Source: a virus
Virus record (IMG/VR): IMGVR_UViG_3300024507_000369
Span: 1 to 64,000 of that record
Reading direction: 5' to 3' (one strand)
DNA length: 64,000 nucleotides
Below are positions 1 through 64,000 of the stretch, piece after piece. A program made the position numbers and the translations under genes. How positions within the stretch are numbered: position 1 is the stretch's first letter; the number at the start of each line of letters is the position of its first letter. The notes beneath the pieces are model-generated. The model was not told where the DNA came from. It saw only the letters and a list, made by a program, of their open reading frames with translations, and did not search any database.

Positions 1-854
1 TTTTCATATCCATCGTTACCCACAAGGTCACGAATCTTATCTTCCAAAGACTCTGCAGTGCGAACTTCAGGTTCTTCTTTTTCCCCAGAAGATTTTACGG
101 GAGTTTCATCACCTTGAGCAGTGCCACCATAGGACTCTGAAGACTCTTTTTCAGAGGAGTTATCACTCTCACCTTCTTGCTCAGAAGAGGAGTCATTAGT
201 CTCCACAAAATCACTTGCAGGAGACTGTGAATTTCCTTGAGTTTCGTGAGAATCAAAGTCAGCAACCTTCTGCTGTTGTTCCTTTTCTTTTTTACAATAA
301 TTATAAAGTTCTTCAGCAGCAATCAGTGTATCTGCAAAACTTTCACAAGCATCAATGATATTAATGATTTCTTTTTCCTCTGGAGTAAAATCAAGAGTCA
401 AAAAGTTGCCAACTTTAAAATAAAGGTTAGCGCGGTCAGCAAGATTAAAAGTAGAAATATCTTCTTCTTTGAGTTGAAAGAAATCTTCTTCGTTCAGTTC
501 CTTATATCCATTAAAGAAAGTCTTAGCAAGACCAGCATACTTACGCTTCATCAGTTTTTCAATGCGAGCATCCTCAACCACATTCACAAACTGCTGAGGA
601 ACTTTTGCAGTTTCGCTCCAATCCTCATCAGGAGTAAAGAGTGCGTGACCCACCTCATGACCAACCAGAAGGTCATATACAAGGTTACTTGCCTTTTCCC
701 ACAAAGGCAGAGTCAGAACACGAGTATGAACATTGAAACAAGCAGTAGGAACCTTCTTGTGTTCCACCACAAGGTCTTCAGTAGCAAGAAGTTTGGCAAG
801 TTGAGATTTGATTTCGTGAGAGACTGCCATGAGGTTTGTTTCGTATGAGACCAT
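1..854 (-). CDS. Zinc metallopeptidase-like protein (HEVGH), C-terminus beyond the window
   Basis: I translated this frame by hand. It is open from an ATG at 854 to the window edge, giving 284 residues. Residues 66-70 are HEVGH, a zincin-type HExxH site, and residues 93-99 read VEDARIE, which in VWA-containing NorD/CobT-like proteins also follows this helix. From about residue 195 the protein becomes acidic and serine-rich (a linker), so a C-terminal domain, possibly VWA, probably lies outside the window. Cyanomyoviruses usually carry such a gene, annotated as peptidase or CobT-like. The target is unknown. An internal Met at residue 9 is an alternative start. A terminator-like hairpin lies just upstream, so it may be a separate transcription unit from gp46. 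Confidence 0.8.
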   Translation of the reverse strand, partial: MVSYETNLMAVSHEIKSQLAKLLATEDLVVEHKKVPTACFNVHTRVLTLPLWEKASNLVYDLLVGHEVGHALFTPDEDWSETAKVPQQFVNVVEDARIEKLMKRKYAGLAKTFFNGYKELNEEDFFQLKEEDISTFNLADRANLYFKVGNFLTLDFTPEEKEIINIIDACESFADTLIAAEELYNYCKKEKEQQQKVADFDSHETQGNSQSPASDFVETNDSSSEQEGESDNSSEKESSESYGGTAQGDETPVKSSGEKEEPEVRTAESLEDKIRDLVGNDGYE

Positions 855-999
855 CATAAAACGAAAGGTCGCCTTTTGGGCGACCCATGTGACGCTTTTT
901 GAACTGGGCGAGTCGTGCTTTTGCTTGCCTCAGTGCTTGCGGTTTAAGTTTTCGTTTCTGTTCTTTCTTTGAATGGTGTTTCCAGTTTGGGACTTGCAT
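778..999 (-). CDS. Small basic protein downstream of gp46
   Basis: A 73-residue frame starting 15 bp after the gp46 stop. The first 40 residues are strongly basic and look like a real protein (lysine/arginine-rich helix with HSKKEQKRKLKP, then RQAKARLAQFKKR). The last 25 residues overlap the start of the metallopeptidase gene by 77 bp and run through a terminator-like hairpin at 858-885. The tail may therefore be read-through of a gene that lost its stop. The function is unknown; nucleic-acid binding is only a guess from charge. Confidence 0.5.
   Translation of the reverse strand: MQVPNWKHHSKKEQKRKLKPQALRQAKARLAQFKKRHMGRPKGDLSFYDGLIRNKPHGSLSRNQISTCQTSCY
858..885 (-). terminator. Intrinsic-terminator-like hairpin before the metallopeptidase gene
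   Basis: On the minus strand GGTCGCC, a CAAAA loop and GGCGACC form a perfect 7-bp GC-rich stem followed by TTTCGTTTT. It lies inside the 3' part of the small basic ORF and 4 bp before the metallopeptidase ATG. Confidence 0.55.
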
Positions 1000-1013
1000 T
1001 GTTATTAAGTGGA

Positions 1014-2726
1014 TCAGACCACCATATGCGAAAAACCTTTTACTTTTTCAAACTTTATGACACTTTCAAATCTGTCCTCAAGACCTGTCTTATGAGAGAT
1101 AACAAAAATGTTTGCGTCTTTAATTACATAACGAATGATTTTAAGAAACTCTTCGGTTCCAGTGGAATCCAAAGAACTATCAAAAATTTCATCAAGAATC
1201 ATTAGATTAGTATTCACCGAGTTCTTCATTCTTGCAACTTCTCTCCAAGTAAAAAGAAGTGCTAGGTCGATTCTTTGTTTTTCTCCTTCACTAAAAGAAG
1301 CATAGGAGAAATCTTCGTGAATGGGTGACTGGACGGTTTCGTTAAACTCCTCATCAAGAGTAAAGTTAATATAGAAGTCCATCATTTGCAGATAACGATT
1401 GACCTGCTGATTGATGAGTGGCAAATACTTCTTAATAATTTTGGATTTTACTCCACCGTCTTTGAGCAAACTATACGAAAAATCGTAATAGTTGATTGTG
1501 TCTTTTTTAGAAGCGAGTTCGTCGTATGTAATTTTTAAGTTGTCTTTGAAGGATTCTAACTTCTCATGTTCAGAATTTCGGTTTGCAAGGTTCTCGGTAA
1601 GAACTTGAATTTCTTTTTCAAGATTTCGGATTTGTCTTTGTAATCCGTTAATCTTAATATTGTTTTGAGAAATGCCATTCGTTAATTTTGAAATCTCCTT
1701 CGACAGAGTATTGAATTGACGCTCTCGCTCTTCTTCCTCTTTAATTGCCTCCTCTAGTTCTTTATAACCAGATTGCAACTCTTTTGCTTTATTTTGAGCG
1801 TCGTTAATTCTATTTATTCTGAAGATCTCTTCGATAGACTGTGTGCAGGTGGGGCATACCGTATTCTCTGTAAAGAACTTATGCTCTTTAGTAATGGTAG
1901 ATACTTTTTGAGAAATCTTACCCTTTAAGTTTCCAAGTTTGCGTAGTTTTTCTGCATATCCAACCAACTTATCTTGCTCTCGAATATACTCATAAAGAGG
2001 TTCTTCTAAAGTACTATTCTCATTCATATATTGTTGGATTTCTTTATCCAAATCGGAAATTTTCCGATTACTATTATCAATACTTTCTTTTCCGCGATTC
2101 TCAAGTTCTTCAATGAACTCCTGTTGCATTTTGACTTTATCAAGAAGAGATTCTTTCTTCAGTTCATAAACTTTGATTTCTTCTTTTGTTTGACGAATCT
2201 TTTCTTTGATAACCATATTCATTGAAGAAAAAATCTTGATATCAAGCAAATCCTCAATGACTTCTCTACGATGTGCAGCAGAGAGTTGCATAAAAGGAAC
2301 AAAAGTACTAGAACCCAGAATTACAATCTGAGTGAAGGACTTGTAGTTCATTTTAAGAACATTTTGCTCCAACCACTTCTGCTGATCTAAAGCAGCGGCA
2401 GATTGATCCAAAGAAGTATCATTTCTCCAAATCTCAAAAAGTGCAGGTTTAATTCCCCTTACAACTTTCCAATCAGCATTTCCAATCGAAAACTCTACTT
2501 CAACTCTACAGTCCTTTTCATTTACAGAGTTAATAAGTTGAGGTTTATTAATCTTACGAAATGGTTTTCCAAACAAAGCAAATGTAAGTGCATCCAGAAC
2601 AGTACTTTTTCCTGCTCCATTTGTACCGACAATGAGATTAGTTTTATTTTTTGTAAAATCAACTTCAGTGTACTGATTGCCAGTGCTTAAAAAGTTTTTC
2701 CAACGAATAGTTTTAAATAAAATCAT
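1014..2726 (-). CDS. 46: Recombination endonuclease ATPase subunit gp46 (Rad50/SbcC-like)
   Basis: At 570 residues it is close to T4 gp46 (about 560). It has a Walker A GTNGAGKST at 34-42, a long coiled coil around a CPTC zinc hook at 291-294, the ABC signature FSEGEKQR at 478-485, Walker B LMILDEIFD at 508-516 and a VISHK switch histidine near 543-547. With gp47 it forms the Mre11-Rad50-like complex that resects DNA ends for recombination-dependent replication. Its start overlaps the 90-residue gene upstream by 14 bp, so translation is probably coupled. Confidence 0.97.
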   Translation of the reverse strand: MILFKTIRWKNFLSTGNQYTEVDFTKNKTNLIVGTNGAGKSTVLDALTFALFGKPFRKINKPQLINSVNEKDCRVEVEFSIGNADWKVVRGIKPALFEIWRNDTSLDQSAAALDQQKWLEQNVLKMNYKSFTQIVILGSSTFVPFMQLSAAHRREVIEDLLDIKIFSSMNMVIKEKIRQTKEEIKVYELKKESLLDKVKMQQEFIEELENRGKESIDNSNRKISDLDKEIQQYMNENSTLEEPLYEYIREQDKLVGYAEKLRKLGNLKGKISQKVSTITKEHKFFTENTVCPTCTQSIEEIFRINRINDAQNKAKELQSGYKELEEAIKEEEERERQFNTLSKEISKLTNGISQNNIKINGLQRQIRNLEKEIQVLTENLANRNSEHEKLESFKDNLKITYDELASKKDTINYYDFSYSLLKDGGVKSKIIKKYLPLINQQVNRYLQMMDFYINFTLDEEFNETVQSPIHEDFSYASFSEGEKQRIDLALLFTWREVARMKNSVNTNLMILDEIFDSSLDSTGTEEFLKIIRYVIKDANIFVISHKTGLEDRFESVIKFEKVKGFSHMVV

Positions 2727-2985
2727 GATCAGTGTTTGGAGGAATTACAATGTCATTTGGAGTAATCACTGCATATTGATACCCATGCAGTTCACAAGTT
2801 TTTATCATTACTTCATCTTCAATTTCAATTACATGCATTTCTGGATATCCTTCTTCTTCTAACATCATAGCATACCGAACAGCATCATCCTCTTCCTGAA
2901 AAAGATACAAAATATGTTCTCCCTCATCATCAATTACGGAATATGCTCCTTCAGTTTCTCTGCCATTGATTGTTAGAATAAACAT
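2713..2985 (-). CDS. DUF3110-like small acidic protein between gp47 and gp46
   Basis: 90 residues. The pattern of an N-terminal strand, then YLFQEEDDAVRYAMMLEEEG, then an acidic segment closely resembles DUF3110, a family I know from cyanobacteria and their phages. The biochemical role is unknown. It directly abuts the gp47 stop and overlaps the gp46 start, so it is co-translated with the two nuclease subunits. This is good circumstantial evidence for a cyanobacterial host. Confidence 0.85.
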   Translation of the reverse strand: MFILTINGRETEGAYSVIDDEGEHILYLFQEEDDAVRYAMMLEEEGYPEMHVIEIEDEVMIKTCELHGYQYAVITPNDIVIPPNTDHDFI

Positions 2986-4026
2986 TTAAACTAATTCACA
3001 TGCCTCTTGATAAATTTCTTGCATCATTTTTTGAATGACTGATTTATCAAGACTAATTTCTGCCTCCTCAATATATCTATTCAGGATAGAAATAGTGTCT
3101 TCGCTTTCAAATGCTTCAAACTCTTCATGTTCTTGAATGTCAAAATTCTCAATGATTTTGAGTTCTGCAATGTTGGAAGAATAAAGTTTATCAATAAACT
3201 TTTCAAACTTTTTAGTGTCAGACTTTTTACGAACAACAACCTTTACGATCTTGTTTTCGTACTCACGAGTATCAAATGTTTGATAGTTAGTGTCCTCATA
3301 ATAAATGTTATGGAACATCTTATAAGGATTGTTTACATGCTCGTGAGTTATCGTTTCAGTATCAAAAATAGTGAATCCACGAGTATCACCAACATCAGTC
3401 CAGTAGATCTCATAGGGATTTCCTAAGTAAAAGACCGTTCCATCATTCGATCTAGTGTGATAGTGTCCCGAGTAGACTCTAGTGAACTTATCAAATAGTT
3501 TGCCCTCCAGACCGTGCTCCATGACGATTTGCTTATTAACTCTAAATCCCTGGAGTTCAAGGTGCCCCATCGCGCACGGGCAAGTTGTCTTTTTAATAAG
3601 TTTGAGAGTACTTTCCTCATTTTCTTGATTAATCCAGGGTATAAAAAGTGTTCGGAGATTATCGAGAATAACTTCAGTTGGTTCCGAATATACCGTCACA
3701 TTATCATACTCACGCAAAAGTAAATCAACTGCATTTACATTATTAGTGTTCTTATAATAAGCCGTATGATTTCCTACAATTGTATGGACCCTTACACCCA
3801 TTTCTTGAAGACGGTCATAGTAATTATTTTTTGCCCAAGATAAAGCAGAGAAATCAATTCCCTTACGACTATCAAAAGTATCTCCCATATCTACAACAGT
3901 AGTAATCCCTTGCTCTTCGAGTGTAGGGAAAAATACATTGTCGTAGAAATTTAGAAAATAATCATGAAAGAGTTTGGAATTCTTTCTCGCACCAAAATGT
4001 TGGTCTGTAATAATTGCTACTTTCAT
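2986..4026 (-). CDS. 47: Recombination endonuclease subunit gp47 (Mre11/SbcD-like)
   Basis: A 346-residue calcineurin-like phosphoesterase. Metal-binding motifs are in order: DQH at 8-10, GDTFD at 48-52, GNH at 85-87, GH at 154-155 and GHYH at 187-190. It is the nuclease partner of gp46 in end processing. It ends one base before the DUF3110-like gene and begins directly after gp55. Length matches T4 gp47 (about 339). Confidence 0.97.
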   Translation of the reverse strand: MKVAIITDQHFGARKNSKLFHDYFLNFYDNVFFPTLEEQGITTVVDMGDTFDSRKGIDFSALSWAKNNYYDRLQEMGVRVHTIVGNHTAYYKNTNNVNAVDLLLREYDNVTVYSEPTEVILDNLRTLFIPWINQENEESTLKLIKKTTCPCAMGHLELQGFRVNKQIVMEHGLEGKLFDKFTRVYSGHYHTRSNDGTVFYLGNPYEIYWTDVGDTRGFTIFDTETITHEHVNNPYKMFHNIYYEDTNYQTFDTREYENKIVKVVVRKKSDTKKFEKFIDKLYSSNIAELKIIENFDIQEHEEFEAFESEDTISILNRYIEEAEISLDKSVIQKMMQEIYQEACELV

Positions 4027-4566
4027 TCAATACCGCAGTTTGCTGTGAACTCCGTCCTTGATAGAATTATAATCGGAATAGTTCCCGCCGTCAATAGTGT
4101 TGTCGTCTGTGAAGACTTCCGAAAATCCAGACCTTTCAAGGATTTTATTTTTGATTTCCAATTGACGCTTTTCTCTTTGGATGCGACGAAGGAAAGCGTA
4201 GTGAATGATTTGAGTGAAGTATGCGAAAGGATTTTGTGACTTCTCCGGATTGAAATTGTGAATGTACTGAACACAATTTTCAATACCATCAGAAATCATA
4301 TCTTCCTTGAACATGTAGTTCACGAAGTTTGGTTTAAAGGAAAGGTGATTCGCAATCTTTAAGAAACACTCTCCAATGTAGCGGGGAATAGGAGGTTTTG
4401 TATCCCAAGTCTTTGCACGGTCTTCTTTCGTTAATTCTCTGCCAAACTTTTTAATAAAAGTTATTTCAACATCTTCACGATATTTGATGATAGCAGCAAG
4501 GAACTCTTTATTATTGACATAATGCTCTGACCTTTTTCTTTTGGCCATGACTGCTGTGGTAATCAT
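4027..4566 (-). CDS. 55: Late-transcription sigma factor gp55
   Basis: 179 residues (T4 gp55 is 185), with the conserved N-terminal YVNNKEFLAAIIKYRED and a sigma region-2-like helical core. It directs host RNA polymerase to late promoters (NATAAATA in cyanophages), and such octamers occur throughout this window. The ATG at 4566 gives MITTAVMAKRKRSEHYV; the second Met, at 4548, is an equally plausible start giving 173 residues. A near-consensus sigma70 promoter lies directly upstream (4592-4620), which suits a gene that must be expressed before late transcription. Confidence 0.95.
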   Translation of the reverse strand: MITTAVMAKRKRSEHYVNNKEFLAAIIKYREDVEITFIKKFGRELTKEDRAKTWDTKPPIPRYIGECFLKIANHLSFKPNFVNYMFKEDMISDGIENCVQYIHNFNPEKSQNPFAYFTQIIHYAFLRRIQREKRQLEIKNKILERSGFSEVFTDDNTIDGGNYSDYNSIKDGVHSKLRY

Positions 4567-4591
4567 AAGTTTTTATCATTATTATGTATAG

Positions 4592-4620
4592 ATTATACCA
4601 CTTATACAAATGCTTGACAA
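4592..4620 (-). promoter_or_regulatory. Sigma70-type promoter of gp55
   Basis: On the minus strand TTGTCA (4615-4620), a 17-bp spacer and TATAAT (4592-4597), about 25-30 bp upstream of the gp55 ATG. The -10 is perfect and the -35 is one mismatch from consensus. Confidence 0.85.
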
Positions 4621-4671
4621 GGTATTCAAAAGTTGATACAATTACCTTTGTGGAGGTTGATAAGATAAGCT

Positions 4672-5064
4672 TTAACTATTTTTATAGAGTTTCTCTAATA
4701 TCTCTTTAGCATCATTGACATTAGAGATATAACCCATTTTACGACTGATTTTTGATTGATTTATACTTTTTTTATCAGATTGTCGTACATAATTTTGATA
4801 CATCATTATTATTTTTATATCTGAAGATTCGGAAAGAGTTAATACATCTTCAAGATTTATTAAAAACATATCTTCCTTTGTTGTTTTTAACCAAGGTTCT
4901 ATTTTATATCCAACAACTCCCATTCTAGTAGTAACTTCGCTTAAAACAATGGGATTTGAAATAATCAATATTGTTCGATCTTCTTCTTCAGAGGCAGCAA
5001 CTTTAGCAAATATTTCTTCCCCTGTTTTTAATTTTATTGTTGCATAAAAATCGTCTTCTATCAT
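4672..5064 (-). CDS. Conserved cyanophage small protein, Lsm-like N-terminus
   Basis: 130 residues. The first ~60 residues form alternating hydrophobic/charged strands (FYATIKLKTGEEIFAKV, then ILIISNPIVLSEV), as in small Sm/Lsm-like barrels. The C-terminal third is basic and helical. I know similar uncharacterised genes next to uvsW in other cyanophages but no function. It overlaps the UvsW stop by 4 bp (ATGA), indicating coupled translation. Confidence 0.8.
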   Translation of the reverse strand: MIEDDFYATIKLKTGEEIFAKVAASEEEDRTILIISNPIVLSEVTTRMGVVGYKIEPWLKTTKEDMFLINLEDVLTLSESSDIKIIMMYQNYVRQSDKKSINQSKISRKMGYISNVNDAKEILEKLYKNS

Positions 5065-6530
5065 TTTTTTAAATTAATTGTAATTATATCGTAATTAAAA
5101 TTCTCTTCATTATAGATCTTAATTCTTTCAATGAGATGATTTAGAGTATAATTTTTTCTTGCGTTATATGTACAGTCATCAGCGATATCATAAAGTGTTG
5201 CTTTTACTTTGTCTTTTCCTTTTCTAAGAACTCGTCCAATGCTTTGAAGATTACGAATTCTTGATTTGCTTGGTGAGGCAAAAATAACATTATGTAAATT
5301 TTTGATGTTGATTCCGGTAGAAAAAGTTCCATAAGATGCAACAATAATTGCATTATTTTCTCTTTCTGTAATTTCTCTAACCAATTCTCTTTCTTCAGCG
5401 TCAACTCCACCATGAATAAAAAATACTTTACGATCATTTCGCTTATTAGTATTTATCTTTTCAAATAAGATAGCTCCATGCGCTTCTACTCTTGAAAATA
5501 AAATAAGGGTATTTCCTTTTAAATCTAATGCAAGATTTGTAATAAATTTATTTCTTTGTTCATGAGAAATTAAATATTGAATCTCATCTTCATAAGTTTC
5601 AAATTTTTGTGGATTATGTTTTAAAACAATACACTGAATATCTAATTGTGATAAATGACCTTGCCTCATCAATTCATCTGTTTTGGTAACTTTATAAGAT
5701 GGACCAAATAACCCCTCTAAAACCCATTTATGTGTTTGTGTTCCATCAAGAGTTCCAGTAAAACCAAAACGATATTTTGCATGATGAAGTTTGGTCATAA
5801 TTTCTATCAAGGATTTGCTCTTGAAAAGATGAGCTTCATCGCCTATAATTACATTATATTCTTCAAAAAAAGATCTCTCTAGTTTATAAACAGACTGCCA
5901 AGTTGTGATCGTTACAGAATATTCATTTGTTTTTTCTTTACCCGAATAAATACGGTGACAATATGAATCAGCATCCCAACCATAGTCTTGGAAATCCTTG
6001 TACATCTGCTCTACCAAAGATGTCGTTGGAACAACTAGAAGAATTTTTTGTCCTTTATCTACATAATACCTTACGAGGGAATAAATCATCAAGGATTTTC
6101 CTGAGGCTGTGGGTGATATCAATAATTTTCGGTTATGTCGTAGAGCATCGTATACTCCCTCTACTTGATACTCCCGTGGAGAATGAGCACAAATAGATTT
6201 CATATAGTCTTTTACACCTTCATATGAAATATTTTGATTTATTTCGAAAGGTTGTCCGTAAAATTTGTTATCTTCAAACTTATAAGAATATCCGTATTGA
6301 TTGCAAAAATTTACAATTTTATCTAAGAGACCAACATATATTTGTTTCGATCTCATATCATATAAATGAATTTCTCCATTCCAATTTCTACCTCTATACT
6401 GAGGCATAAATTTTGCATTAGGAACCTCAAACTTAAAGTGATCTCTAAGTTCATACTCAATATGAGGTTCTGTATTGATTTTTAAAAATACTTCGTTTGA
6501 TTTAGAAATAATAAGATCGGTTGTGTTCAC
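5061..6530 (-). CDS. uvsW: RNA-DNA and DNA helicase UvsW
   Basis: A 489-residue superfamily 2 helicase. Walker A SPTASGKS is at 139-146, DEAH at 231-234, motif III TGT at 258-260 and motif VI QSIGRVLRKG at 429-438. In T4, UvsW unwinds R-loops and branched intermediates, turning off origin replication and promoting recombination-dependent replication. An AATAAATA octamer lies 22 bp upstream of the ATG, consistent with late expression as in T4. Confidence 0.97.
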   Translation of the reverse strand: MNTTDLIISKSNEVFLKINTEPHIEYELRDHFKFEVPNAKFMPQYRGRNWNGEIHLYDMRSKQIYVGLLDKIVNFCNQYGYSYKFEDNKFYGQPFEINQNISYEGVKDYMKSICAHSPREYQVEGVYDALRHNRKLLISPTASGKSLMIYSLVRYYVDKGQKILLVVPTTSLVEQMYKDFQDYGWDADSYCHRIYSGKEKTNEYSVTITTWQSVYKLERSFFEEYNVIIGDEAHLFKSKSLIEIMTKLHHAKYRFGFTGTLDGTQTHKWVLEGLFGPSYKVTKTDELMRQGHLSQLDIQCIVLKHNPQKFETYEDEIQYLISHEQRNKFITNLALDLKGNTLILFSRVEAHGAILFEKINTNKRNDRKVFFIHGGVDAEERELVREITERENNAIIVASYGTFSTGINIKNLHNVIFASPSKSRIRNLQSIGRVLRKGKDKVKATLYDIADDCTYNARKNYTLNHLIERIKIYNEENFNYDIITINLKK

Positions 6531-6551
6531 GATGATTCATTCATCTGTGAA

Positions 6552-6559
6552 TATTTATT
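6552..6559 (-). promoter_or_regulatory. Late promoter octamer (AATAAATA) for uvsW
   Basis: AATAAATA on the minus strand, 22 bp before the UvsW ATG. It fits the NATAAATA late-promoter consensus reported for cyanomyoviruses. Confidence 0.6.
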
Positions 6560-6996
6560 TACCCTAGTCCAGCGTTAAATCTCATAAATTCAATTGCATT
6601 CTTGATTTGATATGTTCTATTTTGAATCATTTTTAAAATGCTTTCAATATAAACAAGCATAGTGTCATAATAATCTATTTTCAAACAAACAGTTGACAAT
6701 TTTTCATCGGCATCCAAATATTTTTGCATAGTGTCTTTATCCCTGATTTTTTTGGGAAATGGATTTTCCACATAAACATCAGGATCTGCCTTCCCAGAAT
6801 AGTATTCATATCTTTCATGTCTAATATTTCTTTTTTGTTGTTCTGCTTTTTTTCTCAACAAAAAAATGGTATTGTATAGATCAAAATATTTTGCGTGAAG
6901 GATGGGAATATTTGTAGATTCCGTATGAAGATTATCCATGTCAATTTTGGAGTCCTGCTCCCACATTTTTTGAATAGTATCAAGATCAAAACTCAT
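6559..6996 (-). CDS. uvsY: Recombination mediator UvsY
   Basis: A 145-residue, mostly helical protein immediately upstream of uvsW. N-terminal motif: LDTIQKMWEQDSKID. T4 UvsY (137 residues) loads UvsX recombinase onto gp32-coated single-stranded DNA. Length, position and the WEQD motif all fit. The start overlaps the stop of the preceding baseplate gene by 4 bp. Confidence 0.93.
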   Translation of the reverse strand: MSFDLDTIQKMWEQDSKIDMDNLHTESTNIPILHAKYFDLYNTIFLLRKKAEQQKRNIRHERYEYYSGKADPDVYVENPFPKKIRDKDTMQKYLDADEKLSTVCLKIDYYDTMLVYIESILKMIQNRTYQIKNAIEFMRFNAGLG

Positions 6997-7553
6997 AAAG
7001 GATCGCCATTCAAATCTGTAATATTAAACATAGTATACTTGAAAGATACTTCTGCTGTAAAGTATTGAATGTCTGTTTCTGTAGCATCAAATTGTAATGT
7101 AGTCAAATTATAAGGAAACAAGTCTCTAAATTTTATTTTAAAGTTTGCATTTTGGCTGCTTGTTAAAACAGTTAAAGTTCCATCCGAATACAGATTCATC
7201 AATCCTTTTCTTGGTTGATTCATATTTGGATTTGAAGTTTGTAATTCGTATATTTCTTCCAAGGATTCGGGAAATCCAAGACCACGAATCCAGTTTGAAA
7301 TTTCAGTGTAATTCGTCAAATCCTCATCAACTAAAAACCTAAGAGTGAAATCTTCAAACTCTATCTTTTCCCCAGGTTGAGGTATGTCTCTCAAATATGA
7401 TGGTTGATTGGCAATTCCTAAAGTTAATCCAGGTATATTTGCAGAATTACTAAAAAAGGCAACTTTAGGTGCTCTATTTAAAATAAATTTAAATCCAACA
7501 GGTGCTAGAAAATTTCTATTCTGTATTTGATTCTTAAATGAGTTGGTCGTCAT
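6993..7553 (-). CDS. Tail-tube-like baseplate protein
   Basis: 186 residues. The pattern resembles gp19-fold tail tube proteins: NFLAPVGFKFILNRAP near the N-terminus, then GEKIEFEDFTLRFLVDEDL and YTEISNWIRGLGFP. In T4, gp48 and gp54 share the tube fold and cap the baseplate, so a tube-initiator or hub role is likely, but I cannot tell which. It sits between gp23 and uvsY, where cyanophages commonly have a small baseplate gene. No clear late octamer; the gp23 terminator lies just upstream. Confidence 0.7.
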   Translation of the reverse strand: MTTNSFKNQIQNRNFLAPVGFKFILNRAPKVAFFSNSANIPGLTLGIANQPSYLRDIPQPGEKIEFEDFTLRFLVDEDLTNYTEISNWIRGLGFPESLEEIYELQTSNPNMNQPRKGLMNLYSDGTLTVLTSSQNANFKIKFRDLFPYNLTTLQFDATETDIQYFTAEVSFKYTMFNITDLNGDPL

Positions 7554-7571
7554 TTTTTTAAATATTTAGAT

Positions 7572-7598
7572 AAAAAAAGAGACCCTTTTGGGGTCTCT
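7572..7598 (-). terminator. Intrinsic terminator after gp23
   Basis: On the minus strand AGAGACCC, a 5-nt loop and GGGTCTCT form a stem directly followed by TTTTTTT, about 23 bp beyond the gp23 stop. It is a strong rho-independent terminator closing the head-gene transcript. Confidence 0.9.
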
Positions 7599-7620
7599 CG
7601 ATAATCTTATGTGATATTGA

Positions 7621-9051
7621 TCACATGAGGTTCTTAACAGCAACTCTTCTGTAGTAGCGGTTCTGGTTGGTCTGAAGACGACCGAGACCCTGATTGGTTC
7701 CTTCTGCAAATGGGTTAGCAACAAGACCATAACGGGTCTTAAAGCCAATCTTAGGCTGGAAGGAGTTCTCACCAACGGCACGAACCATTTGGAGAGGAAC
7801 ATAAGGACAATAGAAGAGTCCAGCGTCATAAGGGGAAGCACCCTTATAACCAACAACATAATACTGGTTACCTGGTGAGGTGTTACCCGCAGTGAGGTTA
7901 GCAGAATATGGGTCAATGTAGACGCGGAATTTGCCCATTAGAGTACCAGCAAAAGTATTGCCGGTGTCATCAACAGACAGATTAGCGTTAAGTGCAGGGG
8001 TGTAGTCTAGAACACCAGCCATGGTTAGTGCTGAAGCAACATCAGCAGAACACATGATGATGTTACCCTTTCCGCGACGAGTTCTTTGTGCGATTGCGTT
8101 AGCATCACGCTCGATTTGGAATAGGAGACCCTTGAACTTCTCAACTGACCAACGACCGTTGGAGTCAACATCGAGGTCGAAGATACCAGCTGTTGCAGTG
8201 TTTTGAACAGCACCCTGTTCAGCAACCTTATAGATGGTTCTGATAACTTCGCGGTTGATTTCAGCAAGAATCTCAGTTGAGAGAATGTTTGCTAATTCCG
8301 CTTCAGCATTCAGACCATGGATTGCCTTGAGGTCTTGAGCGAGTTCTAATGAGTACTCAGCTTTCAGAGCGCGTGACTTTGCAGTAACAGTGACTTTCTC
8401 GATTGAGAATGCCATCTGGTTGAATGCATCACCAGCTGTACCATCAAGGTTTTCTGCGTCGCCAGTAACCATACCCTGACCTACATTGTAGGCGGTTGAG
8501 GTTGCGCTACCAACTGGGTTTAGAACTGATGGGTTGCTTCCTGCTTGTGCAGTAGTACCCATACCAACGCCAACTTCAGTAAATCCTGCAGCCTCATCAA
8601 AACCTGCGTCTTGACCGGAGAATGCAGTATCTACTTCATTGAAGAAGGTTTCAGTTCCGCTTTGGTTGGTATAGCGGGAACGCATTGCGAAGATAAGTCC
8701 AGTAGGACCACTCATTGGTTGAACGCCAGCCAGGTCATAAGCGACCAGGTTGGGCATTGAACGACGAATGAGTGAAATCAGAACTGGATCAAAACCTGCA
8801 GTAGGACCACCAGCAGCGGAACCGCCACCGAAAGCACCACTAGCACCAGCAGCATTACCGCTGTTGGTTGGTGACTCCATGAGCATACTCATGGAACCGT
8901 TGTCGAAAGCAGATTGCTCTCTTAAAAATTTTTCTTGGTTTTCGAGCAGGACAGCGGTTACAGCTCTACGATGAGAATCTTTGATAGGGTCGATACCCTG
9001 ATAATCTAGTAGAGGTGCCCACTTTTCCTGCAGATGCTCAGAATGGAACAT
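7621..9051 (-). CDS. 23: Major capsid protein gp23
   Basis: A 476-residue HK97-fold capsomer. Recognisable stretches are LIRRSMPNLVAYDLAGVQPM and the C-terminal QPKIGFKTRYGLVANPFAEG. As in T4, the N-terminus should be removed by the gp21 protease: an LxE cleavage-type tripeptide LME sits at 57-59, before a Gly/Ala-rich segment, close to T4's cut after residue 65. It follows gp22 and is closed by a strong terminator. There is no late octamer directly upstream, so expression probably comes from the gp22 promoter. Confidence 0.98.
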   Translation of the reverse strand: MFHSEHLQEKWAPLLDYQGIDPIKDSHRRAVTAVLLENQEKFLREQSAFDNGSMSMLMESPTNSGNAAGASGAFGGGSAAGGPTAGFDPVLISLIRRSMPNLVAYDLAGVQPMSGPTGLIFAMRSRYTNQSGTETFFNEVDTAFSGQDAGFDEAAGFTEVGVGMGTTAQAGSNPSVLNPVGSATSTAYNVGQGMVTGDAENLDGTAGDAFNQMAFSIEKVTVTAKSRALKAEYSLELAQDLKAIHGLNAEAELANILSTEILAEINREVIRTIYKVAEQGAVQNTATAGIFDLDVDSNGRWSVEKFKGLLFQIERDANAIAQRTRRGKGNIIMCSADVASALTMAGVLDYTPALNANLSVDDTGNTFAGTLMGKFRVYIDPYSANLTAGNTSPGNQYYVVGYKGASPYDAGLFYCPYVPLQMVRAVGENSFQPKIGFKTRYGLVANPFAEGTNQGLGRLQTNQNRYYRRVAVKNLM

Positions 9052-9103
9052 TTGCGTTTACCTTTTTTACTAAAGTGATTTTTGGGTTTGATTAATATTA
9101 AGT

Positions 9104-10258
9104 TCAGTTTTTGGCGACTGCCTGAAGAGTTCTTAGGTAGGTAGCCATTTGACCGGAAATTACTTCAGGTGCTGGATCCATACCATCCGACAAAGTTTCA
9201 GTTCTGGCCTGTGGAGAAACTACTCTTGAAGGAAAATATGATTCCTTCAAAGTCTCCAGCTTTTCACGATATTTTGCTTCACTTTCAAACTCAACACTTT
9301 CGGCAAGTGAAGCGAGCTTGTCTTTCTGAGTGTCTGCTAGACCTTCAGCGACTTCTTCAAAGATTCCATCAGCAACCGACTCTGCGAGACGCTTGTTAAG
9401 TGAAATGTTCTTCTCAATTTGCTCGTTGAGTTTTGTCTCCATTTCATCAAGTTTTTCTACCATGCTTTCAAGCACATTATATTTATCTTCAGGGATTGAT
9501 ACATAATGTTCTTCAAAAAGACCCTTCATTCCTGCAAGGAATGATTCGGTCATTTCGGTCTTAAGACCGCTTTCAACTGCAAGAATATTTTCTTGCATCC
9601 ACTCTTCAGATACATACTCAAGGTATGCATCTACGCGCTCCGAAAGTTCAGTTTTAATTTCTTGAACTTCTTCTGCAAGAGCAGCAACATACTGCTCTTC
9701 AAGTGCTTCTTTAATATCAGAAACTTTGGAACGAAGAGCAGCTTCAAAAATGGTTCTTGCTTTTTCTTGGAACTCTTCGGAGAGTTCTTCGCCAGCAAGC
9801 AGAGCATTAACATCTTCTTCGATGCTAAACTCTTCTTCCATTTCTTCTTCTTCTTCTCCTTCCTCTTCTTCCTTCTTTTTGCCTTTCTTACCGCCTTCTT
9901 CTTCCTCTTCTCCTTCCTCTTCTTCCTTAGCGGCTTCTAGGAGCTCTTCATCTTCATCATACTCAAGTTCTTCATCTTCCTTAACACCTTTCATTGCTTC
10001 CGCAGGTTTAGCACCTTTGTTGACAACATCCTTAACTTGCTTAAGGGTTCCTCCAGGTGTTTTAAGTTTTGCAGAATCATCATCTGGACGGTAGTTGGAA
10101 GGATCTGGACCTCCAAGATCTTCCCATCCGCCCGTTTGTCCATCAGGAATATTGCCTGATAGGTTTGGCATTGCTTCTCCAGCCTTTGCATTTGCATTAA
10201 CGGCGGTTTTGGATTGCTTAGTGCCTACTTCCATTTCTTGTAAATCTCCACGAGACAT
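9104..10258 (-). CDS. 22: Prohead core scaffold gp22
   Basis: 384 residues, longer than T4 gp22 (269). An extremely acidic, low-complexity segment lies around residues 97-150 (runs of Glu with a Lys-rich insert), followed by a long helical region. This composition and the position between gp21 and gp23 identify the scaffolding core protein, which is degraded by gp21 during head maturation. A perfect TATAAATA octamer lies 40 bp upstream. Confidence 0.93.
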   Translation of the reverse strand: MSRGDLQEMEVGTKQSKTAVNANAKAGEAMPNLSGNIPDGQTGGWEDLGGPDPSNYRPDDDSAKLKTPGGTLKQVKDVVNKGAKPAEAMKGVKEDEELEYDEDEELLEAAKEEEEGEEEEEGGKKGKKKEEEEGEEEEEMEEEFSIEEDVNALLAGEELSEEFQEKARTIFEAALRSKVSDIKEALEEQYVAALAEEVQEIKTELSERVDAYLEYVSEEWMQENILAVESGLKTEMTESFLAGMKGLFEEHYVSIPEDKYNVLESMVEKLDEMETKLNEQIEKNISLNKRLAESVADGIFEEVAEGLADTQKDKLASLAESVEFESEAKYREKLETLKESYFPSRVVSPQARTETLSDGMDPAPEVISGQMATYLRTLQAVAKN

Positions 10259-10297
10259 TTGAACTCTCCGATTAACCTTAGTAATTTAATCTATATT

Positions 10298-10305
10298 TAT
10301 TTATA
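10298..10305 (-). promoter_or_regulatory. Late promoter octamer (TATAAATA) for gp22-gp23
   Basis: A perfect T4-type late octamer on the minus strand, 40 bp before the gp22 ATG, in the gp21-gp22 gap. Confidence 0.75.
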
Positions 10306-10315
10306 AATTAATAAA

Positions 10316-10969
10316 TTACAATGAATTTAAAAACTCATTGAATAATTTAATTTTATGTTCTTCTAGTATTCTTTGATCAACTAGAGCATTAATTTTTCTT
10401 TTGGTATTCTCTGCTAATTTCTCTCGCAAAATACCACCATCCCAAATCCACTCTTTACCTTCCATAATTCCCTGAACAAAAGCGTCAGGTGCAGAAGGAT
10501 CTGCAACAATATCTGCTGCAGTTGCAAGCATAAAATCTTCACCAACTTCTTTAAATCCTTTAGTATTTTCTCTTAAAGAACCAATTCCACGAGATGAAAC
10601 ACCAAGAGTCACTCCATCTTTGAGAAGTGATTCGGCAATTTTACCCATTGGAGTGGATAAAATTTGTGCCTTACCAATAAAGTTATTACCACTTTGCTTG
10701 AGTTCTGTAATTTTATGAGAAACTCTATCAAGATTTACAGTAGGTCCATCTGGATGACCTAATTCGCCAAGTGCTCTACCTTTTTGAACATAATTTTCAT
10801 TATAACGGTTAACTTCTCTTTCCATAATTTGGAAAGGATACATTCTACCATTACGATTAACACATTCACTTTGGAGGAAAACTCCCTGAATATAAAGTTG
10901 TTTTTTACCACCTACAGTTTCGGTGATAACTTCTACTTTTTCTACTTCTTCTCTGATAAGTTTCATCAT
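10316..10969 (-). CDS. 21: Prohead maturation protease gp21
   Basis: A 217-residue serine protease of the T4 prohead family (T4: 212). GRALGELGHPDGPTVNLDRV is followed by VSHKI with His85, the same number as the T4 catalytic His. LGVSSRGIGS at 122-131 holds the candidate nucleophile Ser. It cleaves gp22, gp23 and other head proteins after LxE/IxE. ATG ATG at the start overlaps the upstream stop (ATGATGA context); either Met may be used. Confidence 0.96.
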   Translation of the reverse strand: MMKLIREEVEKVEVITETVGGKKQLYIQGVFLQSECVNRNGRMYPFQIMEREVNRYNENYVQKGRALGELGHPDGPTVNLDRVSHKITELKQSGNNFIGKAQILSTPMGKIAESLLKDGVTLGVSSRGIGSLRENTKGFKEVGEDFMLATAADIVADPSAPDAFVQGIMEGKEWIWDGGILREKLAENTKRKINALVDQRILEEHKIKLFNEFLNSL

Positions 10970-11517
10970 GCTTGTCCTGAGATTTGTACTTGTTGGTAAT
11001 AAAGAGTTCCTGAACCGACACCATATGCAGAAACTTTATTTGAAATCGAAACACTAGCATCTGTTGGGGCAAATGCAGTTAAAATTCCACTAGAGTTATT
11101 ATCTACGGTCATTCTTGTTTGATAATAACCATTTATACCGGCACTCGTATCAACTGACAAAACTTGTTTATGAGTGAAATCATAATATGACTGACCACCA
11201 ACTGTTAAAGATACATAATCACCAACCCCAAATGGAACTTGAGTTCCTTCTGGAACAATAATAGTTGTTGTTGTACCTGTAGTAACTCCAACAACTTTAT
11301 TTGATGCTTTAGTCAATGCAAGAGTTTCTGATCCACCAGAAGAAATATAATAATCAGTGGAAGTTGCTGAAGGATTTCCTCCCACAGAAATATGAGCTGC
11401 TCCTCCAACAGCAACCACTCTCAAAACACTTGATTGTACTGAAAATGCAGATGATGTTGTTGCAGCACCTGCAGTAAATGTAAATGAGGAACCTGCCCCA
11501 ACTGGTCTGTGAGCCAT
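10966..11517 (-). CDS. Virion structural protein, small beta-rich
   Basis: 183 residues, rich in Gly, Ser, Thr and Val, with no charged core, predicted to be all beta. Motif QSSVLRVVAVGGAAHISVG near residues 28-46, then SGGSETLALTKAS. Similar proteins occur in head gene clusters of marine phages; decoration or head-fibre roles are plausible but unproven. It has its own late octamer 25 bp upstream and overlaps gp21 by a few bases. Confidence 0.75.
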   Translation of the reverse strand: MAHRPVGAGSSFTFTAGAATTSSAFSVQSSVLRVVAVGGAAHISVGGNPSATSTDYYISSGGSETLALTKASNKVVGVTTGTTTTIIVPEGTQVPFGVGDYVSLTVGGQSYYDFTHKQVLSVDTSAGINGYYQTRMTVDNNSSGILTAFAPTDASVSISNKVSAYGVGSGTLYYQQVQISGQA

Positions 11518-11541
11518 TATTTTTAATAATACACTTTTAGT

Positions 11542-11549
11542 TATTTATT
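11542..11549 (-). promoter_or_regulatory. Late promoter octamer (AATAAATA)
   Basis: AATAAATA on the minus strand, 25 bp before the 183-residue structural gene that heads the gp21 unit. Confidence 0.6.
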
Positions 11550-11555
11550 ATTTAA

Positions 11556-12881
11556 TCAAGTTAAGTCATAAAAACTCAAAGCACCAATACAATTTCCACT
11601 TCCAGAAATTGCTCTAACTGCTAATGTAAATGTGTCACTAACTTTTGCTTGAGTTCTTCCAAGTTGTAAATCCCAATTATATTCTGTATTTTCGTTTAAA
11701 GCAGTTGATGCTTTATTTGCAGATGAAATATATTCTGCTCTAACAACTGTTCCACCAGACATAGAAGTTGCAGTTGTATTTTGCTCCACATTTGGAGATG
11801 AAGAATTTACCCAACTTCCGCCACTGAGAGTTGCATTTTTAATGAGAGCGACTTCATAATAAACTGATGTTGCACTATCTGGAAGTGCATTAATTTGATT
11901 CGGAAGAATAACTGCATCTTCTCTTCCTGCTTTGAGACGAATACTTACAAGAGGAATAAAAGTTGTAGATGCTACTGAAACTAGTGCATCTTGTCTTGCT
12001 ACATCTGATGCAACCCTTTTTTCATAACCACCATTAGATTGAATAGAAACGCATATCTGTTTCATTGTTGATGTAGATGTTGTGACTCCAGTGTTTAATA
12101 TTTCATATCTAACTGGAAGTGTAGCAGTTGTCATATATGTACTATTAATTGTATTTGCATGATTAAAGATATGAGTAATATGAAAATTACCATCCTTATT
12201 TACAAATCCGCAACGAACTGCACCAACACCTAACCACTCATATTCGGTGAACATAATTTGTGCCATTGATAAATCCAATCTATGTCCACTTGAATTTTTA
12301 GATGTTGTTCCCACTCCAACACCATCATAAGTATCAATATTCCATTCGGATTGTGGAACTTTAATTTCTGTGCTAATACCAGATCTTTCAGTTCTCATTA
12401 CCCAGTATACTGTGGTAATTCCAGTAGAATCAGTTGCTTGTTCTAAAACTACGCCATTTGTTGATGATGCATAACCAACTCTTTGAGTAAGATTTGCTTT
12501 TGGTGATGCCATTACAAATGTTTGAAAAACTTGTAATGCTTTACCAGGTTGATATGAAAATACTCTTTTACTTTCTCTTACAATAGAACAACCTGCAGTA
12601 GTACCAATTCCTAATGTTGCAGTACTTTGATGTGTTATAATTCCAACAGTAGATCCTGCTCCAAGAATTACATCATCAAAATCACCATCTTGAGAATATC
12701 TATGAGTTGAGTCAAAAAGAGTAAATGGTTGTGATACTTTTAATCTACCAAAAAGATCTCCTGAAAATCCTTGACCTAATGGATCAAAAATATTTCCAAA
12801 TTTATCTGCTTGTAAAAAAACCTCAAAAAGACTTCTTTCTTGGTTCAAATAATCTTGAGTATTCTTATTCCACTGAGCCAT
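11556..12881 (-). CDS. Virion structural protein of unknown role between gp68 and gp21
   Basis: 441 residues. Begins MAQWNKNTQDYLNQERSLFE, then beta-rich with many GVG/GIGTT turns and a late HITHIFNHANT segment. There is no T4 counterpart at this position. Its composition is like the tail/fibre proteins of this phage and neighbours are head-assembly genes, so I infer a head-associated structural or decoration protein. It starts 3 bp after the gp68-like stop. Confidence 0.7.
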   Translation of the reverse strand: MAQWNKNTQDYLNQERSLFEVFLQADKFGNIFDPLGQGFSGDLFGRLKVSQPFTLFDSTHRYSQDGDFDDVILGAGSTVGIITHQSTATLGIGTTAGCSIVRESKRVFSYQPGKALQVFQTFVMASPKANLTQRVGYASSTNGVVLEQATDSTGITTVYWVMRTERSGISTEIKVPQSEWNIDTYDGVGVGTTSKNSSGHRLDLSMAQIMFTEYEWLGVGAVRCGFVNKDGNFHITHIFNHANTINSTYMTTATLPVRYEILNTGVTTSTSTMKQICVSIQSNGGYEKRVASDVARQDALVSVASTTFIPLVSIRLKAGREDAVILPNQINALPDSATSVYYEVALIKNATLSGGSWVNSSSPNVEQNTTATSMSGGTVVRAEYISSANKASTALNENTEYNWDLQLGRTQAKVSDTFTLAVRAISGSGNCIGALSFYDLT

Positions 12882-12884
12882 TTA

Positions 12885-13205
12885 TCAATCAATCCATTCT
12901 AATTTTGATGGGTGGTATCTGCTTGCTTTTTTAATATTGCAGTTCTTTTCTGCAATTGGATAAATCTGGTGAACAATTGCACCTGGATATTCTGCTTGCA
13001 ATTCTTCACCTAAAGATTGTTTTGATGGAATACCAGTTCTGCTGGTCAATTCCATCCTATAAAGACTTCCATTCCATACTACATCTGCAACATATCCTTC
13101 ACCAACTGATTGTTGTTCTGGTTGAGAAGAATTGATGTAAAGATTTCCGTTAAAATCTCCGGAAATATTTACTGATTCTGAGATGAATTGTTGAAATGAT
13201 TTCAT
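12885..13205 (-). CDS. 68: gp68-like prohead core protein
   Basis: 106 residues in the T4 gene 68 position (after gp67). MKSFQQFISES at the N-terminus is the usual cyanophage opening; this short helix recurs at the start of prohead core proteins. Residues from about 45 to 80 (WNGSLYRMELTS, then GIPSKQSLGEELQAEYPGAI) match a segment of the 662-residue protein at 19706-21694. Overlaps the gp67 stop by 4 bp. Confidence 0.7.
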   Translation of the reverse strand: MKSFQQFISESVNISGDFNGNLYINSSQPEQQSVGEGYVADVVWNGSLYRMELTSRTGIPSKQSLGEELQAEYPGAIVHQIYPIAEKNCNIKKASRYHPSKLEWID

Positions 13206-13378
13206 TGTTCCTCTTCTACTTCTCCAGAAAACATTGAAACTGCAACAGAAGGTCGGAAAGAATCTATTTTTTCTGCTGATTTTGTGAATAAAAGTTCTTT
13301 AATTTTGTCGCTAATCTGAGAAGGTGATTCGTCAGAGACAATCATATCCATAAGATCATCCATTTTTAATAAACTCAT
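13202..13378 (-). CDS. 67: gp67-like prohead core protein
   Basis: Found by hand translation: 58 residues, MSLLKMDDLMDMIVSDESPS to SGEVEEEQ. It is small and acidic, between portal gp20 and gp68, as in T4 and cyanophages. The role is part of the scaffold core that shapes the prohead. ATGA overlap with the next gene. Late octamer 15 bp upstream. Confidence 0.8.
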   Translation of the reverse strand: MSLLKMDDLMDMIVSDESPSQISDKIKELLFTKSAEKIDSFRPSVAVSMFSGEVEEEQ

Positions 13379-13391
13379 AAGTAATCTCTAG

Positions 13392-13399
13392 TATTTATT
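13392..13399 (-). promoter_or_regulatory. Late promoter octamer (AATAAATA) for gp67
   Basis: AATAAATA on the minus strand, overlapping the gp20 stop and 14 bp upstream of the gp67 ATG. Confidence 0.5.
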
Positions 13400-15092
13400 A
13401 AATTTCTCCACCCTTAGGCATTTCTGCAATTTTACCACTTGCTTCGGTGGCAGCACCTTGAGCATCTAAATTTGGTTCCATCACTGGTTGTCCCAAATTC
13501 ATTCCTGCAGGTTGTTGTCCAGGTTCTAATGGCATACCTGTCATTGGATCTATTGGTGCATTTGGATCTGGAATAATACCATCTTTAATTTCTTTTTTCA
13601 TAATTTTATCCTGCTCAAGAATTTCTTCATCAGTTTGACGAAGAATCTTTCTTCTCAAATAATCTTGAGAAAAATACTTTCCAACATAAGGTTCTGCAAT
13701 CTGAACCATATTCAATCTTTCATTGAGTAACTCAGCATCCTTGAGTTCAGCAAAGTGATTATCATATAAGAAGTCATATTGAATATGCTCACTCATAATT
13801 TCCCAGTCTTCTGGAGTGATAATATTTTTGAGAATCAATTGCGTTCTCAACATATCATGGAACATGTATGAGAATCTTTTTCTCAAACGAGCAACAAACT
13901 TGCTAAACTTAACTTCATCTCTCAGAATTTCTGATGACCGACCAAGATTAAATCCACCTTCTCCATCCATTCTTGATGGTGGGACATTTAGTGAACGATA
14001 AAGTTTCTTCTTAAAATATTCAATATCTGTAATCTCTCCAAGGTTTTGACCACCAGGAAGTGTAGAGATTTCAGTTCCTCTACCACCTTCTCTTCTTGGG
14101 AGCCAGAAGTCCTCAAGCATTGCCATGAATTTTTTATCATCGCGAATTTCTCCGGTGCTTGCATCATATACCAGTTTATTGCGATAACGCATCATAACAT
14201 CACGAAGATATTGTTCCGCCTTAACCTTTGGTAGATTACCTACATCAATATAAAAAATTCTTCTTTCTGGCGCACGAGACAGACGATAAATTACCAGTGA
14301 GTCTTCAATCATTCGCAGTTGATTGAGGGACTTGATTGCTTTATGAAGATATGAAAGTGTTGATCCCTTATTCCTATCTACAAGACCTGAGGTGCAATAT
14401 GTGATAGAATCCTTTGACATTTTAATTCCAGTATTTCCACCTAAAGAAGATGGATTTGTGGTTGGATATGTCATCTTTGGATTATAGATGAAATATTCCT
14501 CAATTTCAGGAAACTCATAATCCATTGGATTATCAGCATTTATATTAGACAGTCTATATCTGTTGTTATCTTTCTCATTCTTTTTATGTTGTCTCACATA
14601 ACGCATTTTAATTGCGTCTATGTAACGAAGTTCTTGAATTCCTTCTTGTGGATTCTTTAGATCAATTACTTTGTGATAAAATAACCTTCCATCAATATAC
14701 CAATTCCTATAAATTTCGTGAGATTTTTTATCAAAATCTAAAAGTGATAAAATATGTTTGAATTCTTGTCGTATTTTATTCTTAATACCATCACTAGCGT
14801 TCAGATTTGAAAGTTCAATTTCTACTGGACTGTCATTTGTATCCGACACTATGGCTTCATTTACAATATCTTCAATGGCACTATCACACTCTGGATGAAG
14901 TGCCATTTCACGATATCTTTTAATTAAATCAAATTCAGTTCTATAAACACCTTCAATATCTACATATGAACCAAAAAAACCACTACTCAAGTAGTGGTCT
15001 GACCCATCCTCATTATTTGGAGGAACGGGAGAGACCGTACTTGGAGATAGTGGTTCATTATCCTCAATAGAGAATCCAAATAATTTTGACAT
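13398..15092 (-). CDS. 20: Portal vertex protein gp20
   Basis: 564 residues (T4: 524). Typical cyanophage portal stretches include VDIEGVYRTEFDLIKRYREM, then IYRLSRAPERRIFYIDVGNL and SEILRDEVKFSKFVARLRKR. Twelve copies form the DNA entry ring and head-assembly initiator, and the protein binds gp17 during packaging. The C-terminal 60 residues are Pro/Gly-rich and disordered. Confidence 0.98.
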   Translation of the reverse strand: MSKLFGFSIEDNEPLSPSTVSPVPPNNEDGSDHYLSSGFFGSYVDIEGVYRTEFDLIKRYREMALHPECDSAIEDIVNEAIVSDTNDSPVEIELSNLNASDGIKNKIRQEFKHILSLLDFDKKSHEIYRNWYIDGRLFYHKVIDLKNPQEGIQELRYIDAIKMRYVRQHKKNEKDNNRYRLSNINADNPMDYEFPEIEEYFIYNPKMTYPTTNPSSLGGNTGIKMSKDSITYCTSGLVDRNKGSTLSYLHKAIKSLNQLRMIEDSLVIYRLSRAPERRIFYIDVGNLPKVKAEQYLRDVMMRYRNKLVYDASTGEIRDDKKFMAMLEDFWLPRREGGRGTEISTLPGGQNLGEITDIEYFKKKLYRSLNVPPSRMDGEGGFNLGRSSEILRDEVKFSKFVARLRKRFSYMFHDMLRTQLILKNIITPEDWEIMSEHIQYDFLYDNHFAELKDAELLNERLNMVQIAEPYVGKYFSQDYLRRKILRQTDEEILEQDKIMKKEIKDGIIPDPNAPIDPMTGMPLEPGQQPAGMNLGQPVMEPNLDAQGAATEASGKIAEMPKGGEI

Positions 15093-15116
15093 GATTTATT
15101 GAAATTGGTTTCTGAC

Positions 15117-15124
15117 TATTTATC
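15117..15124 (-). promoter_or_regulatory. Late promoter octamer (GATAAATA) for gp20
   Basis: GATAAATA on the minus strand, 25 bp before the gp20 ATG and overlapping the gp19 stop. Confidence 0.55.
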
Positions 15125-15773
15125 AGCTAATTTGAACACCAGTTGCATCATTTCTAGCTGGACCTTTTCCTGCACTCCAGTATTGAACTTGGAACTCTAC
15201 AGTATATTCTTCAATTGCATCTGAAGAATCATATGAAAGATCAATTGCAGAAATTGCAGTTGGGAAAATTCCATCAAATTTGTAAGTTCTTAATGGAGTA
15301 ACATCAACAGAAGGTTGTGCAGCACCACCATTATTTGTGGTAGAAAATCTTCCCTTATCATATCCTCTGCCAAGTTGGTGTACAAAGGCATCGGTCATAT
15401 AGGAACTTGGATTAGTAGCACCGCTATTATTATCAAGTTTGCTGATATTATTCATCCACAATTCAAAAGCACTTCTTAATTGGAAATCTTCATCATTGAT
15501 GATAGTGACTGTCCAAACATCGAAGGTTCTATCACCCGCAACTTTCAAAATTCTACCTCTAAAAGGTACATCAATTGAAGCAATATTTGAAGCAGGAAGA
15601 GCAGCTGCTTTACATAGAAACTTAAATGTTTCTATTTGATTGCTACTACCAGTTTTCCAAAAATTTGTTAATGGAGCTGGGAAAGATGGTATTTCAACTT
15701 CAAATAGATTAGGTCTTGCGCCACCTCCAGCAAGTCTTTCTTTAAAACCTGTGATTGTTCTGAGAGTAGACAT
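15123..15773 (-). CDS. 19: Tail tube protein gp19
   Basis: 216 residues (T4: 163). Aligns by eye with T4 gp19 through RPNLFEVEIPSFP, FKFLCKAAALPASNI, VAGDRTFDVWTVTIINDEDF and the C-terminal EEYTVEFQVQYWS. It forms the inner tube inside the sheath. A strong Shine-Dalgarno AGGAGG lies 7 bp before the ATG. Confidence 0.97.
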   Translation of the reverse strand: MSTLRTITGFKERLAGGGARPNLFEVEIPSFPAPLTNFWKTGSSNQIETFKFLCKAAALPASNIASIDVPFRGRILKVAGDRTFDVWTVTIINDEDFQLRSAFELWMNNISKLDNNSGATNPSSYMTDAFVHQLGRGYDKGRFSTTNNGGAAQPSVDVTPLRTYKFDGIFPTAISAIDLSYDSSDAIEEYTVEFQVQYWSAGKGPARNDATGVQIS

Positions 15774-15807
15774 TTTTTAGTTCCTCCTTTTGATTAATTT
15801 AAATTAA

Positions 15808-17991
15808 TTAAACTCTACCAGCAACTTCTTCAAAACTTACGCCTGTGCGCGTCGCTACAAATGTTAGAGTAACATAGTTAATTGATTTTGATGGTTTGAG
15901 GAAGATGTCTGCCCTAAACTCATTGTTGTCAATGACATCTGGAGTGTTGTTTGTTTCGTCGCAAATCACTAAGAAGTCGTAAATACCTCTCTTTGCTTGT
16001 ACATCGCGAAGATATGGTTCAACAATATTTACAAAGTTTGCCCTTGTAACTTGATCGTTGATTTCAAATAGTTGTGCTTGAGAAGCTTTTTCTAGAGATT
16101 GTTCAATGGTTAGGAACAATCTTCTAACATTAATTCTATCAAATGCTGAGGCATATGCTAGAGCAGTTTTATCGCCAAAGAGGTAAATGCCGATACCAGG
16201 TTGACTGATAATTGAGTTAACTCTGGAAGTGTAAAGCAGATCTCTTTGTGGTTTATTTGGATTATATGCAAGTTTAATTGCATTATTTAATACACCTCTT
16301 TGCTGACCAGCTGGTGAATACCATGGGAAGGAATTGATATTCGTTCTCATCATTAGACCAGCAATGTCTGCATTGCATGGTACATATCGGAAAAGGTTAT
16401 TAAACCTATCATAAGTGTACTTATATCCACTATCAAATACTGCATAAGATGAAGAGGAAAGTGCGCTGAAGAATCTAACTATGTTTGTTGTTTGTGTAGT
16501 AGTATTTGATAAATTAACTACGCCATCTCTGTGAGGAGAAATTACAGCAATACAATCTTTTCTACCTTCAGCAATTGATATTAACTTATTAGCTTTTGCT
16601 TGAGACTCGGATTCATTTGTAAGTCCAGGACCGTTGATCAGAAAATCAACCTGAACATCATCTTTGTTGGCAAAAAGATCATATGCAGTAGAAATATTTG
16701 ATAAAGTCGCTTGCATACCACCAGTAGAAGAATAATCAACACCACCAACAAGAGTGTAGGTTACATTTCCAATTGCACTATAAACTATGTTTTGTGCATC
16801 TTGTCCCCAAAGACCTTGTGATGTTGTATATGGGGTGTAACCCGAAGAGAATCCAGTTGCTTTTGGAGAGGTTCCATGATAAGAATCCGCACCATTAGAT
16901 GGATTATATCCAGCATAAATGTAGGATGAGAAATTTGATAAGAAATTTTTATACCAAATTTTCTGGGGGGAGTTTACGGAAGATACCGAATCTGCCGCTT
17001 TTGAAAGACTTAAATGCTTTTCAAGAACATTTCCCTGAACTCCAGTAATTGCGCCAGTATCATCAACGATTGCGATATGCATCGCATCATTCTTACCATT
17101 TCTCTGAATTGAATAATTATTTGAAATTGGCTTTGGAGCTATGGACTTCCAGTAAATTATAGAGTTTGTTAAACCAAGAGTTTGCTGATCATACCAATCT
17201 AATGCAGTAGCAACTGTAGATGTACCAGCAGTGGAACCTGAATTATTGACAAAAGTGAGAGTGTCTGATGCTTGGAAAGAATCTATTTCACTTCCTTGAG
17301 CATATGTTGTTGCAGTCTCCGTATTAGCGGCGGATACTCTGGATAGAATCTTTACATCTATACTACTGTTACCATTTGTTGCATCAGTAGTTACTCCAGT
17401 AATAATACCTTTTAAGTAACCATTAAATACGGATGTTGAACCTGCTCCAGCAAGAACTGCATTGCTAATTGGGGTTGTTATACCATATCCAACAATTGCT
17501 CCAATTGAACCTGGATTAGTTGATGCAATGGTAATTCTCTGATCTGCTAGATCGTCAATTAAACAAACTTTTAATTTGTTTCCCCATGATCCTGGGTTTT
17601 TTGCGGAAAATGTGAAATTTGTTGCTGTTGCCCAGTTAGCATTATAATCTTCATAATTTTTAATCTTTGCCGAAGAAGTAGAAGCTGCGCCAACTCCAGC
17701 ATTTGCATTATTTAAAGTAGCACCATCTGTTCTCACAACTTTCAAGATACCACCGTATGAAAGATAAGATGAAGCACTCATCCAATATTCATATTGAGCA
17801 TCAGTTGAAATTGGTTTGCCGAAAGTACTAATTAACTCCTGTTCGGTATTAATATCAATTGCTTGCTCAACTGGTCCGATTGCAAAGGGTCCAGCAATTG
17901 CACCAATATTATCTAATACATTTTCAGCTCTCCCGACTGTTAAATCAACTTCCCTAGTAATTACACCGGGAGACAATTGAGGAGTCGCCAT
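15808..17991 (-). CDS. 18: Contractile tail sheath gp18
   Basis: 727 residues (T4: 659). N-terminus LSPGVITREVDLTVGRAENV and the conserved C-terminal core FLTIEQSLEKASQAQLFEIN through the end are diagnostic. The middle (about residues 110-330) is a variable, surface-exposed insert rich in Ser, Thr and Gly. It is the polymer that contracts to drive the tube through the envelope. The gene is followed by gp19 and preceded by gp17. Confidence 0.98.
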   Translation of the reverse strand: MATPQLSPGVITREVDLTVGRAENVLDNIGAIAGPFAIGPVEQAIDINTEQELISTFGKPISTDAQYEYWMSASSYLSYGGILKVVRTDGATLNNANAGVGAASTSSAKIKNYEDYNANWATATNFTFSAKNPGSWGNKLKVCLIDDLADQRITIASTNPGSIGAIVGYGITTPISNAVLAGAGSTSVFNGYLKGIITGVTTDATNGNSSIDVKILSRVSAANTETATTYAQGSEIDSFQASDTLTFVNNSGSTAGTSTVATALDWYDQQTLGLTNSIIYWKSIAPKPISNNYSIQRNGKNDAMHIAIVDDTGAITGVQGNVLEKHLSLSKAADSVSSVNSPQKIWYKNFLSNFSSYIYAGYNPSNGADSYHGTSPKATGFSSGYTPYTTSQGLWGQDAQNIVYSAIGNVTYTLVGGVDYSSTGGMQATLSNISTAYDLFANKDDVQVDFLINGPGLTNESESQAKANKLISIAEGRKDCIAVISPHRDGVVNLSNTTTQTTNIVRFFSALSSSSYAVFDSGYKYTYDRFNNLFRYVPCNADIAGLMMRTNINSFPWYSPAGQQRGVLNNAIKLAYNPNKPQRDLLYTSRVNSIISQPGIGIYLFGDKTALAYASAFDRINVRRLFLTIEQSLEKASQAQLFEINDQVTRANFVNIVEPYLRDVQAKRGIYDFLVICDETNNTPDVIDNNEFRADIFLKPSKSINYVTLTFVATRTGVSFEEVAGRV

Positions 17992-18024
17992 GTTTTTCTC
18001 CGTAATCTCAGTTTATCTAAAAAA

Positions 18025-18032
18025 TATTTATT
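18025..18032 (-). promoter_or_regulatory. Late promoter octamer (AATAAATA) for gp18
   Basis: AATAAATA on the minus strand, 34 bp before the gp18 ATG in the gp17-gp18 gap. Confidence 0.6.
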
Positions 18033-18043
18033 AAAAAATTGAT

Positions 18044-19690
18044 TTACATATACTCCCACATGTAAGATCTATCCCCATATTCATCTACGAACCATCGATC
18101 GCCATCCGAGTCAACAAAACTTTCATTATCTAGACCATCAGATATAAACCCAAAAGGCGACATATCCTGTTCAATTTGATTTTTTTGTTCTTCATATAGT
18201 CTTTTTCTTACATCTTGATCCGTAAGTTCTTTAAAATAGTCTTGAGCAACCAACCAGGCATAAATGACCAAACACATTGCAAGGTCATCATTGCATCCTT
18301 CTTCTGCTTCAAATGAATTATGTTTTTGAATAAAAGTGGTTAGCTCACTAATTATTTCATAGTCATTTAAATATAATTTATTTTCTTCAATCATAGTCTT
18401 TAAATTAAGACATCCAACTTTTTTTACAGTTTTAGACATCTTAACGCCTAGTTGAGTTTTCTTTCCAGAAAAACCTTGCCCTACAATTTGACCCGCTCTA
18501 CCTCTCATAGAGCACATAAGCAAATTATTATATTCTAAATCGTATTGAAGAATACTTGCAACTTGATCTCCAACATCATTTACTTCACATAAAATATATG
18601 CACTATTATATGCCACTGCTGTTTCCTGAATGATGCTTGGGAAGAGCATTGGTTTTATTTCATTGTTTCTATATTTTGCAACAACTTTATGTGGAAATTG
18701 TGTTATATCAACTACGGTGAAGGCAGAATAATCATTTCCAACACCTCTAGCAACATCAACAGTAATTAAATAATCATGATTTTCTTCTGGATCAACATAA
18801 ACATCCAACCCAGCACTACGTGTTTTGGGATGATCATAAACTAAAGATCTCAGTTTGCTTGGTGCAATAAGAGTATCAACAGACCCTAAAAATTCACATT
18901 CAAACTCAACTTTGAATTGTTGTTCACTTGTATTTGCAATAGTCTGGGCTTTCCATGCTTCGTCTCTACCTGGAACTTCCGACCAATGAACATCAGTGAA
19001 AACATATTCATTTTTACCTTTCTCTGCATCGTGCCACATTCGGTAGAAATGATTCATACCATGTGGAGTAGAAACTATAATAACTTTAGTTTGTTTACCA
19101 GAAGTAATTGTTGGATATACCGAGGCAAAGAATGAGTCTGCAATATGATTTGGAACGAACGCAAATTCGTCCAAGAATAGAATGTTAAATGACATTCCTC
19201 GAACAGCAGAAGCTGATGTAGATGCTGCTAAAATCTTGGAACCATTCTCAAGTTCTAGAGAACCTTTATTCCAAGATATAATTCCTTGCTGCATCCACTT
19301 GGGTAAGTTTTCATAAGCGGTCTGTAACCTATCTAGGAGCTCCCTGGCAGTCGCTGCTTTGTTTGCAAGGATACCTATGTTAACATTGTCGTTAAACACC
19401 GCATAGTGGAGCAGGAAAGACACTACGGTAGTTGACTTACCTGTTTGCCTAGGCATCTTACAGATATTAAATCTGTGGTTATGGAAATTATTAATTAATT
19501 TCTCTTGGAAGTGATATGGTTTAAAAGTTTGTAAACCATGATCCAAGGTCACAATTTTTACATAATTATTTGCAAAATAAACTGGGTCATCCTTACACTT
19601 AACAAATTCAAGAATTTGTTCTTGGGTAAATTCAATTGGCGTATTTGCTTTTTTTAGAAGCGGATTACCAAGATAAACATCATTTGACAT
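18044..19690 (-). CDS. 17: Terminase large subunit gp17
   Basis: A 548-residue packaging motor. Walker A MPRQTGKST at 79-87, Walker B ILFLDEFAF at 170-178. The RNase H-fold nuclease begins at ITVDVARGVGNDYSAF (about 310-326), and NDD with its acidic residues occurs near 460. ATP-driven DNA translocation and headful cutting. Unlike T4, where genes 16 and 17 overlap, it is separated from gp16 by a 2-kb gene. Confidence 0.98.
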   Translation of the reverse strand: MSNDVYLGNPLLKKANTPIEFTQEQILEFVKCKDDPVYFANNYVKIVTLDHGLQTFKPYHFQEKLINNFHNHRFNICKMPRQTGKSTTVVSFLLHYAVFNDNVNIGILANKAATARELLDRLQTAYENLPKWMQQGIISWNKGSLELENGSKILAASTSASAVRGMSFNILFLDEFAFVPNHIADSFFASVYPTITSGKQTKVIIVSTPHGMNHFYRMWHDAEKGKNEYVFTDVHWSEVPGRDEAWKAQTIANTSEQQFKVEFECEFLGSVDTLIAPSKLRSLVYDHPKTRSAGLDVYVDPEENHDYLITVDVARGVGNDYSAFTVVDITQFPHKVVAKYRNNEIKPMLFPSIIQETAVAYNSAYILCEVNDVGDQVASILQYDLEYNNLLMCSMRGRAGQIVGQGFSGKKTQLGVKMSKTVKKVGCLNLKTMIEENKLYLNDYEIISELTTFIQKHNSFEAEEGCNDDLAMCLVIYAWLVAQDYFKELTDQDVRKRLYEEQKNQIEQDMSPFGFISDGLDNESFVDSDGDRWFVDEYGDRSYMWEYM

Positions 19691-19705
19691 AATAAACTCT
19701 ACTTA

Positions 19706-21694
19706 TTAGTTACAATTCCAACGACGAAGTGCTTTATTGATCCTTGAATCTGGATCCCTTGCGGTTTCTGCTGAGGTTAATCTTTTTTTCATTCCAGACA
19801 TACGACTGCAAAAATTTTTTCTCCTCTGCGCTCTTTTTCCTGTTGGATTTTTTTCAGTTACTGCAGTTTGAAGTTTTGAACCTGGATTCTCACGACGATA
19901 AGCATTTACTGCTTTTTGACTAAGACCATCAGTTTTATCTTTACGATTTACTGATTGCCAATCTTCATCAATTTCAACTTCTTCTCCCATAGTTTTTACA
20001 TAATTTTTACTTGGACCTGGTTTTGCTGCACTGCCTCCCTGAGGTCCAAATGCTTGAATTAATGGTTGTCCTGGTTGAATCTCGGAAACTGAATGGTAAA
20101 CAACCATTGATCCCGGATAAACTTTTTGAAGTTCGCTATTAATTTCTTTTCTTGAAGGAATTTTTACCTGGGGGAAAAACATCTTCATTGCATAATATTT
20201 ACCTCTCCAAGAAAGAGTGACTGCAATCACATTGCCAGTTTGCGCCTGAAGTCTTGTTGCTTCATCTATTTCTATTTGAGTCTTAAAACCTTTAATTGGT
20301 TCTGGTTGAATTAAATCAACAACTTCCGCAAAAGTATTCCCTTCAGCATCCTCTATGGTTACATCTTCCGCCTTTACGCAGTTTGGATAACGCTTTCCAA
20401 ACATTGTTTTCATACCTTTCTTTTTATAACCAGGCCAACATTTTTCTACCACAAATTCATTTGTAATTTTATCAACTAAGGTTTGTTCTTTAATTTTTGG
20501 AAGTTCTGGAGTTGGACCCAATTTTTTAGAAGCAACTTCCTTTTCTCCTCCAACACCGCTTTTTGCTAAAGACCTTATTTTTTCTCTTTTTCTTGCAGTT
20601 TTATGTGATGACGGATCAATGGTAAATCCAAAAGATTCTTCCATTTCTCCACTTGCAACATAATCTGCTGCAGTATCAATATAATCTGCTGCTTTGGTAA
20701 TCTTTGATTGAACCCATGCTTCTAAAGATCCTTCACCTTTACCTACCTTCTTTTCAAGTCTTTTAGCAGCATCAATAATATTTTTAAGTTCAGATCTAGC
20801 CATTGAATATTCTTGATCTTTTACAGAAACCTTATCCCATGCTTTTTCGCCATAAGAACATTCAGATCTTGTTTCTCTTTTATCACATAAAGGACAATAT
20901 CTTTCTTCTTCATGTGCAGTTTCTTCTGATTTAGTCCCCCAATTTGCAGCACCAACTTTACGGCATTTTACTAATGCTCCAGATGCATATGCACTAGGCC
21001 AAACATCATATCTAGATTTTACTTTATGATAACAAGCGTCCTTTTTTCCACTACCTTTTCCTTTTTTATCAGATTCTTCATTCATTTTTTTCTTCCTTCC
21101 TTGACAATGAGCTCTCTGAGAAAATCCTTTAGGGTTGTCACAATCTATAGATTTTTTATATTTATCGGACCAATCTTCTTTAACAGATTTTTCTGGTTTA
21201 TCTGTAGAAACATATGTTGGTTTTGCAGCTCCTGTTTTTTGCTGCTGACCTGGATCTGCTGCTTTTTTTCTTCTTGCTGCAGAAAGTCTTTGTGCTTTAG
21301 TCATACTTGCTCTTTTTGATGAAGAAACACATTTTGGTGTTCCCTCACCTGGTTCATCGCTTGCACAAGTTCCACCAGTTACAACATTTACCCATCCAGA
21401 TTTTCCATCCTTTGATTTGGATTTGCCAAACCAATCGCGAAGACCTTCTTCAGTAACATCTTTAAATTTTTTGTGGTGCTTTTTAGCATCTGCTTCCATT
21501 TTTTTCAAACGAGTATAATAATCTGGAATTTCGTCGAGATGTTGTAAAGCAATATCACGGGCAAGATCGTGGTCTTTAGTATGCTCATGCTCAATTGGTT
21601 CTCCCATATCAAGTTGTCTTTGTATAAAAGAAACATCAAGACGATGTTTCTTTGCAATTTGCTCAACTGTTTTATGGGACTTAAATTTAGACAT
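19706..21694 (-). CDS. 662-residue mosaic basic protein between terminase subunits
   Basis: Built from short modules. Residues 1-75 resemble DUF5661 (HEHTKDHDLARDIALQHLDE). About 80-165 is LRDWFGKS followed by GGTCASDEPGEGTPKC, resembling DUF6321. About 178-255 is two Cys motifs, DNPKGFSQRAHCQGRKK and KDACYHKVKSRYDVWPSAYA. A zinc-finger-like CPLCDKRETRSEC lies near 268-280, CWPGYKKKGMKTMFG near 420. The segment near 500-535 is shared with the gp68-like protein. A basic C-terminus ends SRINKALRRWNCN. Such Cys/Lys modules recur in T4-like marine phages. I infer a DNA-contacting or virion-associated role; the function is unknown. Confidence 0.75.
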   Translation of the reverse strand: MSKFKSHKTVEQIAKKHRLDVSFIQRQLDMGEPIEHEHTKDHDLARDIALQHLDEIPDYYTRLKKMEADAKKHHKKFKDVTEEGLRDWFGKSKSKDGKSGWVNVVTGGTCASDEPGEGTPKCVSSSKRASMTKAQRLSAARRKKAADPGQQQKTGAAKPTYVSTDKPEKSVKEDWSDKYKKSIDCDNPKGFSQRAHCQGRKKKMNEESDKKGKGSGKKDACYHKVKSRYDVWPSAYASGALVKCRKVGAANWGTKSEETAHEEERYCPLCDKRETRSECSYGEKAWDKVSVKDQEYSMARSELKNIIDAAKRLEKKVGKGEGSLEAWVQSKITKAADYIDTAADYVASGEMEESFGFTIDPSSHKTARKREKIRSLAKSGVGGEKEVASKKLGPTPELPKIKEQTLVDKITNEFVVEKCWPGYKKKGMKTMFGKRYPNCVKAEDVTIEDAEGNTFAEVVDLIQPEPIKGFKTQIEIDEATRLQAQTGNVIAVTLSWRGKYYAMKMFFPQVKIPSRKEINSELQKVYPGSMVVYHSVSEIQPGQPLIQAFGPQGGSAAKPGPSKNYVKTMGEEVEIDEDWQSVNRKDKTDGLSQKAVNAYRRENPGSKLQTAVTEKNPTGKRAQRRKNFCSRMSGMKKRLTSAETARDPDSRINKALRRWNCN

Positions 21695-21713
21695 CGACCG
21701 ATAGTATTTTTTC

Positions 21714-21721
21714 TATTTATT
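21714..21721 (-). promoter_or_regulatory. Late promoter octamer (AATAAATA)
   Basis: AATAAATA on the minus strand, 20 bp before the 662-residue gene and overlapping the gp16 stop codon. Confidence 0.55.
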
Positions 21722-22151
21722 GGTCTAGAGACCCTTCAGAACTTTGTTGTTTTAATAACTTTGCTAATTCTGCAGTAGAACCGACAAAAAGTGCATTATT
21801 TACTGTAGTTGGACCTTTTGGTTTGTCTTCTTCAATATCTTTTATCTTCTTTTGCAAGTCCATTAATTTGTCTGTTGCATCAGCAACATTTTTAATTAAC
21901 TGTCCCGCAACTTCATATGCTCTAGGCATTTCACTTTCTTGAGCTAATTCTAAAATACCATTAATTGCTTCTTGACCTTTCTCAATCAATGAATACAAGT
22001 TACCTCTAGTGTATTCATAATCTTTTTTTATGTCGTTATTTGCATTATTAATGGTTTCTATTTTTTCTTCAACTACTTCTGGATTTTTTACTATCTCAGT
22101 AGAAACATTAAAAGTTTCATTTAAGTCTTTAAATTTTTTTGTCATTTTCAT
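21717..22151 (-). CDS. 16: Terminase small subunit gp16
   Basis: 144 residues (T4: 164), highly helical with a central coiled coil (YEVAGQLIKNVADATDKLMD). It recognises concatemeric DNA and regulates gp17. It overlaps gp15 by 4 bp. The position two genes before gp17 supports the call despite the inserted 662-residue gene. Confidence 0.9.
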   Translation of the reverse strand: MKMTKKFKDLNETFNVSTEIVKNPEVVEEKIETINNANNDIKKDYEYTRGNLYSLIEKGQEAINGILELAQESEMPRAYEVAGQLIKNVADATDKLMDLQKKIKDIEEDKPKGPTTVNNALFVGSTAELAKLLKQQSSEGSLDQ

Positions 22152-23149
22152 GATATTGTACCACTAAATCCAAAATCATCTCCCACTTGTATTAGAGCGT
22201 CATCAGCATCTGTTATCTTTTTAACTGGAGAACCTAAAACATGAGCAGATGCAACAGTTTTATCAGCACCTCTTACAACGGTTAAAACATTACCAGTTTT
22301 TGATTTCACTAACATTTCTTCCTCATCAATGTAGATGTAAGTATTACTACTAATATTTGATGAGTCATTAACCGAAATTGATGTATCTGTTGCGGATACA
22401 TCAACAGATAAATTAGTAGTTATTTGGCCAGTATAATTTTTAGTTGCTCTAGGTTCAACACTGTAAACAATTTCTCTTGTTGGAGTTTTTGTAGTATCTC
22501 CAGAAATAAGTCCAATAGAAACTCTTCTGATAACATCCGAAGAAGCAGAAGAAATAGGACCAAAAAGATATGTTTTTGCAGTAAATCTCAAAGTATAAAT
22601 TAATGATCTTCTAGTAGAAAAGTCACCCTCATAATCATCGGACATTGAAATACTATTCAATACAACGGGAATATCTCTTTTTTCCCCAATTTGTTCTACT
22701 AAGTCAATTGTCATCGTATAAGCTGGTTGAAAATATGGTAAAATTTGCTCAATAATTTGAAGCATATCATCATTCAACTTAGTGAATATACTAACTTCAA
22801 AATCTAAATTATATGGAACTGGTAAATATGACTTTTTTTGTTGGGTTTTATCGGTTACTGAAGTTGTTAAAAATGTTTGAGTAGTTGTCGCTTTTCTTGA
22901 TGAATCGTATGACAATCCAACCAATTCAAATGACATTCTAGGTAAACTTATTTGAATTGGTTTATTGAGGTCTGGTGATTGCTCAATTCTTGCTAAAAAT
23001 TTCTGTGTTGGTCCATATGCCAAAGGAACTTTAATAACACTAACCGTGTTATCATTGTTATTTGTGTGTTTGATAGAAATATTGTTAAAAAGAGACCCAA
23101 AGGAAACTACAGTTCTTCTTAATATTTCGTGATAAAAATACTCAAACAT
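22148..23149 (-). CDS. 15: Tail sheath stabiliser / tail completion gp15
   Basis: 333 residues (T4: 272). Starts MFEYFYHEILRRTVVSFGSL and contains PYNLDFEVSIFTKLNDDMLQ and LPYFQPAYTMTIDL, diagnostic of gp15. It caps the tail and joins it to the neck. The extra ~80 residues at the C-terminus hold an IDDE-type module (YIYIDEEEMLV, then LTVVRGADKTVASAHVLG), also seen in larger baseplate proteins here. Confidence 0.95.
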   Translation of the reverse strand: MFEYFYHEILRRTVVSFGSLFNNISIKHTNNNDNTVSVIKVPLAYGPTQKFLARIEQSPDLNKPIQISLPRMSFELVGLSYDSSRKATTTQTFLTTSVTDKTQQKKSYLPVPYNLDFEVSIFTKLNDDMLQIIEQILPYFQPAYTMTIDLVEQIGEKRDIPVVLNSISMSDDYEGDFSTRRSLIYTLRFTAKTYLFGPISSASSDVIRRVSIGLISGDTTKTPTREIVYSVEPRATKNYTGQITTNLSVDVSATDTSISVNDSSNISSNTYIYIDEEEMLVKSKTGNVLTVVRGADKTVASAHVLGSPVKKITDADDALIQVGDDFGFSGTIS

Positions 23150-23195
23150 TTTAAAAAAATCTATTTGGTAAATTCAATTTAGATATGAATTTAAT

Positions 23196-23203
23196 TATTT
23201 ATG
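23196..23203 (-). promoter_or_regulatory. Late promoter octamer (CATAAATA) for gp15
   Basis: CATAAATA on the minus strand overlapping the gp14 stop, 46 bp before the gp15 ATG. Confidence 0.5.
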
Positions 23204-24575
23204 GATTTCCGAATGGATTACTTTCAGTAAAGTCTATTATTAAATCAGATTCACCTTCTATCTCTTCATTTTGAGCATATGGATCTGTTTTATTATAAGA
23301 ATCTTCAATTCTTAATTGATAAGAAGCTCCACTTTTTGCGCCAACTATTCTTTCTCCTGTTTTGAAGGTTCCAGATATTTTATGTACTTTTAATTCTTTA
23401 GTGACTGCGTTCCAAGAATTTACTTTTGCTGTTGTATTAGTAATAGATCCAGTTACCAATTCATTAAAAATATAAGTTCCGATTCCGGAAGTTGGTGAAG
23501 ATTCGATAGTTATTGTTGGATTTGATGTATAACCTATTCCAGCATCTATGAGTCTTATCTGAGTTATTGATCCACTTGAGTTTATTACTGCATAACCTTT
23601 GGCAGTTGTTCCTATACCAGGACCACTAAAGGTGACTGATGGTGAAGTAGTGTATCCAGACCCACCACTTGTTACTGTAACTACTCCAACTATACCATTA
23701 CCAATGACTGCTGTTGCTGCTGCTCCCGCACCGCCACCTCCGACAAACACAACACTTGGTGCCACTGTGTAACCAGCTCCAGAATTGCTAAGTTGAACTC
23801 CTTGAACTTTTAAGGAACTAGTTCCATTACAATCTATTAATCCACCAATCATTGTTGCAATACCAACTGCCGTAGTTCCTCCTGATGGCGCTGATGATAT
23901 TGCAACTTTTGGTACGGATGTATAACCATTACCTCTATTTGTAATTCTTACAAATCTAATTCCACCATTTACTATAGTAGCAGCTGCTGTTGCAGTTGAT
24001 GCAGATCCAACCAAAGTTAGTGTTTGAATGTATCCTTGATCTTGTATATTATCGTCTATTTGTTCTATAGTAGTATCAACAACTTCATCTTCATATCTAA
24101 ACAATTCACATCTTAATTCGTATACATAATTTTTTTGAAGTTGATAGAATGGTTGTTCATGTTCAACATATTTAATTTCGAATAATCTATCCCCTAACGG
24201 AAAATAAATCAAATCTCCTTCTTTTGGTCTGGTTGATAATTTTACATCTGTCATATTTTTTATGAGAGGAGATATGTAATTCTCAAATCTCTCTTTAGAA
24301 ATAATCAAATTTAAATCATCTAATTCTTGAATTCCAAATTTTGATAGTATAGTTCCTGCGCCACTATACCCTTCATAGCTATTAAGATATGCCTCTAAAG
24401 GAAAAGCATTTTGAAATTTTGATTCTATAACTTCCTTTATTATTGTTTTTTCTGTGATATATGCTCTTGGTAAATAATAAATTTCAACACCATACATCCT
24501 TAATTGTTCATTTATTAGATCTTGGATAAGATCTTGCTCTGTTCTAGATCCTTGAAGAAAAAATGGATTGAGCAT
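23199..24575 (-). CDS. 14: Neck protein gp14 with Gly-rich insert
   Basis: 458 residues against 256 in T4. The N-terminus (LNPFFLQGSRTEQDLIQDLI) and the extreme C-terminus (residues near ESDLIIDFTESNPFGNP) are gp14-like. Between about residues 190 and 420 sit at least four repeats ending in GxGYT (NRGNGYTSVP, NSGAGYTVAP, SGGSGYTTSP, DAGIGYTSNP) and one GTFKTGERIVG module. The core joins head to tail; the insert is probably surface-exposed beta structure. Confidence 0.95.
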   Translation of the reverse strand: MLNPFFLQGSRTEQDLIQDLINEQLRMYGVEIYYLPRAYITEKTIIKEVIESKFQNAFPLEAYLNSYEGYSGAGTILSKFGIQELDDLNLIISKERFENYISPLIKNMTDVKLSTRPKEGDLIYFPLGDRLFEIKYVEHEQPFYQLQKNYVYELRCELFRYEDEVVDTTIEQIDDNIQDQGYIQTLTLVGSASTATAAATIVNGGIRFVRITNRGNGYTSVPKVAISSAPSGGTTAVGIATMIGGLIDCNGTSSLKVQGVQLSNSGAGYTVAPSVVFVGGGGAGAAATAVIGNGIVGVVTVTSGGSGYTTSPSVTFSGPGIGTTAKGYAVINSSGSITQIRLIDAGIGYTSNPTITIESSPTSGIGTYIFNELVTGSITNTTAKVNSWNAVTKELKVHKISGTFKTGERIVGAKSGASYQLRIEDSYNKTDPYAQNEEIEGESDLIIDFTESNPFGNP

Positions 24576-24578
24576 ATC

Positions 24579-25427
24579 TTATCCTATCATATCTAATGGT
24601 GGAAGTTCATAAGTGTTAGACATTTTTTCCATTAAAATGTCAATTTCTCTTTGAGCGTCATCGTACATTTGTCTGCCATTTAATTCAACTCCACCTGGAA
24701 GTTTGACTCCAGTAAATTTCATCATATTTTGTCCCCACTGTCTCTTGATTAATGATGTTAAATATGGTTTCACAAAAGAATCATTCCAAACTCTACTGTA
24801 ATCATTTGGATCTAAAACTGAATAGCAATCAATGACAATGTATTGATTATTAGTTACAGTTGACCAATCAATATCTAAATATAATCTATCTTGTCTTTTG
24901 TTAAATCTAATTTGTTTTTGTGTATTGAGAAGAAAATCTAAATCTTCAAGGTAAGTTTTTACCATTGCATAAGATAATAGTTCTGTGCTACCCCAATAGT
25001 AAATATCATTTAAAAATAATTGATACTTTACGCTAAACATATTATGGGTAATAGTGTTAGCACTATCAAAAAGAAATATTTTATTTACACCTAATACTGA
25101 TGGTGGAATTTGGAGATAATTACTATTTTCTTCATATGTAAAAGTCGTTGTTACCCCAACTATAGTTGTTGTAACACTTGTTGATGCTATTCCTACTGCA
25201 GGTCCGGTTCCACCTCTTGCTCGGCCCCTATTAATATCATTTTGATTTATCTTGTACTTATAAAATGTAGGATATACACCATCAAAATGTCTTTCTTGAA
25301 AAAACTGAATGGCGTCATCTACTAGATCATCAATTTGCTCATCCGCAACATTAATTTCTAAAACTGGTGCCCCCAGTTTTCTTTTACAATAATCTATTAG
25401 TTCTTGTCTAGTAGATGGTTGCGACAT
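24579..25427 (-). CDS. 13: Neck protein gp13
   Basis: 282 residues (T4: 309). Opens STRQELIDYCKRKLGAPVLE with the VDDAIQFFQERHFDGVYPTF motif and ends in WGQNMMKFTGVKLPGGVELN plus an ELPPLDMIG tail, all typical. It completes the head so that tails can attach. A late octamer lies 18 bp upstream. Confidence 0.96.
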   Translation of the reverse strand: MSQPSTRQELIDYCKRKLGAPVLEINVADEQIDDLVDDAIQFFQERHFDGVYPTFYKYKINQNDINRGRARGGTGPAVGIASTSVTTTIVGVTTTFTYEENSNYLQIPPSVLGVNKIFLFDSANTITHNMFSVKYQLFLNDIYYWGSTELLSYAMVKTYLEDLDFLLNTQKQIRFNKRQDRLYLDIDWSTVTNNQYIVIDCYSVLDPNDYSRVWNDSFVKPYLTSLIKRQWGQNMMKFTGVKLPGGVELNGRQMYDDAQREIDILMEKMSNTYELPPLDMIG

Positions 25428-25445
25428 TTATCTTCTCTTTTAAAA

Positions 25446-25453
25446 TATTTATG
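25446..25453 (-). promoter_or_regulatory. Late promoter octamer (CATAAATA) for gp13
   Basis: CATAAATA on the minus strand, 18 bp before the gp13 ATG and overlapping the stop of the preceding small gene. Confidence 0.65.
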
Positions 25454-25628
25454 ATTTAGATATTAAAAGTTGAGATACAACCTCTTGTTGCTTTAAATAT
25501 AACTTATAATAACATTTAGCAATATTTTTTGCATCTTCAATATTAGATATACTATCTATTTCTGAAGCAACTTTAAAGTATTCAAAACTTTTGCTTAAAT
25601 TTTCAAGTTCTATACTATCTGGATTCAT
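25449..25628 (-). CDS. Small helical protein before gp13
   Basis: Found by hand translation: 59 residues, MNPDSIELENLSKSFEYFKV to VVSQLLISKS, helical and Lys/Glu-rich. It overlaps the 75-residue gene upstream by 14 bp, so both look like a coupled pair. The function is unknown. A small protein at this position is usual in cyanophages. Confidence 0.75.
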   Translation of the reverse strand: MNPDSIELENLSKSFEYFKVASEIDSISNIEDAKNIAKCYYKLYLKQQEVVSQLLISKS

Positions 25629-25842
25629 TTAACAAACTCCTTAGTAAACTTTTTATTTCATCAAGATCACTTTTCATATTAGCAACATTTTCTTCAAGGG
25701 ATTGTATTTTTAGATTCTCTTTTTCTTTTAATTTCTTTTGCAAAATATACGCATTGTAATCTGACATACTAGTATTAACTACCGCTTGAGTTTTATCGTC
25801 TCTTATTAAATTTGAATGGCCTGTAATTTTTGAATGACTCAT
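25615..25842 (-). CDS. Conserved coiled-coil protein
   Basis: 75 residues. Starts MSHSKITGHSNLIRDDKTQA followed by VVNTSMSDYNAYI, then a Lys/Glu coiled coil to the end with heptad leucines. This opening is familiar from many T4-like phages but has no assigned function to my knowledge. It sits 6 bp after the 833-residue structural gene; a tail or neck accessory role is an inference. Confidence 0.8.
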   Translation of the reverse strand: MSHSKITGHSNLIRDDKTQAVVNTSMSDYNAYILQKKLKEKENLKIQSLEENVANMKSDLDEIKSLLRSLLNESR

Positions 25843-25848
25843 AGTTTA

Positions 25849-28350
25849 TCATGCTAAAGCAATAACTCTTAAATCTTTAACTCTAGGTGGATATGCTTGA
25901 TTTGTTGAAGTTCCAACAAATTTAATACCAAAATATCTAAATGGTGGAAGATTATCAATTGTGAATTCATACTCCCTAAAGTCTAAAATATCACCATCAA
26001 ATCCAATGACATCTGTTTTTGATACCATTTTATCTGGAGATCCATCATTGTTTGCTAAATTAATAATTTCTCCAGTTGAAGTTAAGTTTTTATATCCTGG
26101 GAATGGATAATAAATCATCTCCGAGTTTGGATCATCTGTAATTGAATAAAAACATCTGATATCATTTTGGGTATTAATATAAGCATTCATATAAACTTTA
26201 ATAGATGATGCCGGAGTCTCTAGTGATATTGGTTTAGTTGCATAAACAAATGATGATGGATCTCCTTCTAAAGTTGATGTTCTATTGTCAGTTATATAGT
26301 TTGATATTGGATTATTTACTCTGTTTGAAATAAACATCACAGCAACTCTATCCAAATCAATCACTGGAGAAATATATGCATTTGTTGTGGATAGATTTAA
26401 GTTAAGAGTGAATGATTTGTTTGCTGGTAAATTTGTAAGTTTTGAAGATTCATTTACTTTTGAAGAAACGACTCTTGGGGTTGAAAAATAATTAGTCGCA
26501 TTCAAGTTAATTTGCTCAAAACCTTGATCTATGAATGAAATTTCATTTCCACCTATGCTACTTCCTGAAACTGATCTGATTGATGCATTGACATTAGTTC
26601 CTCTTAATGTCATAGTTTGAACTATTGGTTTTGCAAGTTCAAAAGGAATATTTTGTGTGGCGTTTATAGAACTTCCGCCAGTTGATTTAGTTTCATTTAA
26701 AAATAGTTTTGGATGTCCCGTGGATGTAGATCTATTCGTCATTGTAGAATTTTGATCGGACATATCAAGTTTTATATGATAGTAATCCAAATCAAGTGGA
26801 TTAGAAACAGTGGCGTTCGATAAATCATGAGTTTTGTTAATTCTTCTTAAAGAAACTCCAGACAACTCATACTTATAAATTAAACTCCCTGCATCATGAA
26901 TAAATGATTTAGTTTGATCAACACCCCTTGTAATTCCTGTTAATTTTGGTGGAGATGTTGTCGAATTTACGCCTGTATAAGAAATAATTTCATCTTCAAT
27001 TTTAATATATCCTGGATTCGTAGCTCCTACCGATACATTTTCAAAAGTTTGAAAGTTTGCGATTGTTACACTTTCTACTTGAATATCATCATTTGATGTT
27101 GCTGAATAATTTGCAAATAATTTAGTTGGTTTTAAGTCTGATACTACATTTGAAACGGCAACCAAATTATTTGCAGAGTTCATTCCATGATTCTTATGAT
27201 TAACTTTTAAATGTAGTCCATCAGATAAAGTTATTATACCATCTGTGGGTATAGTAACATTTCCACCAGTTCCATTTAAATCAGTAGTAATTCCTAAATT
27301 ATTAATAAATCTAATAGTTTTTCCTATTCCGGTTAAATATTCTCCTTGCACTTGATCTATTATTAATTCATTTACGCCAGAAATTTGAGATACCGACAAT
27401 CTTAAATTTCTACCTAAGTTTTTAGATCCAATAGTAGTAATACCAAGAACATCTCCAACAGAATAACCAGTTCCTCCATTTGAAATTGTTGCTGCGACAG
27501 CAACACCATTGGATATTGTTATATCTGCTGCGGCATCTCTTCCAGAACCTGTTATACTATTCAATGAAACATTTGTAAAAAGATAACTGCCTGATGATGG
27601 AGTATAACCTATACCAGAATTAATAATTCCTAAAGTGCTAAATGCAGAACCAGCTGATCCAACAAAATTGCCAGTTGCATTGCTATTTTGTTGAATTATC
27701 GTATTACCTGGAGATGGTAGTTTTGAATCTGCAATAGTTGTTCCTATACCTACTTTAATTTTTTTAGATGCAATTTCTAAAGAATCCTTGACTAAAGTTG
27801 CAACCTGACCATTTCCAACACTTAGATCTGGATTATAGAAATTTATATTTCCACTTCCAACGAAATTTGCTCTGTATAATTTAAACTTTAAATCTTCCAA
27901 TTGGCTTGGAGTCCAAGTAGATCCATTTTGCGATTTAAATAAAGATCCACTCAGAGGTTGCTTCGAAACTAGTACTTGTTGATCTTCTGTAAGATTTGAA
28001 GTACTAACTTCAACTTCTGATAATCTAGCAATCCATACATTATATACACTAGAATTTGAAAGTATGGCTAAAGCATGAAATTGTTTTCCCGCCAAATAAA
28101 TTGGCGAATCAAATGTAACTCTAGTTGGAACTGATGCGTCCGCAGAAATGTTTACATTTTTTGGATCAATAACAACCTCTCCAAATGGATAAACTTCATT
28201 TGTAGGTACACCCAACTGCATTGGTCTCAATTGAACTGTAACTGGAAGTTCCGCATCTCTGGAGTAAAAATATAAATCAACAGAAGTTACAAAAATACCG
28301 CTGTCAGGTTCTACATAAAAAGATTGTGCTAAAGGATCTATTATTTTCAT
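25849..28350 (-). CDS. Tail/baseplate structural protein (833 residues)
   Basis: Starts MKIIDPLAQSFYVEPDSGIF. The N-terminal ~150 residues (ELPVTVQLRPMQLGVPTNEV, VTFDSPIYLAGKQFHALAIL) look like a lectin-like or carbohydrate-binding beta-sandwich. The middle has GIGYTPSSG and GGTGYSVGD repeats and an IEDEIISYTGV...RGVDQT module; the C-terminus ends FGIKFVGTSTNQAYPPRVKD. It lies in the place of T4 genes 9-12, so is probably a fibre or fibre-attachment component. Confidence 0.8.
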   Translation of the reverse strand: MKIIDPLAQSFYVEPDSGIFVTSVDLYFYSRDAELPVTVQLRPMQLGVPTNEVYPFGEVVIDPKNVNISADASVPTRVTFDSPIYLAGKQFHALAILSNSSVYNVWIARLSEVEVSTSNLTEDQQVLVSKQPLSGSLFKSQNGSTWTPSQLEDLKFKLYRANFVGSGNINFYNPDLSVGNGQVATLVKDSLEIASKKIKVGIGTTIADSKLPSPGNTIIQQNSNATGNFVGSAGSAFSTLGIINSGIGYTPSSGSYLFTNVSLNSITGSGRDAAADITISNGVAVAATISNGGTGYSVGDVLGITTIGSKNLGRNLRLSVSQISGVNELIIDQVQGEYLTGIGKTIRFINNLGITTDLNGTGGNVTIPTDGIITLSDGLHLKVNHKNHGMNSANNLVAVSNVVSDLKPTKLFANYSATSNDDIQVESVTIANFQTFENVSVGATNPGYIKIEDEIISYTGVNSTTSPPKLTGITRGVDQTKSFIHDAGSLIYKYELSGVSLRRINKTHDLSNATVSNPLDLDYYHIKLDMSDQNSTMTNRSTSTGHPKLFLNETKSTGGSSINATQNIPFELAKPIVQTMTLRGTNVNASIRSVSGSSIGGNEISFIDQGFEQINLNATNYFSTPRVVSSKVNESSKLTNLPANKSFTLNLNLSTTNAYISPVIDLDRVAVMFISNRVNNPISNYITDNRTSTLEGDPSSFVYATKPISLETPASSIKVYMNAYINTQNDIRCFYSITDDPNSEMIYYPFPGYKNLTSTGEIINLANNDGSPDKMVSKTDVIGFDGDILDFREYEFTIDNLPPFRYFGIKFVGTSTNQAYPPRVKDLRVIALA

Positions 28351-28389
28351 TTTAATTGTTAATTGTTGGACGATAACTCCACTATGATA

Positions 28390-28397
28390 TATTTATT
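28390..28397 (-). promoter_or_regulatory. Late promoter octamer (AATAAATA)
   Basis: AATAAATA on the minus strand, 40 bp before the 833-residue gene in the 62-bp intergenic gap. Confidence 0.6.
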
Positions 28398-28412
28398 TCT
28401 CATTTTACTTAG

Positions 28413-31400
28413 TTATTTTTTACCTTTTTTCTTATTATTTACTGGTGAAACTGTGATTGCGTTTGGTATTACAGTGGTAAGACCGTTTGGACCTGTTACT
28501 CTTACATCTCTTACAAAATCTTTTTGTATTTGCTTAGCTGGTTGTCCTAATGATGGACTATTTTGTGTTGTAGGAATCATGCCTTTTGCTTGATTACTTT
28601 CTTTTAGTTGAGTAGATAATGCTGCATAATTTTTATCGGTTGGAGTAACTTTTGCACCTTGTGCATTAAACGCTTGTTCTGCTTTATTGGCACCAATTTT
28701 CTTCTTGAGTTCTCCATAAGTAACTTCTTTACCATTATATTTAATTGTTGTTAGAGGAACCGAATAATATGGTTGATTGCTACCTTGAAGTTTCTTACCA
28801 AAAAGACCTGCTACAAATTTATCCCCACCAATACCACGCTGACCATATACTAATCCACCTGCATTTACATTTAAGAATTTGATACCAGCAGTTGATTTTG
28901 GTTCAACAGGTTTCACTGGACCTGGATCTGTCGTTGGTCCTGGAATATCATCGAGTGGTGGTGGTTGTGTCGTTGGTCCTGGATCAGGTGTCCACGATGG
29001 AGTGGGTTGATTATCAATTGGCGATGGGAACACCGGTGTTGGTGTTGGTTGTGGTTGTGGTTGAGGTTCTGGTTGTGGTTGTGGTTGTGGTTCTGGTAAA
29101 GTATTTCCAACAATAGTTGTTGCGACCACTGCAACCGGTCCAGTAGAAACCTCAGATCTACTTTCTATTATGGTTTGAGTTTCAGTTCTAGCAGTTCTGA
29201 CAGATAATATATTTTCTTGTACCCTATTAATTTTACCTTCAGAATAAAATCTTTCTTCCGCACTTGTAATTGTAGAATCAATTAAAGAATTAGTTGAGCT
29301 ACTTGTTATTCTGAAAAGTTTTGTGCCTGTTTGGAAACTTGGATTTCCGAAAACATTTGGATTTGGGATAAAGAAAGATCCTATTATTACACCATTGACA
29401 TCAGTAATTAATCTAATATTCGTTATTACTGCTTCTGCGCCACTTGTATTTCCTCTAAGTCTCATTCCAGTTTGAATAAATCCAAAGAAATCGCCAAGAG
29501 CTTGTTGTGAAAGACTAAAGGTATCAATATTTAAAATCGTTGAAGTTGATGAATAATTTGTTGGAATGTCTTGTACTGAGTTATATGGATCTTTTGTAAA
29601 GATTTCTGTTGGTGAATTGTAAGGTCCATATTTATGATTTGAATTTGCCACTCTAAAAGTAATCTTTGGTGTAGAAGATTGAACTCCTAAAATCTCAGCT
29701 CCATCACTAACAACACCCTGTACAGTTTCACCCACTTGGAATGTTCCTGAAACCATGCTAATTTCTAATAGTTTTGGAACTATAAATTTATTAACATCAA
29801 GACCACTAAAGAATGTGTAAACTCTTGTTAGTGGTTTTAATCTCTTGGCAACAAATTCAATATTCCTAGACCTCATGAAAGGACTTATATCAGAACTTAG
29901 AACAGTATCACCTAAAGAAACATACTTAGTATCTTCTTTAGTAATTTTTCTAATACCACTTCTTGTACTTGTGCCAGTTTTAGTTATTGTCTCTAAATCT
30001 TCTTTAATGATGTAATATCCAACATTAACTGTTCTTGAATCTTTTGCTGTAGTTGAACCTGTCCAGACAGTTTCCCAAGATCCCCAAGTTACTGGTCCAA
30101 ATCCAGTTTGTTTATCTAATTCTGAAGCAGTAATTTGAGATTCTGACTGAATATAATTTGTTGCCACTTCTGTTGAATTTGCAACAAGTCTTACGACATC
30201 AACCCAAACATCTGAAGATGGGGCAAGATTGATTGTTCCGCCATAATAACCAACTCTGTATGGAGCAACACTTTCTACTCTAGTTGCATATGGTTGATTT
30301 ATTTCTTCCACTTCCAAATAATCTAAGGTAATTATATCATTTGTTTTTTTGATGTTAGTTCCTATTAAGTCTGTAACATACCTAGAATCTACTTGAGAAT
30401 TTGAAGTTACACCTAATCCAATAAGAGAATTTGACCCTAAAACTAAATCAACTAATGTATTATATGGTGAAGGTCTTAGTTCCGAGTTAGCAACATCAAT
30501 ACTGTTCTTTACTATTGTTACTTTTTTCTGTGAAGATGTTGTAGAAAAGTCATCAACAAAAAATCCAGATTTAAAACGATTTAAACCATTGACATCTCTA
30601 ATAAAAAGATTTGAAGTATCTGTTTCTAATAAAGAAAGTGAAGTATAATACTCTAAATTTTTAATTCTATTCTCAAGAGAATAGATATCTTTCATTCTAT
30701 ATCTCTTGTGTTCGGCAAGATTTAGACTTGCATCGTTTATGTCGCACAAATATGCTGGTAATGTAATAGTTGCTATATCTAAAGCATCTTCAATTCCAAT
30801 TGGTGGTTGTGGATTATCTGCAGGTTCCCCTTTATTTAACTGGAATATTCCATCTTTAGTTAAATAAATTTTATCTACTCTTGGTAAATAATAAGAATAA
30901 TTTAATAAAATAGATTCATCGGAAGCCAAAACATTAGATGCAGAATTTCCACTAGAAGTAAAACTTCTAGATCTAAATTCAAATGGAGATAATGAAGATG
31001 TTGTAACTGTAAATTCAGAAACTCTTGGTCTAATATCTAAAATATCACTATTCCTAATACCATTGACGGAAGGTATGTCACAATAATCAAATTGGTTATA
31101 AGAATTTGCAGTTGTTATATTGCCATCATCAGAAGACAAAAAACTTGCAGACTCAAATACAATTTTTAATTTTCTAATTGGTTCTTTTGCTGCAGATTTT
31201 CTAGTTATTCTAGAATAATCATATATCGTGTTTCTTTGACCATTATCAAAAATATAATTTGTGGTGACATTATTATCACCTGCATCAGAAGAAGTTATAA
31301 CTGCTGTTATTCCGGATTCTTTGAAAGTGATTGTTTCGTCAATTCTGAATCTATTAGAATTTCTAGAGATATATGATATTTTTATTGAATTTAATTTTTC

Positions 31401-34067
31401 TGCATAAACACCAACAGCACCACTTATAGATCCAACAAATTCTTCTCCAATTAATAAATCATCTGTCTTATTAGTTGGGCCCTCGATAGTTGTTAATGTT
31501 AAATTTGGTAGTTCTGGTTCTGAAGTATCATTAGATTCGTATATTCCGTATAATTTAGTTACATCAGGTTCTAATAAACAAATATCCTCATCCTGAACTC
31601 TTGTTCCATATGGATAAGTTCCATATGTTAAACCATCATTGTTTGTAGTTGCTCCAACTCCAGAATATTGATATTTTGACTTGTCTACAATAATTGTTTT
31701 AATTCTATTTTTATTTTTAACTTTCGATTTAATATCAATTTTTCTTAAAGTACCTATTAGTCTTCCGGTGCCAGAACTTGTTTGGAGCCCATTTATTGTC
31801 AATTCTCTTCCACCATTACCAAAGACAAGTTTATCTGAGCTTAAACTTTCAGTTAATCCAGAATCTGTAATTAAAACATATCTTTCTTCATCAAATGGTA
31901 AGAAAGTTTCATCTGATTCTGCAGATACTGTGTTTGTTGAATTTGATGTAATTGTCACATTATATTGATTTCTCACCGTCAATGAAGATTCGGTTAAATC
32001 TACGGAAGCAACATTTCTATTTGGTAATGTTGTATATAAATTATTATCTAAAGAAGATTGGAAATTAGAATATAATATTCTAAAATCACTTGGATTTATA
32101 TCTGAAGTCGGTAAACCACCATCACAGACTCCACTGACAGTAGTAACGCCAGATATTGTAATAGAACTTTGAGATACTGAATTAATTTTTGCAAAAGTAT
32201 TTACAGAAAGTCCTGGATTTGAAAAAGCTACAATGTTTCCTACTGTAGCAATTCCAGTAAAAATATAATTAGATGATGTTACCGTGCTTATTCCACCACC
32301 AGTAGCAGTAATTTTAACTTGACCAACATCTGAGATTGTAGATAATTTTATATCAGATGTGAATGTAGATCCGCTTCCAACAATACCATAAAGGGATTTA
32401 ACATCATTTGTTGAATATGCCGTGATTGCTGTAGAAACTCTAGTATTTTCTATACCATCAAAAATTAATCTTTCACCAATTACAAAAGTACCTTTTGTAT
32501 TATATGCGGTGATAATTCCCGAATTAGATGCGTCATATCTTAAAAATCCAACAGCACCACTAGACTTACCCTTAATATAAGTGGGTGTAGTTAAACTAAT
32601 AGGTTCATTTAATGAAATTTCTGTATAAGTTTGTATATCATACAAAGAAATATCCCATTCATTAGAATCTGGTTGAGAAGTATTATATGATCCAGATTCT
32701 AATGCAAAATCATAAACTCTTGCAAGACCTATTTCTTTTCCCGAAGAGTTGGTTTGATTTGTCCCTACTCTAGAATCTCTTAAACTTACAGTATAAGATG
32801 TTGATATTCCTAGAGATGGTGATCCATAGACTCTATTTAAAGTATATGTTGGACCTGTTACATAATTTACGCTTTGATTTTGTAATAGTTTTGTTGTTCT
32901 TGGTTTTTCAAAATCCAAATATGTTGTTCCTACAACATCTATCTCATATCCACTCACAAATGCTTTAAGTGGAGAAATTATATAAGTACCTAAATCATCA
33001 GAAGCTTTGTTATTATTATATGTTACTTGATTATCTTTAAATACGCCACCATTTCCCTTTAAATCATCTAAAGTTTCTTTAACGGAGAGAGATGGGGATT
33101 TTACATAATAATTTCCAGATTCATCATAAGTTCTTCTTGCAAATTCTTTTTCAAGAATATTATAATCTGGATTATTAATTTGTTTTTGTATTATACCATT
33201 TCTAACTTCTAAAAGTTGAACAAAGTTTGGAGTAGCTTCTGGATTTTCTACATTTAAAGGAATTTTTGAAAGTATTGCTTGAATTGATAATCGATCTGCT
33301 CCAGGTGCAGCGTAATTTGAAAATCCTTGGGCATTATCATTTAAATCAATATCATCATCGGGAGTTATAATACTCTCAAATATTTCTAGTCCAACTCTAT
33401 AGCTTGGATAATTTGAATATTGATCTAATAAAATAGTTTGATCATCTACAGTAACAAAATGACCTCTAAGGTAGTAAACACCTTCGGAAATATTTACTGC
33501 TGATCCTATTGAGTTTGGATTTGATAAAATTGTAGCGGCAAATCCTTCATTTTGTTGAATTATTACATTTTTATCTCCAAAAATAGTGCTTTGCTCTGAT
33601 ATCCCATCTTCCACCAGCAAAACTTCATTCGAACCAAATCCTTGATAACTATTTGATAGTAGATCTGAATTTAAAAAATTAACATATAAAGTGTTATTAT
33701 TTCTTTCCGAATTAGAAAAATCTAAAACACCAACAACTACAGCTCTAACTCCACTATTTACGCCACGAATTGTCTTCCCTATCAAATAAGGAAGATATTC
33801 TATTACATTAATACCAAGATAACTTTCTTGAATTTCTACTGCATAATAGTTGTCAATATAATTAATATTTCCGGGAATTACAATAGATCCTTCTTTGAAA
33901 AAATGATTTCCAAATTTTTCAATTTGATTTTGTAATAATGATTGAAGAGTGGTTAATTCTCTAGCTTGAACTGGATAACCGGGTTTAAATAAAACTTTAT
34001 AATATTGACTTTCTGGGTCAAAGTCATCAAAATATGGAGAAACATTAAGGTTGGTTTGCTGTGGCAT
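28413..34067 (-). CDS. DUF4815-type baseplate/fibre protein (1884 residues)
   Basis: N-terminus LNVSPYFDDFDPESQYYKVL, FKPGYPVQARELTTLQSLLQ and NQIEKFGNHFFKEGSIVIPG matches the DUF4815 pattern of myovirus baseplate proteins. GTFVIGERL and GTFQVGETVQG modules occur in the middle. Near residues 1645-1715 is a Pro/Gln/Thr-rich hinge (PQPQPQPEPQPQPQPTPTP), then a ~190-residue basic C-terminal domain ending NNKKKGKK. By position it stands where T4 has gp9 and gp10. Likely a peripheral baseplate scaffold holding fibres. Confidence 0.85.
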   Translation of the reverse strand: MPQQTNLNVSPYFDDFDPESQYYKVLFKPGYPVQARELTTLQSLLQNQIEKFGNHFFKEGSIVIPGNINYIDNYYAVEIQESYLGINVIEYLPYLIGKTIRGVNSGVRAVVVGVLDFSNSERNNNTLYVNFLNSDLLSNSYQGFGSNEVLLVEDGISEQSTIFGDKNVIIQQNEGFAATILSNPNSIGSAVNISEGVYYLRGHFVTVDDQTILLDQYSNYPSYRVGLEIFESIITPDDDIDLNDNAQGFSNYAAPGADRLSIQAILSKIPLNVENPEATPNFVQLLEVRNGIIQKQINNPDYNILEKEFARRTYDESGNYYVKSPSLSVKETLDDLKGNGGVFKDNQVTYNNNKASDDLGTYIISPLKAFVSGYEIDVVGTTYLDFEKPRTTKLLQNQSVNYVTGPTYTLNRVYGSPSLGISTSYTVSLRDSRVGTNQTNSSGKEIGLARVYDFALESGSYNTSQPDSNEWDISLYDIQTYTEISLNEPISLTTPTYIKGKSSGAVGFLRYDASNSGIITAYNTKGTFVIGERLIFDGIENTRVSTAITAYSTNDVKSLYGIVGSGSTFTSDIKLSTISDVGQVKITATGGGISTVTSSNYIFTGIATVGNIVAFSNPGLSVNTFAKINSVSQSSITISGVTTVSGVCDGGLPTSDINPSDFRILYSNFQSSLDNNLYTTLPNRNVASVDLTESSLTVRNQYNVTITSNSTNTVSAESDETFLPFDEERYVLITDSGLTESLSSDKLVFGNGGRELTINGLQTSSGTGRLIGTLRKIDIKSKVKNKNRIKTIIVDKSKYQYSGVGATTNNDGLTYGTYPYGTRVQDEDICLLEPDVTKLYGIYESNDTSEPELPNLTLTTIEGPTNKTDDLLIGEEFVGSISGAVGVYAEKLNSIKISYISRNSNRFRIDETITFKESGITAVITSSDAGDNNVTTNYIFDNGQRNTIYDYSRITRKSAAKEPIRKLKIVFESASFLSSDDGNITTANSYNQFDYCDIPSVNGIRNSDILDIRPRVSEFTVTTSSLSPFEFRSRSFTSSGNSASNVLASDESILLNYSYYLPRVDKIYLTKDGIFQLNKGEPADNPQPPIGIEDALDIATITLPAYLCDINDASLNLAEHKRYRMKDIYSLENRIKNLEYYTSLSLLETDTSNLFIRDVNGLNRFKSGFFVDDFSTTSSQKKVTIVKNSIDVANSELRPSPYNTLVDLVLGSNSLIGLGVTSNSQVDSRYVTDLIGTNIKKTNDIITLDYLEVEEINQPYATRVESVAPYRVGYYGGTINLAPSSDVWVDVVRLVANSTEVATNYIQSESQITASELDKQTGFGPVTWGSWETVWTGSTTAKDSRTVNVGYYIIKEDLETITKTGTSTRSGIRKITKEDTKYVSLGDTVLSSDISPFMRSRNIEFVAKRLKPLTRVYTFFSGLDVNKFIVPKLLEISMVSGTFQVGETVQGVVSDGAEILGVQSSTPKITFRVANSNHKYGPYNSPTEIFTKDPYNSVQDIPTNYSSTSTILNIDTFSLSQQALGDFFGFIQTGMRLRGNTSGAEAVITNIRLITDVNGVIIGSFFIPNPNVFGNPSFQTGTKLFRITSSSTNSLIDSTITSAEERFYSEGKINRVQENILSVRTARTETQTIIESRSEVSTGPVAVVATTIVGNTLPEPQPQPQPEPQPQPQPTPTPVFPSPIDNQPTPSWTPDPGPTTQPPPLDDIPGPTTDPGPVKPVEPKSTAGIKFLNVNAGGLVYGQRGIGGDKFVAGLFGKKLQGSNQPYYSVPLTTIKYNGKEVTYGELKKKIGANKAEQAFNAQGAKVTPTDKNYAALSTQLKESNQAKGMIPTTQNSPSLGQPAKQIQKDFVRDVRVTGPNGLTTVIPNAITVSPVNNKKKGKK

Positions 34068-34073
34068 GATTCT

Positions 34074-35630
34074 TTAGAATTGCAAAATGACTTTGATATC
34101 TTCTTTTTGATTTGATGACCTAGTTATAGAAGGTCTGTTATCAACATATATAATGTTTCCAGAATATTTTTTTACTTCTGGATCAGAAACACCATTAATA
34201 AATGTTTGACCGACATAATACTTTCTATTATTTATTGTAGTAGATACACCAGTAAATGAAGTATCAATTCCTAATCCACTTATACCTGAGGAATTAATGG
34301 TCAAAGATCCACCTGTGCTTGGAGATGATGTAAACCTATGCATTTTAAATCCATAAATTGAATTTGGGTTTTTTGTACCATCACTATTAAATCCAACTAA
34401 AGTTCTATCCTGCCAATATTTTAAAACACCAGTATTTTTATCATAAGAAACAACTCTACCTACAGCTGTAGATCCTATTCCTATTGTTTGAGTGATAACG
34501 CTATCGTAAATAAAATTCGCAGTACTATAAGCGATTCCAACAAGTTTTAATGCAGATAAAGCACTAGATTTGTCTTTATTTAAAATTTGATTTGATCCAA
34601 ACGCTAACGGATTTTCTACTATTCCAACCCTTGCAATTTGATTACCAACAATAAAATCTGGATTTTCTAAATCATTTTCTATTCTAGAATATACTAAAAC
34701 TCTATACGCACCCAATTCTCTATAAATGTCGTATCCATGGCCATTTTGGGGAGGAATAATGACATCAAAAACTGGAGGTGTTGATCCAGCGGGAACTCCT
34801 CCGGCAGATAAATTTACAGTTCCATATGAGTATCCAGAACCGCCATTTGTAATAATAGCGGATTGTACTCTAGAGTCGCTATTAATCACTATGGTACATT
34901 CTGCTCCAGTTCCATCTCCATTTATAGGAACCCTAGTGTATGTTCTTCCTGCAGTACCAATTCCAGTTCCTCTATTAGTAACTGTTACAATTTTAATTTG
35001 ACCGCTCACTTCCGCGTTATTTCTAACTGCAGAATAATCGCTGTTTGTCTCCCAATCAGAGGGAACTGGAATAAAATTAGTAGATTCAAACTTCACTAAT
35101 TCATTCGGTTTAATAGTATATAAGTATTTCCAGATGTAACCATCTTCACTATCGCCAGCAGATCTTGGCTCTAAATCAGTAAAAGTTGGTTCGTCTAAAG
35201 AAGGTTTTCCTTTTGGATTTTCTGGGTCAACACCATTATAAAGACATATATAAACTCTATAATCACTATTAACTACATAAAAATTTGATGCATATAAACT
35301 AGTTGCATTTGAAGGTACTGATAAATTTGTTCTACTAATATCATGTCTATACATATCATAGACAGTTCCAGAACTCCAAGTAATTTTTCTTATTACCTGT
35401 CTGACATCACCCGGCAAAATCTTTTTTAATGCAATTATAGTGTCCCAATAATCATTTTCCTGATCAAAATTATCTTTTGGCGATGGTGGAACAGAGTCCC
35501 AATTAGAATCATAATTTGTTGCATTCGGTAAACCTACAAAAGTATAATAACCGTTTGCAGAAGAAGTTGCTGCCGCAACAAAGTTTTTTGCGTTTAATAT
35601 TCTAATTTGATCAGTTATAATTGCAGACAT
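34074..35630 (-). CDS. 8: Baseplate wedge gp8
   Basis: 518 residues (T4: 334). SAIITDQIRILNAKNFVAAA at the start, then VSDEP-like wedge features WDTIIALKKILPGDVRQVIR, and EDGYIWKYLYTIKPNELVKF are typical of cyanophage gp8. One GGSGYSYG repeat and a long C-terminal extension add to the T4 size. Part of the wedge with gp6, gp7 and gp53. A double late octamer lies upstream. Confidence 0.93.
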   Translation of the reverse strand: MSAIITDQIRILNAKNFVAAATSSANGYYTFVGLPNATNYDSNWDSVPPSPKDNFDQENDYWDTIIALKKILPGDVRQVIRKITWSSGTVYDMYRHDISRTNLSVPSNATSLYASNFYVVNSDYRVYICLYNGVDPENPKGKPSLDEPTFTDLEPRSAGDSEDGYIWKYLYTIKPNELVKFESTNFIPVPSDWETNSDYSAVRNNAEVSGQIKIVTVTNRGTGIGTAGRTYTRVPINGDGTGAECTIVINSDSRVQSAIITNGGSGYSYGTVNLSAGGVPAGSTPPVFDVIIPPQNGHGYDIYRELGAYRVLVYSRIENDLENPDFIVGNQIARVGIVENPLAFGSNQILNKDKSSALSALKLVGIAYSTANFIYDSVITQTIGIGSTAVGRVVSYDKNTGVLKYWQDRTLVGFNSDGTKNPNSIYGFKMHRFTSSPSTGGSLTINSSGISGLGIDTSFTGVSTTINNRKYYVGQTFINGVSDPEVKKYSGNIIYVDNRPSITRSSNQKEDIKVILQF

Positions 35631-35643
35631 TTTGCCGTTTTTT

Positions 35644-35655
35644 TATTTATTTATG
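35644..35655 (-). promoter_or_regulatory. Overlapping late promoter octamers for gp8
   Basis: CATAAATA (35648-35655) and AATAAATA (35644-35651) overlap on the minus strand 13-17 bp before the gp8 ATG. Confidence 0.6.
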
Positions 35656-35659
35656 AATA

Positions 35660-38600
35660 TTATTGTAAAGTAGTTGAATAACCAACATATCTCAAAGGAT
35701 TAATTCTTTGGATAACCGCAGATGTTGACAAACCTGATATTCCATTATTTGTGTATGAAGTAAAAGATTTTGGTCTCTTTCTAACAGTGGTATTTATTTT
35801 ACCCCAACTATATTCGCCATAGAAAGCACTATATCCCATTCCAGATAATCCATTATAACCTAAGACACTTACAATCACTCTTGACACATTTGTTACTCCA
35901 ATTCCAGGAACACTTGTCTGTGCTATGGAAACTGATGCAACTTTGTAAACATTGTCCAAACAAGATGTCCCAACTCCAACTATTGAAGAGGATGAATCTA
36001 GAGATGTTATTCCATAACCAATGTTAGAATTAAAAATAGTAAAGTAATAGTCTGTTTTAATTCCACTTATTCCTGTAGTAGCTACTCCAACATTAATATT
36101 TGTGTTTCGTAAGTAGGACTCTGTTGGTACAAATAAATCAAATATAATTCCAGTTGAAGCTATTCCAACAGATGTTGTCTGAACACCAACAATAATTCCA
36201 AAATCACCTTCATAAGTAACATCTTCAATTTTTTCTGTTTTGGGTGATGGATAAGAAATTAAAACATAAGGTGGTTTCGATTGAGTATATCCAGATCCTG
36301 GGTTTGTAATTGTGAATGAAGTTACAATCCCCGATGATATTGATGATGTCACTAAACAAGTGCTTCCAATTCCAGTAGGAGATGAAATAGTAACAGATGG
36401 TGATGTGGTAAATCCAAGTCCGCCATTTGTTAACGAAATAGCAGATATTGTTCCTGCAATAGAAACTACTGCCGTAGCAGATGCTCCAACTAAACTATCT
36501 TGAGATGTTATTAATATTTTTGTTTTATATGGAACCGTTGCATTTTCTCTTAGGTCATCGAAGAAAATCTTTGCATTTTGTACAAAAATCTCTGTCGAAC
36601 CTACACTAACATTCTGTATAATATTAGTGGTTGGTTGAATTAATGACTCATATAAAATTCTATCTTTGCCAACTTCTTTTCCATTGACAATCTTATCTTC
36701 GGTTTGTTTACACCAAACTACAGGTCTTACTAAATTTTCATCTAAAGATAGTCCAACATCTGAATATGGATTAGTCTCAACGCTATCTGACGAAACAATA
36801 TCAGTTACTAATCTTTCATTCTCTTTCAATGAAATAGAATCGCCGTTTATCCTCAGATTATCTCCAACTTTTACAGATTCTAGAATATCTGCAAAAACAA
36901 CATCAACTTGACTGGTTCCTTTGTAGAATATAATCTTACAAGAATCACCTTCTTTTGGTGCTTCCGTAAATGTAATTATACTTCCGCCATTAAATATGTA
37001 ACCAGATCCTGGAACTTGTAAAATATCATTAATAAAAACTAATAATGTTGACTGTACATCAATACTCGATCCGCTTAAAGATCTAATGGCTGTTTGAATT
37101 CCATCTATTTTAATTGGGAAATTTCTTCTTCTGCCATTAAATAAATTTTCTACCTTATCAATAACTTGAAAATCTCCAATTGACCATCCAGAGAACTGGT
37201 CAGAAAATACCTGATCAATAGTAATCTCAAAATTTCTAAATGGTTTTGTTGGATCTGTAGGAATTCCTACCAATCCACCAACAGGAACCGTTAATAATTC
37301 TGACACTTTATATGCATAACCAAGATTTTTAATTTCAAAATTAACCACACTGGATCCTTGACCAACTATTATGTCTATGGTTGCCTGTGTTCCAACACCA
37401 GAATATCCACCTGAATATACTAAAGGAATATCTGAATAATTTAATGGACTTTCAAAAACAACAGTTGGTGGATTTGATGTTGTATAACCAGATCCGGGAT
37501 TAGTTATGATAACATTATTTGATATATGACCTGACAAAATTGTAGCAAAACCAACAAATTGATAATTAAGGAGTCCAGTACTTGAAGTTTTAACTCCAAC
37601 ATCAACCAGACCAACCATTGGAGAATTTAGAGATATTAATGCGGTTGCATCTTTACTAATTATTTGACTTGTTGTACTTGCCGCACCAATTGTAATATAA
37701 GTAGACCCAACAGAAACAATTGGCACATTAACTAAAACAGATCCTATTCCAATAGTATTTGCTGATGAGAATAAAAGTTTTCCAAATACACCATCAATAT
37801 TATCGATAGGTATAATTGTCTGACCTGATCCGACCGTAGTTGAAACCTTAGTTATAATTTCATATTTTAGTGAAGATCTATATCCAGATCCAGTATTTCC
37901 AATGCTGATTGATGAAATAGTTCCGGCAGAAGAAACTATCGAAGTTCCACCTGCAGAAACTAAAGGTTGGTAACCAAATCCTTGTGTAGAACCTACAGAA
38001 ATTATAATACCACCTCTAGGTATACTAGAAGTATTAATATCATATGCAGTAGAAGATATATTTCCAGTAAAACCAATTGTTGTTATACCAGAGTTTTCTT
38101 CCAATTTATAATCACCAAAAATATTAATGGATCCAAGTCTTTGTGGTTCCTGGAATACATTATTGATTAAAATAACCGCAGATGATCCAGATGTTGATAA
38201 ACCGGAAACATTTGACCCAGAAGATTTTAGAGTAAACTGAGTAGAAACTCCACTAAACTGTTCATCTAAACTATCAAAAACATAGTTAGTTTTATATGTG
38301 TCTTCGTTTGAATTTTCTATACCAGATCTTAAGAAAACTCTTCCACTAAAAGTTGATCTTGTAGTAATACCTGTAAAATCTCTGGCATCTGGTCTATTTG
38401 TTATTGTTCCAATCGGAGAATTTCCGTAAGGTGCGTCAATAAAATGAATTGTATTATCTACAATATTATAATTGCCCATGATCTTAGTTACAAGAGACCC
38501 ATTAGAGTGATCGTCTGGATTTGTTCCCATCCAACCACGAGAAACTAAAAGTACATTTGTGCTACCAAAACCTACTGAATTTACTTTTACAATCTCGTCA

Positions 38601-41600
38601 TCAATCTTTAATAAATCTCCTCCAAATATAGAACTTATACCGGAAAGTGAGATTGTTTCTTCATTTAATTGAGAAAGATTAGATAATGTAGTAGTTGTTG
38701 AAGTCGAAACAATTGGAGATTGAATAAAATTATCAATACTTATTAAACATTTACTGTTTTGCTTTGTTGAGGTAAATGTATGTGTTGTGCCAATACCTAC
38801 AGAAGTTAAAATTAAAGGTTCTGGTATTGGTTTTAGGGCATTTTCTGCAGATGCGGACAATCTTATACTCAAGTCATTAACTTTTATTGCATATACTGTT
38901 GAAGGAACTTTATCAGTGGTTCCAATGCCAGCAATAGTTGTAGTAGCAATACCAATTTTTTCTCCACCACCAGAATTATATACCAATTCTTCTCCAGTAA
39001 CGAAGAAGTGTTTTGGTAATCTGATCGTATTATTTTCAATATTAACTATTGATGTGTCTGAAGAATCTATTCTTCTTTGGAAAATTGGAGTTTCTTTATG
39101 TTTTAAGTCAAATGATTTTTTAACACTGTTAAATGTTCCTTCATAGCTAGAGAATCTGGAAAGAATATTTGCATTATTAAAATTATAAAATTCAAAAGAA
39201 TTTGAGGTATCAACAACACGCATTGCATGTTGATAAACTCTAACATCGACCGATATGTTAGGATCTGCGGTAAAATAAAGATTTGTCCCAGTTGACCCAA
39301 TTCCTGCTCCTATTGTCCCAATACCGGATCCAGAAACTGTTTCAATTGTACCATATTCAAGCAAATAAGTTTCACCTCCATCATCTACTAATACAACCTC
39401 AGATGCTTTATATCTGTTGTTTGTAGTATCCTCAGCAACTATAAAATAGTAAGCGCCAGAATGATTTGTATCGTAGGTTGATATTTTTGTTTCTGTGGGA
39501 CTTGCTGAAGATAAAATAGAAGTATAAGTGGACTTTAATTCACCTGTATTGAATGTGAGATTTCCAGAAGTTACTGCAGATGAAGTGCTTCCAATAGAAA
39601 TTCCTAAAGTATTTGCAAAATATGTAGTGCCAACACCAACATTAGGGGTAAAGTCCAGATTTATAACAGATCCGGAAATATATGCAGAATAAGTTCCTAT
39701 TGAATCTAAACCACTGTACGCAAGTCTATTTGCATTAGAAAGTCTTCCATATTCGGTAATATTTACATTAGTACCATCATGAATAAGAGTTAATTCGCTA
39801 AATTCAAAGTAAGTTCCATCAGATGCGGTCAATTCAACTAAAACTTTTGAAGATCTATAAGAAGATCCAATTCCAACAATTGTAGTTGTTGTACTTGGTG
39901 GTATTACTGCCCTTGAAGATTCTAATGTTGCGATATTTCCTAAAGATGTATTTCCAACACTTGAAACAGAATCAGAAATACTGTAAGACATAACACTAAT
40001 ATCATAATCATTTATAGTGTAATTAATTGGATAAAATCTCAATATTCCCTGAGAACCTAAAATAGAAAAATCGAAGGATCCTAAATCGTAATTAGATGAA
40101 ACTTTTCCATACTGAAGCATATATGATTCCAGTTCATCTTGCACTAGAGAGACCAAACATATTTGTCGGAGTCCGCTAAATTTTTTATCTCTAACATATG
40201 TTACATATTTTTTGGCTCTTATAGTTGATAGGACAAAAGACTCTATGTTCGAATAAGTATCTGTTTTTGGAATATTGCTAAATTGATCGCTAAAATCATC
40301 GACTAGTAATACTCTATTTCCTATAGACTGAAGTTCATCCTGTAAAGAAATTGAACTGAATGCAATTTCTTTTGAGAAATAATTCGAATCAATAGTTATA
40401 ACTCTTTCCTTCACTAAATCGTAATCATTTATGCAATTTAAGTCAACTTCGGAAACTAAGTCTGCAATACCGATAAAATTGCCTTGATCTTGAACTGTTG
40501 ATATTCCAGTAAATCCGGAATCAACAGATTCTGCGACAAGATCTCCAAATTTTTTGAATCCAGATGTATGATTTAAGTTTCCAATAGATTTATTCCAAGT
40601 TTCATAATCTACCTTTGATTTTATAGCATAAGAGAAGTATTGATAATAATTATTATCTGGAGTAACTTGAAATTGGTTATTCAAAAATCCAACTTCATCT
40701 TCCCATCCTTGATTTACAACTGAAGATCCATCAACAGAATAAATTGCAATAAGATCTTCTATTTTCGTTATTATACCTTTAGTGTTGGAAGTTTCTCCTC
40801 TGATAAAGACTCCTGTATTAAAATAATCTTTACTTGTTATTTTCAACTGCTCAGAATATTGATTCCAATTCAAAACATTGCCATAAGAAGAATCGCTAGT
40901 AACTTTTTCTCCTTTAATAAACTTTCCTTTTTCTAAAACAGGATCAAATATTGGGAAGTATTTACTTGGTACAATTATTGCTGCAGAATTTTCTTCATCA
41001 AAAGTCCCCGGATTTTCATTTACCCCCAAATAATTAGATAAGTTATATACAACAGTTGCGCCAGATCCACCATACTGTGGATTAACTGATGTCAATGTAA
41101 ATAATTCATAATTGTAGTTTTTAGAGTTATATCCTCTGAATGAGGTTGAACCCGAACTAATAATATTTGCACTTTCAACTAAAATTTTATCACCTATTGA
41201 AAGAGGAAATTCTTGACCATAACTAAAATTAACAGCCAATTCAACAGTAACATCTTTTGTTGTACTGTTAAATGTTATGTTATTAACTGGAATTCCATTG
41301 GAATTATTGACTGGTAAGATTTTTGGAGTTGCATCGTAAATACCATCAGTATTTTTTAAAATATTTACTTTTTTATTAAGGATATCATATTCTAAATCAA
41401 TATCCGTAACTACTTTATTAGTATAAGAGTCTATAACGACTAACTTTGGTGAAAGTGTGTAATTAATACCAACTGAAGATACGCCAACTGACTTAAAAGT
41501 TGATGATGGATTGATGGTTAAAATTTGAGGAAGTTTTGCAGAAGGTCTTAATGTTGTATCTGCAGAATATTCAAACCCAATATCATCAATTTCTATTTTT

Positions 41601-44600
41601 TTAATAGAACCTATATCTGTACTAGATATATTAAATATTGCACCTCTTCCAGTGTTACTAATAACACTGGTTATTCCTGGAACAGAGGAATAATTTCTGC
41701 CGCCAGATCTTAATTCAAGATCTTCAATGCAACCTGTTACATTTTTTGAATTAGTATAATATTCAAAAAATCCATCAGATTCTGTGTAAGATAAACTTTC
41801 TGGATATGTTAAAATATTAAATTTAAATGTTGTCTGACCAACACCTAAGATTGTATGATATCCCGAATAACCGCTATTTGTTAAAGAAAGTTTGTTATTA
41901 TTTCGGACTTCATCATCAGTGATTATTTCTTTCTTTATTGAACTATTGCTAAGTAAGTCAATAGGAACCAAAGAATAATACAAATCAAAATTTAAATTAT
42001 TGGTCGTTAAAGTGACTATAGCATTTGATCCAATTTTGCCTGATTTTACAATTTCAAATTGAGAAGAATCCGTTGTTTTTTTGAATTCTTCACTAAAACT
42101 AGGATCAAAATATAATTTAAAGTCAAAAGCTGGGTAAGAATTTTGATCCTTAATATATGATAAGGAACTATCAGAAAGATCAAATCTAACAACTTGATTG
42201 GGTATTACATTTAGTTCTGGATTGACTAAAGAAATTGTACCAAAAGAAGCACTCGTAAAATCTATAATCTCTGGAATAGTTTTAGTAGAGTTATAGTATG
42301 ATGAAGATAATTTAATCCTATCCTTATCAAACCTTACGATATAATATATTTGATTGTCTAAAAGTCCACCAATTGGAGTATTGGAAGAATAAATTATTTT
42401 TTGTCCAGTATAATACCCGTGATTTGGGATATTAATTGTATTATTTGTGATGTTTACTTTTGATGAAATAAATGATACCGGATTAATTACTAATCTTCTA
42501 TGTTTATCGTTATATTTTACTGTAATAGTAGTAGTAATACCAGGTAAAGAATTCATGTAAATTACTTCACCATTACTTAACCCATGAGACGATGCCGTAG
42601 AGACTGTAATAGTATTTTTTACAATTTCTCCACTTAAGACATTATCATAATTAGTTTTAAAACTATGATTTACTCCAGAACCAATATTAATAAAATATAA
42701 TAATGATGCAGATATGCTACTATCTATTCCGACGAAAGAACCAGTAGAACCTAGACCTACTCTATAAGTGGATATTCCTACCAAATCATTCGAAATTTTA
42801 GTTGCATATAACACCTGATTGTCTGCTAATTGGAAATTAACAGAACCATCATCAGAAACATAAAAAGGCGATCCACCATTACTAGAATATATTAATTCAG
42901 TTCCAGTATCTAAAGAATGATTAGGCAAATACATTGTTTTGGTTGGAACAAAGATATTTGTAATCCCAGCTCCAGGATTTGAGAAATATATTGTAGAACC
43001 AATACTAGCTCCAGAAGAAGAACCTATAGATAAAGACTCTTTAGGATCAAAGTAAATAGTCTTATTTAAATTATAATTTTGATTCTGACCGTTAATAGAA
43101 TTTACAACAAATTTTCTAGTTTGCTCATAAAGAACAGATGTTGCCGTGTGAGATGCTCCAACTGTAGAATCATATTCTCTAATCACTTTGATTCTTGACG
43201 ATAATTTATCGATAGATAAAATTCTTACTTTTTCATCATCAATTTTATAAATGTCATTTTCCCTAATATTTGGGAAATTCAACGATCCATTTACCTCAAA
43301 ATAGGTTACTATTCCAGTAGCAGAAGAAGATCCTACAGATTTAGATAAAATTAAAGTATCAGATCTAATTCCAACTTCAAAAAGACTGTCAAAATCTTTT
43401 GAAGAAGTGCTCAATCCTGATATAGAAATTATATCTTTGTTAAAAAGACTATGTGGCAGTGTGCAGAATCCAATGAATTTACCTGTAGAGTCGTATGGAT
43501 AAAATTCTACTGATTGCGAAGAAGTTGAAGCAAAACTAATATTTTTAATTGATTTTCCTTTTACATATGAAACATGCGCATATGCATCAGATCCCCCAGA
43601 ATTAAAATTATTAAATCTTACGAGATCTCCAACTTTATATCCAGATCCTCCTGTTACAATTCCTATATTTGATATTCTTCCACTAGTGGAAGATTTTACT
43701 ATTGAAACTGGTTCTTTAACTTTAATTGGGTTGAAAACAAAATCGTAGTTTGAAGTATTGCTAGTAAATTTATAAGGTGTAGTATTTCTTAATAACTGCT
43801 CAGAAACAAAGTCAAAAGTATTTTGACTTATACTCCTATCATAATTGAATTGGATTGAATCTGATTTAAAAGTATTTCCAATTAAATATGGAAAGACTGG
43901 TTTTTTATAGTTCTTGAAAACTCCATCAGTCTCTGTTGGTCCATTATTAATAGTTGCGAAATATGCATAAACTCCATTTGGATATTCTGGAGTAATACAA
44001 AATCTTCCATTATGTCTATCCAAATCACCCGAACCATTGAATTGATAATCTTCGACAAAAAAACCTTCAGAATAAATTCTATTTCCTGAAGATATTGGAT
44101 TTGGTCTGTCACTTGATGGTTGATAAACATATCCAGATACCATCTCTCTAATATTTCCACTACCAGAAGGATTATCATATCCATATGGTCCATAAATTGG
44201 ATTTCCGTCATATGCCCATCCAATAATAGGAGAGTGTACATATGATGTTACTTCTCTACTATTTGATAATTTCAAATCTGCAACATAAGTTTTTTTACCA
44301 TTTACATAATCAATACCAAAAACACTTCTCCTCAATTTTCTTGGTGCATATAAATGACAATATTGGGATCCGTTTATTGTATATGAAGATACATCAATAA
44401 TTCCATCGTCATCTAAAACTTTTTTAGATTCCAAATACTGCTGAACTTTGTTAATAGTCCAAGATTTTATTTTGGTCTCACATTTAAAGTTTTGACCAGA
44501 TGGAACAACATTTACATAAGTGCTTGATGTAGTAAATCCAGATCCTCCATTTACTACTTTTACTTCTACTATTTTGCCATTATTAATTACTGGAGTTAAA

Positions 44601-47600
44601 ACTGCTCCTGTTCCAATACCCAAAATATTAATATTTGGTGGTGCAGTGTAACTATTTCCCTGATTTAAAACTAAAATTTCAGTTATTCTACCATTATTAA
44701 TTATCGGAGAAAACTGAGCTCCAGAACCAATACCTAGCGTTATTCTGGGTTGTCTTTCATAGTTAATGATTTCCGAAGATCCATACCCAACTCCAGGATT
44801 TTTAACAAAAAGATTTGTGATACTTCCTCTAAAAATAGGTTGCAATTTAGCATTAAAATTTTGTCCCGTTAATGTAGAGACTCCTATTTTGCCAGTTATT
44901 TGTACATTAATTTCTGGGTAGTTGAAACTATGTGTCGAAGAACCAGAAGAGACGAAATTAATATATTGATTTGTTCTATAATAAAAATCTTTATTAGTAG
45001 TGGCAATTCCCACTAAAGAAAGTCTAAATTCATCTTTATTCAATTTAGTAATATAATATGAATTGTTATCAGACAAACCCCCAACAGGTGTTTCAGAAGA
45101 ATTGTAAACTACAATTTCTCCACTTTCATATCCATGATCAAATATTTTAATAGTGTTTGATGAGGTATTAATGCCAGATGATGAACAAAAAGTTTGTTTA
45201 TTTGTATACCCAAATCCAGAATCTATTACATTAATACTGGATATTTTTCTTTTTGTAAGAACAGATTCAAAGGCATGAATTCCTGAACCATGAGATGTTA
45301 AATCTATAGTGTTTATTCCGGAAACAGCATCATTAAAAGTCTTATGAAGCTTTATATTGTATGCATCTTGAACTGAAGCATAATATTGAGCATTAGTTGA
45401 TAGACCACCGACAGCAGTAGAACCATATGTCAAATACACAATATTTTCATAATCTCTAAATTTGTGGTAGCTAGAGAATCCAATTGTATTGTTTGCAAGA
45501 TTTACTAATCCCGAAGAACTATCTGAAATAAAAGAAACATTGTGTTTAAACGGGGTTAAATTTGGTTTGGCGTAAGCACCATAACCATTTCCTCCGGTTA
45601 TTGTTATCACAGGTTCTTCAACATAATCAAATCCACCATCTAGAACATCAATTCTTTCTAAAGAACCATTTACATGAGTAATTAAAGATGCGCCTATACC
45701 CAAAGAATCTTCTACAACTGCGATAGGCGGATTAATAACATCAAAGTTTTCTCCACCCGTTATTACATTAATTGATTGAATACCTCCATAATAAACTTTA
45801 TCGTCAGATTTATAGTTATATGCCTCTACACCATTGACAAAAACTCCAATGGGACCAACTGGAGTTTCTTCATTTCTACCACTAGTAGAAGATTGTGTTA
45901 TATTTTTTACATAATTTTGTGGTGATAACGAAGCATTTTCAAATTTTAATTTTCTAAAAATATTATCTGTGACAGTACCAGAAACTGTTACAAACTTATT
46001 TTTAAATAAATCCGATTTGCTATTAGATAATTTTATTTTTGTATTGTCTATTCTTTTAACATAATATACTTTTCCCAAAATATCCAAAGAATTTACAACA
46101 CTTTCATCATTTTTGATGTAAATAATTGCATCGCCAGTATAAAGACCATGTAAATTATTTGGATTACCTGAACTTAAATCTAAAGTTTCTTGATTGAAAG
46201 ATCCCGAAAAAATAATATCCGTATTTTTTATTTGAATATCTTCATTTAAATAATCTGGAATAGAATTTGCTGCGACATAAATGTTATTTTCATCTTTAAT
46301 GTAAACATTTTGAATATTTGCAGTACTATCATTTATAAATTTAAAGTTGGAAAATCTTGGTTTTTTTAATTTTCTTTGAATGGTATATCTTAAATTTAAA
46401 TTTTCAACTTTTGGTCCTTCAATAGATATACTCTTTTCGTTATCTATACCAACTACATTATATAAAAGTTTAATTCCACCTGAAGATAGTAAATCTGCAG
46501 AGTCTCCTAGGGAAAAATTATGATCATCATAAGTTGTAATGTTATAAGAAAATGTATTTTGAGTTATATTGGATGCAGTTGGTCCCTTTATTTCTTTTAC
46601 ATCGTAACTGTTAACTACATTAAATTTCCAAGTGTTCGGTAAAACACCCTTTGCTTCATATCCTAAAGTAATTGTTTTTATTGGATCACCTTTAGTCATT
46701 GAAGAGTTAAGTATACTGTAGGATAAATCTGACAAAACTCCAGTAATTCTGACTTGTATAATCGAATTATCTGATGCATATGCATATGCATATTGATTTA
46801 ATTTTATATCTGTACCTTCAGGAACAATAATATCCGATAGAGGAGTTATAAAAAATTGGTTTATATTTTTATATGAATATTTTGTTTTATAATCCACTCC
46901 ATTTACATTAAATATTAGCTCTCCATAACTTGGAAATCCCAAAGTAGAATCTACATCTATAAAATACTGATTCTGTTTTATTTCTGAAACATTTTTTGTT
47001 GATGGATGAATATAGAAATTACCATAAATCGAACCCTGAACATTGATGTCTTTATTGTAATCAGAATCAATACTCAAAACATAGTATGTTTTATTTTGTC
47101 TTACTATTTTTTCAACTTTTGAAACGCTACCGTAAGCTTTACCGTGAAAATCATTCTCGTCCTGATAGAGAGTTCTATTCTCCAAATCAATTGGATTTCC
47201 TAGAATAGATTCTACTACTATCTGCTTAGAAACTCTATATTTTGAATCTGAAGGTTTTAGAAGAAAATCTCTTGGTTTTACTACGCTTACATCTTCGCCA
47301 AATAGAGCTTTGAATATTAATTTATAGGAATCATCAGTTCCTTTTGATTTGTAAAAATCTTTTGCCTGCAGTAAAAAATTTTTTTCGTTTAAACCGTCAG
47401 CAAAAGTTCTATTTTCAAATCCAGGAAGCAACTGTTTTTTTATTTTAAATAAAAATTCTTTTAAAAATAAAGAACTTAAATTTAAAACTTTTGTGTTAGT
47501 AGTATGTGTTGAAATACTTGATGTGGAGAATACTAACTGATCTGGATTATTGCTTGAATGGTAAGATGTTATACCACTAAATCCTCTAGTACAATTATTA

Positions 47601-48142
47601 AATGTTGTGCTTGTCTTATCCGAATATAATATGATCTCAGAATCTATTTGAATTATGCCATTTTTTTCTGGAAATCCATAAGTTGATTCTACTGTTACTG
47701 TTAAATCGGTAAAATCAACATCACTTTTTAAAAATGTCGTTGATTTAGATTCTGAAGAAAATTCTAAGATATCTCCTGGAACAGCAGGTAACACAAAAGA
47801 TACTGATAATCCATCAGTTGCAAAATAATCAATGTCTTTTTGTAACTTCAGACCATTTTTATAAACAATAAGATCTTCTGGAGAATAACCAGTAGAAATT
47901 ACAAAATAATTTTCTGGAGACTGTGGTTTTATTGTTACGACACGGTTAAATAAACTATCATACAGTTTGTCAATTTTTAAATACTGATCAATGTTTTGGA
48001 GAATATCTAAAGTTCCTCCCTGAGACTCAACTGAGTTATAATATTCTTTTAAAAACTCACTGACAAGAGGATATTCCTCTTGCACAAAGTCTGGAAGTTG
48101 ATTCTGTACGATTGAACTGATTTTAACTCGTGTATCTTTCAT
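35660..48142 (-). CDS. 7: Giant baseplate wedge protein in the gp7 position (4160 residues)
   Basis: The ~300-residue N-terminus is wedge-like (FVQEEYPLVSEFLKEYYNSV, FLLQAKDFYKSKGTDDSYKL, FGEDVSVVKPRDFLL). The rest is a chain of small modules: repeated HGYxTGExxxYxS units of ~90 residues (near 1000, 1980 and elsewhere), many GSGY-type repeats, IDDE...RG modules (near 170-200 and 3130) and F..GE..xG modules. Residues about 1260-1420 (GWAYDGNPIYGPYGYD, then DRHNGRFCITPEYPNGVYAY) form a YHYH-type domain. T4 gp7 is only 1032 residues. It lies between gp6 and gp8, hence the assignment; exposed modules probably bind or protect fibres. Confidence 0.85.
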   Translation of the reverse strand: MKDTRVKISSIVQNQLPDFVQEEYPLVSEFLKEYYNSVESQGGTLDILQNIDQYLKIDKLYDSLFNRVVTIKPQSPENYFVISTGYSPEDLIVYKNGLKLQKDIDYFATDGLSVSFVLPAVPGDILEFSSESKSTTFLKSDVDFTDLTVTVESTYGFPEKNGIIQIDSEIILYSDKTSTTFNNCTRGFSGITSYHSSNNPDQLVFSTSSISTHTTNTKVLNLSSLFLKEFLFKIKKQLLPGFENRTFADGLNEKNFLLQAKDFYKSKGTDDSYKLIFKALFGEDVSVVKPRDFLLKPSDSKYRVSKQIVVESILGNPIDLENRTLYQDENDFHGKAYGSVSKVEKIVRQNKTYYVLSIDSDYNKDINVQGSIYGNFYIHPSTKNVSEIKQNQYFIDVDSTLGFPSYGELIFNVNGVDYKTKYSYKNINQFFITPLSDIIVPEGTDIKLNQYAYAYASDNSIIQVRITGVLSDLSYSILNSSMTKGDPIKTITLGYEAKGVLPNTWKFNVVNSYDVKEIKGPTASNITQNTFSYNITTYDDHNFSLGDSADLLSSGGIKLLYNVVGIDNEKSISIEGPKVENLNLRYTIQRKLKKPRFSNFKFINDSTANIQNVYIKDENNIYVAANSIPDYLNEDIQIKNTDIIFSGSFNQETLDLSSGNPNNLHGLYTGDAIIYIKNDESVVNSLDILGKVYYVKRIDNTKIKLSNSKSDLFKNKFVTVSGTVTDNIFRKLKFENASLSPQNYVKNITQSSTSGRNEETPVGPIGVFVNGVEAYNYKSDDKVYYGGIQSINVITGGENFDVINPPIAVVEDSLGIGASLITHVNGSLERIDVLDGGFDYVEEPVITITGGNGYGAYAKPNLTPFKHNVSFISDSSSGLVNLANNTIGFSSYHKFRDYENIVYLTYGSTAVGGLSTNAQYYASVQDAYNIKLHKTFNDAVSGINTIDLTSHGSGIHAFESVLTKRKISSINVIDSGFGYTNKQTFCSSSGINTSSNTIKIFDHGYESGEIVVYNSSETPVGGLSDNNSYYITKLNKDEFRLSLVGIATTNKDFYYRTNQYINFVSSGSSTHSFNYPEINVQITGKIGVSTLTGQNFNAKLQPIFRGSITNLFVKNPGVGYGSSEIINYERQPRITLGIGSGAQFSPIINNGRITEILVLNQGNSYTAPPNINILGIGTGAVLTPVINNGKIVEVKVVNGGSGFTTSSTYVNVVPSGQNFKCETKIKSWTINKVQQYLESKKVLDDDGIIDVSSYTINGSQYCHLYAPRKLRRSVFGIDYVNGKKTYVADLKLSNSREVTSYVHSPIIGWAYDGNPIYGPYGYDNPSGSGNIREMVSGYVYQPSSDRPNPISSGNRIYSEGFFVEDYQFNGSGDLDRHNGRFCITPEYPNGVYAYFATINNGPTETDGVFKNYKKPVFPYLIGNTFKSDSIQFNYDRSISQNTFDFVSEQLLRNTTPYKFTSNTSNYDFVFNPIKVKEPVSIVKSSTSGRISNIGIVTGGSGYKVGDLVRFNNFNSGGSDAYAHVSYVKGKSIKNISFASTSSQSVEFYPYDSTGKFIGFCTLPHSLFNKDIISISGLSTSSKDFDSLFEVGIRSDTLILSKSVGSSSATGIVTYFEVNGSLNFPNIRENDIYKIDDEKVRILSIDKLSSRIKVIREYDSTVGASHTATSVLYEQTRKFVVNSINGQNQNYNLNKTIYFDPKESLSIGSSSGASIGSTIYFSNPGAGITNIFVPTKTMYLPNHSLDTGTELIYSSNGGSPFYVSDDGSVNFQLADNQVLYATKISNDLVGISTYRVGLGSTGSFVGIDSSISASLLYFINIGSGVNHSFKTNYDNVLSGEIVKNTITVSTASSHGLSNGEVIYMNSLPGITTTITVKYNDKHRRLVINPVSFISSKVNITNNTINIPNHGYYTGQKIIYSSNTPIGGLLDNQIYYIVRFDKDRIKLSSSYYNSTKTIPEIIDFTSASFGTISLVNPELNVIPNQVVRFDLSDSSLSYIKDQNSYPAFDFKLYFDPSFSEEFKKTTDSSQFEIVKSGKIGSNAIVTLTTNNLNFDLYYSLVPIDLLSNSSIKKEIITDDEVRNNNKLSLTNSGYSGYHTILGVGQTTFKFNILTYPESLSYTESDGFFEYYTNSKNVTGCIEDLELRSGGRNYSSVPGITSVISNTGRGAIFNISSTDIGSIKKIEIDDIGFEYSADTTLRPSAKLPQILTINPSSTFKSVGVSSVGINYTLSPKLVVIDSYTNKVVTDIDLEYDILNKKVNILKNTDGIYDATPKILPVNNSNGIPVNNITFNSTTKDVTVELAVNFSYGQEFPLSIGDKILVESANIISSGSTSFRGYNSKNYNYELFTLTSVNPQYGGSGATVVYNLSNYLGVNENPGTFDEENSAAIIVPSKYFPIFDPVLEKGKFIKGEKVTSDSSYGNVLNWNQYSEQLKITSKDYFNTGVFIRGETSNTKGIITKIEDLIAIYSVDGSSVVNQGWEDEVGFLNNQFQVTPDNNYYQYFSYAIKSKVDYETWNKSIGNLNHTSGFKKFGDLVAESVDSGFTGISTVQDQGNFIGIADLVSEVDLNCINDYDLVKERVITIDSNYFSKEIAFSSISLQDELQSIGNRVLLVDDFSDQFSNIPKTDTYSNIESFVLSTIRAKKYVTYVRDKKFSGLRQICLVSLVQDELESYMLQYGKVSSNYDLGSFDFSILGSQGILRFYPINYTINDYDISVMSYSISDSVSSVGNTSLGNIATLESSRAVIPPSTTTTIVGIGSSYRSSKVLVELTASDGTYFEFSELTLIHDGTNVNITEYGRLSNANRLAYSGLDSIGTYSAYISGSVINLDFTPNVGVGTTYFANTLGISIGSTSSAVTSGNLTFNTGELKSTYTSILSSASPTETKISTYDTNHSGAYYFIVAEDTTNNRYKASEVVLVDDGGETYLLEYGTIETVSGSGIGTIGAGIGSTGTNLYFTADPNISVDVRVYQHAMRVVDTSNSFEFYNFNNANILSRFSSYEGTFNSVKKSFDLKHKETPIFQRRIDSSDTSIVNIENNTIRLPKHFFVTGEELVYNSGGGEKIGIATTTIAGIGTTDKVPSTVYAIKVNDLSIRLSASAENALKPIPEPLILTSVGIGTTHTFTSTKQNSKCLISIDNFIQSPIVSTSTTTTLSNLSQLNEETISLSGISSIFGGDLLKIDDEIVKVNSVGFGSTNVLLVSRGWMGTNPDDHSNGSLVTKIMGNYNIVDNTIHFIDAPYGNSPIGTITNRPDARDFTGITTRSTFSGRVFLRSGIENSNEDTYKTNYVFDSLDEQFSGVSTQFTLKSSGSNVSGLSTSGSSAVILINNVFQEPQRLGSINIFGDYKLEENSGITTIGFTGNISSTAYDINTSSIPRGGIIISVGSTQGFGYQPLVSAGGTSIVSSAGTISSISIGNTGSGYRSSLKYEIITKVSTTVGSGQTIIPIDNIDGVFGKLLFSSANTIGIGSVLVNVPIVSVGSTYITIGAASTTSQIISKDATALISLNSPMVGLVDVGVKTSSTGLLNYQFVGFATILSGHISNNVIITNPGSGYTTSNPPTVVFESPLNYSDIPLVYSGGYSGVGTQATIDIIVGQGSSVVNFEIKNLGYAYKVSELLTVPVGGLVGIPTDPTKPFRNFEITIDQVFSDQFSGWSIGDFQVIDKVENLFNGRRRNFPIKIDGIQTAIRSLSGSSIDVQSTLLVFINDILQVPGSGYIFNGGSIITFTEAPKEGDSCKIIFYKGTSQVDVVFADILESVKVGDNLRINGDSISLKENERLVTDIVSSDSVETNPYSDVGLSLDENLVRPVVWCKQTEDKIVNGKEVGKDRILYESLIQPTTNIIQNVSVGSTEIFVQNAKIFFDDLRENATVPYKTKILITSQDSLVGASATAVVSIAGTISAISLTNGGLGFTTSPSVTISSPTGIGSTCLVTSSISSGIVTSFTITNPGSGYTQSKPPYVLISYPSPKTEKIEDVTYEGDFGIIVGVQTTSVGIASTGIIFDLFVPTESYLRNTNINVGVATTGISGIKTDYYFTIFNSNIGYGITSLDSSSSIVGVGTSCLDNVYKVASVSIAQTSVPGIGVTNVSRVIVSVLGYNGLSGMGYSAFYGEYSWGKINTTVRKRPKSFTSYTNNGISGLSTSAVIQRINPLRYVGYSTTLQ

Positions 48143-48143
48143 G

Positions 48144-50057
48144 TTATTCTCTTATAATTACTCCGTTACTGTAACTTGTAGTTTTTGTATAAGATGATCC
48201 TGATGGATCATCTCCAGAAGAAATTCTATCTGGCAAAGTTTGTATTGACACATTATCAATACTTAGATTTAAATATAAATCCTGTAAACCTATAACATCG
48301 TTTGATTCTGGTATTGCAGATATTTCTATTACAGGTTCACCTCCACTTTCTTTAGATGTTCCGACAATGTTAATAGCATTTAAGTAAATTTCTCCCTTTA
48401 CATAATCAATTGAACCTGCATTTGAATTTACTATTCTATAAGATTGAGCAGAGTCTAGATAAAATAAGAAAATAGTTCCAGTTAAACCGTTTGATAAGGG
48501 TGAATCACTTAAATAGACCGTCTGAGCAATACCAGGAACGGTAAATCCAGAAGATTTAATGTTAAATCCATTAAGATTTTTTATATGAAATTGGTTACCA
48601 AAACATATTTCATAAGTCGCTAAACTATTTAACACAGATTTTAAATCACGCCTCATTTCAACTTTTGTTATATTTGAAGTAATAGATTCGTGACTATCAT
48701 CAATTAATTTTAAAAATTTGCTATATTTGAATCTAGCTCCATATCGATTTAATTCAGTTGATTTTGCATATTTGTTTATATTTTGATAAACTACATTATT
48801 GATATACTCCGAAGATGGTGCGATGTTATTGTCGTAATAAATTGTTGAATTAATCTCAAGTATAAGATATTTTAAGTCTTTTATTTCTGGAATTATTCCA
48901 GCCACAGAATATTTTTTAAGTTTCTGTTTGATATTGTCTTTTACACCATTTGGAACAAAAAATCCATTTTGAGGTTTAATTGTAATAAAAACTTTTCCAT
49001 ATTCTGGTGGATTTAAATCTTCCCCACCATATACAGAAATAGATTCTGCTTCAGGATAAATTTGTGAGACTATTGCTTCATAATCATTTGCTGTGACTGC
49101 CCTATTCTGCGATGCATAAACCCTTGGGGCATATTTTTTGATAGAATCAATAGACTCTATCTCTTTACCACCACTTCCAGCGGTATTAGTGCTTATCAAT
49201 GATATTTCGCTTAAAACAATAAATCCATTATTGTCTACAATATTTCCACTAAAAACAAAAGATGATACTCCATTTGCAGACTCACCTTTAGTCACAACAT
49301 ATGAAATATCAACAATGTTTCCGCTGATCAATTTTCTACCAAAAATTCCATCACCAAATAAAAGTTCATATCTTTGATCTTCTATTTCTTGAATAAAAAA
49401 GACTCTAGAATCTGCATTGATATTTAAAATATTATCTGATTGAATATATTTTTTTCTTGGACCGAGTTCGCCGTCACGAACCTCAACTCTAATTAAGGAA
49501 GAATCGATATCAGAATTGTTTAAAATATACTTTTGATTTGGATTTAATGAGTCAACAGTATATTTTTCTGTGATATATGTACCTTCATATATGCTTATGT
49601 TACTAAATTCTGCAATTCCATTTATAACAGGAACTGTTATGTCATCAGGAATTGAAAAAACATAATTTTCTGATCCAAAAGATGACACCGAAGTAGCGAC
49701 AATTCCTTTTTTCAGTGTCAATGCAACAGGTTTTTGTGGAGAAGAACTAGTTGAGGTATCGACAAAGAAAGAAATATTAGCTCTTGATGCTATTTTAGAT
49801 CTGGGGATATATCCAATGCTTCTTGCAATTGATACCACATTTTCTCTAAGAGTGGCACTATCAATAAAAACCTCATTGCTAACCATGTTAGCATTATATG
49901 AGGAAATATATGTATTATATGCAAGTATATCTAAGATTACTGATAGATTCGATCCTTCAAAATCGTAATCAGTAAAATTTGAATTCGATCTAAGGTAATC
50001 CTTAATCGAAGTCTTAATTTGATCAAAATCTAGATTGGTAAAGTTAACTAGTGCCAT
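48144..50057 (-). CDS. 6: Baseplate wedge gp6
   Basis: 637 residues (T4: 660). Typical stretches: TSIKDYLRSNSNFTDYDFEG, then SNLSVILDILAYNTYISSYN and ANMVSNEVFIDSATLRENVV, VSIARSIGYIPRSK. Central J-like domain with YAPRVYASQNRAVTANDYEA. Forms the inner ring of the baseplate. It ends 1 bp before the gp7-position gene. Confidence 0.97.
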   Translation of the reverse strand: MALVNFTNLDFDQIKTSIKDYLRSNSNFTDYDFEGSNLSVILDILAYNTYISSYNANMVSNEVFIDSATLRENVVSIARSIGYIPRSKIASRANISFFVDTSTSSSPQKPVALTLKKGIVATSVSSFGSENYVFSIPDDITVPVINGIAEFSNISIYEGTYITEKYTVDSLNPNQKYILNNSDIDSSLIRVEVRDGELGPRKKYIQSDNILNINADSRVFFIQEIEDQRYELLFGDGIFGRKLISGNIVDISYVVTKGESANGVSSFVFSGNIVDNNGFIVLSEISLISTNTAGSGGKEIESIDSIKKYAPRVYASQNRAVTANDYEAIVSQIYPEAESISVYGGEDLNPPEYGKVFITIKPQNGFFVPNGVKDNIKQKLKKYSVAGIIPEIKDLKYLILEINSTIYYDNNIAPSSEYINNVVYQNINKYAKSTELNRYGARFKYSKFLKLIDDSHESITSNITKVEMRRDLKSVLNSLATYEICFGNQFHIKNLNGFNIKSSGFTVPGIAQTVYLSDSPLSNGLTGTIFLFYLDSAQSYRIVNSNAGSIDYVKGEIYLNAINIVGTSKESGGEPVIEISAIPESNDVIGLQDLYLNLSIDNVSIQTLPDRISSGDDPSGSSYTKTTSYSNGVIIRE

Positions 50058-50060
50058 TTA

Positions 50061-50462
50061 TTATCGTGTTGGTTGTAATGCAAATGATAACTGTTGAGGA
50101 GATACATCAATACCAACTATGTAATATTTAATAGTTACATTAAATTCATAATTATCATAATTTGGAGCAACATTAACCTCTATTAAATTTACTCTGGGTT
50201 CATAATTTCGAATTGAAGATTCAATTTGATCTTTTACTATAGAAGCACTGATATCATCAATGTTTTCAAATAGAGACTGATTTACATTAGAACCTAAATT
50301 TGGTTCAAAAAATCTTTCTCCAGGTTGAGTTGCTATTAGATTACGAACAGATCGAGCAATAGCATTTTCATTTTTAATCGCAATTAAATCGTAGTTCAGG
50401 GGATTAACCTGAAAGGATAAACTAATATCTTTAAATGATTTGCTTATCCTTTCAGAAGGCAT
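50061..50462 (-). CDS. 25: Baseplate wedge gp25 (lysozyme-like fold)
   Basis: 133 residues (T4: 132). ARSVRNLIATQPGERFFEPN and LGSNVNQSLFEN are the conserved gp25/W-family motif; EPR then follows. It links gp6 dimers in the wedge. T4-type gp25 keeps the fold without a demonstrated essential lysozyme activity. Heads the baseplate unit with a late octamer upstream. Confidence 0.97.
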   Translation of the reverse strand: MPSERISKSFKDISLSFQVNPLNYDLIAIKNENAIARSVRNLIATQPGERFFEPNLGSNVNQSLFENIDDISASIVKDQIESSIRNYEPRVNLIEVNVAPNYDNYEFNVTIKYYIVGIDVSPQQLSFALQPTR

Positions 50463-50484
50463 GAAAAAAGTAATAATTCTATCT

Positions 50485-50492
50485 TATTTATC
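50485..50492 (-). promoter_or_regulatory. Late promoter octamer (GATAAATA) for the gp25-gp6-gp7 unit
   Basis: GATAAATA on the minus strand, 22 bp before the gp25 ATG. Confidence 0.65.
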
Positions 50493-50745
50493 ACTGATTT
50501 TTGGTTTCATAAAGGGGTTCTGTGCCATATTCCCAGTCATCGTAGTCAGAATCATTGCGAATTTTTGAGTGAATTTCATTTTGGTGGTAAAAATCATGCT
50601 TTTTGGGTGTCAGATCATCACTTGCGATTTCACGAAGCATTTTTTGCTTAGTAATTTTAGTTTCCCACCCATATTCACTTGACAAATACTCTGTTCCCCA
50701 CTCATTTTTCATGAAATTTTGGTCTTTATCGACTTTTTTGGTCAT
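50491..50745 (-). CDS. Small acidic-basic mixed protein
   Basis: 84 residues, Tyr/Trp- and Asp-rich (NEWGTEYLSSEYGWETKITK, then DSDYDDWEYGTEPLYE). Recognised only as a cyanophage small hypothetical. A good Shine-Dalgarno AGGAG lies 7 bp before the ATG but borders a hairpin (50756-50773). It ends just before gp25, and its stop overlaps the late octamer. Confidence 0.75.
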   Translation of the reverse strand: MTKKVDKDQNFMKNEWGTEYLSSEYGWETKITKQKMLREIASDDLTPKKHDFYHQNEIHSKIRNDSDYDDWEYGTEPLYETKNQ

Positions 50746-50755
50746 TTTTTTGCTC

Positions 50756-50773
50756 CTGATTTGTTAAAATCAG
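50756..50773 (-). promoter_or_regulatory. Hairpin bordering the Shine-Dalgarno of the 84-residue gene
   Basis: On the minus strand CTGATTT, TAAC loop, AAATCAG: a perfect 7-bp stem whose 3' end overlaps the first bases of AGGAG. It could be a weak terminator for the gene before or a translational switch; there is no U-tract. Confidence 0.35.
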
Positions 50774-50790
50774 AACTTTTTACGGGGTTG

Positions 50791-50994
50791 CTATCCCGAA
50801 TTGTTATTATGTCGATGTAAAGTATAATTTTTTTGAATTCTAATATCGGAATTCTTAAAGGTCCAACATTCCCCACTACTATCTAGAAAAACAACCCACT
50901 CAAGATCATGTTCTTGAGATCGATCAATTACAAAAAAAGCCCAACCTTTACCCTTTGGAGTAAAGACTGGGATTTGAGGGTTAAGTTGAATCAC
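50791..50994 (-). CDS. Small conserved protein with GTG start
   Basis: 67 residues, FTPKGKGWAFFVIDRSQEHD then WVVFLDSSGECWTFKNSDIR: a small beta-rich fold. Starts at GTG, overlapping the upstream stop (GTGA). I recognise similar proteins in cyanophages but no function. Confidence 0.75.
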   Translation of the reverse strand: MIQLNPQIPVFTPKGKGWAFFVIDRSQEHDLEWVVFLDSSGECWTFKNSDIRIQKNYTLHRHNNNSG

Positions 50995-51131
50995 CTACCT
51001 TGACCGCGATACTTTTTCTTTCGTCCGTTACGAGAGGTTGCACTCAATAGTGTGCGAGGAGAACGCCCTTGACGGGTTTTCTTTGGTGCTCCTGGTTCAA
51101 AAATAGTCTTATTAGATCCACCCTTTGCCAT
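50991..51131 (-). CDS. Tiny Lys/Arg-rich conserved cyanophage protein
   Basis: Found by hand translation: 46 residues, MAKGGSNKTIFEPGAPKKTR followed by QGRSPRTLLSATSRNGRKKK YRGQGR. This is one of the most recurrent short proteins of cyanomyoviruses. Strongly basic (about a third Lys/Arg), so nucleic-acid or ribosome contact is possible; unproven. It ends by overlapping the next GTG start. Confidence 0.85.
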   Translation of the reverse strand: MAKGGSNKTIFEPGAPKKTRQGRSPRTLLSATSRNGRKKKYRGQGR

Positions 51132-51284
51132 TTAGATTTCCTCCATTTCAATTAAATTAGGATCAATATCTTCTCCAGAGAAATAATCCTCAGAGAGATC
51201 TTGTAGAATCTCACTACACTCTTCCATAGTGAGATTCATGTAAATTTTACGCCCTTTATATAAAAGATTGTAGTGTTTTTCCAT
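51132..51284 (-). CDS. Small acidic conserved protein
   Basis: Found by hand translation: 50 residues, MEKHYNLLYKGRKIYMNLTM to DIDPNLIEMEEI. The ending YFSGEDIDPNLIEMEEI is conserved in cyanophages as I recall them. Starts at TAATG, one base overlapping the glycosyltransferase stop, so it is translationally coupled. Function unknown. Confidence 0.8.
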   Translation of the reverse strand: MEKHYNLLYKGRKIYMNLTMEECSEILQDLSEDYFSGEDIDPNLIEMEEI

Positions 51285-52051
51285 TAGATTACGCGAGTTT
51301 TTTCATGACCTACTCTAATCCGAGGATCGCACCAGATTTCAAAGCCTTCTTCTTTTGCATCAAGACAGAAAGAAACATCCTCTCCACACATATCCTGAAC
51401 TTTACCAGACTCAAAGACTTGCATCTTCGGAGCAAACCAAGGATACTCAAGATTCTCAAAGACACCCTTCTTAATCAGAACCCAACCAAATCCAGTGTAA
51501 TCAACAGTAAATGGTTTCCGACGCTTTGAGATAGACTCAACGGTTTCATGATTCATTACTCCACCGTTCTTACGGAAATCATCCTCTTCCAACCAGTGTG
51601 CGACAGAGGTTGTGTGACCATCCTCAGTTGCATACCATCCTGCAACAATTTCCTTCTCTTCACCTTCCTCATTGAGAGCAAGATCACAGAGTTGCCAGAA
51701 TTTGTTAGTGTCAAAAACAATATCACTATCAATCCAAAGTTGATAATCATATTGTAGTTTTCCATCCCAAGGAATTTGCTTCGGACCTCTGAGAACATTT
51801 GCACCGAGTACTTTACAGCGAGCAAAGTTTACCATCGATGAGTAATCCTGAGAAATCTGAATACTCATTCCATTCTGAACCATGTCAAAACAAAGTTGTA
51901 CAAATGCTTTCAGAAAAATAAAAGAACATCCTCGACCAGGGAGACAAAAAACAATTGACTTCCCTTTCATTCTCTCTTTAATTGCATCAATATCCCATTC
52001 TTGTTCTTTGGGTTTTGGTGCATTTGCTTTAACTGTGAATCCTTTTGCCAT
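51284..52051 (-). CDS. Glycosyltransferase-like protein (GT-A fold)
   Basis: 255 residues. A nucleotide-sugar-type motif WIDSDIVF with DSD at 108-110 (metal-binding DxD equivalent), preceded by FARCKVLGANVLRGP and followed by VAGWYATEDG, YTGFGWVLIKKGVFE and CGEDVSFCLDAKEEGFEIWC, with HEK near the end. This order is typical of phage GT-A glycosyltransferases that modify DNA bases, virion proteins or polysaccharides; the acceptor is unknown. A sigma70-like promoter with an 18-bp spacer lies upstream. Confidence 0.85.
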   Translation of the reverse strand: MAKGFTVKANAPKPKEQEWDIDAIKERMKGKSIVFCLPGRGCSFIFLKAFVQLCFDMVQNGMSIQISQDYSSMVNFARCKVLGANVLRGPKQIPWDGKLQYDYQLWIDSDIVFDTNKFWQLCDLALNEEGEEKEIVAGWYATEDGHTTSVAHWLEEDDFRKNGGVMNHETVESISKRRKPFTVDYTGFGWVLIKKGVFENLEYPWFAPKMQVFESGKVQDMCGEDVSFCLDAKEEGFEIWCDPRIRVGHEKTRVI

Positions 52052-52074
52052 AAGTAAAAATAACCTTCAGATCA

Positions 52075-52104
52075 ATTTTATCAGTCTATATATGCTTTTG
52101 TCAA
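52075..52104 (-). promoter_or_regulatory. Sigma70-like promoter of the glycosyltransferase gene
   Basis: On the minus strand TTGACA (52099-52104), an 18-bp spacer and TAAAAT (52075-52080), 23 bp before the ATG. Confidence 0.6.
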
Positions 52105-52295
52105 TGCGAAGAATTCAATAATACTTCCTTATTCAAACAAAGTTCTTCATAACTTAAATCATCCTTTGTAAGGTCCAAATCAAGAAGATCAACCATTCTG
52201 TGCATCATTTCCCAGGTCTCAGAAAACTTATTCTCTGATAAACTGTGATAGACGCACCGACCCTTTGCGTATATGTGATAAACCTTTTCAGTCAT
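52101..52295 (-). CDS. Conserved cyanophage small protein (YHIYAKGRCVYHSL type)
   Basis: 64 residues. MTEKVYHIYAKGRCVYHSLS then an amphipathic helix and LTKDDLSYEELCLNKEVLLN. The pattern is familiar from other cyanomyoviruses; function unknown. GGAA-type Shine-Dalgarno 9 bp upstream. Confidence 0.8.
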   Translation of the reverse strand: MTEKVYHIYAKGRCVYHSLSENKFSETWEMMHRMVDLLDLDLTKDDLSYEELCLNKEVLLNSSH

Positions 52296-52327
52296 AAAAA
52301 TATTTCCGGAATTTTTTCAGTCTCTTT

Positions 52328-52471
52328 TTAGTTTGTAGCCGCATTATATATCAGAACTATCAAAAATCCAACGGGGAGGAATACAATTTTTCCCATTGTC
52401 TTTGGATATCTGATCATCCACCCCGCAAGAATAACTCTCCAGAAATTCCAGTATGGCGTAGATCTTCTCAT
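52328..52471 (-). CDS. Small membrane protein
   Basis: 47 residues from the ATG at 52471: MRRSTPYWNFWRVILAGWMI, then FLPVGFLIVLIYNAATN. Two hydrophobic stretches (about 8-20 and 29-43) suggest one or two inner-membrane helices. The longer in-frame start at 52513 is out of step with the gene above and less likely. The ATG overlaps the upstream stop (ATGA). Recurrent in cyanophages; function unknown. Confidence 0.75.
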   Translation of the reverse strand: MRRSTPYWNFWRVILAGWMIRYPKTMGKIVFLPVGFLIVLIYNAATN

Positions 52472-52584
52472 TTTTTCTTTTTGCGTTTTCTCGAAGCATT
52501 CTTTTGGGCACAAGTTCTTCCCGCACCTTTTGCTTTGTTCTTATTAGGGCGACTTTTACCGTTCTTATGAATCCATCCAAACAT
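52468..52584 (-). CDS. Tiny basic protein
   Basis: Found by hand: 38 residues, MFGWIHKNGKSRPNKNKAKG then AGRTCAQKNASRKRKKKK. A near-ideal Shine-Dalgarno GGAGG lies 9 bp before the ATG. Very basic. Overlapped by 4 bp by the membrane-protein gene, so both are a coupled pair. Confidence 0.75.
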   Translation of the reverse strand: MFGWIHKNGKSRPNKNKAKGAGRTCAQKNASRKRKKKK

Positions 52585-52675
52585 TTGAAATACCTCCGGA
52601 AAATTTTTATGCGTTTGATACTTATAGGTCGATTTGTCACCTCTGTAGGTTAGGGTAGTTTGCTTTTTTTAATAA

Positions 52676-52696
52676 GGGGGGGGGGGCGCAACGCCC
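52676..52696. other. Eleven-G homopolymer with short hairpin
   Basis: Eleven consecutive G on the plus strand (52676-52686) run into GGGCG-CAA-CGCCC (52684-52696). The surrounding 52585-52872 has no gene on either strand. The G run is the only long homopolymer of its kind here; it may be a slippage site, or a sequencing/assembly uncertainty. Confidence 0.8.
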
Positions 52697-52831
52697 GCTT
52701 ATAATAATAACAAACAACATAAAATCGCTGCTAATTCACTATACTGTCAAATCACGAATGTCGATATAAAGAATTAACAACTCACAAAGTAATTATAATA
52801 CCTAACTGTTTAACAAACAAAATACTTAAGA

Positions 52832-52860
52832 ACGGGGAGAAAGAATAACTAACTCCCCGT
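52832..52860 (-). terminator. Terminator-like hairpin after the 46-residue gene
   Basis: ACGGGGAG (52832-52839) pairs with CTCCCCGT (52853-52860): 8 bp with a 13-nt loop. On the minus strand it is followed by a moderately T-rich stretch, 13 bp after the stop of the gene at 52873. Confidence 0.6.
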
Positions 52861-52872
52861 CCCAGTTTACTA

Positions 52873-53013
52873 TCAGAACTCGATGGTATCTGCAGTGGGT
52901 TCGTTCACACTCTCCCCTGCAATCTCTTCACTCACGATAACATCCAGAATGGACAGAATCTCATCACCAGTGTTACCTTGAGCAAGCAGAGAGAACATCA
53001 TCGACTTAGACAT
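52873..53013 (-). CDS. Small conserved protein (MSKSMMFSLLAQGNTG)
   Basis: Found by hand: 46 residues, MSKSMMFSLLAQGNTGDEIL then SILDVIVSEEIAGESVNEPT. Recurrent in cyanophages and related to a short N-terminal motif in cyanobacterial plasmid/phage proteins, from memory; function unknown. Start context GTGATTATG. Confidence 0.75.
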   Translation of the reverse strand: MSKSMMFSLLAQGNTGDEILSILDVIVSEEIAGESVNEPTADTIEF

Positions 53014-53088
53014 AATCACCAAGAAAGAATAAAGAACTGTTGTGGTGTTAGTTTATAGTCATAACCCAGGACTGTTTGTGATACTAAC

Positions 53089-53280
53089 TCAGCGAACTTG
53101 TGTCACAAAGTTAGTGCCACTGCTACGGTTAGTTCTACAACGATTCCCCTTGGTTTGTGTCATCACTAGGTGAGACTTACGGGGTTTCACTGTTGCTAAC
53201 CGTGTCACCTTAACCTTACCTTGAACCTCAGCAATCACGAGATCCAGTGTAGACAACGAAGCAAACTCAGAGACGGTCAT
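53089..53280 (-). CDS. Small basic protein (MTVSEFASLSTLD)
   Basis: 63 residues from the ATG at 53280. The first half (MTVSEFASLSTLDLVIAEVQ) echoes the companion gene downstream; the second half is basic with NRCRTNRSSGTNFVTQVR. Start context again GTGATTATG. Function unknown. Confidence 0.6.
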   Translation of the reverse strand: MTVSEFASLSTLDLVIAEVQGKVKVTRLATVKPRKSHLVMTQTKGNRCRTNRSSGTNFVTQVR

Positions 53281-53315
53281 AATCACGAAGAAGTGTGTTG
53301 GTGAGTGATAACAAT

Positions 53316-53633
53316 TCAGTTAAGAATCATACCCTCAGTGAACGGAACTGTTTGGACAGTATCATTCACAAACCACTCGAAGTCTTTCTGATAAACACGA
53401 GCACCATTTCCATGCTCTTGGAGAATAGCATTGAGACGCGACTTGGTGGTGTTTGTATAATACCCACAAGTGTAAAGTTCAATGAATGTATCACCAATAG
53501 TGGCAATGTGATTCCCGTGCAGATACACATAAGACGCATCTCTTTCGGGAGAATAAGTAACAGAAGTGTTGCTATTCTTCCAGTCGATGCACTTATTGAT
53601 AGCGGTATTCATCTGCTTTTCGATGATACGCAT
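53316..53633 (-). CDS. Early small protein with leader A
   Basis: 105 residues from the ATG at 53633 (MRIIEKQMNTAINKCIDWKN), with VYLHGNHIATIGDTFIELYT in the middle. The pattern WKNSNTSV...YLHGNxIA is one I associate with small cyanobacterial and cyanophage proteins; function unknown. The longer in-frame start at 53693 lies inside the repeated leader and is less likely. Confidence 0.7.
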   Translation of the reverse strand: MRIIEKQMNTAINKCIDWKNSNTSVTYSPERDASYVYLHGNHIATIGDTFIELYTCGYYTNTTKSRLNAILQEHGNGARVYQKDFEWFVNDTVQTVPFTEGMILN

Positions 53634-53681
53634 TGCAGGAAAGTGTCGGTGGGTTTGTGTGGTTGATCTCTCTTCCACCCT

Positions 53682-53712
53682 TATAGAATACACGATTTTG
53701 GATCCTGTGCTC
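53682..53712 (-). promoter_or_regulatory. Repeated leader A (promoter-like)
   Basis: Copy A of the five-copy element. TATTCT at 53685-53690 and GAGCAC 16 bp upstream at 53707-53712. It lacks the full palindrome of the other copies (TTCTATAAGG). Confidence 0.6.
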
Positions 53713-53714
53713 TT

Positions 53715-53771
53715 TTATTGTGCCACTTTAACTTGTGTCACATGGTATAAACAATCGGAGCAACTCACCAT
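53715..53771 (-). CDS. Possible 18-residue micro-ORF (M V ... KVAQ)
   Basis: ATG overlaps the TGGTGA end of the previous gene. Encodes MVSCSDCLYHVTQVKVAQ. Its end coincides with the DNA motif GTGGCACAATAA that recurs in leaders, so the reading frame may be incidental. Confidence 0.2.
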   Translation of the reverse strand: MVSCSDCLYHVTQVKVAQ

Positions 53772-53938
53772 CTGTCAGGTACACTTAGGTCTTCAACATA
53801 AGCATCACACTTCTCTGCAGGTTCCAACTTGAATAACTTCTCCCAATCAATCTGATGTGGGTCGAAGTCACCGAACACTGATAGATCCAGAGTGATCCTA
53901 TAACGCTGCTTCTGTGCTTGACTGTATGCTACTGACAT
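53765..53938 (-). CDS. Small protein behind the early minus-strand promoter
   Basis: 57 residues from the ATG at 53938: MSVAYSQAQKQRYRITLDLS, then FGDFDPHQIDWEKLFKLEPA and AYVEDLSVPDRW. Shine-Dalgarno GGAG 8 bp upstream. First gene after the consensus minus-strand promoter at 53967-53995, so likely immediate early. Function unknown. Confidence 0.75.
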   Translation of the reverse strand: MSVAYSQAQKQRYRITLDLSVFGDFDPHQIDWEKLFKLEPAEKCDAYVEDLSVPDRW

Positions 53939-53966
53939 AAGTGCGCTCCGTTGGTGTATGTGAAAC

Positions 53967-53995
53967 ACTATAAGATGCCTGTGAGAACTTGTCAA
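53967..53995 (-). promoter_or_regulatory. Consensus sigma70 promoter, minus strand
   Basis: TTGACA (53990-53995), 17-bp spacer, TATAGT (53967-53972). Fires towards the 57-residue gene 29 bp away. The -35 is perfect; the -10 has one mismatch. Confidence 0.85.
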
Positions 53996-54069
53996 GTCCT
54001 GTGGGGTATTTATGAGCGAGTGGTGGATTTATGTGGGGGATGTGTGGGGATTTTGTGACGCTGGGGGTA

Positions 54070-54098
54070 TTGACATTTGTGCGGAGTGCTGATATAAT
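54070..54098 (+). promoter_or_regulatory. Perfect consensus sigma70 promoter, plus strand
   Basis: TTGACA (54070-54075), a 17-bp spacer and TATAAT (54093-54098) match the Escherichia coli consensus exactly. It points into the tandem repeats, where no convincing gene exists. The start site would be near 54105. Confidence 0.9.
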
Positions 54099-54111
54099 GC
54101 ACGGTAAGATC

Positions 54112-54210
54112 ACAAGGTCTGAGCACATTTATAAGCACATAAGTACAAGACCTCAGCACATTTATAAGCACATAAGTACAAGACCTCAGCACATTTATAA
54201 GCACATAAAT
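54112..54210 (+). repeat. Three 33-bp tandem repeats
   Basis: Units start at 54112, 54145 and 54178. Copies 2 and 3 differ at one base; copy 1 has GGTCTGAG for GACCTCAG. Each contains two AGCACA words around TTTATA. The first copy's GGTCT and the GGTCTT just after copy 3 can pair with AGACC/AAGACC of the internal copies. The unit is a multiple of three, so both strands stay open, which explains ORF-like frames without implying coding. Confidence 0.95.
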
Positions 54211-54352
54211 GGGTCTTAATTGATACTAATTCTTATCATTATCACCTTTTAATAACAATAATTATCAGAGAATAAAAACACGCATATACATTTAAAAATA
54301 CATTTTTAATTGATTTTATATCATTTTATCGTTATATTGTATTAAAAAGCAT
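54211..54352. other. AT-rich non-coding tract after the repeats
   Basis: About 140 bp, mostly A and T, with no gene on either strand. Together with 53939-54111 it completes a 447-bp gene-free region. It resembles a DNA-unwinding element next to a promoter; a transcript from the plus promoter would cross it, but no U-tract terminator is seen on that strand. Confidence 0.6.
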
Positions 54353-54380
54353 AAAAAAGAGAGGGATTTGTTCCCTCTCT
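54353..54380 (-). terminator. Intrinsic terminator closing the early minus-strand operon
   Basis: Stem AGAGAGGGA/TCCCTCTCT (54358-54366, 54372-54380) with a 5-nt loop, followed on the minus strand by TTTTTT. Lies 5 bp beyond the stop of the 58-residue gene. Confidence 0.9.
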
Positions 54381-54385
54381 GAGCA

Positions 54386-54562
54386 TTATTCAATCACTGG
54401 TACTTTCACCTCTTGTTTGTACTTATCAGCATAGAATCCTGCTAACTCTACTGATGACATTGGCACTGGAGTTTGATTGTATTTGTATAAACGATGTCTG
54501 TCATAAGTGAACCATTCATACTCTTTTGTTTGTAGATTAGATGCAACGCAGTGTGAGATCAT
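54386..54562 (-). CDS. Small conserved protein, last gene of operon
   Basis: Found by hand: 58 residues, MISHCVASNLQTKEYEWFTY then NQTPVPMSSVELAGFYADKY. Sits 5 bp before the terminator stem. Function unknown. Confidence 0.75.
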   Translation of the reverse strand: MISHCVASNLQTKEYEWFTYDRHRLYKYNQTPVPMSSVELAGFYADKYKQEVKVPVIE

Positions 54563-54566
54563 TACA

Positions 54567-54893
54567 TCAAACTCCTAGAAGTTCTCGTTGTTCTGGTGTA
54601 AGACTTTCAATCAATTCTTTACGCTTTTGTGATTTGATTTCTTTCTGTTTCTGCTCTTCAAGTTTTTCATCTAAAATGTTATTCATTGTGTAAAACTCAT
54701 AATCACCTTTATCCCAAGTAGATTCACCTTCGTTGGTGATGAAAACAGTTTTATTGCTCCATTCGTTACTATCGTACCAATCATCGCGCAGAGTGATTGT
54801 ATAACCTTCATCTGTTTGAGTATAGGTTACATCAACAATAGAAAGTTTTTCTGCTTTACAGAGAAAGTCCAGCAGTTCAGTTGTAGTAATCAT
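54567..54893 (-). CDS. Small protein MITTTELLDFLCKAEKL
   Basis: 108 residues. A beta-rich N-terminal two-thirds (DVTYTQTDEGYTITLRDDWY) and a Lys/Glu coiled-coil ending in LTPEQRELLGV, a short helix common in phage proteins. Part of a run of small early genes; function unknown. Confidence 0.8.
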   Translation of the reverse strand: MITTTELLDFLCKAEKLSIVDVTYTQTDEGYTITLRDDWYDSNEWSNKTVFITNEGESTWDKGDYEFYTMNNILDEKLEEQKQKEIKSQKRKELIESLTPEQRELLGV

Positions 54894-54898
54894 TTCAG

Positions 54899-55111
54899 TT
54901 ACCTAAGATCAAAATTGTTAAACTGTTCACTCACATAATCCCACGAAAACATTGGTCCTTTGACAATAAGATAACTGATGCCCATACATGCTACATAAGC
55001 ACCACCAAATACAAATGCAAGTAACATAAAAGGAAGTGCAAATAGATTCTTCAGCATCACATACCAAGGCAACAGATTGTTGTTTGGTGTTTGAGGAAAC
55101 TTCCAGTTCAT
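54899..55111 (-). CDS. Small membrane protein
   Basis: 70 residues with a hydrophobic core from about 20 to 50 (ALPFMLLAFVFGGAYVACMG, then ISYLIV): one or two membrane helices. N-terminus Pro/Asn-rich. Stop overlaps nothing; starts inside the stop of the gene upstream (ATGA). Confidence 0.75.
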   Translation of the reverse strand: MNWKFPQTPNNNLLPWYVMLKNLFALPFMLLAFVFGGAYVACMGISYLIVKGPMFSWDYVSEQFNNFDLR

Positions 55112-55281
55112 TGGTTTTCAGGATAAAGAATGTCTAGCATTTGTTGATAATACTCATCTGCTTCAACCTCACATTGATGAGATTCAGTTGCATCTTCAAT
55201 CTCATATTGTTTTAGGTTGAGAGTGTGAATCACTGTAGAGAGAAGTTCAGTCAGAGCATCAACTTTGTCTGCATCAGTCAT
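55108..55281 (-). CDS. Small acidic helical protein
   Basis: 57 residues from the ATG at 55281 (MTDADKVDALTELLSTVIHT), entirely helical and ending YYQQMLDILYPENQ. The frame extends to 55308, but the internal start overlaps the upstream stop (ATGA). Unknown. Confidence 0.7.
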   Translation of the reverse strand: MTDADKVDALTELLSTVIHTLNLKQYEIEDATESHQCEVEADEYYQQMLDILYPENQ

Positions 55282-55409
55282 TGCATTAAGTGCGCAGGTG
55301 ATCCACAAGAAAGATAAAACTCAATCATCCTTTGTGCTTCATCAAGTGTAGAGAATGATTGTATTCTCCACTCTTGTTGATATGGTGTGAAGTAGCGAAT
55401 CGTGAACAT
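55278..55409 (-). CDS. Small protein MFTIRYFTPYQQEW
   Basis: 43 residues from the ATG at 55409, FSTLDEAQRMIEFYLSCGSP. The N-terminal strand plus a helix look like a short fold common in phage accessory operons. A longer TTG start at 55460 is less likely. ATGA overlap with the next gene. Confidence 0.7.
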   Translation of the reverse strand: MFTIRYFTPYQQEWRIQSFSTLDEAQRMIEFYLSCGSPAHLMQ

Positions 55410-55410
55410 C

Positions 55411-55464
55411 TCAGTGATGAAAGTAGAAACGAAGTACAACTGAAATGAATACAGTTTCAATCAT
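55411..55464 (-). CDS. Possible 17-residue micro-ORF
   Basis: ATG directly follows the stop of the 108-residue gene (TAAATG) and its stop (TGA) lies 1 bp before the next ATG. MIETVFISVVLRFYFHH. It fills an otherwise empty 55-bp gap with perfect coupling, but is too short to judge. Confidence 0.25.
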   Translation of the reverse strand: MIETVFISVVLRFYFHH

Positions 55465-55791
55465 TTACATCAACGAAAATGCTTCAGTTTGAGATACACT
55501 ACCTTCTGGCAGTTTTGTAGTTTCAGCACAGAAAACTGCATCAGCAAAAGTATTAAACTTTCCGAAGTTTACTTGATTACCAACCCAGCAACCTTTGTAT
55601 TCATAAACCATTGCTTGCACAATAAACTCATCACCTTTTGTTTGCTGATTCACAGAATGACGAATCTCAATGTTGTTTCCTTCCTGAGAATAAGTGTCGA
55701 AACTATTACTCTTAAAGCGACGATTCCAGGTAGGAAAACTTACAGAAACATCAATGTTCTCAGCAAAGAGATTTGCGAAGTGAGCAGTCAT
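55465..55791 (-). CDS. Small beta-rich protein behind leader B
   Basis: 108 residues. ENIDVSVSFPTWNRRFKSNS, EIRHSVNQQTKGDEFIVQAM, VYEYKGCWVGNQVNFGKFNT. First gene of an operon whose ATG is preceded by repeated leader B. Function unknown. Confidence 0.75.
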   Translation of the reverse strand: MTAHFANLFAENIDVSVSFPTWNRRFKSNSFDTYSQEGNNIEIRHSVNQQTKGDEFIVQAMVYEYKGCWVGNQVNFGKFNTFADAVFCAETTKLPEGSVSQTEAFSLM

Positions 55792-55835
55792 TGAGTGAAA
55801 TCCCTTGAACTTCTATAGAATACACGATTTTGGAC
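55792..55835 (-). promoter_or_regulatory. Repeated leader B with palindrome
   Basis: TATTCT at 55817-55822 overlapping palindrome TTCTATAGAA (55811-55820), then GTTCAAGGG and TTTCAC just before the ATG. Confidence 0.65.
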
Positions 55836-55846
55836 ACTGGAGAGAT

Positions 55847-56023
55847 TTATTGTGCCACCTCTACAAGTGTCCTATCAATATATTTTTGATTGAGAATACT
55901 CAGGTAATCAAAAGGCCAAAGAACAGGATTTTCCAGAAAAAACTCATCATCAGCATCAGTCAGTTGTGGATACTTTTCCCGACACATTTGCAGGATTTCT
56001 TCATCAGTGGGAAACTTGTTCAT
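55847..56023 (-). CDS. Small acidic protein
   Basis: Found by hand: 58 residues, MNKFPTDEEILQMCREKYPQ then LTDADDEFFLENPVLWPFDY. Its last codons (VAQ, stop) coincide with the GTGGCACAATAA word seen in other leaders. TGATTATG junction with the gene upstream. Unknown. Confidence 0.75.
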   Translation of the reverse strand: MNKFPTDEEILQMCREKYPQLTDADDEFFLENPVLWPFDYLSILNQKYIDRTLVEVAQ

Positions 56024-56025
56024 AA

Positions 56026-56181
56026 TCAGCAGTTGCGAAGTTTCAATTCCTCAATGAGAAGATTCATATACTCTTCTGCTTCTGGTGTCTTTAACAGTGC
56101 TGTATCTGCAATCTCAAAGGATAAATCAGAATCAGCAAGTTCTTGCAGTTCTTCTACAGAATAGAAACCATAATCAGTCAT
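56026..56181 (-). CDS. Small helical protein
   Basis: 51 residues from the ATG at 56181: MTDYGFYSVEELQELADSDL and EYMNLLIEELKLRNC. The frame opens earlier (56217) but the first 12 residues overlap the gene upstream. Unknown. Confidence 0.7.
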   Translation of the reverse strand: MTDYGFYSVEELQELADSDLSFEIADTALLKTPEAEEYMNLLIEELKLRNC

Positions 56182-56185
56182 TGAA

Positions 56186-56449
56186 TTAACCTCCACCGTA
56201 TTCATAAGCAACAACACCAGCAGGATGATTCACACCTTCGATGACTTTAATTGGTGCAGAATTAAACTCTTTTTGCATATCTTCATTCTTTACTTTTGCA
56301 TAATCACTTTCACCAGATTCACCAAACTGCTCCATAAAGATCTGCTCACAATGAGGCAATGATTCAGCAGCGATTACACACATTCCAGGAGTGTAATCAT
56401 ACAGCACTTCGTTGAGAATGTAGAGGTTCATTGTTTTAGTTGCGGTCAT
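56186..56449 (-). CDS. Small protein MNLYILNEVLYDYTPG
   Basis: 87 residues if it starts at 56449, or 81 from the Met at 56431 (MNLYILNEVLYDYTPGMCVI). That strand followed by AAESLPHCEQIFMEQFGESG resembles small phage proteins with an alternating beta-alpha fold. The 56431 start lies 5 bp after the upstream stop. Unknown. Confidence 0.7.
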   Translation of the reverse strand: MTATKTMNLYILNEVLYDYTPGMCVIAAESLPHCEQIFMEQFGESGESDYAKVKNEDMQKEFNSAPIKVIEGVNHPAGVVAYEYGGG

Positions 56450-56633
56450 AAACAAGATTCTCAAGTTCAGTAAGAAGTTCGGGCGTGAAGTTTTCTACAA
56501 TGAGAACTGGTTCTTCATCCTCATTGCAATCATAATACAATTCACATTCATACTGATAAGCAAGGTCATCATCCAACAACATCAGATTCTCAAGTTGTTG
56601 TTCAATACTGCGAATCAGTTGTTCTTGTGTCAT
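56436..56633 (-). CDS. Small acidic protein
   Basis: 65 residues. MTQEQLIRSIEQQLENLMLL then YECELYYDCNEDEEPVLIVE. Acidic. Overlaps the membrane-protein gene by 4 bp (ATGA). Unknown. Confidence 0.75.
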   Translation of the reverse strand: MTQEQLIRSIEQQLENLMLLDDDLAYQYECELYYDCNEDEEPVLIVENFTPELLTELENLVYDRN

Positions 56634-56815
56634 TTTGCGGGATAAAGACAGGAACTAAGATGACCGGGGCGAACAAGAACTTGCCCACCTTTTGCTGCAC
56701 ATTGTGCTTCAATCTTTGGATTGGTAAAAGCAAGAAGAATTGCAGCAAATGCAAGAAATACTACACCAATCCCAAGATAAACAAACACCTCAAACCAAGT
56801 TTCGTTGTTGTTCAA
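56630..56815 (-). CDS. Single-pass membrane protein
   Basis: 61 residues. A hydrophobic helix from about 10 to 30 (VFVYLGIGVVFLAFAAILLA) followed by a Cys-containing tail (AQCAAKGGQVLVRPGHLSSC). Topology unclear; ATGA overlaps on both sides. Unknown. Confidence 0.75.
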   Translation of the reverse strand: MNNNETWFEVFVYLGIGVVFLAFAAILLAFTNPKIEAQCAAKGGQVLVRPGHLSSCLYPAK

Positions 56816-57000
56816 AACTCAACCTCCCAATCAGAATCGTTGTTGAGATTAACCCAGAAAAAGTTCTTTCCATTCAGTGAACGCAAAAATACACGATCAC
56901 CTTTGTTTTGTTCAACAATACACTCTGATTCTGATTGCATCAAGTTACAAAATCTGTTCTTTGCTTTCTTAGATTTTGGAGAGACAAATGCAGTGTTCAT
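56812..57000 (-). CDS. Small protein
   Basis: 62 residues. Basic N-terminus (SPKSKKAKNRFCNLMQ), then a beta segment (DRVFLRSLNGKNFFWVNLNN). Starts 3 bp after the gene at 57004. Unknown. Confidence 0.75.
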   Translation of the reverse strand: MNTAFVSPKSKKAKNRFCNLMQSESECIVEQNKGDRVFLRSLNGKNFFWVNLNNDSDWEVEF

Positions 57001-57003
57001 TGT

Positions 57004-57243
57004 TCAAAAGTGCGATTCGGACCAATCAAGTTTGTCACTGTACTTTGCAATACCATCGTAACAACGACCTGCCATCAGATCGTCACCGTCAGCGACATAA
57101 CCTTTGAGAAACTCAAAGCAATACTTGATACGCAGTTCAGGTGCAACTGCATCAAGTTGTTGTTGCTTACGCTGCTGATAGTTTGCATTGTAAGCAAACA
57201 TTTCACGATCTTCGATGCTGATGGGATGAAACTTGCGATCCAT
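57004..57243 (-). CDS. Small helical protein behind leader C
   Basis: 79 residues, MDRKFHPISIEDREMFAYNA then LRIKYCFEFLKGYVADGDDL. First gene of the operon after leader C. Unknown. Confidence 0.75.
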   Translation of the reverse strand: MDRKFHPISIEDREMFAYNANYQQRKQQQLDAVAPELRIKYCFEFLKGYVADGDDLMAGRCYDGIAKYSDKLDWSESHF

Positions 57244-57296
57244 TGGGTGAAATCCCTTGAACTTCTATAGAATACACCAATCTGGGCGCTGTGCTC
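57244..57296 (-). promoter_or_regulatory. Repeated leader C with palindrome
   Basis: TATTCT (57269-57274), palindrome TTCTATAGAA (57263-57272), GAGCAC 16 bp upstream (57291-57296). CCCA before the ATG completes a GGG-ATTTCA-CCC mini-hairpin. Confidence 0.65.
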
Positions 57297-57314
57297 ATAC
57301 CTTGTGACAGTTCC

Positions 57315-57572
57315 TCAACCGTCCGCATTTACTACATTTTCAATCATTTCATTCACATAATCTTCATCATAAAACTGTGAAATCTCTTCTACCAATTCAT
57401 CTGGAGTAGAACAACTTTCACGCAGATTCATTTCAATTTGTTCTGATACAAATTGCACCAAACTGTCTAGATCCATTCCATCAACCAACTGCTCAACATA
57501 GTTGGCAAGCAGTTTATCGTACTGATCTTGAGTAAGTTCCATTTTGTTTGTGAAGTTAGGAAGGGAAATCAT
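57315..57572 (-). CDS. Small acidic protein MELTQDQYDKLLANY
   Basis: 85 residues from 57572; the ATG at 57542 (75 residues) gives a more typical start, MELTQDQYDKLLANYVEQLV. Acidic helical. Similar short proteins occur widely in cyanobacteria and their phages. The 57572 start overlaps the upstream stop. Unknown. Confidence 0.75.
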   Translation of the reverse strand: MISLPNFTNKMELTQDQYDKLLANYVEQLVDGMDLDSLVQFVSEQIEMNLRESCSTPDELVEEISQFYDEDYVNEMIENVVNADG

Positions 57573-57784
57573 TTTTTGAGAAAGTTTTTGATGAAACTAA
57601 GAATTAGAATCACACCAAACACCTGCCAATAGGTGACAGTCAAACCAATCAGAAAATGGATAATTGCATATAGCACACCTGCGAAGATTGCAGTGGCAAT
57701 GAGACTACCAATCAGTTCTCCAATCAATCCACTAATCTCAACTAAAATCTCTTTGATTTGTTGCTTTTCAGAAGAAATAGTCAT
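57569..57784 (-). CDS. Membrane protein with two helices
   Basis: 71 residues. Two hydrophobic segments (about 17-37 IGELIGSLIATAIFAGVLYA and 44-66 FLIGLTVTYWQVFGVILILS) with a Lys-rich C-terminus (KNFLKK). TGATTATG junction with the gene upstream. Two-helix topology suggests holin-like proteins, but nothing else supports that. Confidence 0.75.
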   Translation of the reverse strand: MTISSEKQQIKEILVEISGLIGELIGSLIATAIFAGVLYAIIHFLIGLTVTYWQVFGVILILSFIKNFLKK

Positions 57785-57786
57785 AA

Positions 57787-58011
57787 TCAGTTCTTGAAGT
57801 AAAAACCTGCAGTTTTGTTCATTGCAATCAATTTATCTTGAATCTCTTGCAACTCTGGTTCATAACAACCTTCATATAAATCATCACTATCAACTTCTGC
57901 AGTTTCCTCCAGATAGAGTGTTCCACCTTCAAGAAGTGGAGTGTAATACATTGCACCTTCTGCATCAATAGAATATGCACAACCGTGACCTTCGGGAATG
58001 TATAGAATCAT
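57787..58011 (-). CDS. GHGCxY-type small protein, paralogue 1
   Basis: 74 residues. MILYIPEGHGCAYSIDAEGA, then MYYTPLLEGGTLYLEETAEV. Clear paralogue of the gene at 63679-63882: GHGC[AV]Y near residue 9, YY[TS]P[LI], an L[DE]LE[EA] strand and a final helix. Function unknown. Confidence 0.75.
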   Translation of the reverse strand: MILYIPEGHGCAYSIDAEGAMYYTPLLEGGTLYLEETAEVDSDDLYEGCYEPELQEIQDKLIAMNKTAGFYFKN

Positions 58012-58014
58012 TGT

Positions 58015-58221
58015 TCAGTGAGTGTTGAGAATGTGACGGTAATCAATAGACTTAATGCACCAACCAGTCCAAGATGTAATCTCTTCGACTAGATCTTCTT
58101 CATCATCTGCTTCTACAATCTGACCGATTGTTTCTTCAGTGATTGCGTTCATCTCTTCTGCAGAGATTTCATCTTCAGCACCAGTGAAATCAAACTCAAT
58201 GTCAGTAACTTGGAATTGCAT
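58015..58221 (-). CDS. Small very acidic protein
   Basis: 68 residues from the ATG at 58221 (MQFQVTDIEFDFTGAEDEIS), ending TSWTGWCIKSIDYRHILNTH. TAATG overlap with the signal-peptide-like gene upstream decides this start over the longer frame at 58230. Unknown. Confidence 0.75.
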   Translation of the reverse strand: MQFQVTDIEFDFTGAEDEISAEEMNAITEETIGQIVEADDEEDLVEEITSWTGWCIKSIDYRHILNTH

Positions 58222-58355
58222 TACTTGCAATAGTTAGGGTCAATTTGACAGAAACGATCTGCTTGTTGTTCTTGATACTCATTCACAGTAGCGTGAGCAG
58301 CAAGACCAACACGAAGACCAAGCGCGAGAGTAGCAATCAAAAAAGCAATTCGCAT
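58221..58355 (-). CDS. Tiny exported or membrane-anchored protein
   Basis: Found by hand: 44 residues, MRIAFLIATLALGLRVGLAA then HATVNEYQEQQADRFCQIDP. The hydrophobic N-terminus with an A-x-A-like end looks like a signal peptide or anchor, leaving a ~22-residue Cys-containing tail. Coupled by TGATG to its upstream neighbour. Unknown. Confidence 0.7.
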   Translation of the reverse strand: MRIAFLIATLALGLRVGLAAHATVNEYQEQQADRFCQIDPNYCK

Positions 58356-58501
58356 CAGACTTCATCCCTCATTTGACCAACTTTGTCATAAAGTTGCTCA
58401 ATATCCACATCCAGATGTTCACTCAATTCTATCCAATCGTGAAACTCAATCAATGCAAGAATTGCATCCAATTCTTCAAAAGTGAGAGTGGTTTTAGTCA
58501 T
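58355..58501 (-). CDS. Small acidic helical protein
   Basis: Found by hand: 48 residues, MTKTTLTFEELDAILALIEF then HDWIELSEHLDVDIEQLYDK. ATGA/TGATG overlaps on both sides. Unknown. Confidence 0.75.
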   Translation of the reverse strand: MTKTTLTFEELDAILALIEFHDWIELSEHLDVDIEQLYDKVGQMRDEV

Positions 58502-58749
58502 CAAACTGCACCTTGCATAAAGTTGTACTCTTGAACCAGACCAATGTTGTCACCAGTGATGACATAATCCATTGCGATTCTCTCATCAATCTCGCGGATT
58601 GCATCTTTCTTGGTGATGCACTTCTGAGAGATTGTATCAATACCCTTCCAAGAAAGAATCTTGAGAGTGTGAGTAGAACAATCCTCAATGGGATAGAATC
58701 CCACGAGCATTGTGCCGTCTTTTGATTGAAGTGTGGGAAACTCGGTCAT
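58501..58749 (-). CDS. Small protein behind leader D
   Basis: 82 residues. MTEFPTLQSKDGTMLVGFYP, then KKDAIREIDERIAMDYVITG. Beta-alpha pattern. First gene after leader D. Unknown. Confidence 0.75.
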   Translation of the reverse strand: MTEFPTLQSKDGTMLVGFYPIEDCSTHTLKILSWKGIDTISQKCITKKDAIREIDERIAMDYVITGDNIGLVQEYNFMQGAV

Positions 58750-58792
58750 GGGTGAAATCCCTTGAACTTCTTAAGAATACACGATTTTGGGT
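58750..58792 (-). promoter_or_regulatory. Repeated leader D with palindrome
   Basis: TATTCT (58774-58779) and palindrome TTCTTAAGAA (58768-58777). The centre differs from B/C (TA for AT) but stays palindromic. Confidence 0.65.
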
Positions 58793-58847
58793 CAGGAAAC
58801 CAGAGCGTGTGCCAGAAATCGAACTGGCACACCTCTCTTAGTTTATA

Positions 58848-59291
58848 TCAACGAGCGTACAAATATCCTCCCGACCAATCGCAATTCTCAAGCACATATT
58901 CACGATCAGTAATCAATCGCAAATCATAGCGAACACCTTTAGCAGGAGACTTCCAACTGGCAGACTTATAAACTTCTCCCGTTTGCTTATCAATGAAGCA
59001 ATGAACACTGCGGGAACCGCCACCATTAACCAAAATCACTTTGTGATACTTTTTACCAGTTTCTACCTGATAATCAATGTCGCACTCTCCAGACTTGAGT
59101 TCATCAATCTTGCGCTGATGATACTCTTGGGTATCAGCATCATTCGCGAACTTTTGATGACCGCGAATAGAATACTCAACATAATTCTGTTTGAGTGCTT
59201 CAATCAGCATTTGAGTGTACTTAACAACATTCTCAGCAATTTGTTGCTTTGCTTGTTGTTGAGCAGGAAAATCAACGAAAGCAGTTGTCAT
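58848..59291 (-). CDS. GHQKF-type protein, paralogue 1
   Basis: 147 residues. An N-terminal helix, then SIRGHQKFANDADTQEYHQR, KYHKVILVNGGGSRSVHCFI, DKQTGEVYKSASWKSPAKGV and CDWSGGYLYAR. About two-thirds or more identical to the gene at 62263-62694. I recognise it as a cyanophage/cyanobacterial small family, not its activity; it looks like a compact alpha/beta fold. Behind leader E. Confidence 0.8.
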   Translation of the reverse strand: MTTAFVDFPAQQQAKQQIAENVVKYTQMLIEALKQNYVEYSIRGHQKFANDADTQEYHQRKIDELKSGECDIDYQVETGKKYHKVILVNGGGSRSVHCFIDKQTGEVYKSASWKSPAKGVRYDLRLITDREYVLENCDWSGGYLYAR

Positions 59292-59346
59292 TGGGTGAAA
59301 TCCCTTGAACTTCTTAAGAATACATCATTTTGAGCACTGTGCTCAT
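59292..59346 (-). promoter_or_regulatory. Repeated leader E with palindrome
   Basis: TATTCT (59317-59322), palindrome TTCTTAAGAA (59311-59320), GAGCAC 16 bp upstream (59339-59344). Confidence 0.65.
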
Positions 59347-59369
59347 TTACTGTGCCACTTTCATAAGTG

Positions 59370-59624
59370 TCACCATTTGTTTTGTTGAATGAGGATCTTT
59401 TTGATTTCTTGATAAATGAACTGACGAAGTTTAGGTTCGGTAGTGTTATCAAAAGCATAATACAGTCGATTCAGATACTCATTCTGTGTTGCACCAATGT
59501 TACCATCACCACCGATGTCATTGAGTGATGAACCTGCAACAACTTTCGATTTTCCAAAGTTACCTGAGACACGCCCAGTTGTTCTCAGTTTAGGGCGAAT
59601 CTTTGAGAGGTTAGAGTAAGTCAT
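59370..59624 (-). CDS. MTYSN-type protein, paralogue 1
   Basis: 84 residues. MTYSNLSKIRPKLRTTGRVS, then GATQNEYLNRLYYAFDNTTE. Differs from the gene at 61009-61263 at 15 of 84 positions. Basic N-terminus and a C-terminal helix (IYQEIKKILIQQNKW). Unknown; ATGA overlap with the MNYLC gene. Confidence 0.75.
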   Translation of the reverse strand: MTYSNLSKIRPKLRTTGRVSGNFGKSKVVAGSSLNDIGGDGNIGATQNEYLNRLYYAFDNTTEPKLRQFIYQEIKKILIQQNKW

Positions 59625-59794
59625 TCATCCTCTTCATAAGGGAACATTTCATCATACTCTTCATCTGTGAGAGTAAGATACTGAACATTAGCATTTTTGT
59701 GCTCTTCAGCATACACTAACTGATAATGTGCAAAAGAACTAGGATCGGAACTAGCAAACTCTACCAGACCATCAATCAAACAAAGGTAATTCAT
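59621..59794 (-). CDS. MNYLC-type protein, paralogue 1 (short)
   Basis: Found by hand: 57 residues, MNYLCLIDGLVEFASSDPSS, then EEYDEMFPYEEDE. Only four differences from the first 57 residues of the gene at 61514-61738. Unknown. Confidence 0.75.
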   Translation of the reverse strand: MNYLCLIDGLVEFASSDPSSFAHYQLVYAEEHKNANVQYLTLTDEEYDEMFPYEEDE

Positions 59795-59934
59795 TTGAAA
59801 CTCACATTTACACCAATTACTTTTGCTTTTGGATTTCGTGCAGTAGCAGTTTCTCTTGCATCTTTAGGAGAGTTAGCATACACCTCTTCCTTAAAGACTT
59901 TGCCACCAACATACAGATCAACAATGTACTTCAT
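59791..59934 (-). CDS. Small protein MKYIVDLYVGGKVFKEE
   Basis: Found by hand: 47 residues, beta-hairpin then SPKDARETATARNPKAKVIG. Recurrent cyanophage small protein, from memory. ATGA overlaps both ends. Unknown. Confidence 0.75.
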   Translation of the reverse strand: MKYIVDLYVGGKVFKEEVYANSPKDARETATARNPKAKVIGVNVSFK

Positions 59935-60125
59935 AGTGTTTGCCAGTGTTGTGCTTCTTTGATGTTAGAATTGAAAAACTTTTGAATGATAGAATCAATC
60001 ACAGGATACCATTCTTCGTTTGCACTAGGATACCCACATTCTCGTGCTTGATTGAGAAACTTAAGGATGCAAGTTTCCTCATTAGGAGTAAAATTAACGC
60101 GATTGAAAGTGTAACCGTCAGTCAT
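59931..60125 (-). CDS. Small helical protein
   Basis: 64 residues from the ATG at 60125 (TTG three bases earlier is unlikely): MTDGYTFNRVNFTPNEETCI then EWYPVIDSIIQKFFNSNIKE. TGATG coupling. Unknown. Confidence 0.75.
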   Translation of the reverse strand: MTDGYTFNRVNFTPNEETCILKFLNQARECGYPSANEEWYPVIDSIIQKFFNSNIKEAQHWQTL

Positions 60126-60283
60126 CAATCATCTCCAAAGTTGTTGACAAGAAAATCCTCAAGTTCGCAAAGTTCCACCTCATCTAAGGAGTCAATGTAG
60201 TTACGCAAAGTATCTTCTAAGACACCATTATTCTTTTTGCAAGTTTCATACAGAAACTCAAAAAGTTGTGTTTTGTTAGTCAT
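60125..60283 (-). CDS. Small acidic helical protein
   Basis: Found by hand: 52 residues, MTNKTQLFEFLYETCKKNNG then LDEVELCELEDFLVNNFGDD. TGATTATG start context. Unknown. Confidence 0.75.
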   Translation of the reverse strand: MTNKTQLFEFLYETCKKNNGVLEDTLRNYIDSLDEVELCELEDFLVNNFGDD

Positions 60284-60285
60284 AA

Positions 60286-60555
60286 TCAGTTAGCGTAGAT
60301 GGACATTTGCTTACGGTCACGGATTGAATCATCAATCACCTCACCAATCTGTTCGTAAATGTAGTCGGAACCGCCTACATCAGCGAGCACATCTTGAGTG
60401 AAAAGAGAAGAAAAATACTTCTCTTGATTGTCCTCACCATCAAACTCAACGACATCGTGTTGAGTGAATACAAACGCAGCACAGGGAGCGTTCTCACCTT
60501 GACTCTCAATCATTTGGTTGATAGAGTCACGAAGTTCAGAAAGAGTGCGGTACAT
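60286..60555 (-). CDS. Small acidic protein
   Basis: 89 residues. MYRTLSELRDSINQMIESQG, then CAAFVFTQHDVVEFDGEDNQ, ending DSIRDRKQMSIYAN. Alpha/beta. Unknown. Confidence 0.75.
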   Translation of the reverse strand: MYRTLSELRDSINQMIESQGENAPCAAFVFTQHDVVEFDGEDNQEKYFSSLFTQDVLADVGGSDYIYEQIGEVIDDSIRDRKQMSIYAN

Positions 60556-60557
60556 AA

Positions 60558-60725
60558 TTAAACAGGGGTAACTTCAACAGAGCGGATAAGATTTGTGCGG
60601 TCTTGTGCTAGGTAATCATCAGCGATTTTACCACAAGATGAACGAGACTTGATGAACCTTTCTTCATAGTAAGTCTCTGCACTGTTGGGGACTTTATACT
60701 CAATCAAGAGTCGATAGTTGTTCAT
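60558..60725 (-). CDS. Small protein
   Basis: Found by hand: 55 residues, MNNYRLLIEYKVPNSAETYY then RFIKSRSSCGKIADDYLAQD. A strand then helices. TGATTATG start. Unknown. Confidence 0.75.
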   Translation of the reverse strand: MNNYRLLIEYKVPNSAETYYEERFIKSRSSCGKIADDYLAQDRTNLIRSVEVTPV

Positions 60726-60727
60726 AA

Positions 60728-60970
60728 TCAGTACAGAAGAGAGAAAGAACCACAGAACTTACGAACCCACTGGAGAGTATCATAATGACTGCGAGGATTA
60801 GACATTACCATGCTCTTGTTAGTTACAGGATTGAGAGCAATAGCAACATATTTGTGGTCACATTCTTGATACTCAGGGGTGATTTGTTGAATGAACATTT
60901 GCATCACCTTACCTTCTTTCCAGTTGGTGACATAGTGAAAGACTTGATCCATTTCAGTGGTTGTGCTCAT
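60728..60970 (-). CDS. Small protein behind element F1
   Basis: 80 residues from the ATG at 60970: MSTTTEMDQVFHYVTNWKEG, then YVAIALNPVTNKSMVMSNPR, ending RKFCGSFSLLY. In-frame codons upstream belong to the repeated element, so the start is set there; Met7 is an alternative. Unknown. Confidence 0.7.
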   Translation of the reverse strand: MSTTTEMDQVFHYVTNWKEGKVMQMFIQQITPEYQECDHKYVAIALNPVTNKSMVMSNPRSHYDTLQWVRKFCGSFSLLY

Positions 60971-60999
60971 ACTATAGGTACACTTTAGAGGATCCAAGT
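60971..60999 (-). promoter_or_regulatory. 29-bp start-abutting element F1
   Basis: ACTTGGATCCTC then TAAAGTGTACCTATAGT, immediately before ATGAGC. Two changes from F2/F3 (CTAAAG for CGAAAG). Confidence 0.6.
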
Positions 61000-61008
61000 A
61001 AGAATCAC

Positions 61009-61263
61009 TCACCACTTTCCTTGTTGAATGAGAATCTTTTTGATTTCAGTATAAATGAAGTGACGAAGTTTAGAGTCGGTAGTGTTATCAAAAGCATAAT
61101 AGAGACGATTCAAGTATTCATTCTGTGTCGCACCTATGTTACCATTACCACCGATGTCATTGAGTGTAGAACCTCCCTTAGATTTGGGTTTTCCGAAGTT
61201 GCCTGTAATGTTTCCTTGTGTGCGAAGTTTGGGGCGAATCTTTGAAAGGTTAGAGTAAGTCAT
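61009..61263 (-). CDS. MTYSN-type protein, paralogue 2
   Basis: 84 residues, MTYSNLSKIRPKLRTQGNIT to EIKKILIQQGKW. About 82% identical to paralogue 1 at 59370-59624. Unknown. Confidence 0.75.
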   Translation of the reverse strand: MTYSNLSKIRPKLRTQGNITGNFGKPKSKGGSTLNDIGGNGNIGATQNEYLNRLYYAFDNTTDSKLRHFIYTEIKKILIQQGKW

Positions 61264-61517
61264 CGTGCTACAATGTCAAGAGTTTCCAACAGCATCATAG
61301 AAAGTTCCATCTGGTTCTCATCATCAACCACAGGAATGTTTGTCTCTACAAACTCACTAATCAGTTGGGCAAAGAGTTCAGTTGTGCGCTCATCTGCGAA
61401 TAGAGCAGTGGCAAGTTCGTTCTTGAACCCATCACGCAAAAGTTTGAGAGACTTTGTGACAGTCATTTCTTTGATTTGTTCATCATAAGTCATTTCAGTG
61501 TCAGGGATTGTGCTCAT
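61260..61517 (-). CDS. Small acidic helical protein
   Basis: 85 residues. MSTIPDTEMTYDEQIKEMTV then LKLLRDGFKNELATALFADE. No paralogue in the other cassette, where MTYSN and MNYLC are directly joined. An internal start at Met9 (61493) is possible. Unknown. Confidence 0.7.
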   Translation of the reverse strand: MSTIPDTEMTYDEQIKEMTVTKSLKLLRDGFKNELATALFADERTTELFAQLISEFVETNIPVVDDENQMELSMMLLETLDIVAR

Positions 61518-61738
61518 TCTTCATTTCCATCAAAAATCGAATCTTCCCAACCATCAAGGTAAGGTTGTTCATCCTCCTCATAAGGGAACATTTCGTCATA
61601 CTCTTCGTCAGTCAGAGTAAGATACTGAACATTAGCATTTTTGTGCTCTTCAGCATACACTAACTGATAGTGAGCGAAAGAAGAAGGGTCTGAACTAGCG
61701 TATTCTAGCAAACCATCAACAAAACAAAGGTAGTTCAT
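61514..61738 (-). CDS. MNYLC-type protein, paralogue 2 (long)
   Basis: 74 residues, MNYLCFVDGLLEYASSDPSS. Same as paralogue 1 for 57 residues, plus an acidic extension QPYLDGWEDSIFDGNEE. Divergent from the HNH gene. Unknown. Confidence 0.75.
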   Translation of the reverse strand: MNYLCFVDGLLEYASSDPSSFAHYQLVYAEEHKNANVQYLTLTDEEYDEMFPYEEDEQPYLDGWEDSIFDGNEE

Positions 61739-61755
61739 TTTGCGTACAGATAGGT

Positions 61756-61763
61756 TATAAATA
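61756..61763 (+). promoter_or_regulatory. Perfect late promoter octamer for the HNH gene
   Basis: TATAAATA on the plus strand, 10 bp before the ATG at 61774 and 25 bp before the Met at 61789. The start site would fall near 61769-61771, which favours the second ATG. Confidence 0.75.
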
Positions 61764-61788
61764 ATAACACAGTATGCAGGTATTAAAG

Positions 61789-62262
61789 ATGAAAGAACAC
61801 CCAGAACATAAAGGTTATTTTATCACAGAAAACGGTGAAGTTTGGTCATACTGGCGCAATCGTGGAAGAGATGGGTGGGGAGTAGTATTGGATAAAGAAC
61901 CAAAAAAAAGAAGATTTAATAATCATTGCAAGGGATACTTGACTGTTTGGATTAAAACGGAAGAAGGACAGAAGTTAAAAAAAGTTCATCGTTTGGTCGC
62001 AGAAACTTACATTCCAAATCCAAATAATCTCCCTCAAGTTAATCACATTGATGGCGTAAAAACAAACAACAATGTCAGTAATCTTGAGTGGTGCAGTAAT
62101 CAAAAAAACACGGAGTTGGCATTAGCAAAAGTTCATCGGTTAGTAACACCAACTGGAGAAATAGTAGAAGTTTTTAATCTTGGAAAGTTTTGTAGAGAAC
62201 ATAAAATTGATAGGGGAGACCTTTATAAAGGGAAAAAGTCCAAAGGTTACTATTTGCAATAA
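61789..62262 (+). CDS. HNH homing endonuclease with NUMOD4-like N-terminus
   Basis: 157 residues from the ATG at 61789, which has AGG 7 bp upstream; 162 from 61774. YFITENGEVWSYWR is NUMOD4-like. NHIDGVKTNNNVSNLEWCSN is the HNH_3 motif with its His, Asn and Asn. The tail (GEIVEVFNLGKFCREHKIDR) is a NUMOD1-type DNA-binding helix. A free-standing nicking or cutting mobile element. The only plus-strand gene in the window, inserted between two small minus-strand genes. Its stop touches the next convergent stop. Confidence 0.92.
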   Translation: MKEHPEHKGYFITENGEVWSYWRNRGRDGWGVVLDKEPKKRRFNNHCKGYLTVWIKTEEGQKLKKVHRLVAETYIPNPNNLPQVNHIDGVKTNNNVSNLEWCSNQKNTELALAKVHRLVTPTGEIVEVFNLGKFCREHKIDRGDLYKGKKSKGYYLQ

Positions 62263-62694
62263 TCACCTTTTGTAAAGATATCCGGACGACCAATCTGCGT
62301 TCTCAAACAACCATTCACGGTCCTTAATTAACAAGAGATTGTATCGCTCACCCTTTGCAGGACTACGCCACGACGCTGACTTGAAAACGCCTCCATTTTG
62401 CTTGTCGATAAAACAGTGAACCGATCTCGATCCACCACCATTCACCAGAATGACTTTGTGATACTTTTTGCCAGTCTCAACAGTATAATCAATGTCACAC
62501 TTGCCAGACTTGAGTTCATCAATCTTGCGCTGATGATACTCTTGATTATCAGCATCATTCACGAACTTTTGGTGACCGCGAATAGAATACTGACGATAGT
62601 TGTCTTTCAGTGCTTCAATCAGCAGCAGAGTGTTCTTATACACATTCTCTGCAATAGTTTGTTGTGCTTGTGCTTGCATCGTAGGAGTGCTCAT
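62263..62694 (-). CDS. GHQKF-type protein, paralogue 2
   Basis: 143 residues from the ATG at 62694 (MSTPTMQAQAQQTIAENVYK). SIRGHQKFVNDADNQEYHQR and KYHKVILVNGGGSRSVHCFI as in paralogue 1, ending ENADWSSGYLYKR. Upstream in-frame codons are element F2. Unknown. Confidence 0.8.
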   Translation of the reverse strand: MSTPTMQAQAQQTIAENVYKNTLLLIEALKDNYRQYSIRGHQKFVNDADNQEYHQRKIDELKSGKCDIDYTVETGKKYHKVILVNGGGSRSVHCFIDKQNGGVFKSASWRSPAKGERYNLLLIKDREWLFENADWSSGYLYKR

Positions 62695-62723
62695 ACTATA
62701 GGTACACTTTCGAGGATCCAAGT
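62695..62723 (-). promoter_or_regulatory. 29-bp start-abutting element F2
   Basis: Identical to F3 over 29 bp. Overlaps the first base of the next gene's stop, so the element is nearly the whole intergenic gap. Confidence 0.65.
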
Positions 62724-63640
62724 TACCAACTCTTTGCGATTGTGAAGTTGGCATGAGAGAATACCTCACGATCAACTACTTTGTAAGACCCAAACTTGTT
62801 ATGAATGACATAACCCTCGTGGAAACCTGCAACATCCCAGAGGAAACATTCAATGTCATCCTCTTCATGAATGAACAGGAACAAATCATCCTTGATAGAC
62901 TTCACCAACTTCCACAATCTGATGAGGTTGATGTCACAATCGCATTTTTCTGCAATTTCATCCTCACGGATGGTGCGTTGCTCTCGGATGCAAGCGTTAA
63001 TCTCTTTTTTGATTTGTGATGCTTTCTTGTCGCTCACAAACTCACACAGAGTGCTCATTTGTTTAGCAAAGTTACACACATCCTCCAAATCTTCACGATA
63101 AGGATTCAGCGACACAGCAGGTTGCACAAACAAACATTTCTTTGTGCTTGCAAACTTGCTAGTGATAGGATGTGCTACCATTTCAGGCAGACGCTCACCA
63201 GTGTAGTAAGTATGTGGAGCAACGATAATCTCTTGACGCACAACTTCAGGAAAACGATAGGTAATCGTGTTGGGCGTGAATGTATCCAACCCTTTACCGA
63301 AACCAATCCAATCTCCCTGATACACATTGTTAGTGCGAGGAAGATAATCCAGACAGAAGATGAGGATTTGTGCTACCCTTGGTTGTCCACCAAAATGAGT
63401 AAAGATGTCATCTTCGTTATAGCAAAGGCGAATCTTTTGCTTGTTAAATGCTGCTTTGGTGCAGACAAAAAACTTACCATTCTCAGGATTAGTGCCCCAA
63501 ACAATAGCAGGAGCACCATCCATCTTGACGCTGATAAAACTATCAACCTCAGAGAACCAATCAAGAACAGATAGATTACCCGTCAGGATTTCATCTTCAG
63601 GGTGCTCAAGGTGCTTATTTTGCATTGGTTGCTTACTCAT
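62723..63640 (-). CDS. DUF6267-type protein with ligase-like motif I (KMDG)
   Basis: 305 residues from the ATG at 63640. HLEHPEDEILTGN at the N-terminus, then VKMDGAPAIVWGTNPENGKF near 39-58: KxDG is the nucleotidyl-lysine motif of the DNA/RNA ligase and mRNA-capping superfamily. VYQGDWIGFG near 113-122, and near the C-terminus EGYVIHNKFGSYKVVDREVF resembles motifs IV-V (EGxVi...yKv). I believe DUF6267 is the family name, from memory. Likely a nucleotidyltransferase acting on RNA or DNA ends; activity unproven. Confidence 0.75.
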   Translation of the reverse strand: MSKQPMQNKHLEHPEDEILTGNLSVLDWFSEVDSFISVKMDGAPAIVWGTNPENGKFFVCTKAAFNKQKIRLCYNEDDIFTHFGGQPRVAQILIFCLDYLPRTNNVYQGDWIGFGKGLDTFTPNTITYRFPEVVRQEIIVAPHTYYTGERLPEMVAHPITSKFASTKKCLFVQPAVSLNPYREDLEDVCNFAKQMSTLCEFVSDKKASQIKKEINACIREQRTIREDEIAEKCDCDINLIRLWKLVKSIKDDLFLFIHEEDDIECFLWDVAGFHEGYVIHNKFGSYKVVDREVFSHANFTIAKSW

Positions 63641-63669
63641 ACTATAGGTACACTTTCGAGGATCCAAGT
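63641..63669 (-). promoter_or_regulatory. 29-bp start-abutting element F3
   Basis: Contains TATAGT (63641-63646) directly before the ATG and TTGGAT (63662-63667) with a 15-bp spacer: promoter-like but too close to the start for a normal leader. Confidence 0.65.
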
Positions 63670-63678
63670 TTCAATCAA

Positions 63679-63882
63679 TCAAACTTGCATCAGTTTAGCA
63701 AGACGATTGCGAATATCAAAGAGTTCCATTTCATCCATATCTACATCATCAAGACCTACGGGAGCAAACGCTTCAAGATCTACAGTGCCATTTTGCATAA
63801 TGGGAGAATAATATAACTCATCTCCATCTTCTTGCGACAGAGTATAGACGCAACCGTGACCAGGAACAGTGAGGAAAATCAT
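63679..63882 (-). CDS. GHGCxY-type small protein, paralogue 2
   Basis: 67 residues from the ATG at 63882: MIFLTVPGHGCVYTLSQEDG, then YYSPIMQNGTVDLEAFAPVG and a helix. Paralogue of 57787-58011. The in-frame extension to 63918 is unlikely. Unknown. Confidence 0.75.
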   Translation of the reverse strand: MIFLTVPGHGCVYTLSQEDGDELYYSPIMQNGTVDLEAFAPVGLDDVDMDEMELFDIRNRLAKLMQV

Positions 63883-63905
63883 TGAAGTTTTACGAACAAA
63901 GGTAC

Positions 63906-63939
63906 AATAAAGGAGCACTTGCTAAATTGCAAGTGCTCC
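63906..63939 (-). terminator. Terminator-like perfect 11-bp hairpin
   Basis: GGAGCACTTGC (63912-63922) pairs perfectly with GCAAGTGCTCC (63929-63939), loop 6 nt; followed on the minus strand by TTTATTGTA. Lies 12 bp beyond the stop of the partial gene at the window end. Confidence 0.75.
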
Positions 63940-63950
63940 TGTGTCAGTTT

Positions 63951-64000
63951 TTATACTGCCACACGACGGGCAGATATTTGTTGTTCAATAAAGTTCAATA
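63951..64000 (-). CDS. C-terminal fragment of a gene entering from the right
   Basis: Open frame from the window edge to a TAA at 63951: LNFIEQQISARRVAV. Only 16 codons are visible, so identity cannot be given. The terminator hairpin right behind it supports a genuine gene end. Confidence 0.5.
   Translation of the reverse strand, partial: LNFIEQQISARRVAV

Follow-up and report, generated by a model that had tools for sequence, protein, structure and literature searches.

A conserved gene-free element with exchangeable binding-site modules in T4-like cyanophages: a candidate replication origin

Results

A promoter, repeats and an AT-rich tract in a gene-free stretch

The stretch of DNA analysed here (the window) comprises positions 1 to 64,000 of IMG/VR virus record IMGVR_UViG_3300024507_000369, a record of 144,882 bp of the T4-like cyanophage type; among named phages, the T4-like cyanophages SynMITS9220M01, Bellamy and S-SM2 are closest to it. 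Elsewhere, the record carries two genes for photosystem II reaction-centre proteins (Photo_RC), at 141849-142721 and 138984-139808; a contig titled as a gammaproteobacterial metagenome-assembled genome (MAG) encodes a psbA 92% identical to that of the phage and is probably mis-binned cyanobacterial or phage DNA. Around the locus of interest, the neighbouring genes all lie on the minus strand, both among the open reading frames (ORFs) of the window and in annotated relatives. One of them, a 57-aa gene assigned to phrog_12516 (unknown function; 53765..53938, minus strand), served as the marker for retrieval of the locus: its relatives are encoded on 438 IMG/VR stretches, and 22 rows were aligned.

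Pattern searches place two predicted promoters beside this gene, both of which had been read from the sequence in an earlier note on this DNA and both of which are present. The divergent promoter of the 57-aa gene itself, TTGACA-N17-TATAGT, lies on the minus strand (53967..53995) and agrees with the consensus at 11 of 12 positions. The second, TTGACA-N17-TATAAT on the plus strand (54070..54098), agrees at 12 of 12, has a TG before the −10, faces away from the neighbouring genes and would read into the gene-free stretch, antisense to them; neither strand of the 64-kb window has another exact TTGACA-N16..18-TATAAT. At its expected transcript start, comparison with relatives picks out a conserved sequence, TAAGATCAC (54105..54113, plus strand). 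Three 33-bp direct repeats with the core GCACATTTATAAG follow head-to-tail (54112..54210, plus strand), beginning about 7 nt past the predicted start; the second and third repeats are 91% and 88% identical to the first.

Beyond the repeats lies a putative exchangeable binding-site module (54219..54268), recognised by motif comparison with relatives and belonging to what we call class C: copies of TTATCA stand 23 bp apart, preceded by a TGATAC..TTATCAT stretch, and TATCATTATCACC, from this module, occurs exactly once in the 144,882-bp record. The module gives way to an AT-rich tract containing CATATACATTTAAAAATACATTTTTAAT (54269..54356), which we propose, from its AT content and core motifs, as an unwinding element. 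The roughly 140 bp of AT-rich DNA noted earlier at this place is borne out, AT content being 81% at 54211-54356 against 66% window-wide; the best 140-bp stretch at the locus ties with one other as the most AT-rich in the window, scanned in 5-bp steps. An intrinsic-terminator-like hairpin of the next minus-strand gene (54358..54380, minus strand), with no plus-strand T-run, closes the element.

Two further remarks in the earlier note stand in part. That this is the only gene-free stretch over 300 bp hinges on how ORFs are counted; when minus-strand ORFs of at least 45 aa are counted as genes, the gap is 181 bp, because small ORFs overlap 53939-54204. That each repeat carries, on the minus strand, a near-match to a late octamer is correct for TATAAATG; however, CATTTATA is found in just 37 of 100 relatives, so that a late promoter there is not conserved and was rejected. 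A coding reading of the repeats (a 62-aa plus-strand ORF is in frame with the 33-bp unit) was also set aside, as both the unit and its copy number vary among relatives, and so was the 57-aa protein as an initiator, as it has no Pfam match and belongs only to phrog_12516.

Conservation of the element among relatives

Relatives were gathered through a gene-based search (best 80 of 438) and from further sources, which yielded the 57-aa gene in at least 163 loci with at least 134 distinct upstream regions. A loose pattern for the element matched 118 of the 134 upstream regions, the misses being regions shorter than 200 nt or regions without a match (five, in two of which, L072 and L104, a variant start is visible). 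Among the elements, 104 had at least 260 nt beyond; four (L096, L110, L173 and L220) were dropped after inspection by eye revealed no element, leaving 100 distinct elements as the base for analyses of DnaA boxes, folding, promoters and AT content, trees, repeat counts and density. These 100 were gathered before any search with the DnaA motif.

The earlier note had proposed a search of relatives for the same promoter-repeat arrangement at the same locus, and there the arrangement is kept. The least biased count comes from the 59 distinct loci that were fetched by the neighbouring gene alone (from the best 80 of 438) and have at least 200 nt upstream: an antisense promoter with an AGATCAC-like start is present in 58, at 126-154 nt from the ATG of the 57-aa gene, against matches to the same loose pattern in 5 of 59 reversed regions. 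The single miss, L077, has an identical layout with a −10 that the pattern rejected.

Across the 100 relatives, the −35 is TTGACA in 97, which places the predicted plus-strand promoter beyond chance, and the spacer is 17 nt in 74; the −10 is most often TATGCT (23) or TAGACT (17), and TATAAT in just eight. A promoter-like match for the 57-aa gene, divergent from the first and found with a permissive pattern, is present in all 100, at a median of 28 nt from the ATG. The order of parts runs from the promoter through [TA]AGATCAC, repeat-like units (0 to 5 per element on a loose count), the module and the AT tract to the terminator of the next minus-strand gene. AT content peaks beyond the module, at 0.78 about 180 nt after the start of the −35, with flanks of about 0.61; core motifs of the AT tract occur in 74 elements; and terminator-like sites are found on the minus strand in 53 and on the plus strand in three. 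The gene-free stretch is thus a real, conserved element.

Among more distant named relatives, S-SCSM1 and S-SRM01 have the layout, S-SRM01 without AGATCAC; P-TIM68 and S-B05 carry the 57-aa gene with no element within 1,100 nt upstream. Other repeats were seen upstream of relatives of this gene: several copies of a partly palindromic 11-mer, CTCGTCGAGAT, in S-SRM01 (L461) and L096, and, in L173 and L220, which have no element, a CGAATCTTATCTAATCACGAATGA-like unit repeated about 70-75 nt apart, perhaps another array of sites.

DnaA boxes in class A modules

The evenly spaced sites of the element lie in the segment after the 33-bp repeats, a segment that had not been singled out in the earlier note. 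In class A they are copies of TTTTCCACA, the published cyanobacterial DnaA box as given in two papers (PMC3480399, PMC4674748). At least one perfect box, in either orientation, is present in 38 of the 100 elements (0.82 expected by shuffling), and 32 elements contain at least two. Boxes in direct orientation usually stand 21 bp (19 pairs) or 42 bp (10 pairs) apart, which corresponds to two and four turns of the helix; of all boxes, 70 are on the plus strand and 14 on the minus. Within the elements, the boxes reach a density of 2.77 per kb, against 0.016 per kb for the remainder of these contig pieces, and 200 letter-permuted 9-mers gave a mean of 0.42 hits inside the elements, with a maximum of 10. 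Loci from the gene-based search alone (best 80 of 438) give a similar picture, with a box in 19 of 51 full-length elements and a pair 21 or 42 bp apart in 14. Most boxes fall 70-230 nt downstream of the −35, and their distance from the ATG of the 57-aa gene is about 195 nt or more.

The S-SM2 genome has three perfect boxes, two of which lie at the element, 21 bp apart. The cluster of boxes beside the AT tract, with its perfect box in 38 of 100 relatives, is absent from the module of the window, which has no perfect box, as is the case in 62 of the 100 elements, the window included; the 144,882-bp record holds just two isolated boxes, equal to its reversed control. Pairs 21 bp apart were found in 135 locus-strand instances, 37 of them with an element upstream, and among the other 98, at least one (L257) is an element cut by the end of its contig. 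Many of these 98 (for example L124, L129, L172, L252 and L267) have no recognised element; such pairs often sit in a longer GTTTTCCACAG array and are further candidates for phage origins. Among the titles and abstracts listed in searches of open-licence papers for phage origins, none reports a DnaA-box origin in cyanophages.

Classes B and C

Two other classes of module are arrays with 23-bp spacing, of ATTCTCA in class B and of ATTATCA in class C, the class of the window. In class B, TTCTCAA recurs at 23-bp intervals and is followed 20-21 bp on by a copy in inverted orientation; class C has copies of TTATCA 23 bp apart behind a dyad-like stretch. Our first class rule, applied to 104 elements, gave 38 in class A, 23 in B, 17 in C and 26 in none (22 within the set of 100), with class B mixed, about half of the 23 being true arrays by eye; strict rules, applied to the 100 elements, gave 32, 13, 18 and 37. 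Several of the 22 unclassified elements resemble, by eye, class C or a Fur-like palindrome. As a variant of the DnaA box, class C is a poor match by eye.

Fur binding sites are described by a 7-1-7 half-site model. The core of class B, ATTCTCAATAAA, agrees by eye over 12 letters with AAATAAATTCTCAATAAAT, the consensus that one paper proposes for FurA of Anabaena (PMC4005646), so that Fur is a lead for class B that comes from sequence agreement. With up to two mismatches, the class B motif has 15 matches in eight of 11 host genomes, against two in the reversed control. Eight of these 15 lie inside ORFs, and none of the five neighbouring proteins inspected for the other seven was recognised as the product of an iron gene; the motif as a site of the host iron regulon is thus unsupported by gene context in these 11 genomes.

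Exchange of modules

To follow the modules against their surroundings, a tree was built on the flank, that is, on the 57-aa gene and the intergenic DNA up to the promoter. On this tree, the three classes of the 78 classified elements require at least 25 changes, compared with a mean of 33.6 for shuffled labels, which never gave 25 or fewer in 200 trials; under the strict classes (63 elements) there are 18 changes, against 26.7 for shuffled labels (least 21), and 10 for A versus C alone. As the changes are fewer than with shuffled labels and yet many, the classes are somewhat clustered and have been exchanged on many occasions. Elements of differing class have, in the closest pairs, flanks that are 90-92% identical. 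The window, in class C, falls in a set of five whose other four members are class A (SH-aLRT 95 on a quick tree, a support to be taken with caution), and each of its five nearest rows belongs to class A, under the strict rule as well. Sequence comparison thus indicates that the module between promoter and AT tract has been repeatedly swapped among phages, often for DnaA boxes of the host type.

Cultured phages and host genomes

Twenty whole phage records were searched with a promoter + GATCAC pattern, which recovered true elements in four (S-SM2; Bellamy, where the locus is at 73.3 kb; SynMITS9220M01; and S-SCSM1) and four further places that are chance-like, the reversed control giving five. 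A pair of DnaA boxes was likewise present in four of the 20 (S-SM2, S-PM2, Syn1 and S-WAM1; none in the reversed control); the T4 genome has no such pair. S-PM2 and Syn1 possess an analogous arrangement, with an antisense TTGACA, an AT tract and then DnaA boxes, between T4-GC 68 and 637, near the location of the S-SM2 element; the AT tract of S-PM2 contains TATATTTTTTAATACATTTTTAAT, and the −10 sequences are poor by eye (TAAGCC and TAAGAC, respectively). Annotated features overlie the boxes in both phages: a 135-bp CDS in Syn1 and two tRNAs in S-PM2, where ARAGORN found no tRNA in the stretch. About nine tRNA features are annotated at 16500-22500 of S-PM2 (L490), the two over the DnaA boxes and AT tract among them, and their coordinates may be off. 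In S-WAM1, the box array directly follows a gene, in sense orientation, and the 400 nt preceding the array contain no promoter match.

On the host side, boxes with one mismatch occur, as counted by eye, upstream of dnaN in eight of 11 Synechococcus/Cyanobium genomes, two or more of them in seven, and in four genomes these near-boxes are 20-21 bp apart on opposite strands. Perfect pairs were found in just two of the 11 genomes.

Discussion

A candidate origin related to, and distinct from, those of T4

The earlier note had offered two readings of this locus, a non-coding RNA or a replication origin of the T4 type with the repeats as iterons. Our own view leans, by a modest margin of belief, towards the element being a replication origin of a type related to that of T4 and distinct from it, with an exchangeable initiator module. 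The conservation of the module and its anatomy, spacing, enrichment and exchange are what was observed, and from there we infer how transcription, protein binding, unwinding and replication would follow one another. Early in infection, host RNA polymerase carrying its vegetative sigma factor would begin transcription at the outward promoter and proceed through repeats and module into the AT-rich tract. There the transcript may stay annealed as an R-loop and prime leading-strand synthesis, as at oriF and oriG of T4. The two to four sites of the module, at intervals of about two turns of the helix, would be bound by a protein that aids opening of the tract or loading of the replisome: host DnaA in class A and another protein in the ATTCTCA and ATTATCA classes, the window included.

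To our knowledge, T4 needs no DnaA, and its oriF lies where uvsY stands next to gene 25. On the S-SM2 map, these genes are apart from each other, gp25 lying at 61.0 kb and uvsY at 105.1 kb, and the element is found at 58.1 kb; identity with oriF by synteny was therefore rejected. The T4-type reading thus survives in its promoter, downstream AT tract and conserved spaced sites, with DnaA boxes in 38 of 100 relatives, and fails on the map position of oriF. As for the iterons, the 33-bp repeats are not the best candidates: their copies vary from none to five on a loose count, and the regular sites are in the next segment. Nor does the proposed GC-skew check lend support: at four-fold sites, the element coincides with no switch, in either S-SM2 or the window, so skew was dropped as evidence for an origin, although the test is a weak one, T4-like phages later turning to recombination-dependent replication. 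Against an origin, too, the element is not universal in the family, being found in 4 of 20 whole phage records and missing from P-TIM68 and S-B05.

In a published account of T4 replication, oriF and oriG consist of a promoter and an A+T-rich unwinding element at which an R-loop of the transcript primes DNA synthesis, and oriE of an early promoter and 12-nt iterons whose role is open (PMC3016281). The cyanophage element shares with oriF and oriG a promoter reading into a downstream A+T-rich element; unlike theirs, which is MotA-dependent, its promoter is of the host early type (full TTGACA −35 in 97 of 100), and an array of sites stands between promoter and AT tract. With oriE it has in common an early-type promoter and evenly spaced direct repeats (here 21/42 bp and 23 bp apart) that are conserved in relatives; the oriE iterons are 12-nt units, whereas the cyanophage sites are 9-mers 21 bp apart or 6-7-mers 23 bp apart and come in exchangeable classes, one of them DnaA boxes. 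The same box, TTTTCCACA, and near-boxes upstream of host dnaN link the element to cyanobacterial oriC, from which it differs in that no dnaN or dnaA is annotated beside it in annotated relatives, a promoter reads into it and many members lack boxes. For lambda, a paper describes iterons with transcriptional activation and DnaA-box-like sites downstream of pO that are protected by DnaA (PMC3985674), a precedent for transcription and DnaA acting jointly at a phage origin; lambda, though, supplies its own initiator O, whereas the class A sites match the host box and no phage initiator is known.

A bolder form of the origin reading, which we hold only tentatively and think rather improbable as it stands, treats the element as a cassette: promoter and unwinding element would stay fixed and the initiator array would be swapped, for DnaA boxes or for sites of other host proteins such as those of the Fur family, so that the start of phage DNA synthesis would be keyed to whichever host protein is present or active.

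Other explanations

It is somewhat less probable again that the element is a cluster of sites for host proteins and no origin at all, through which the phage DNA would titrate host regulators or put them to use and so alter host replication or gene expression, or control the adjacent promoters; the proteins involved would be DnaA for class A, one of Fur type for class B and perhaps a relative for class C. Differing types of protein site at one place would suit such a role, as would the great density of DnaA boxes at the element, the 12-letter agreement of ATTCTCAATAAA with the proposed FurA consensus AAATAAATTCTCAATAAAT (PMC4005646) and the excess of class B matches in host genomes (15 against 2 in the reversed control, in 8 of 11 genomes). 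Yet the sites per element are few, AT-tract motifs are present in 74 of 100 elements and, by eye, accompany modules of every class, and the boxes, for the most part 70-230 nt downstream of the −35, keep a distance of about 195 nt or more to the ATG of the neighbouring gene; moreover, 8 of the 15 host matches are inside ORFs and no iron gene was recognised beside the other seven. An unlikely alternative, though one with a parallel in this phage group, is that the plus-strand promoter makes a conserved RNA, non-coding or antisense, with the role of a regulator or a sponge. An RNA of comparable kind would be CfrI of S-PM2, which a review describes as an antisense RNA of a T4-like cyanophage (PMC2984593) and which shows that such phages make antisense RNA. 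Antisense transcription is likewise predicted for the window element; CfrI, however, is antisense to psbA and an endonuclease gene, and the Photo_RC genes of the window record, at 139-143 kb, are far from the element. The promoter and the first nucleotides, AGATCACAAG, are conserved, some repeats have GGTCT/AGACC partners, and the predicted RNA of the window folds better than its shuffles (z −3.35 over 276 nt; −2.44 for the repeat part). Over the 100 relatives, with 25 shuffles each, the mean z is −1.38 for 200 nt of the plus strand, −1.72 for the minus strand, −0.67 for the first 85 nt and −0.58 for random 200-nt windows, so that structure in the repeat part does not exceed that of random windows and the 200-nt excess is as large on the minus strand, which folds as well as the plus; such an excess, not greater for the transcribed strand, is what one would expect if dyads in DNA sites were its source. 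Plus-strand terminators in just three of 100 relatives, the exchange of the body of the RNA between relatives and two Rfam matches, both far below the gathering score, also count against it. The structured RNA of the earlier note is thus left weak, with no strand-specific structure or 3′ end over the 100 relatives and no Rfam family at the gathering score.

We judge it very improbable that the element is an early promoter serving a mobile gene for a homing endonuclease, with the gene often lost. A plus-strand ORF with the look of a homing endonuclease, mostly GIY-YIG, follows the AT tract in 10 of 100 relatives by eye (L020, L050, L053, L056, L060, L065, L066, L070, L075 and L227; those of L056, L065 and L066 are nearly identical), but the other 90 have no such ORF and keep promoter and start, and the variety of ORF types suggests that such genes were inserted repeatedly beside a site already in place. 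We give equally little credence to a site for some other DNA transaction, such as a packaging start, a recombination hot spot or a partition-like site; arrays of sites and AT-rich DNA do have such roles elsewhere, but this would leave the promoter into the AT tract and the DnaA boxes unexplained.

Significance

Where replication starts in these phages is the question that the origin reading addresses: according to a 2010 review, a single theta origin had been predicted for Syn9, and whether the same holds in other sequenced cyanomyoviruses was not known (PMC2984593). The element supplies a precise candidate of about 450 bp in the cultured phages S-SM2, Bellamy, SynMITS9220M01 and S-SCSM1, with an analogous one in S-PM2 and Syn1, and bears on the role of the T4 oriE iterons, which a published account leaves open (PMC3016281). 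If the origin reading is right, the host initiator DnaA, or its sites, would have been brought into an origin of the T4 type, and, with an initiator module open to exchange, phages would have a novel route to evolving host dependence.
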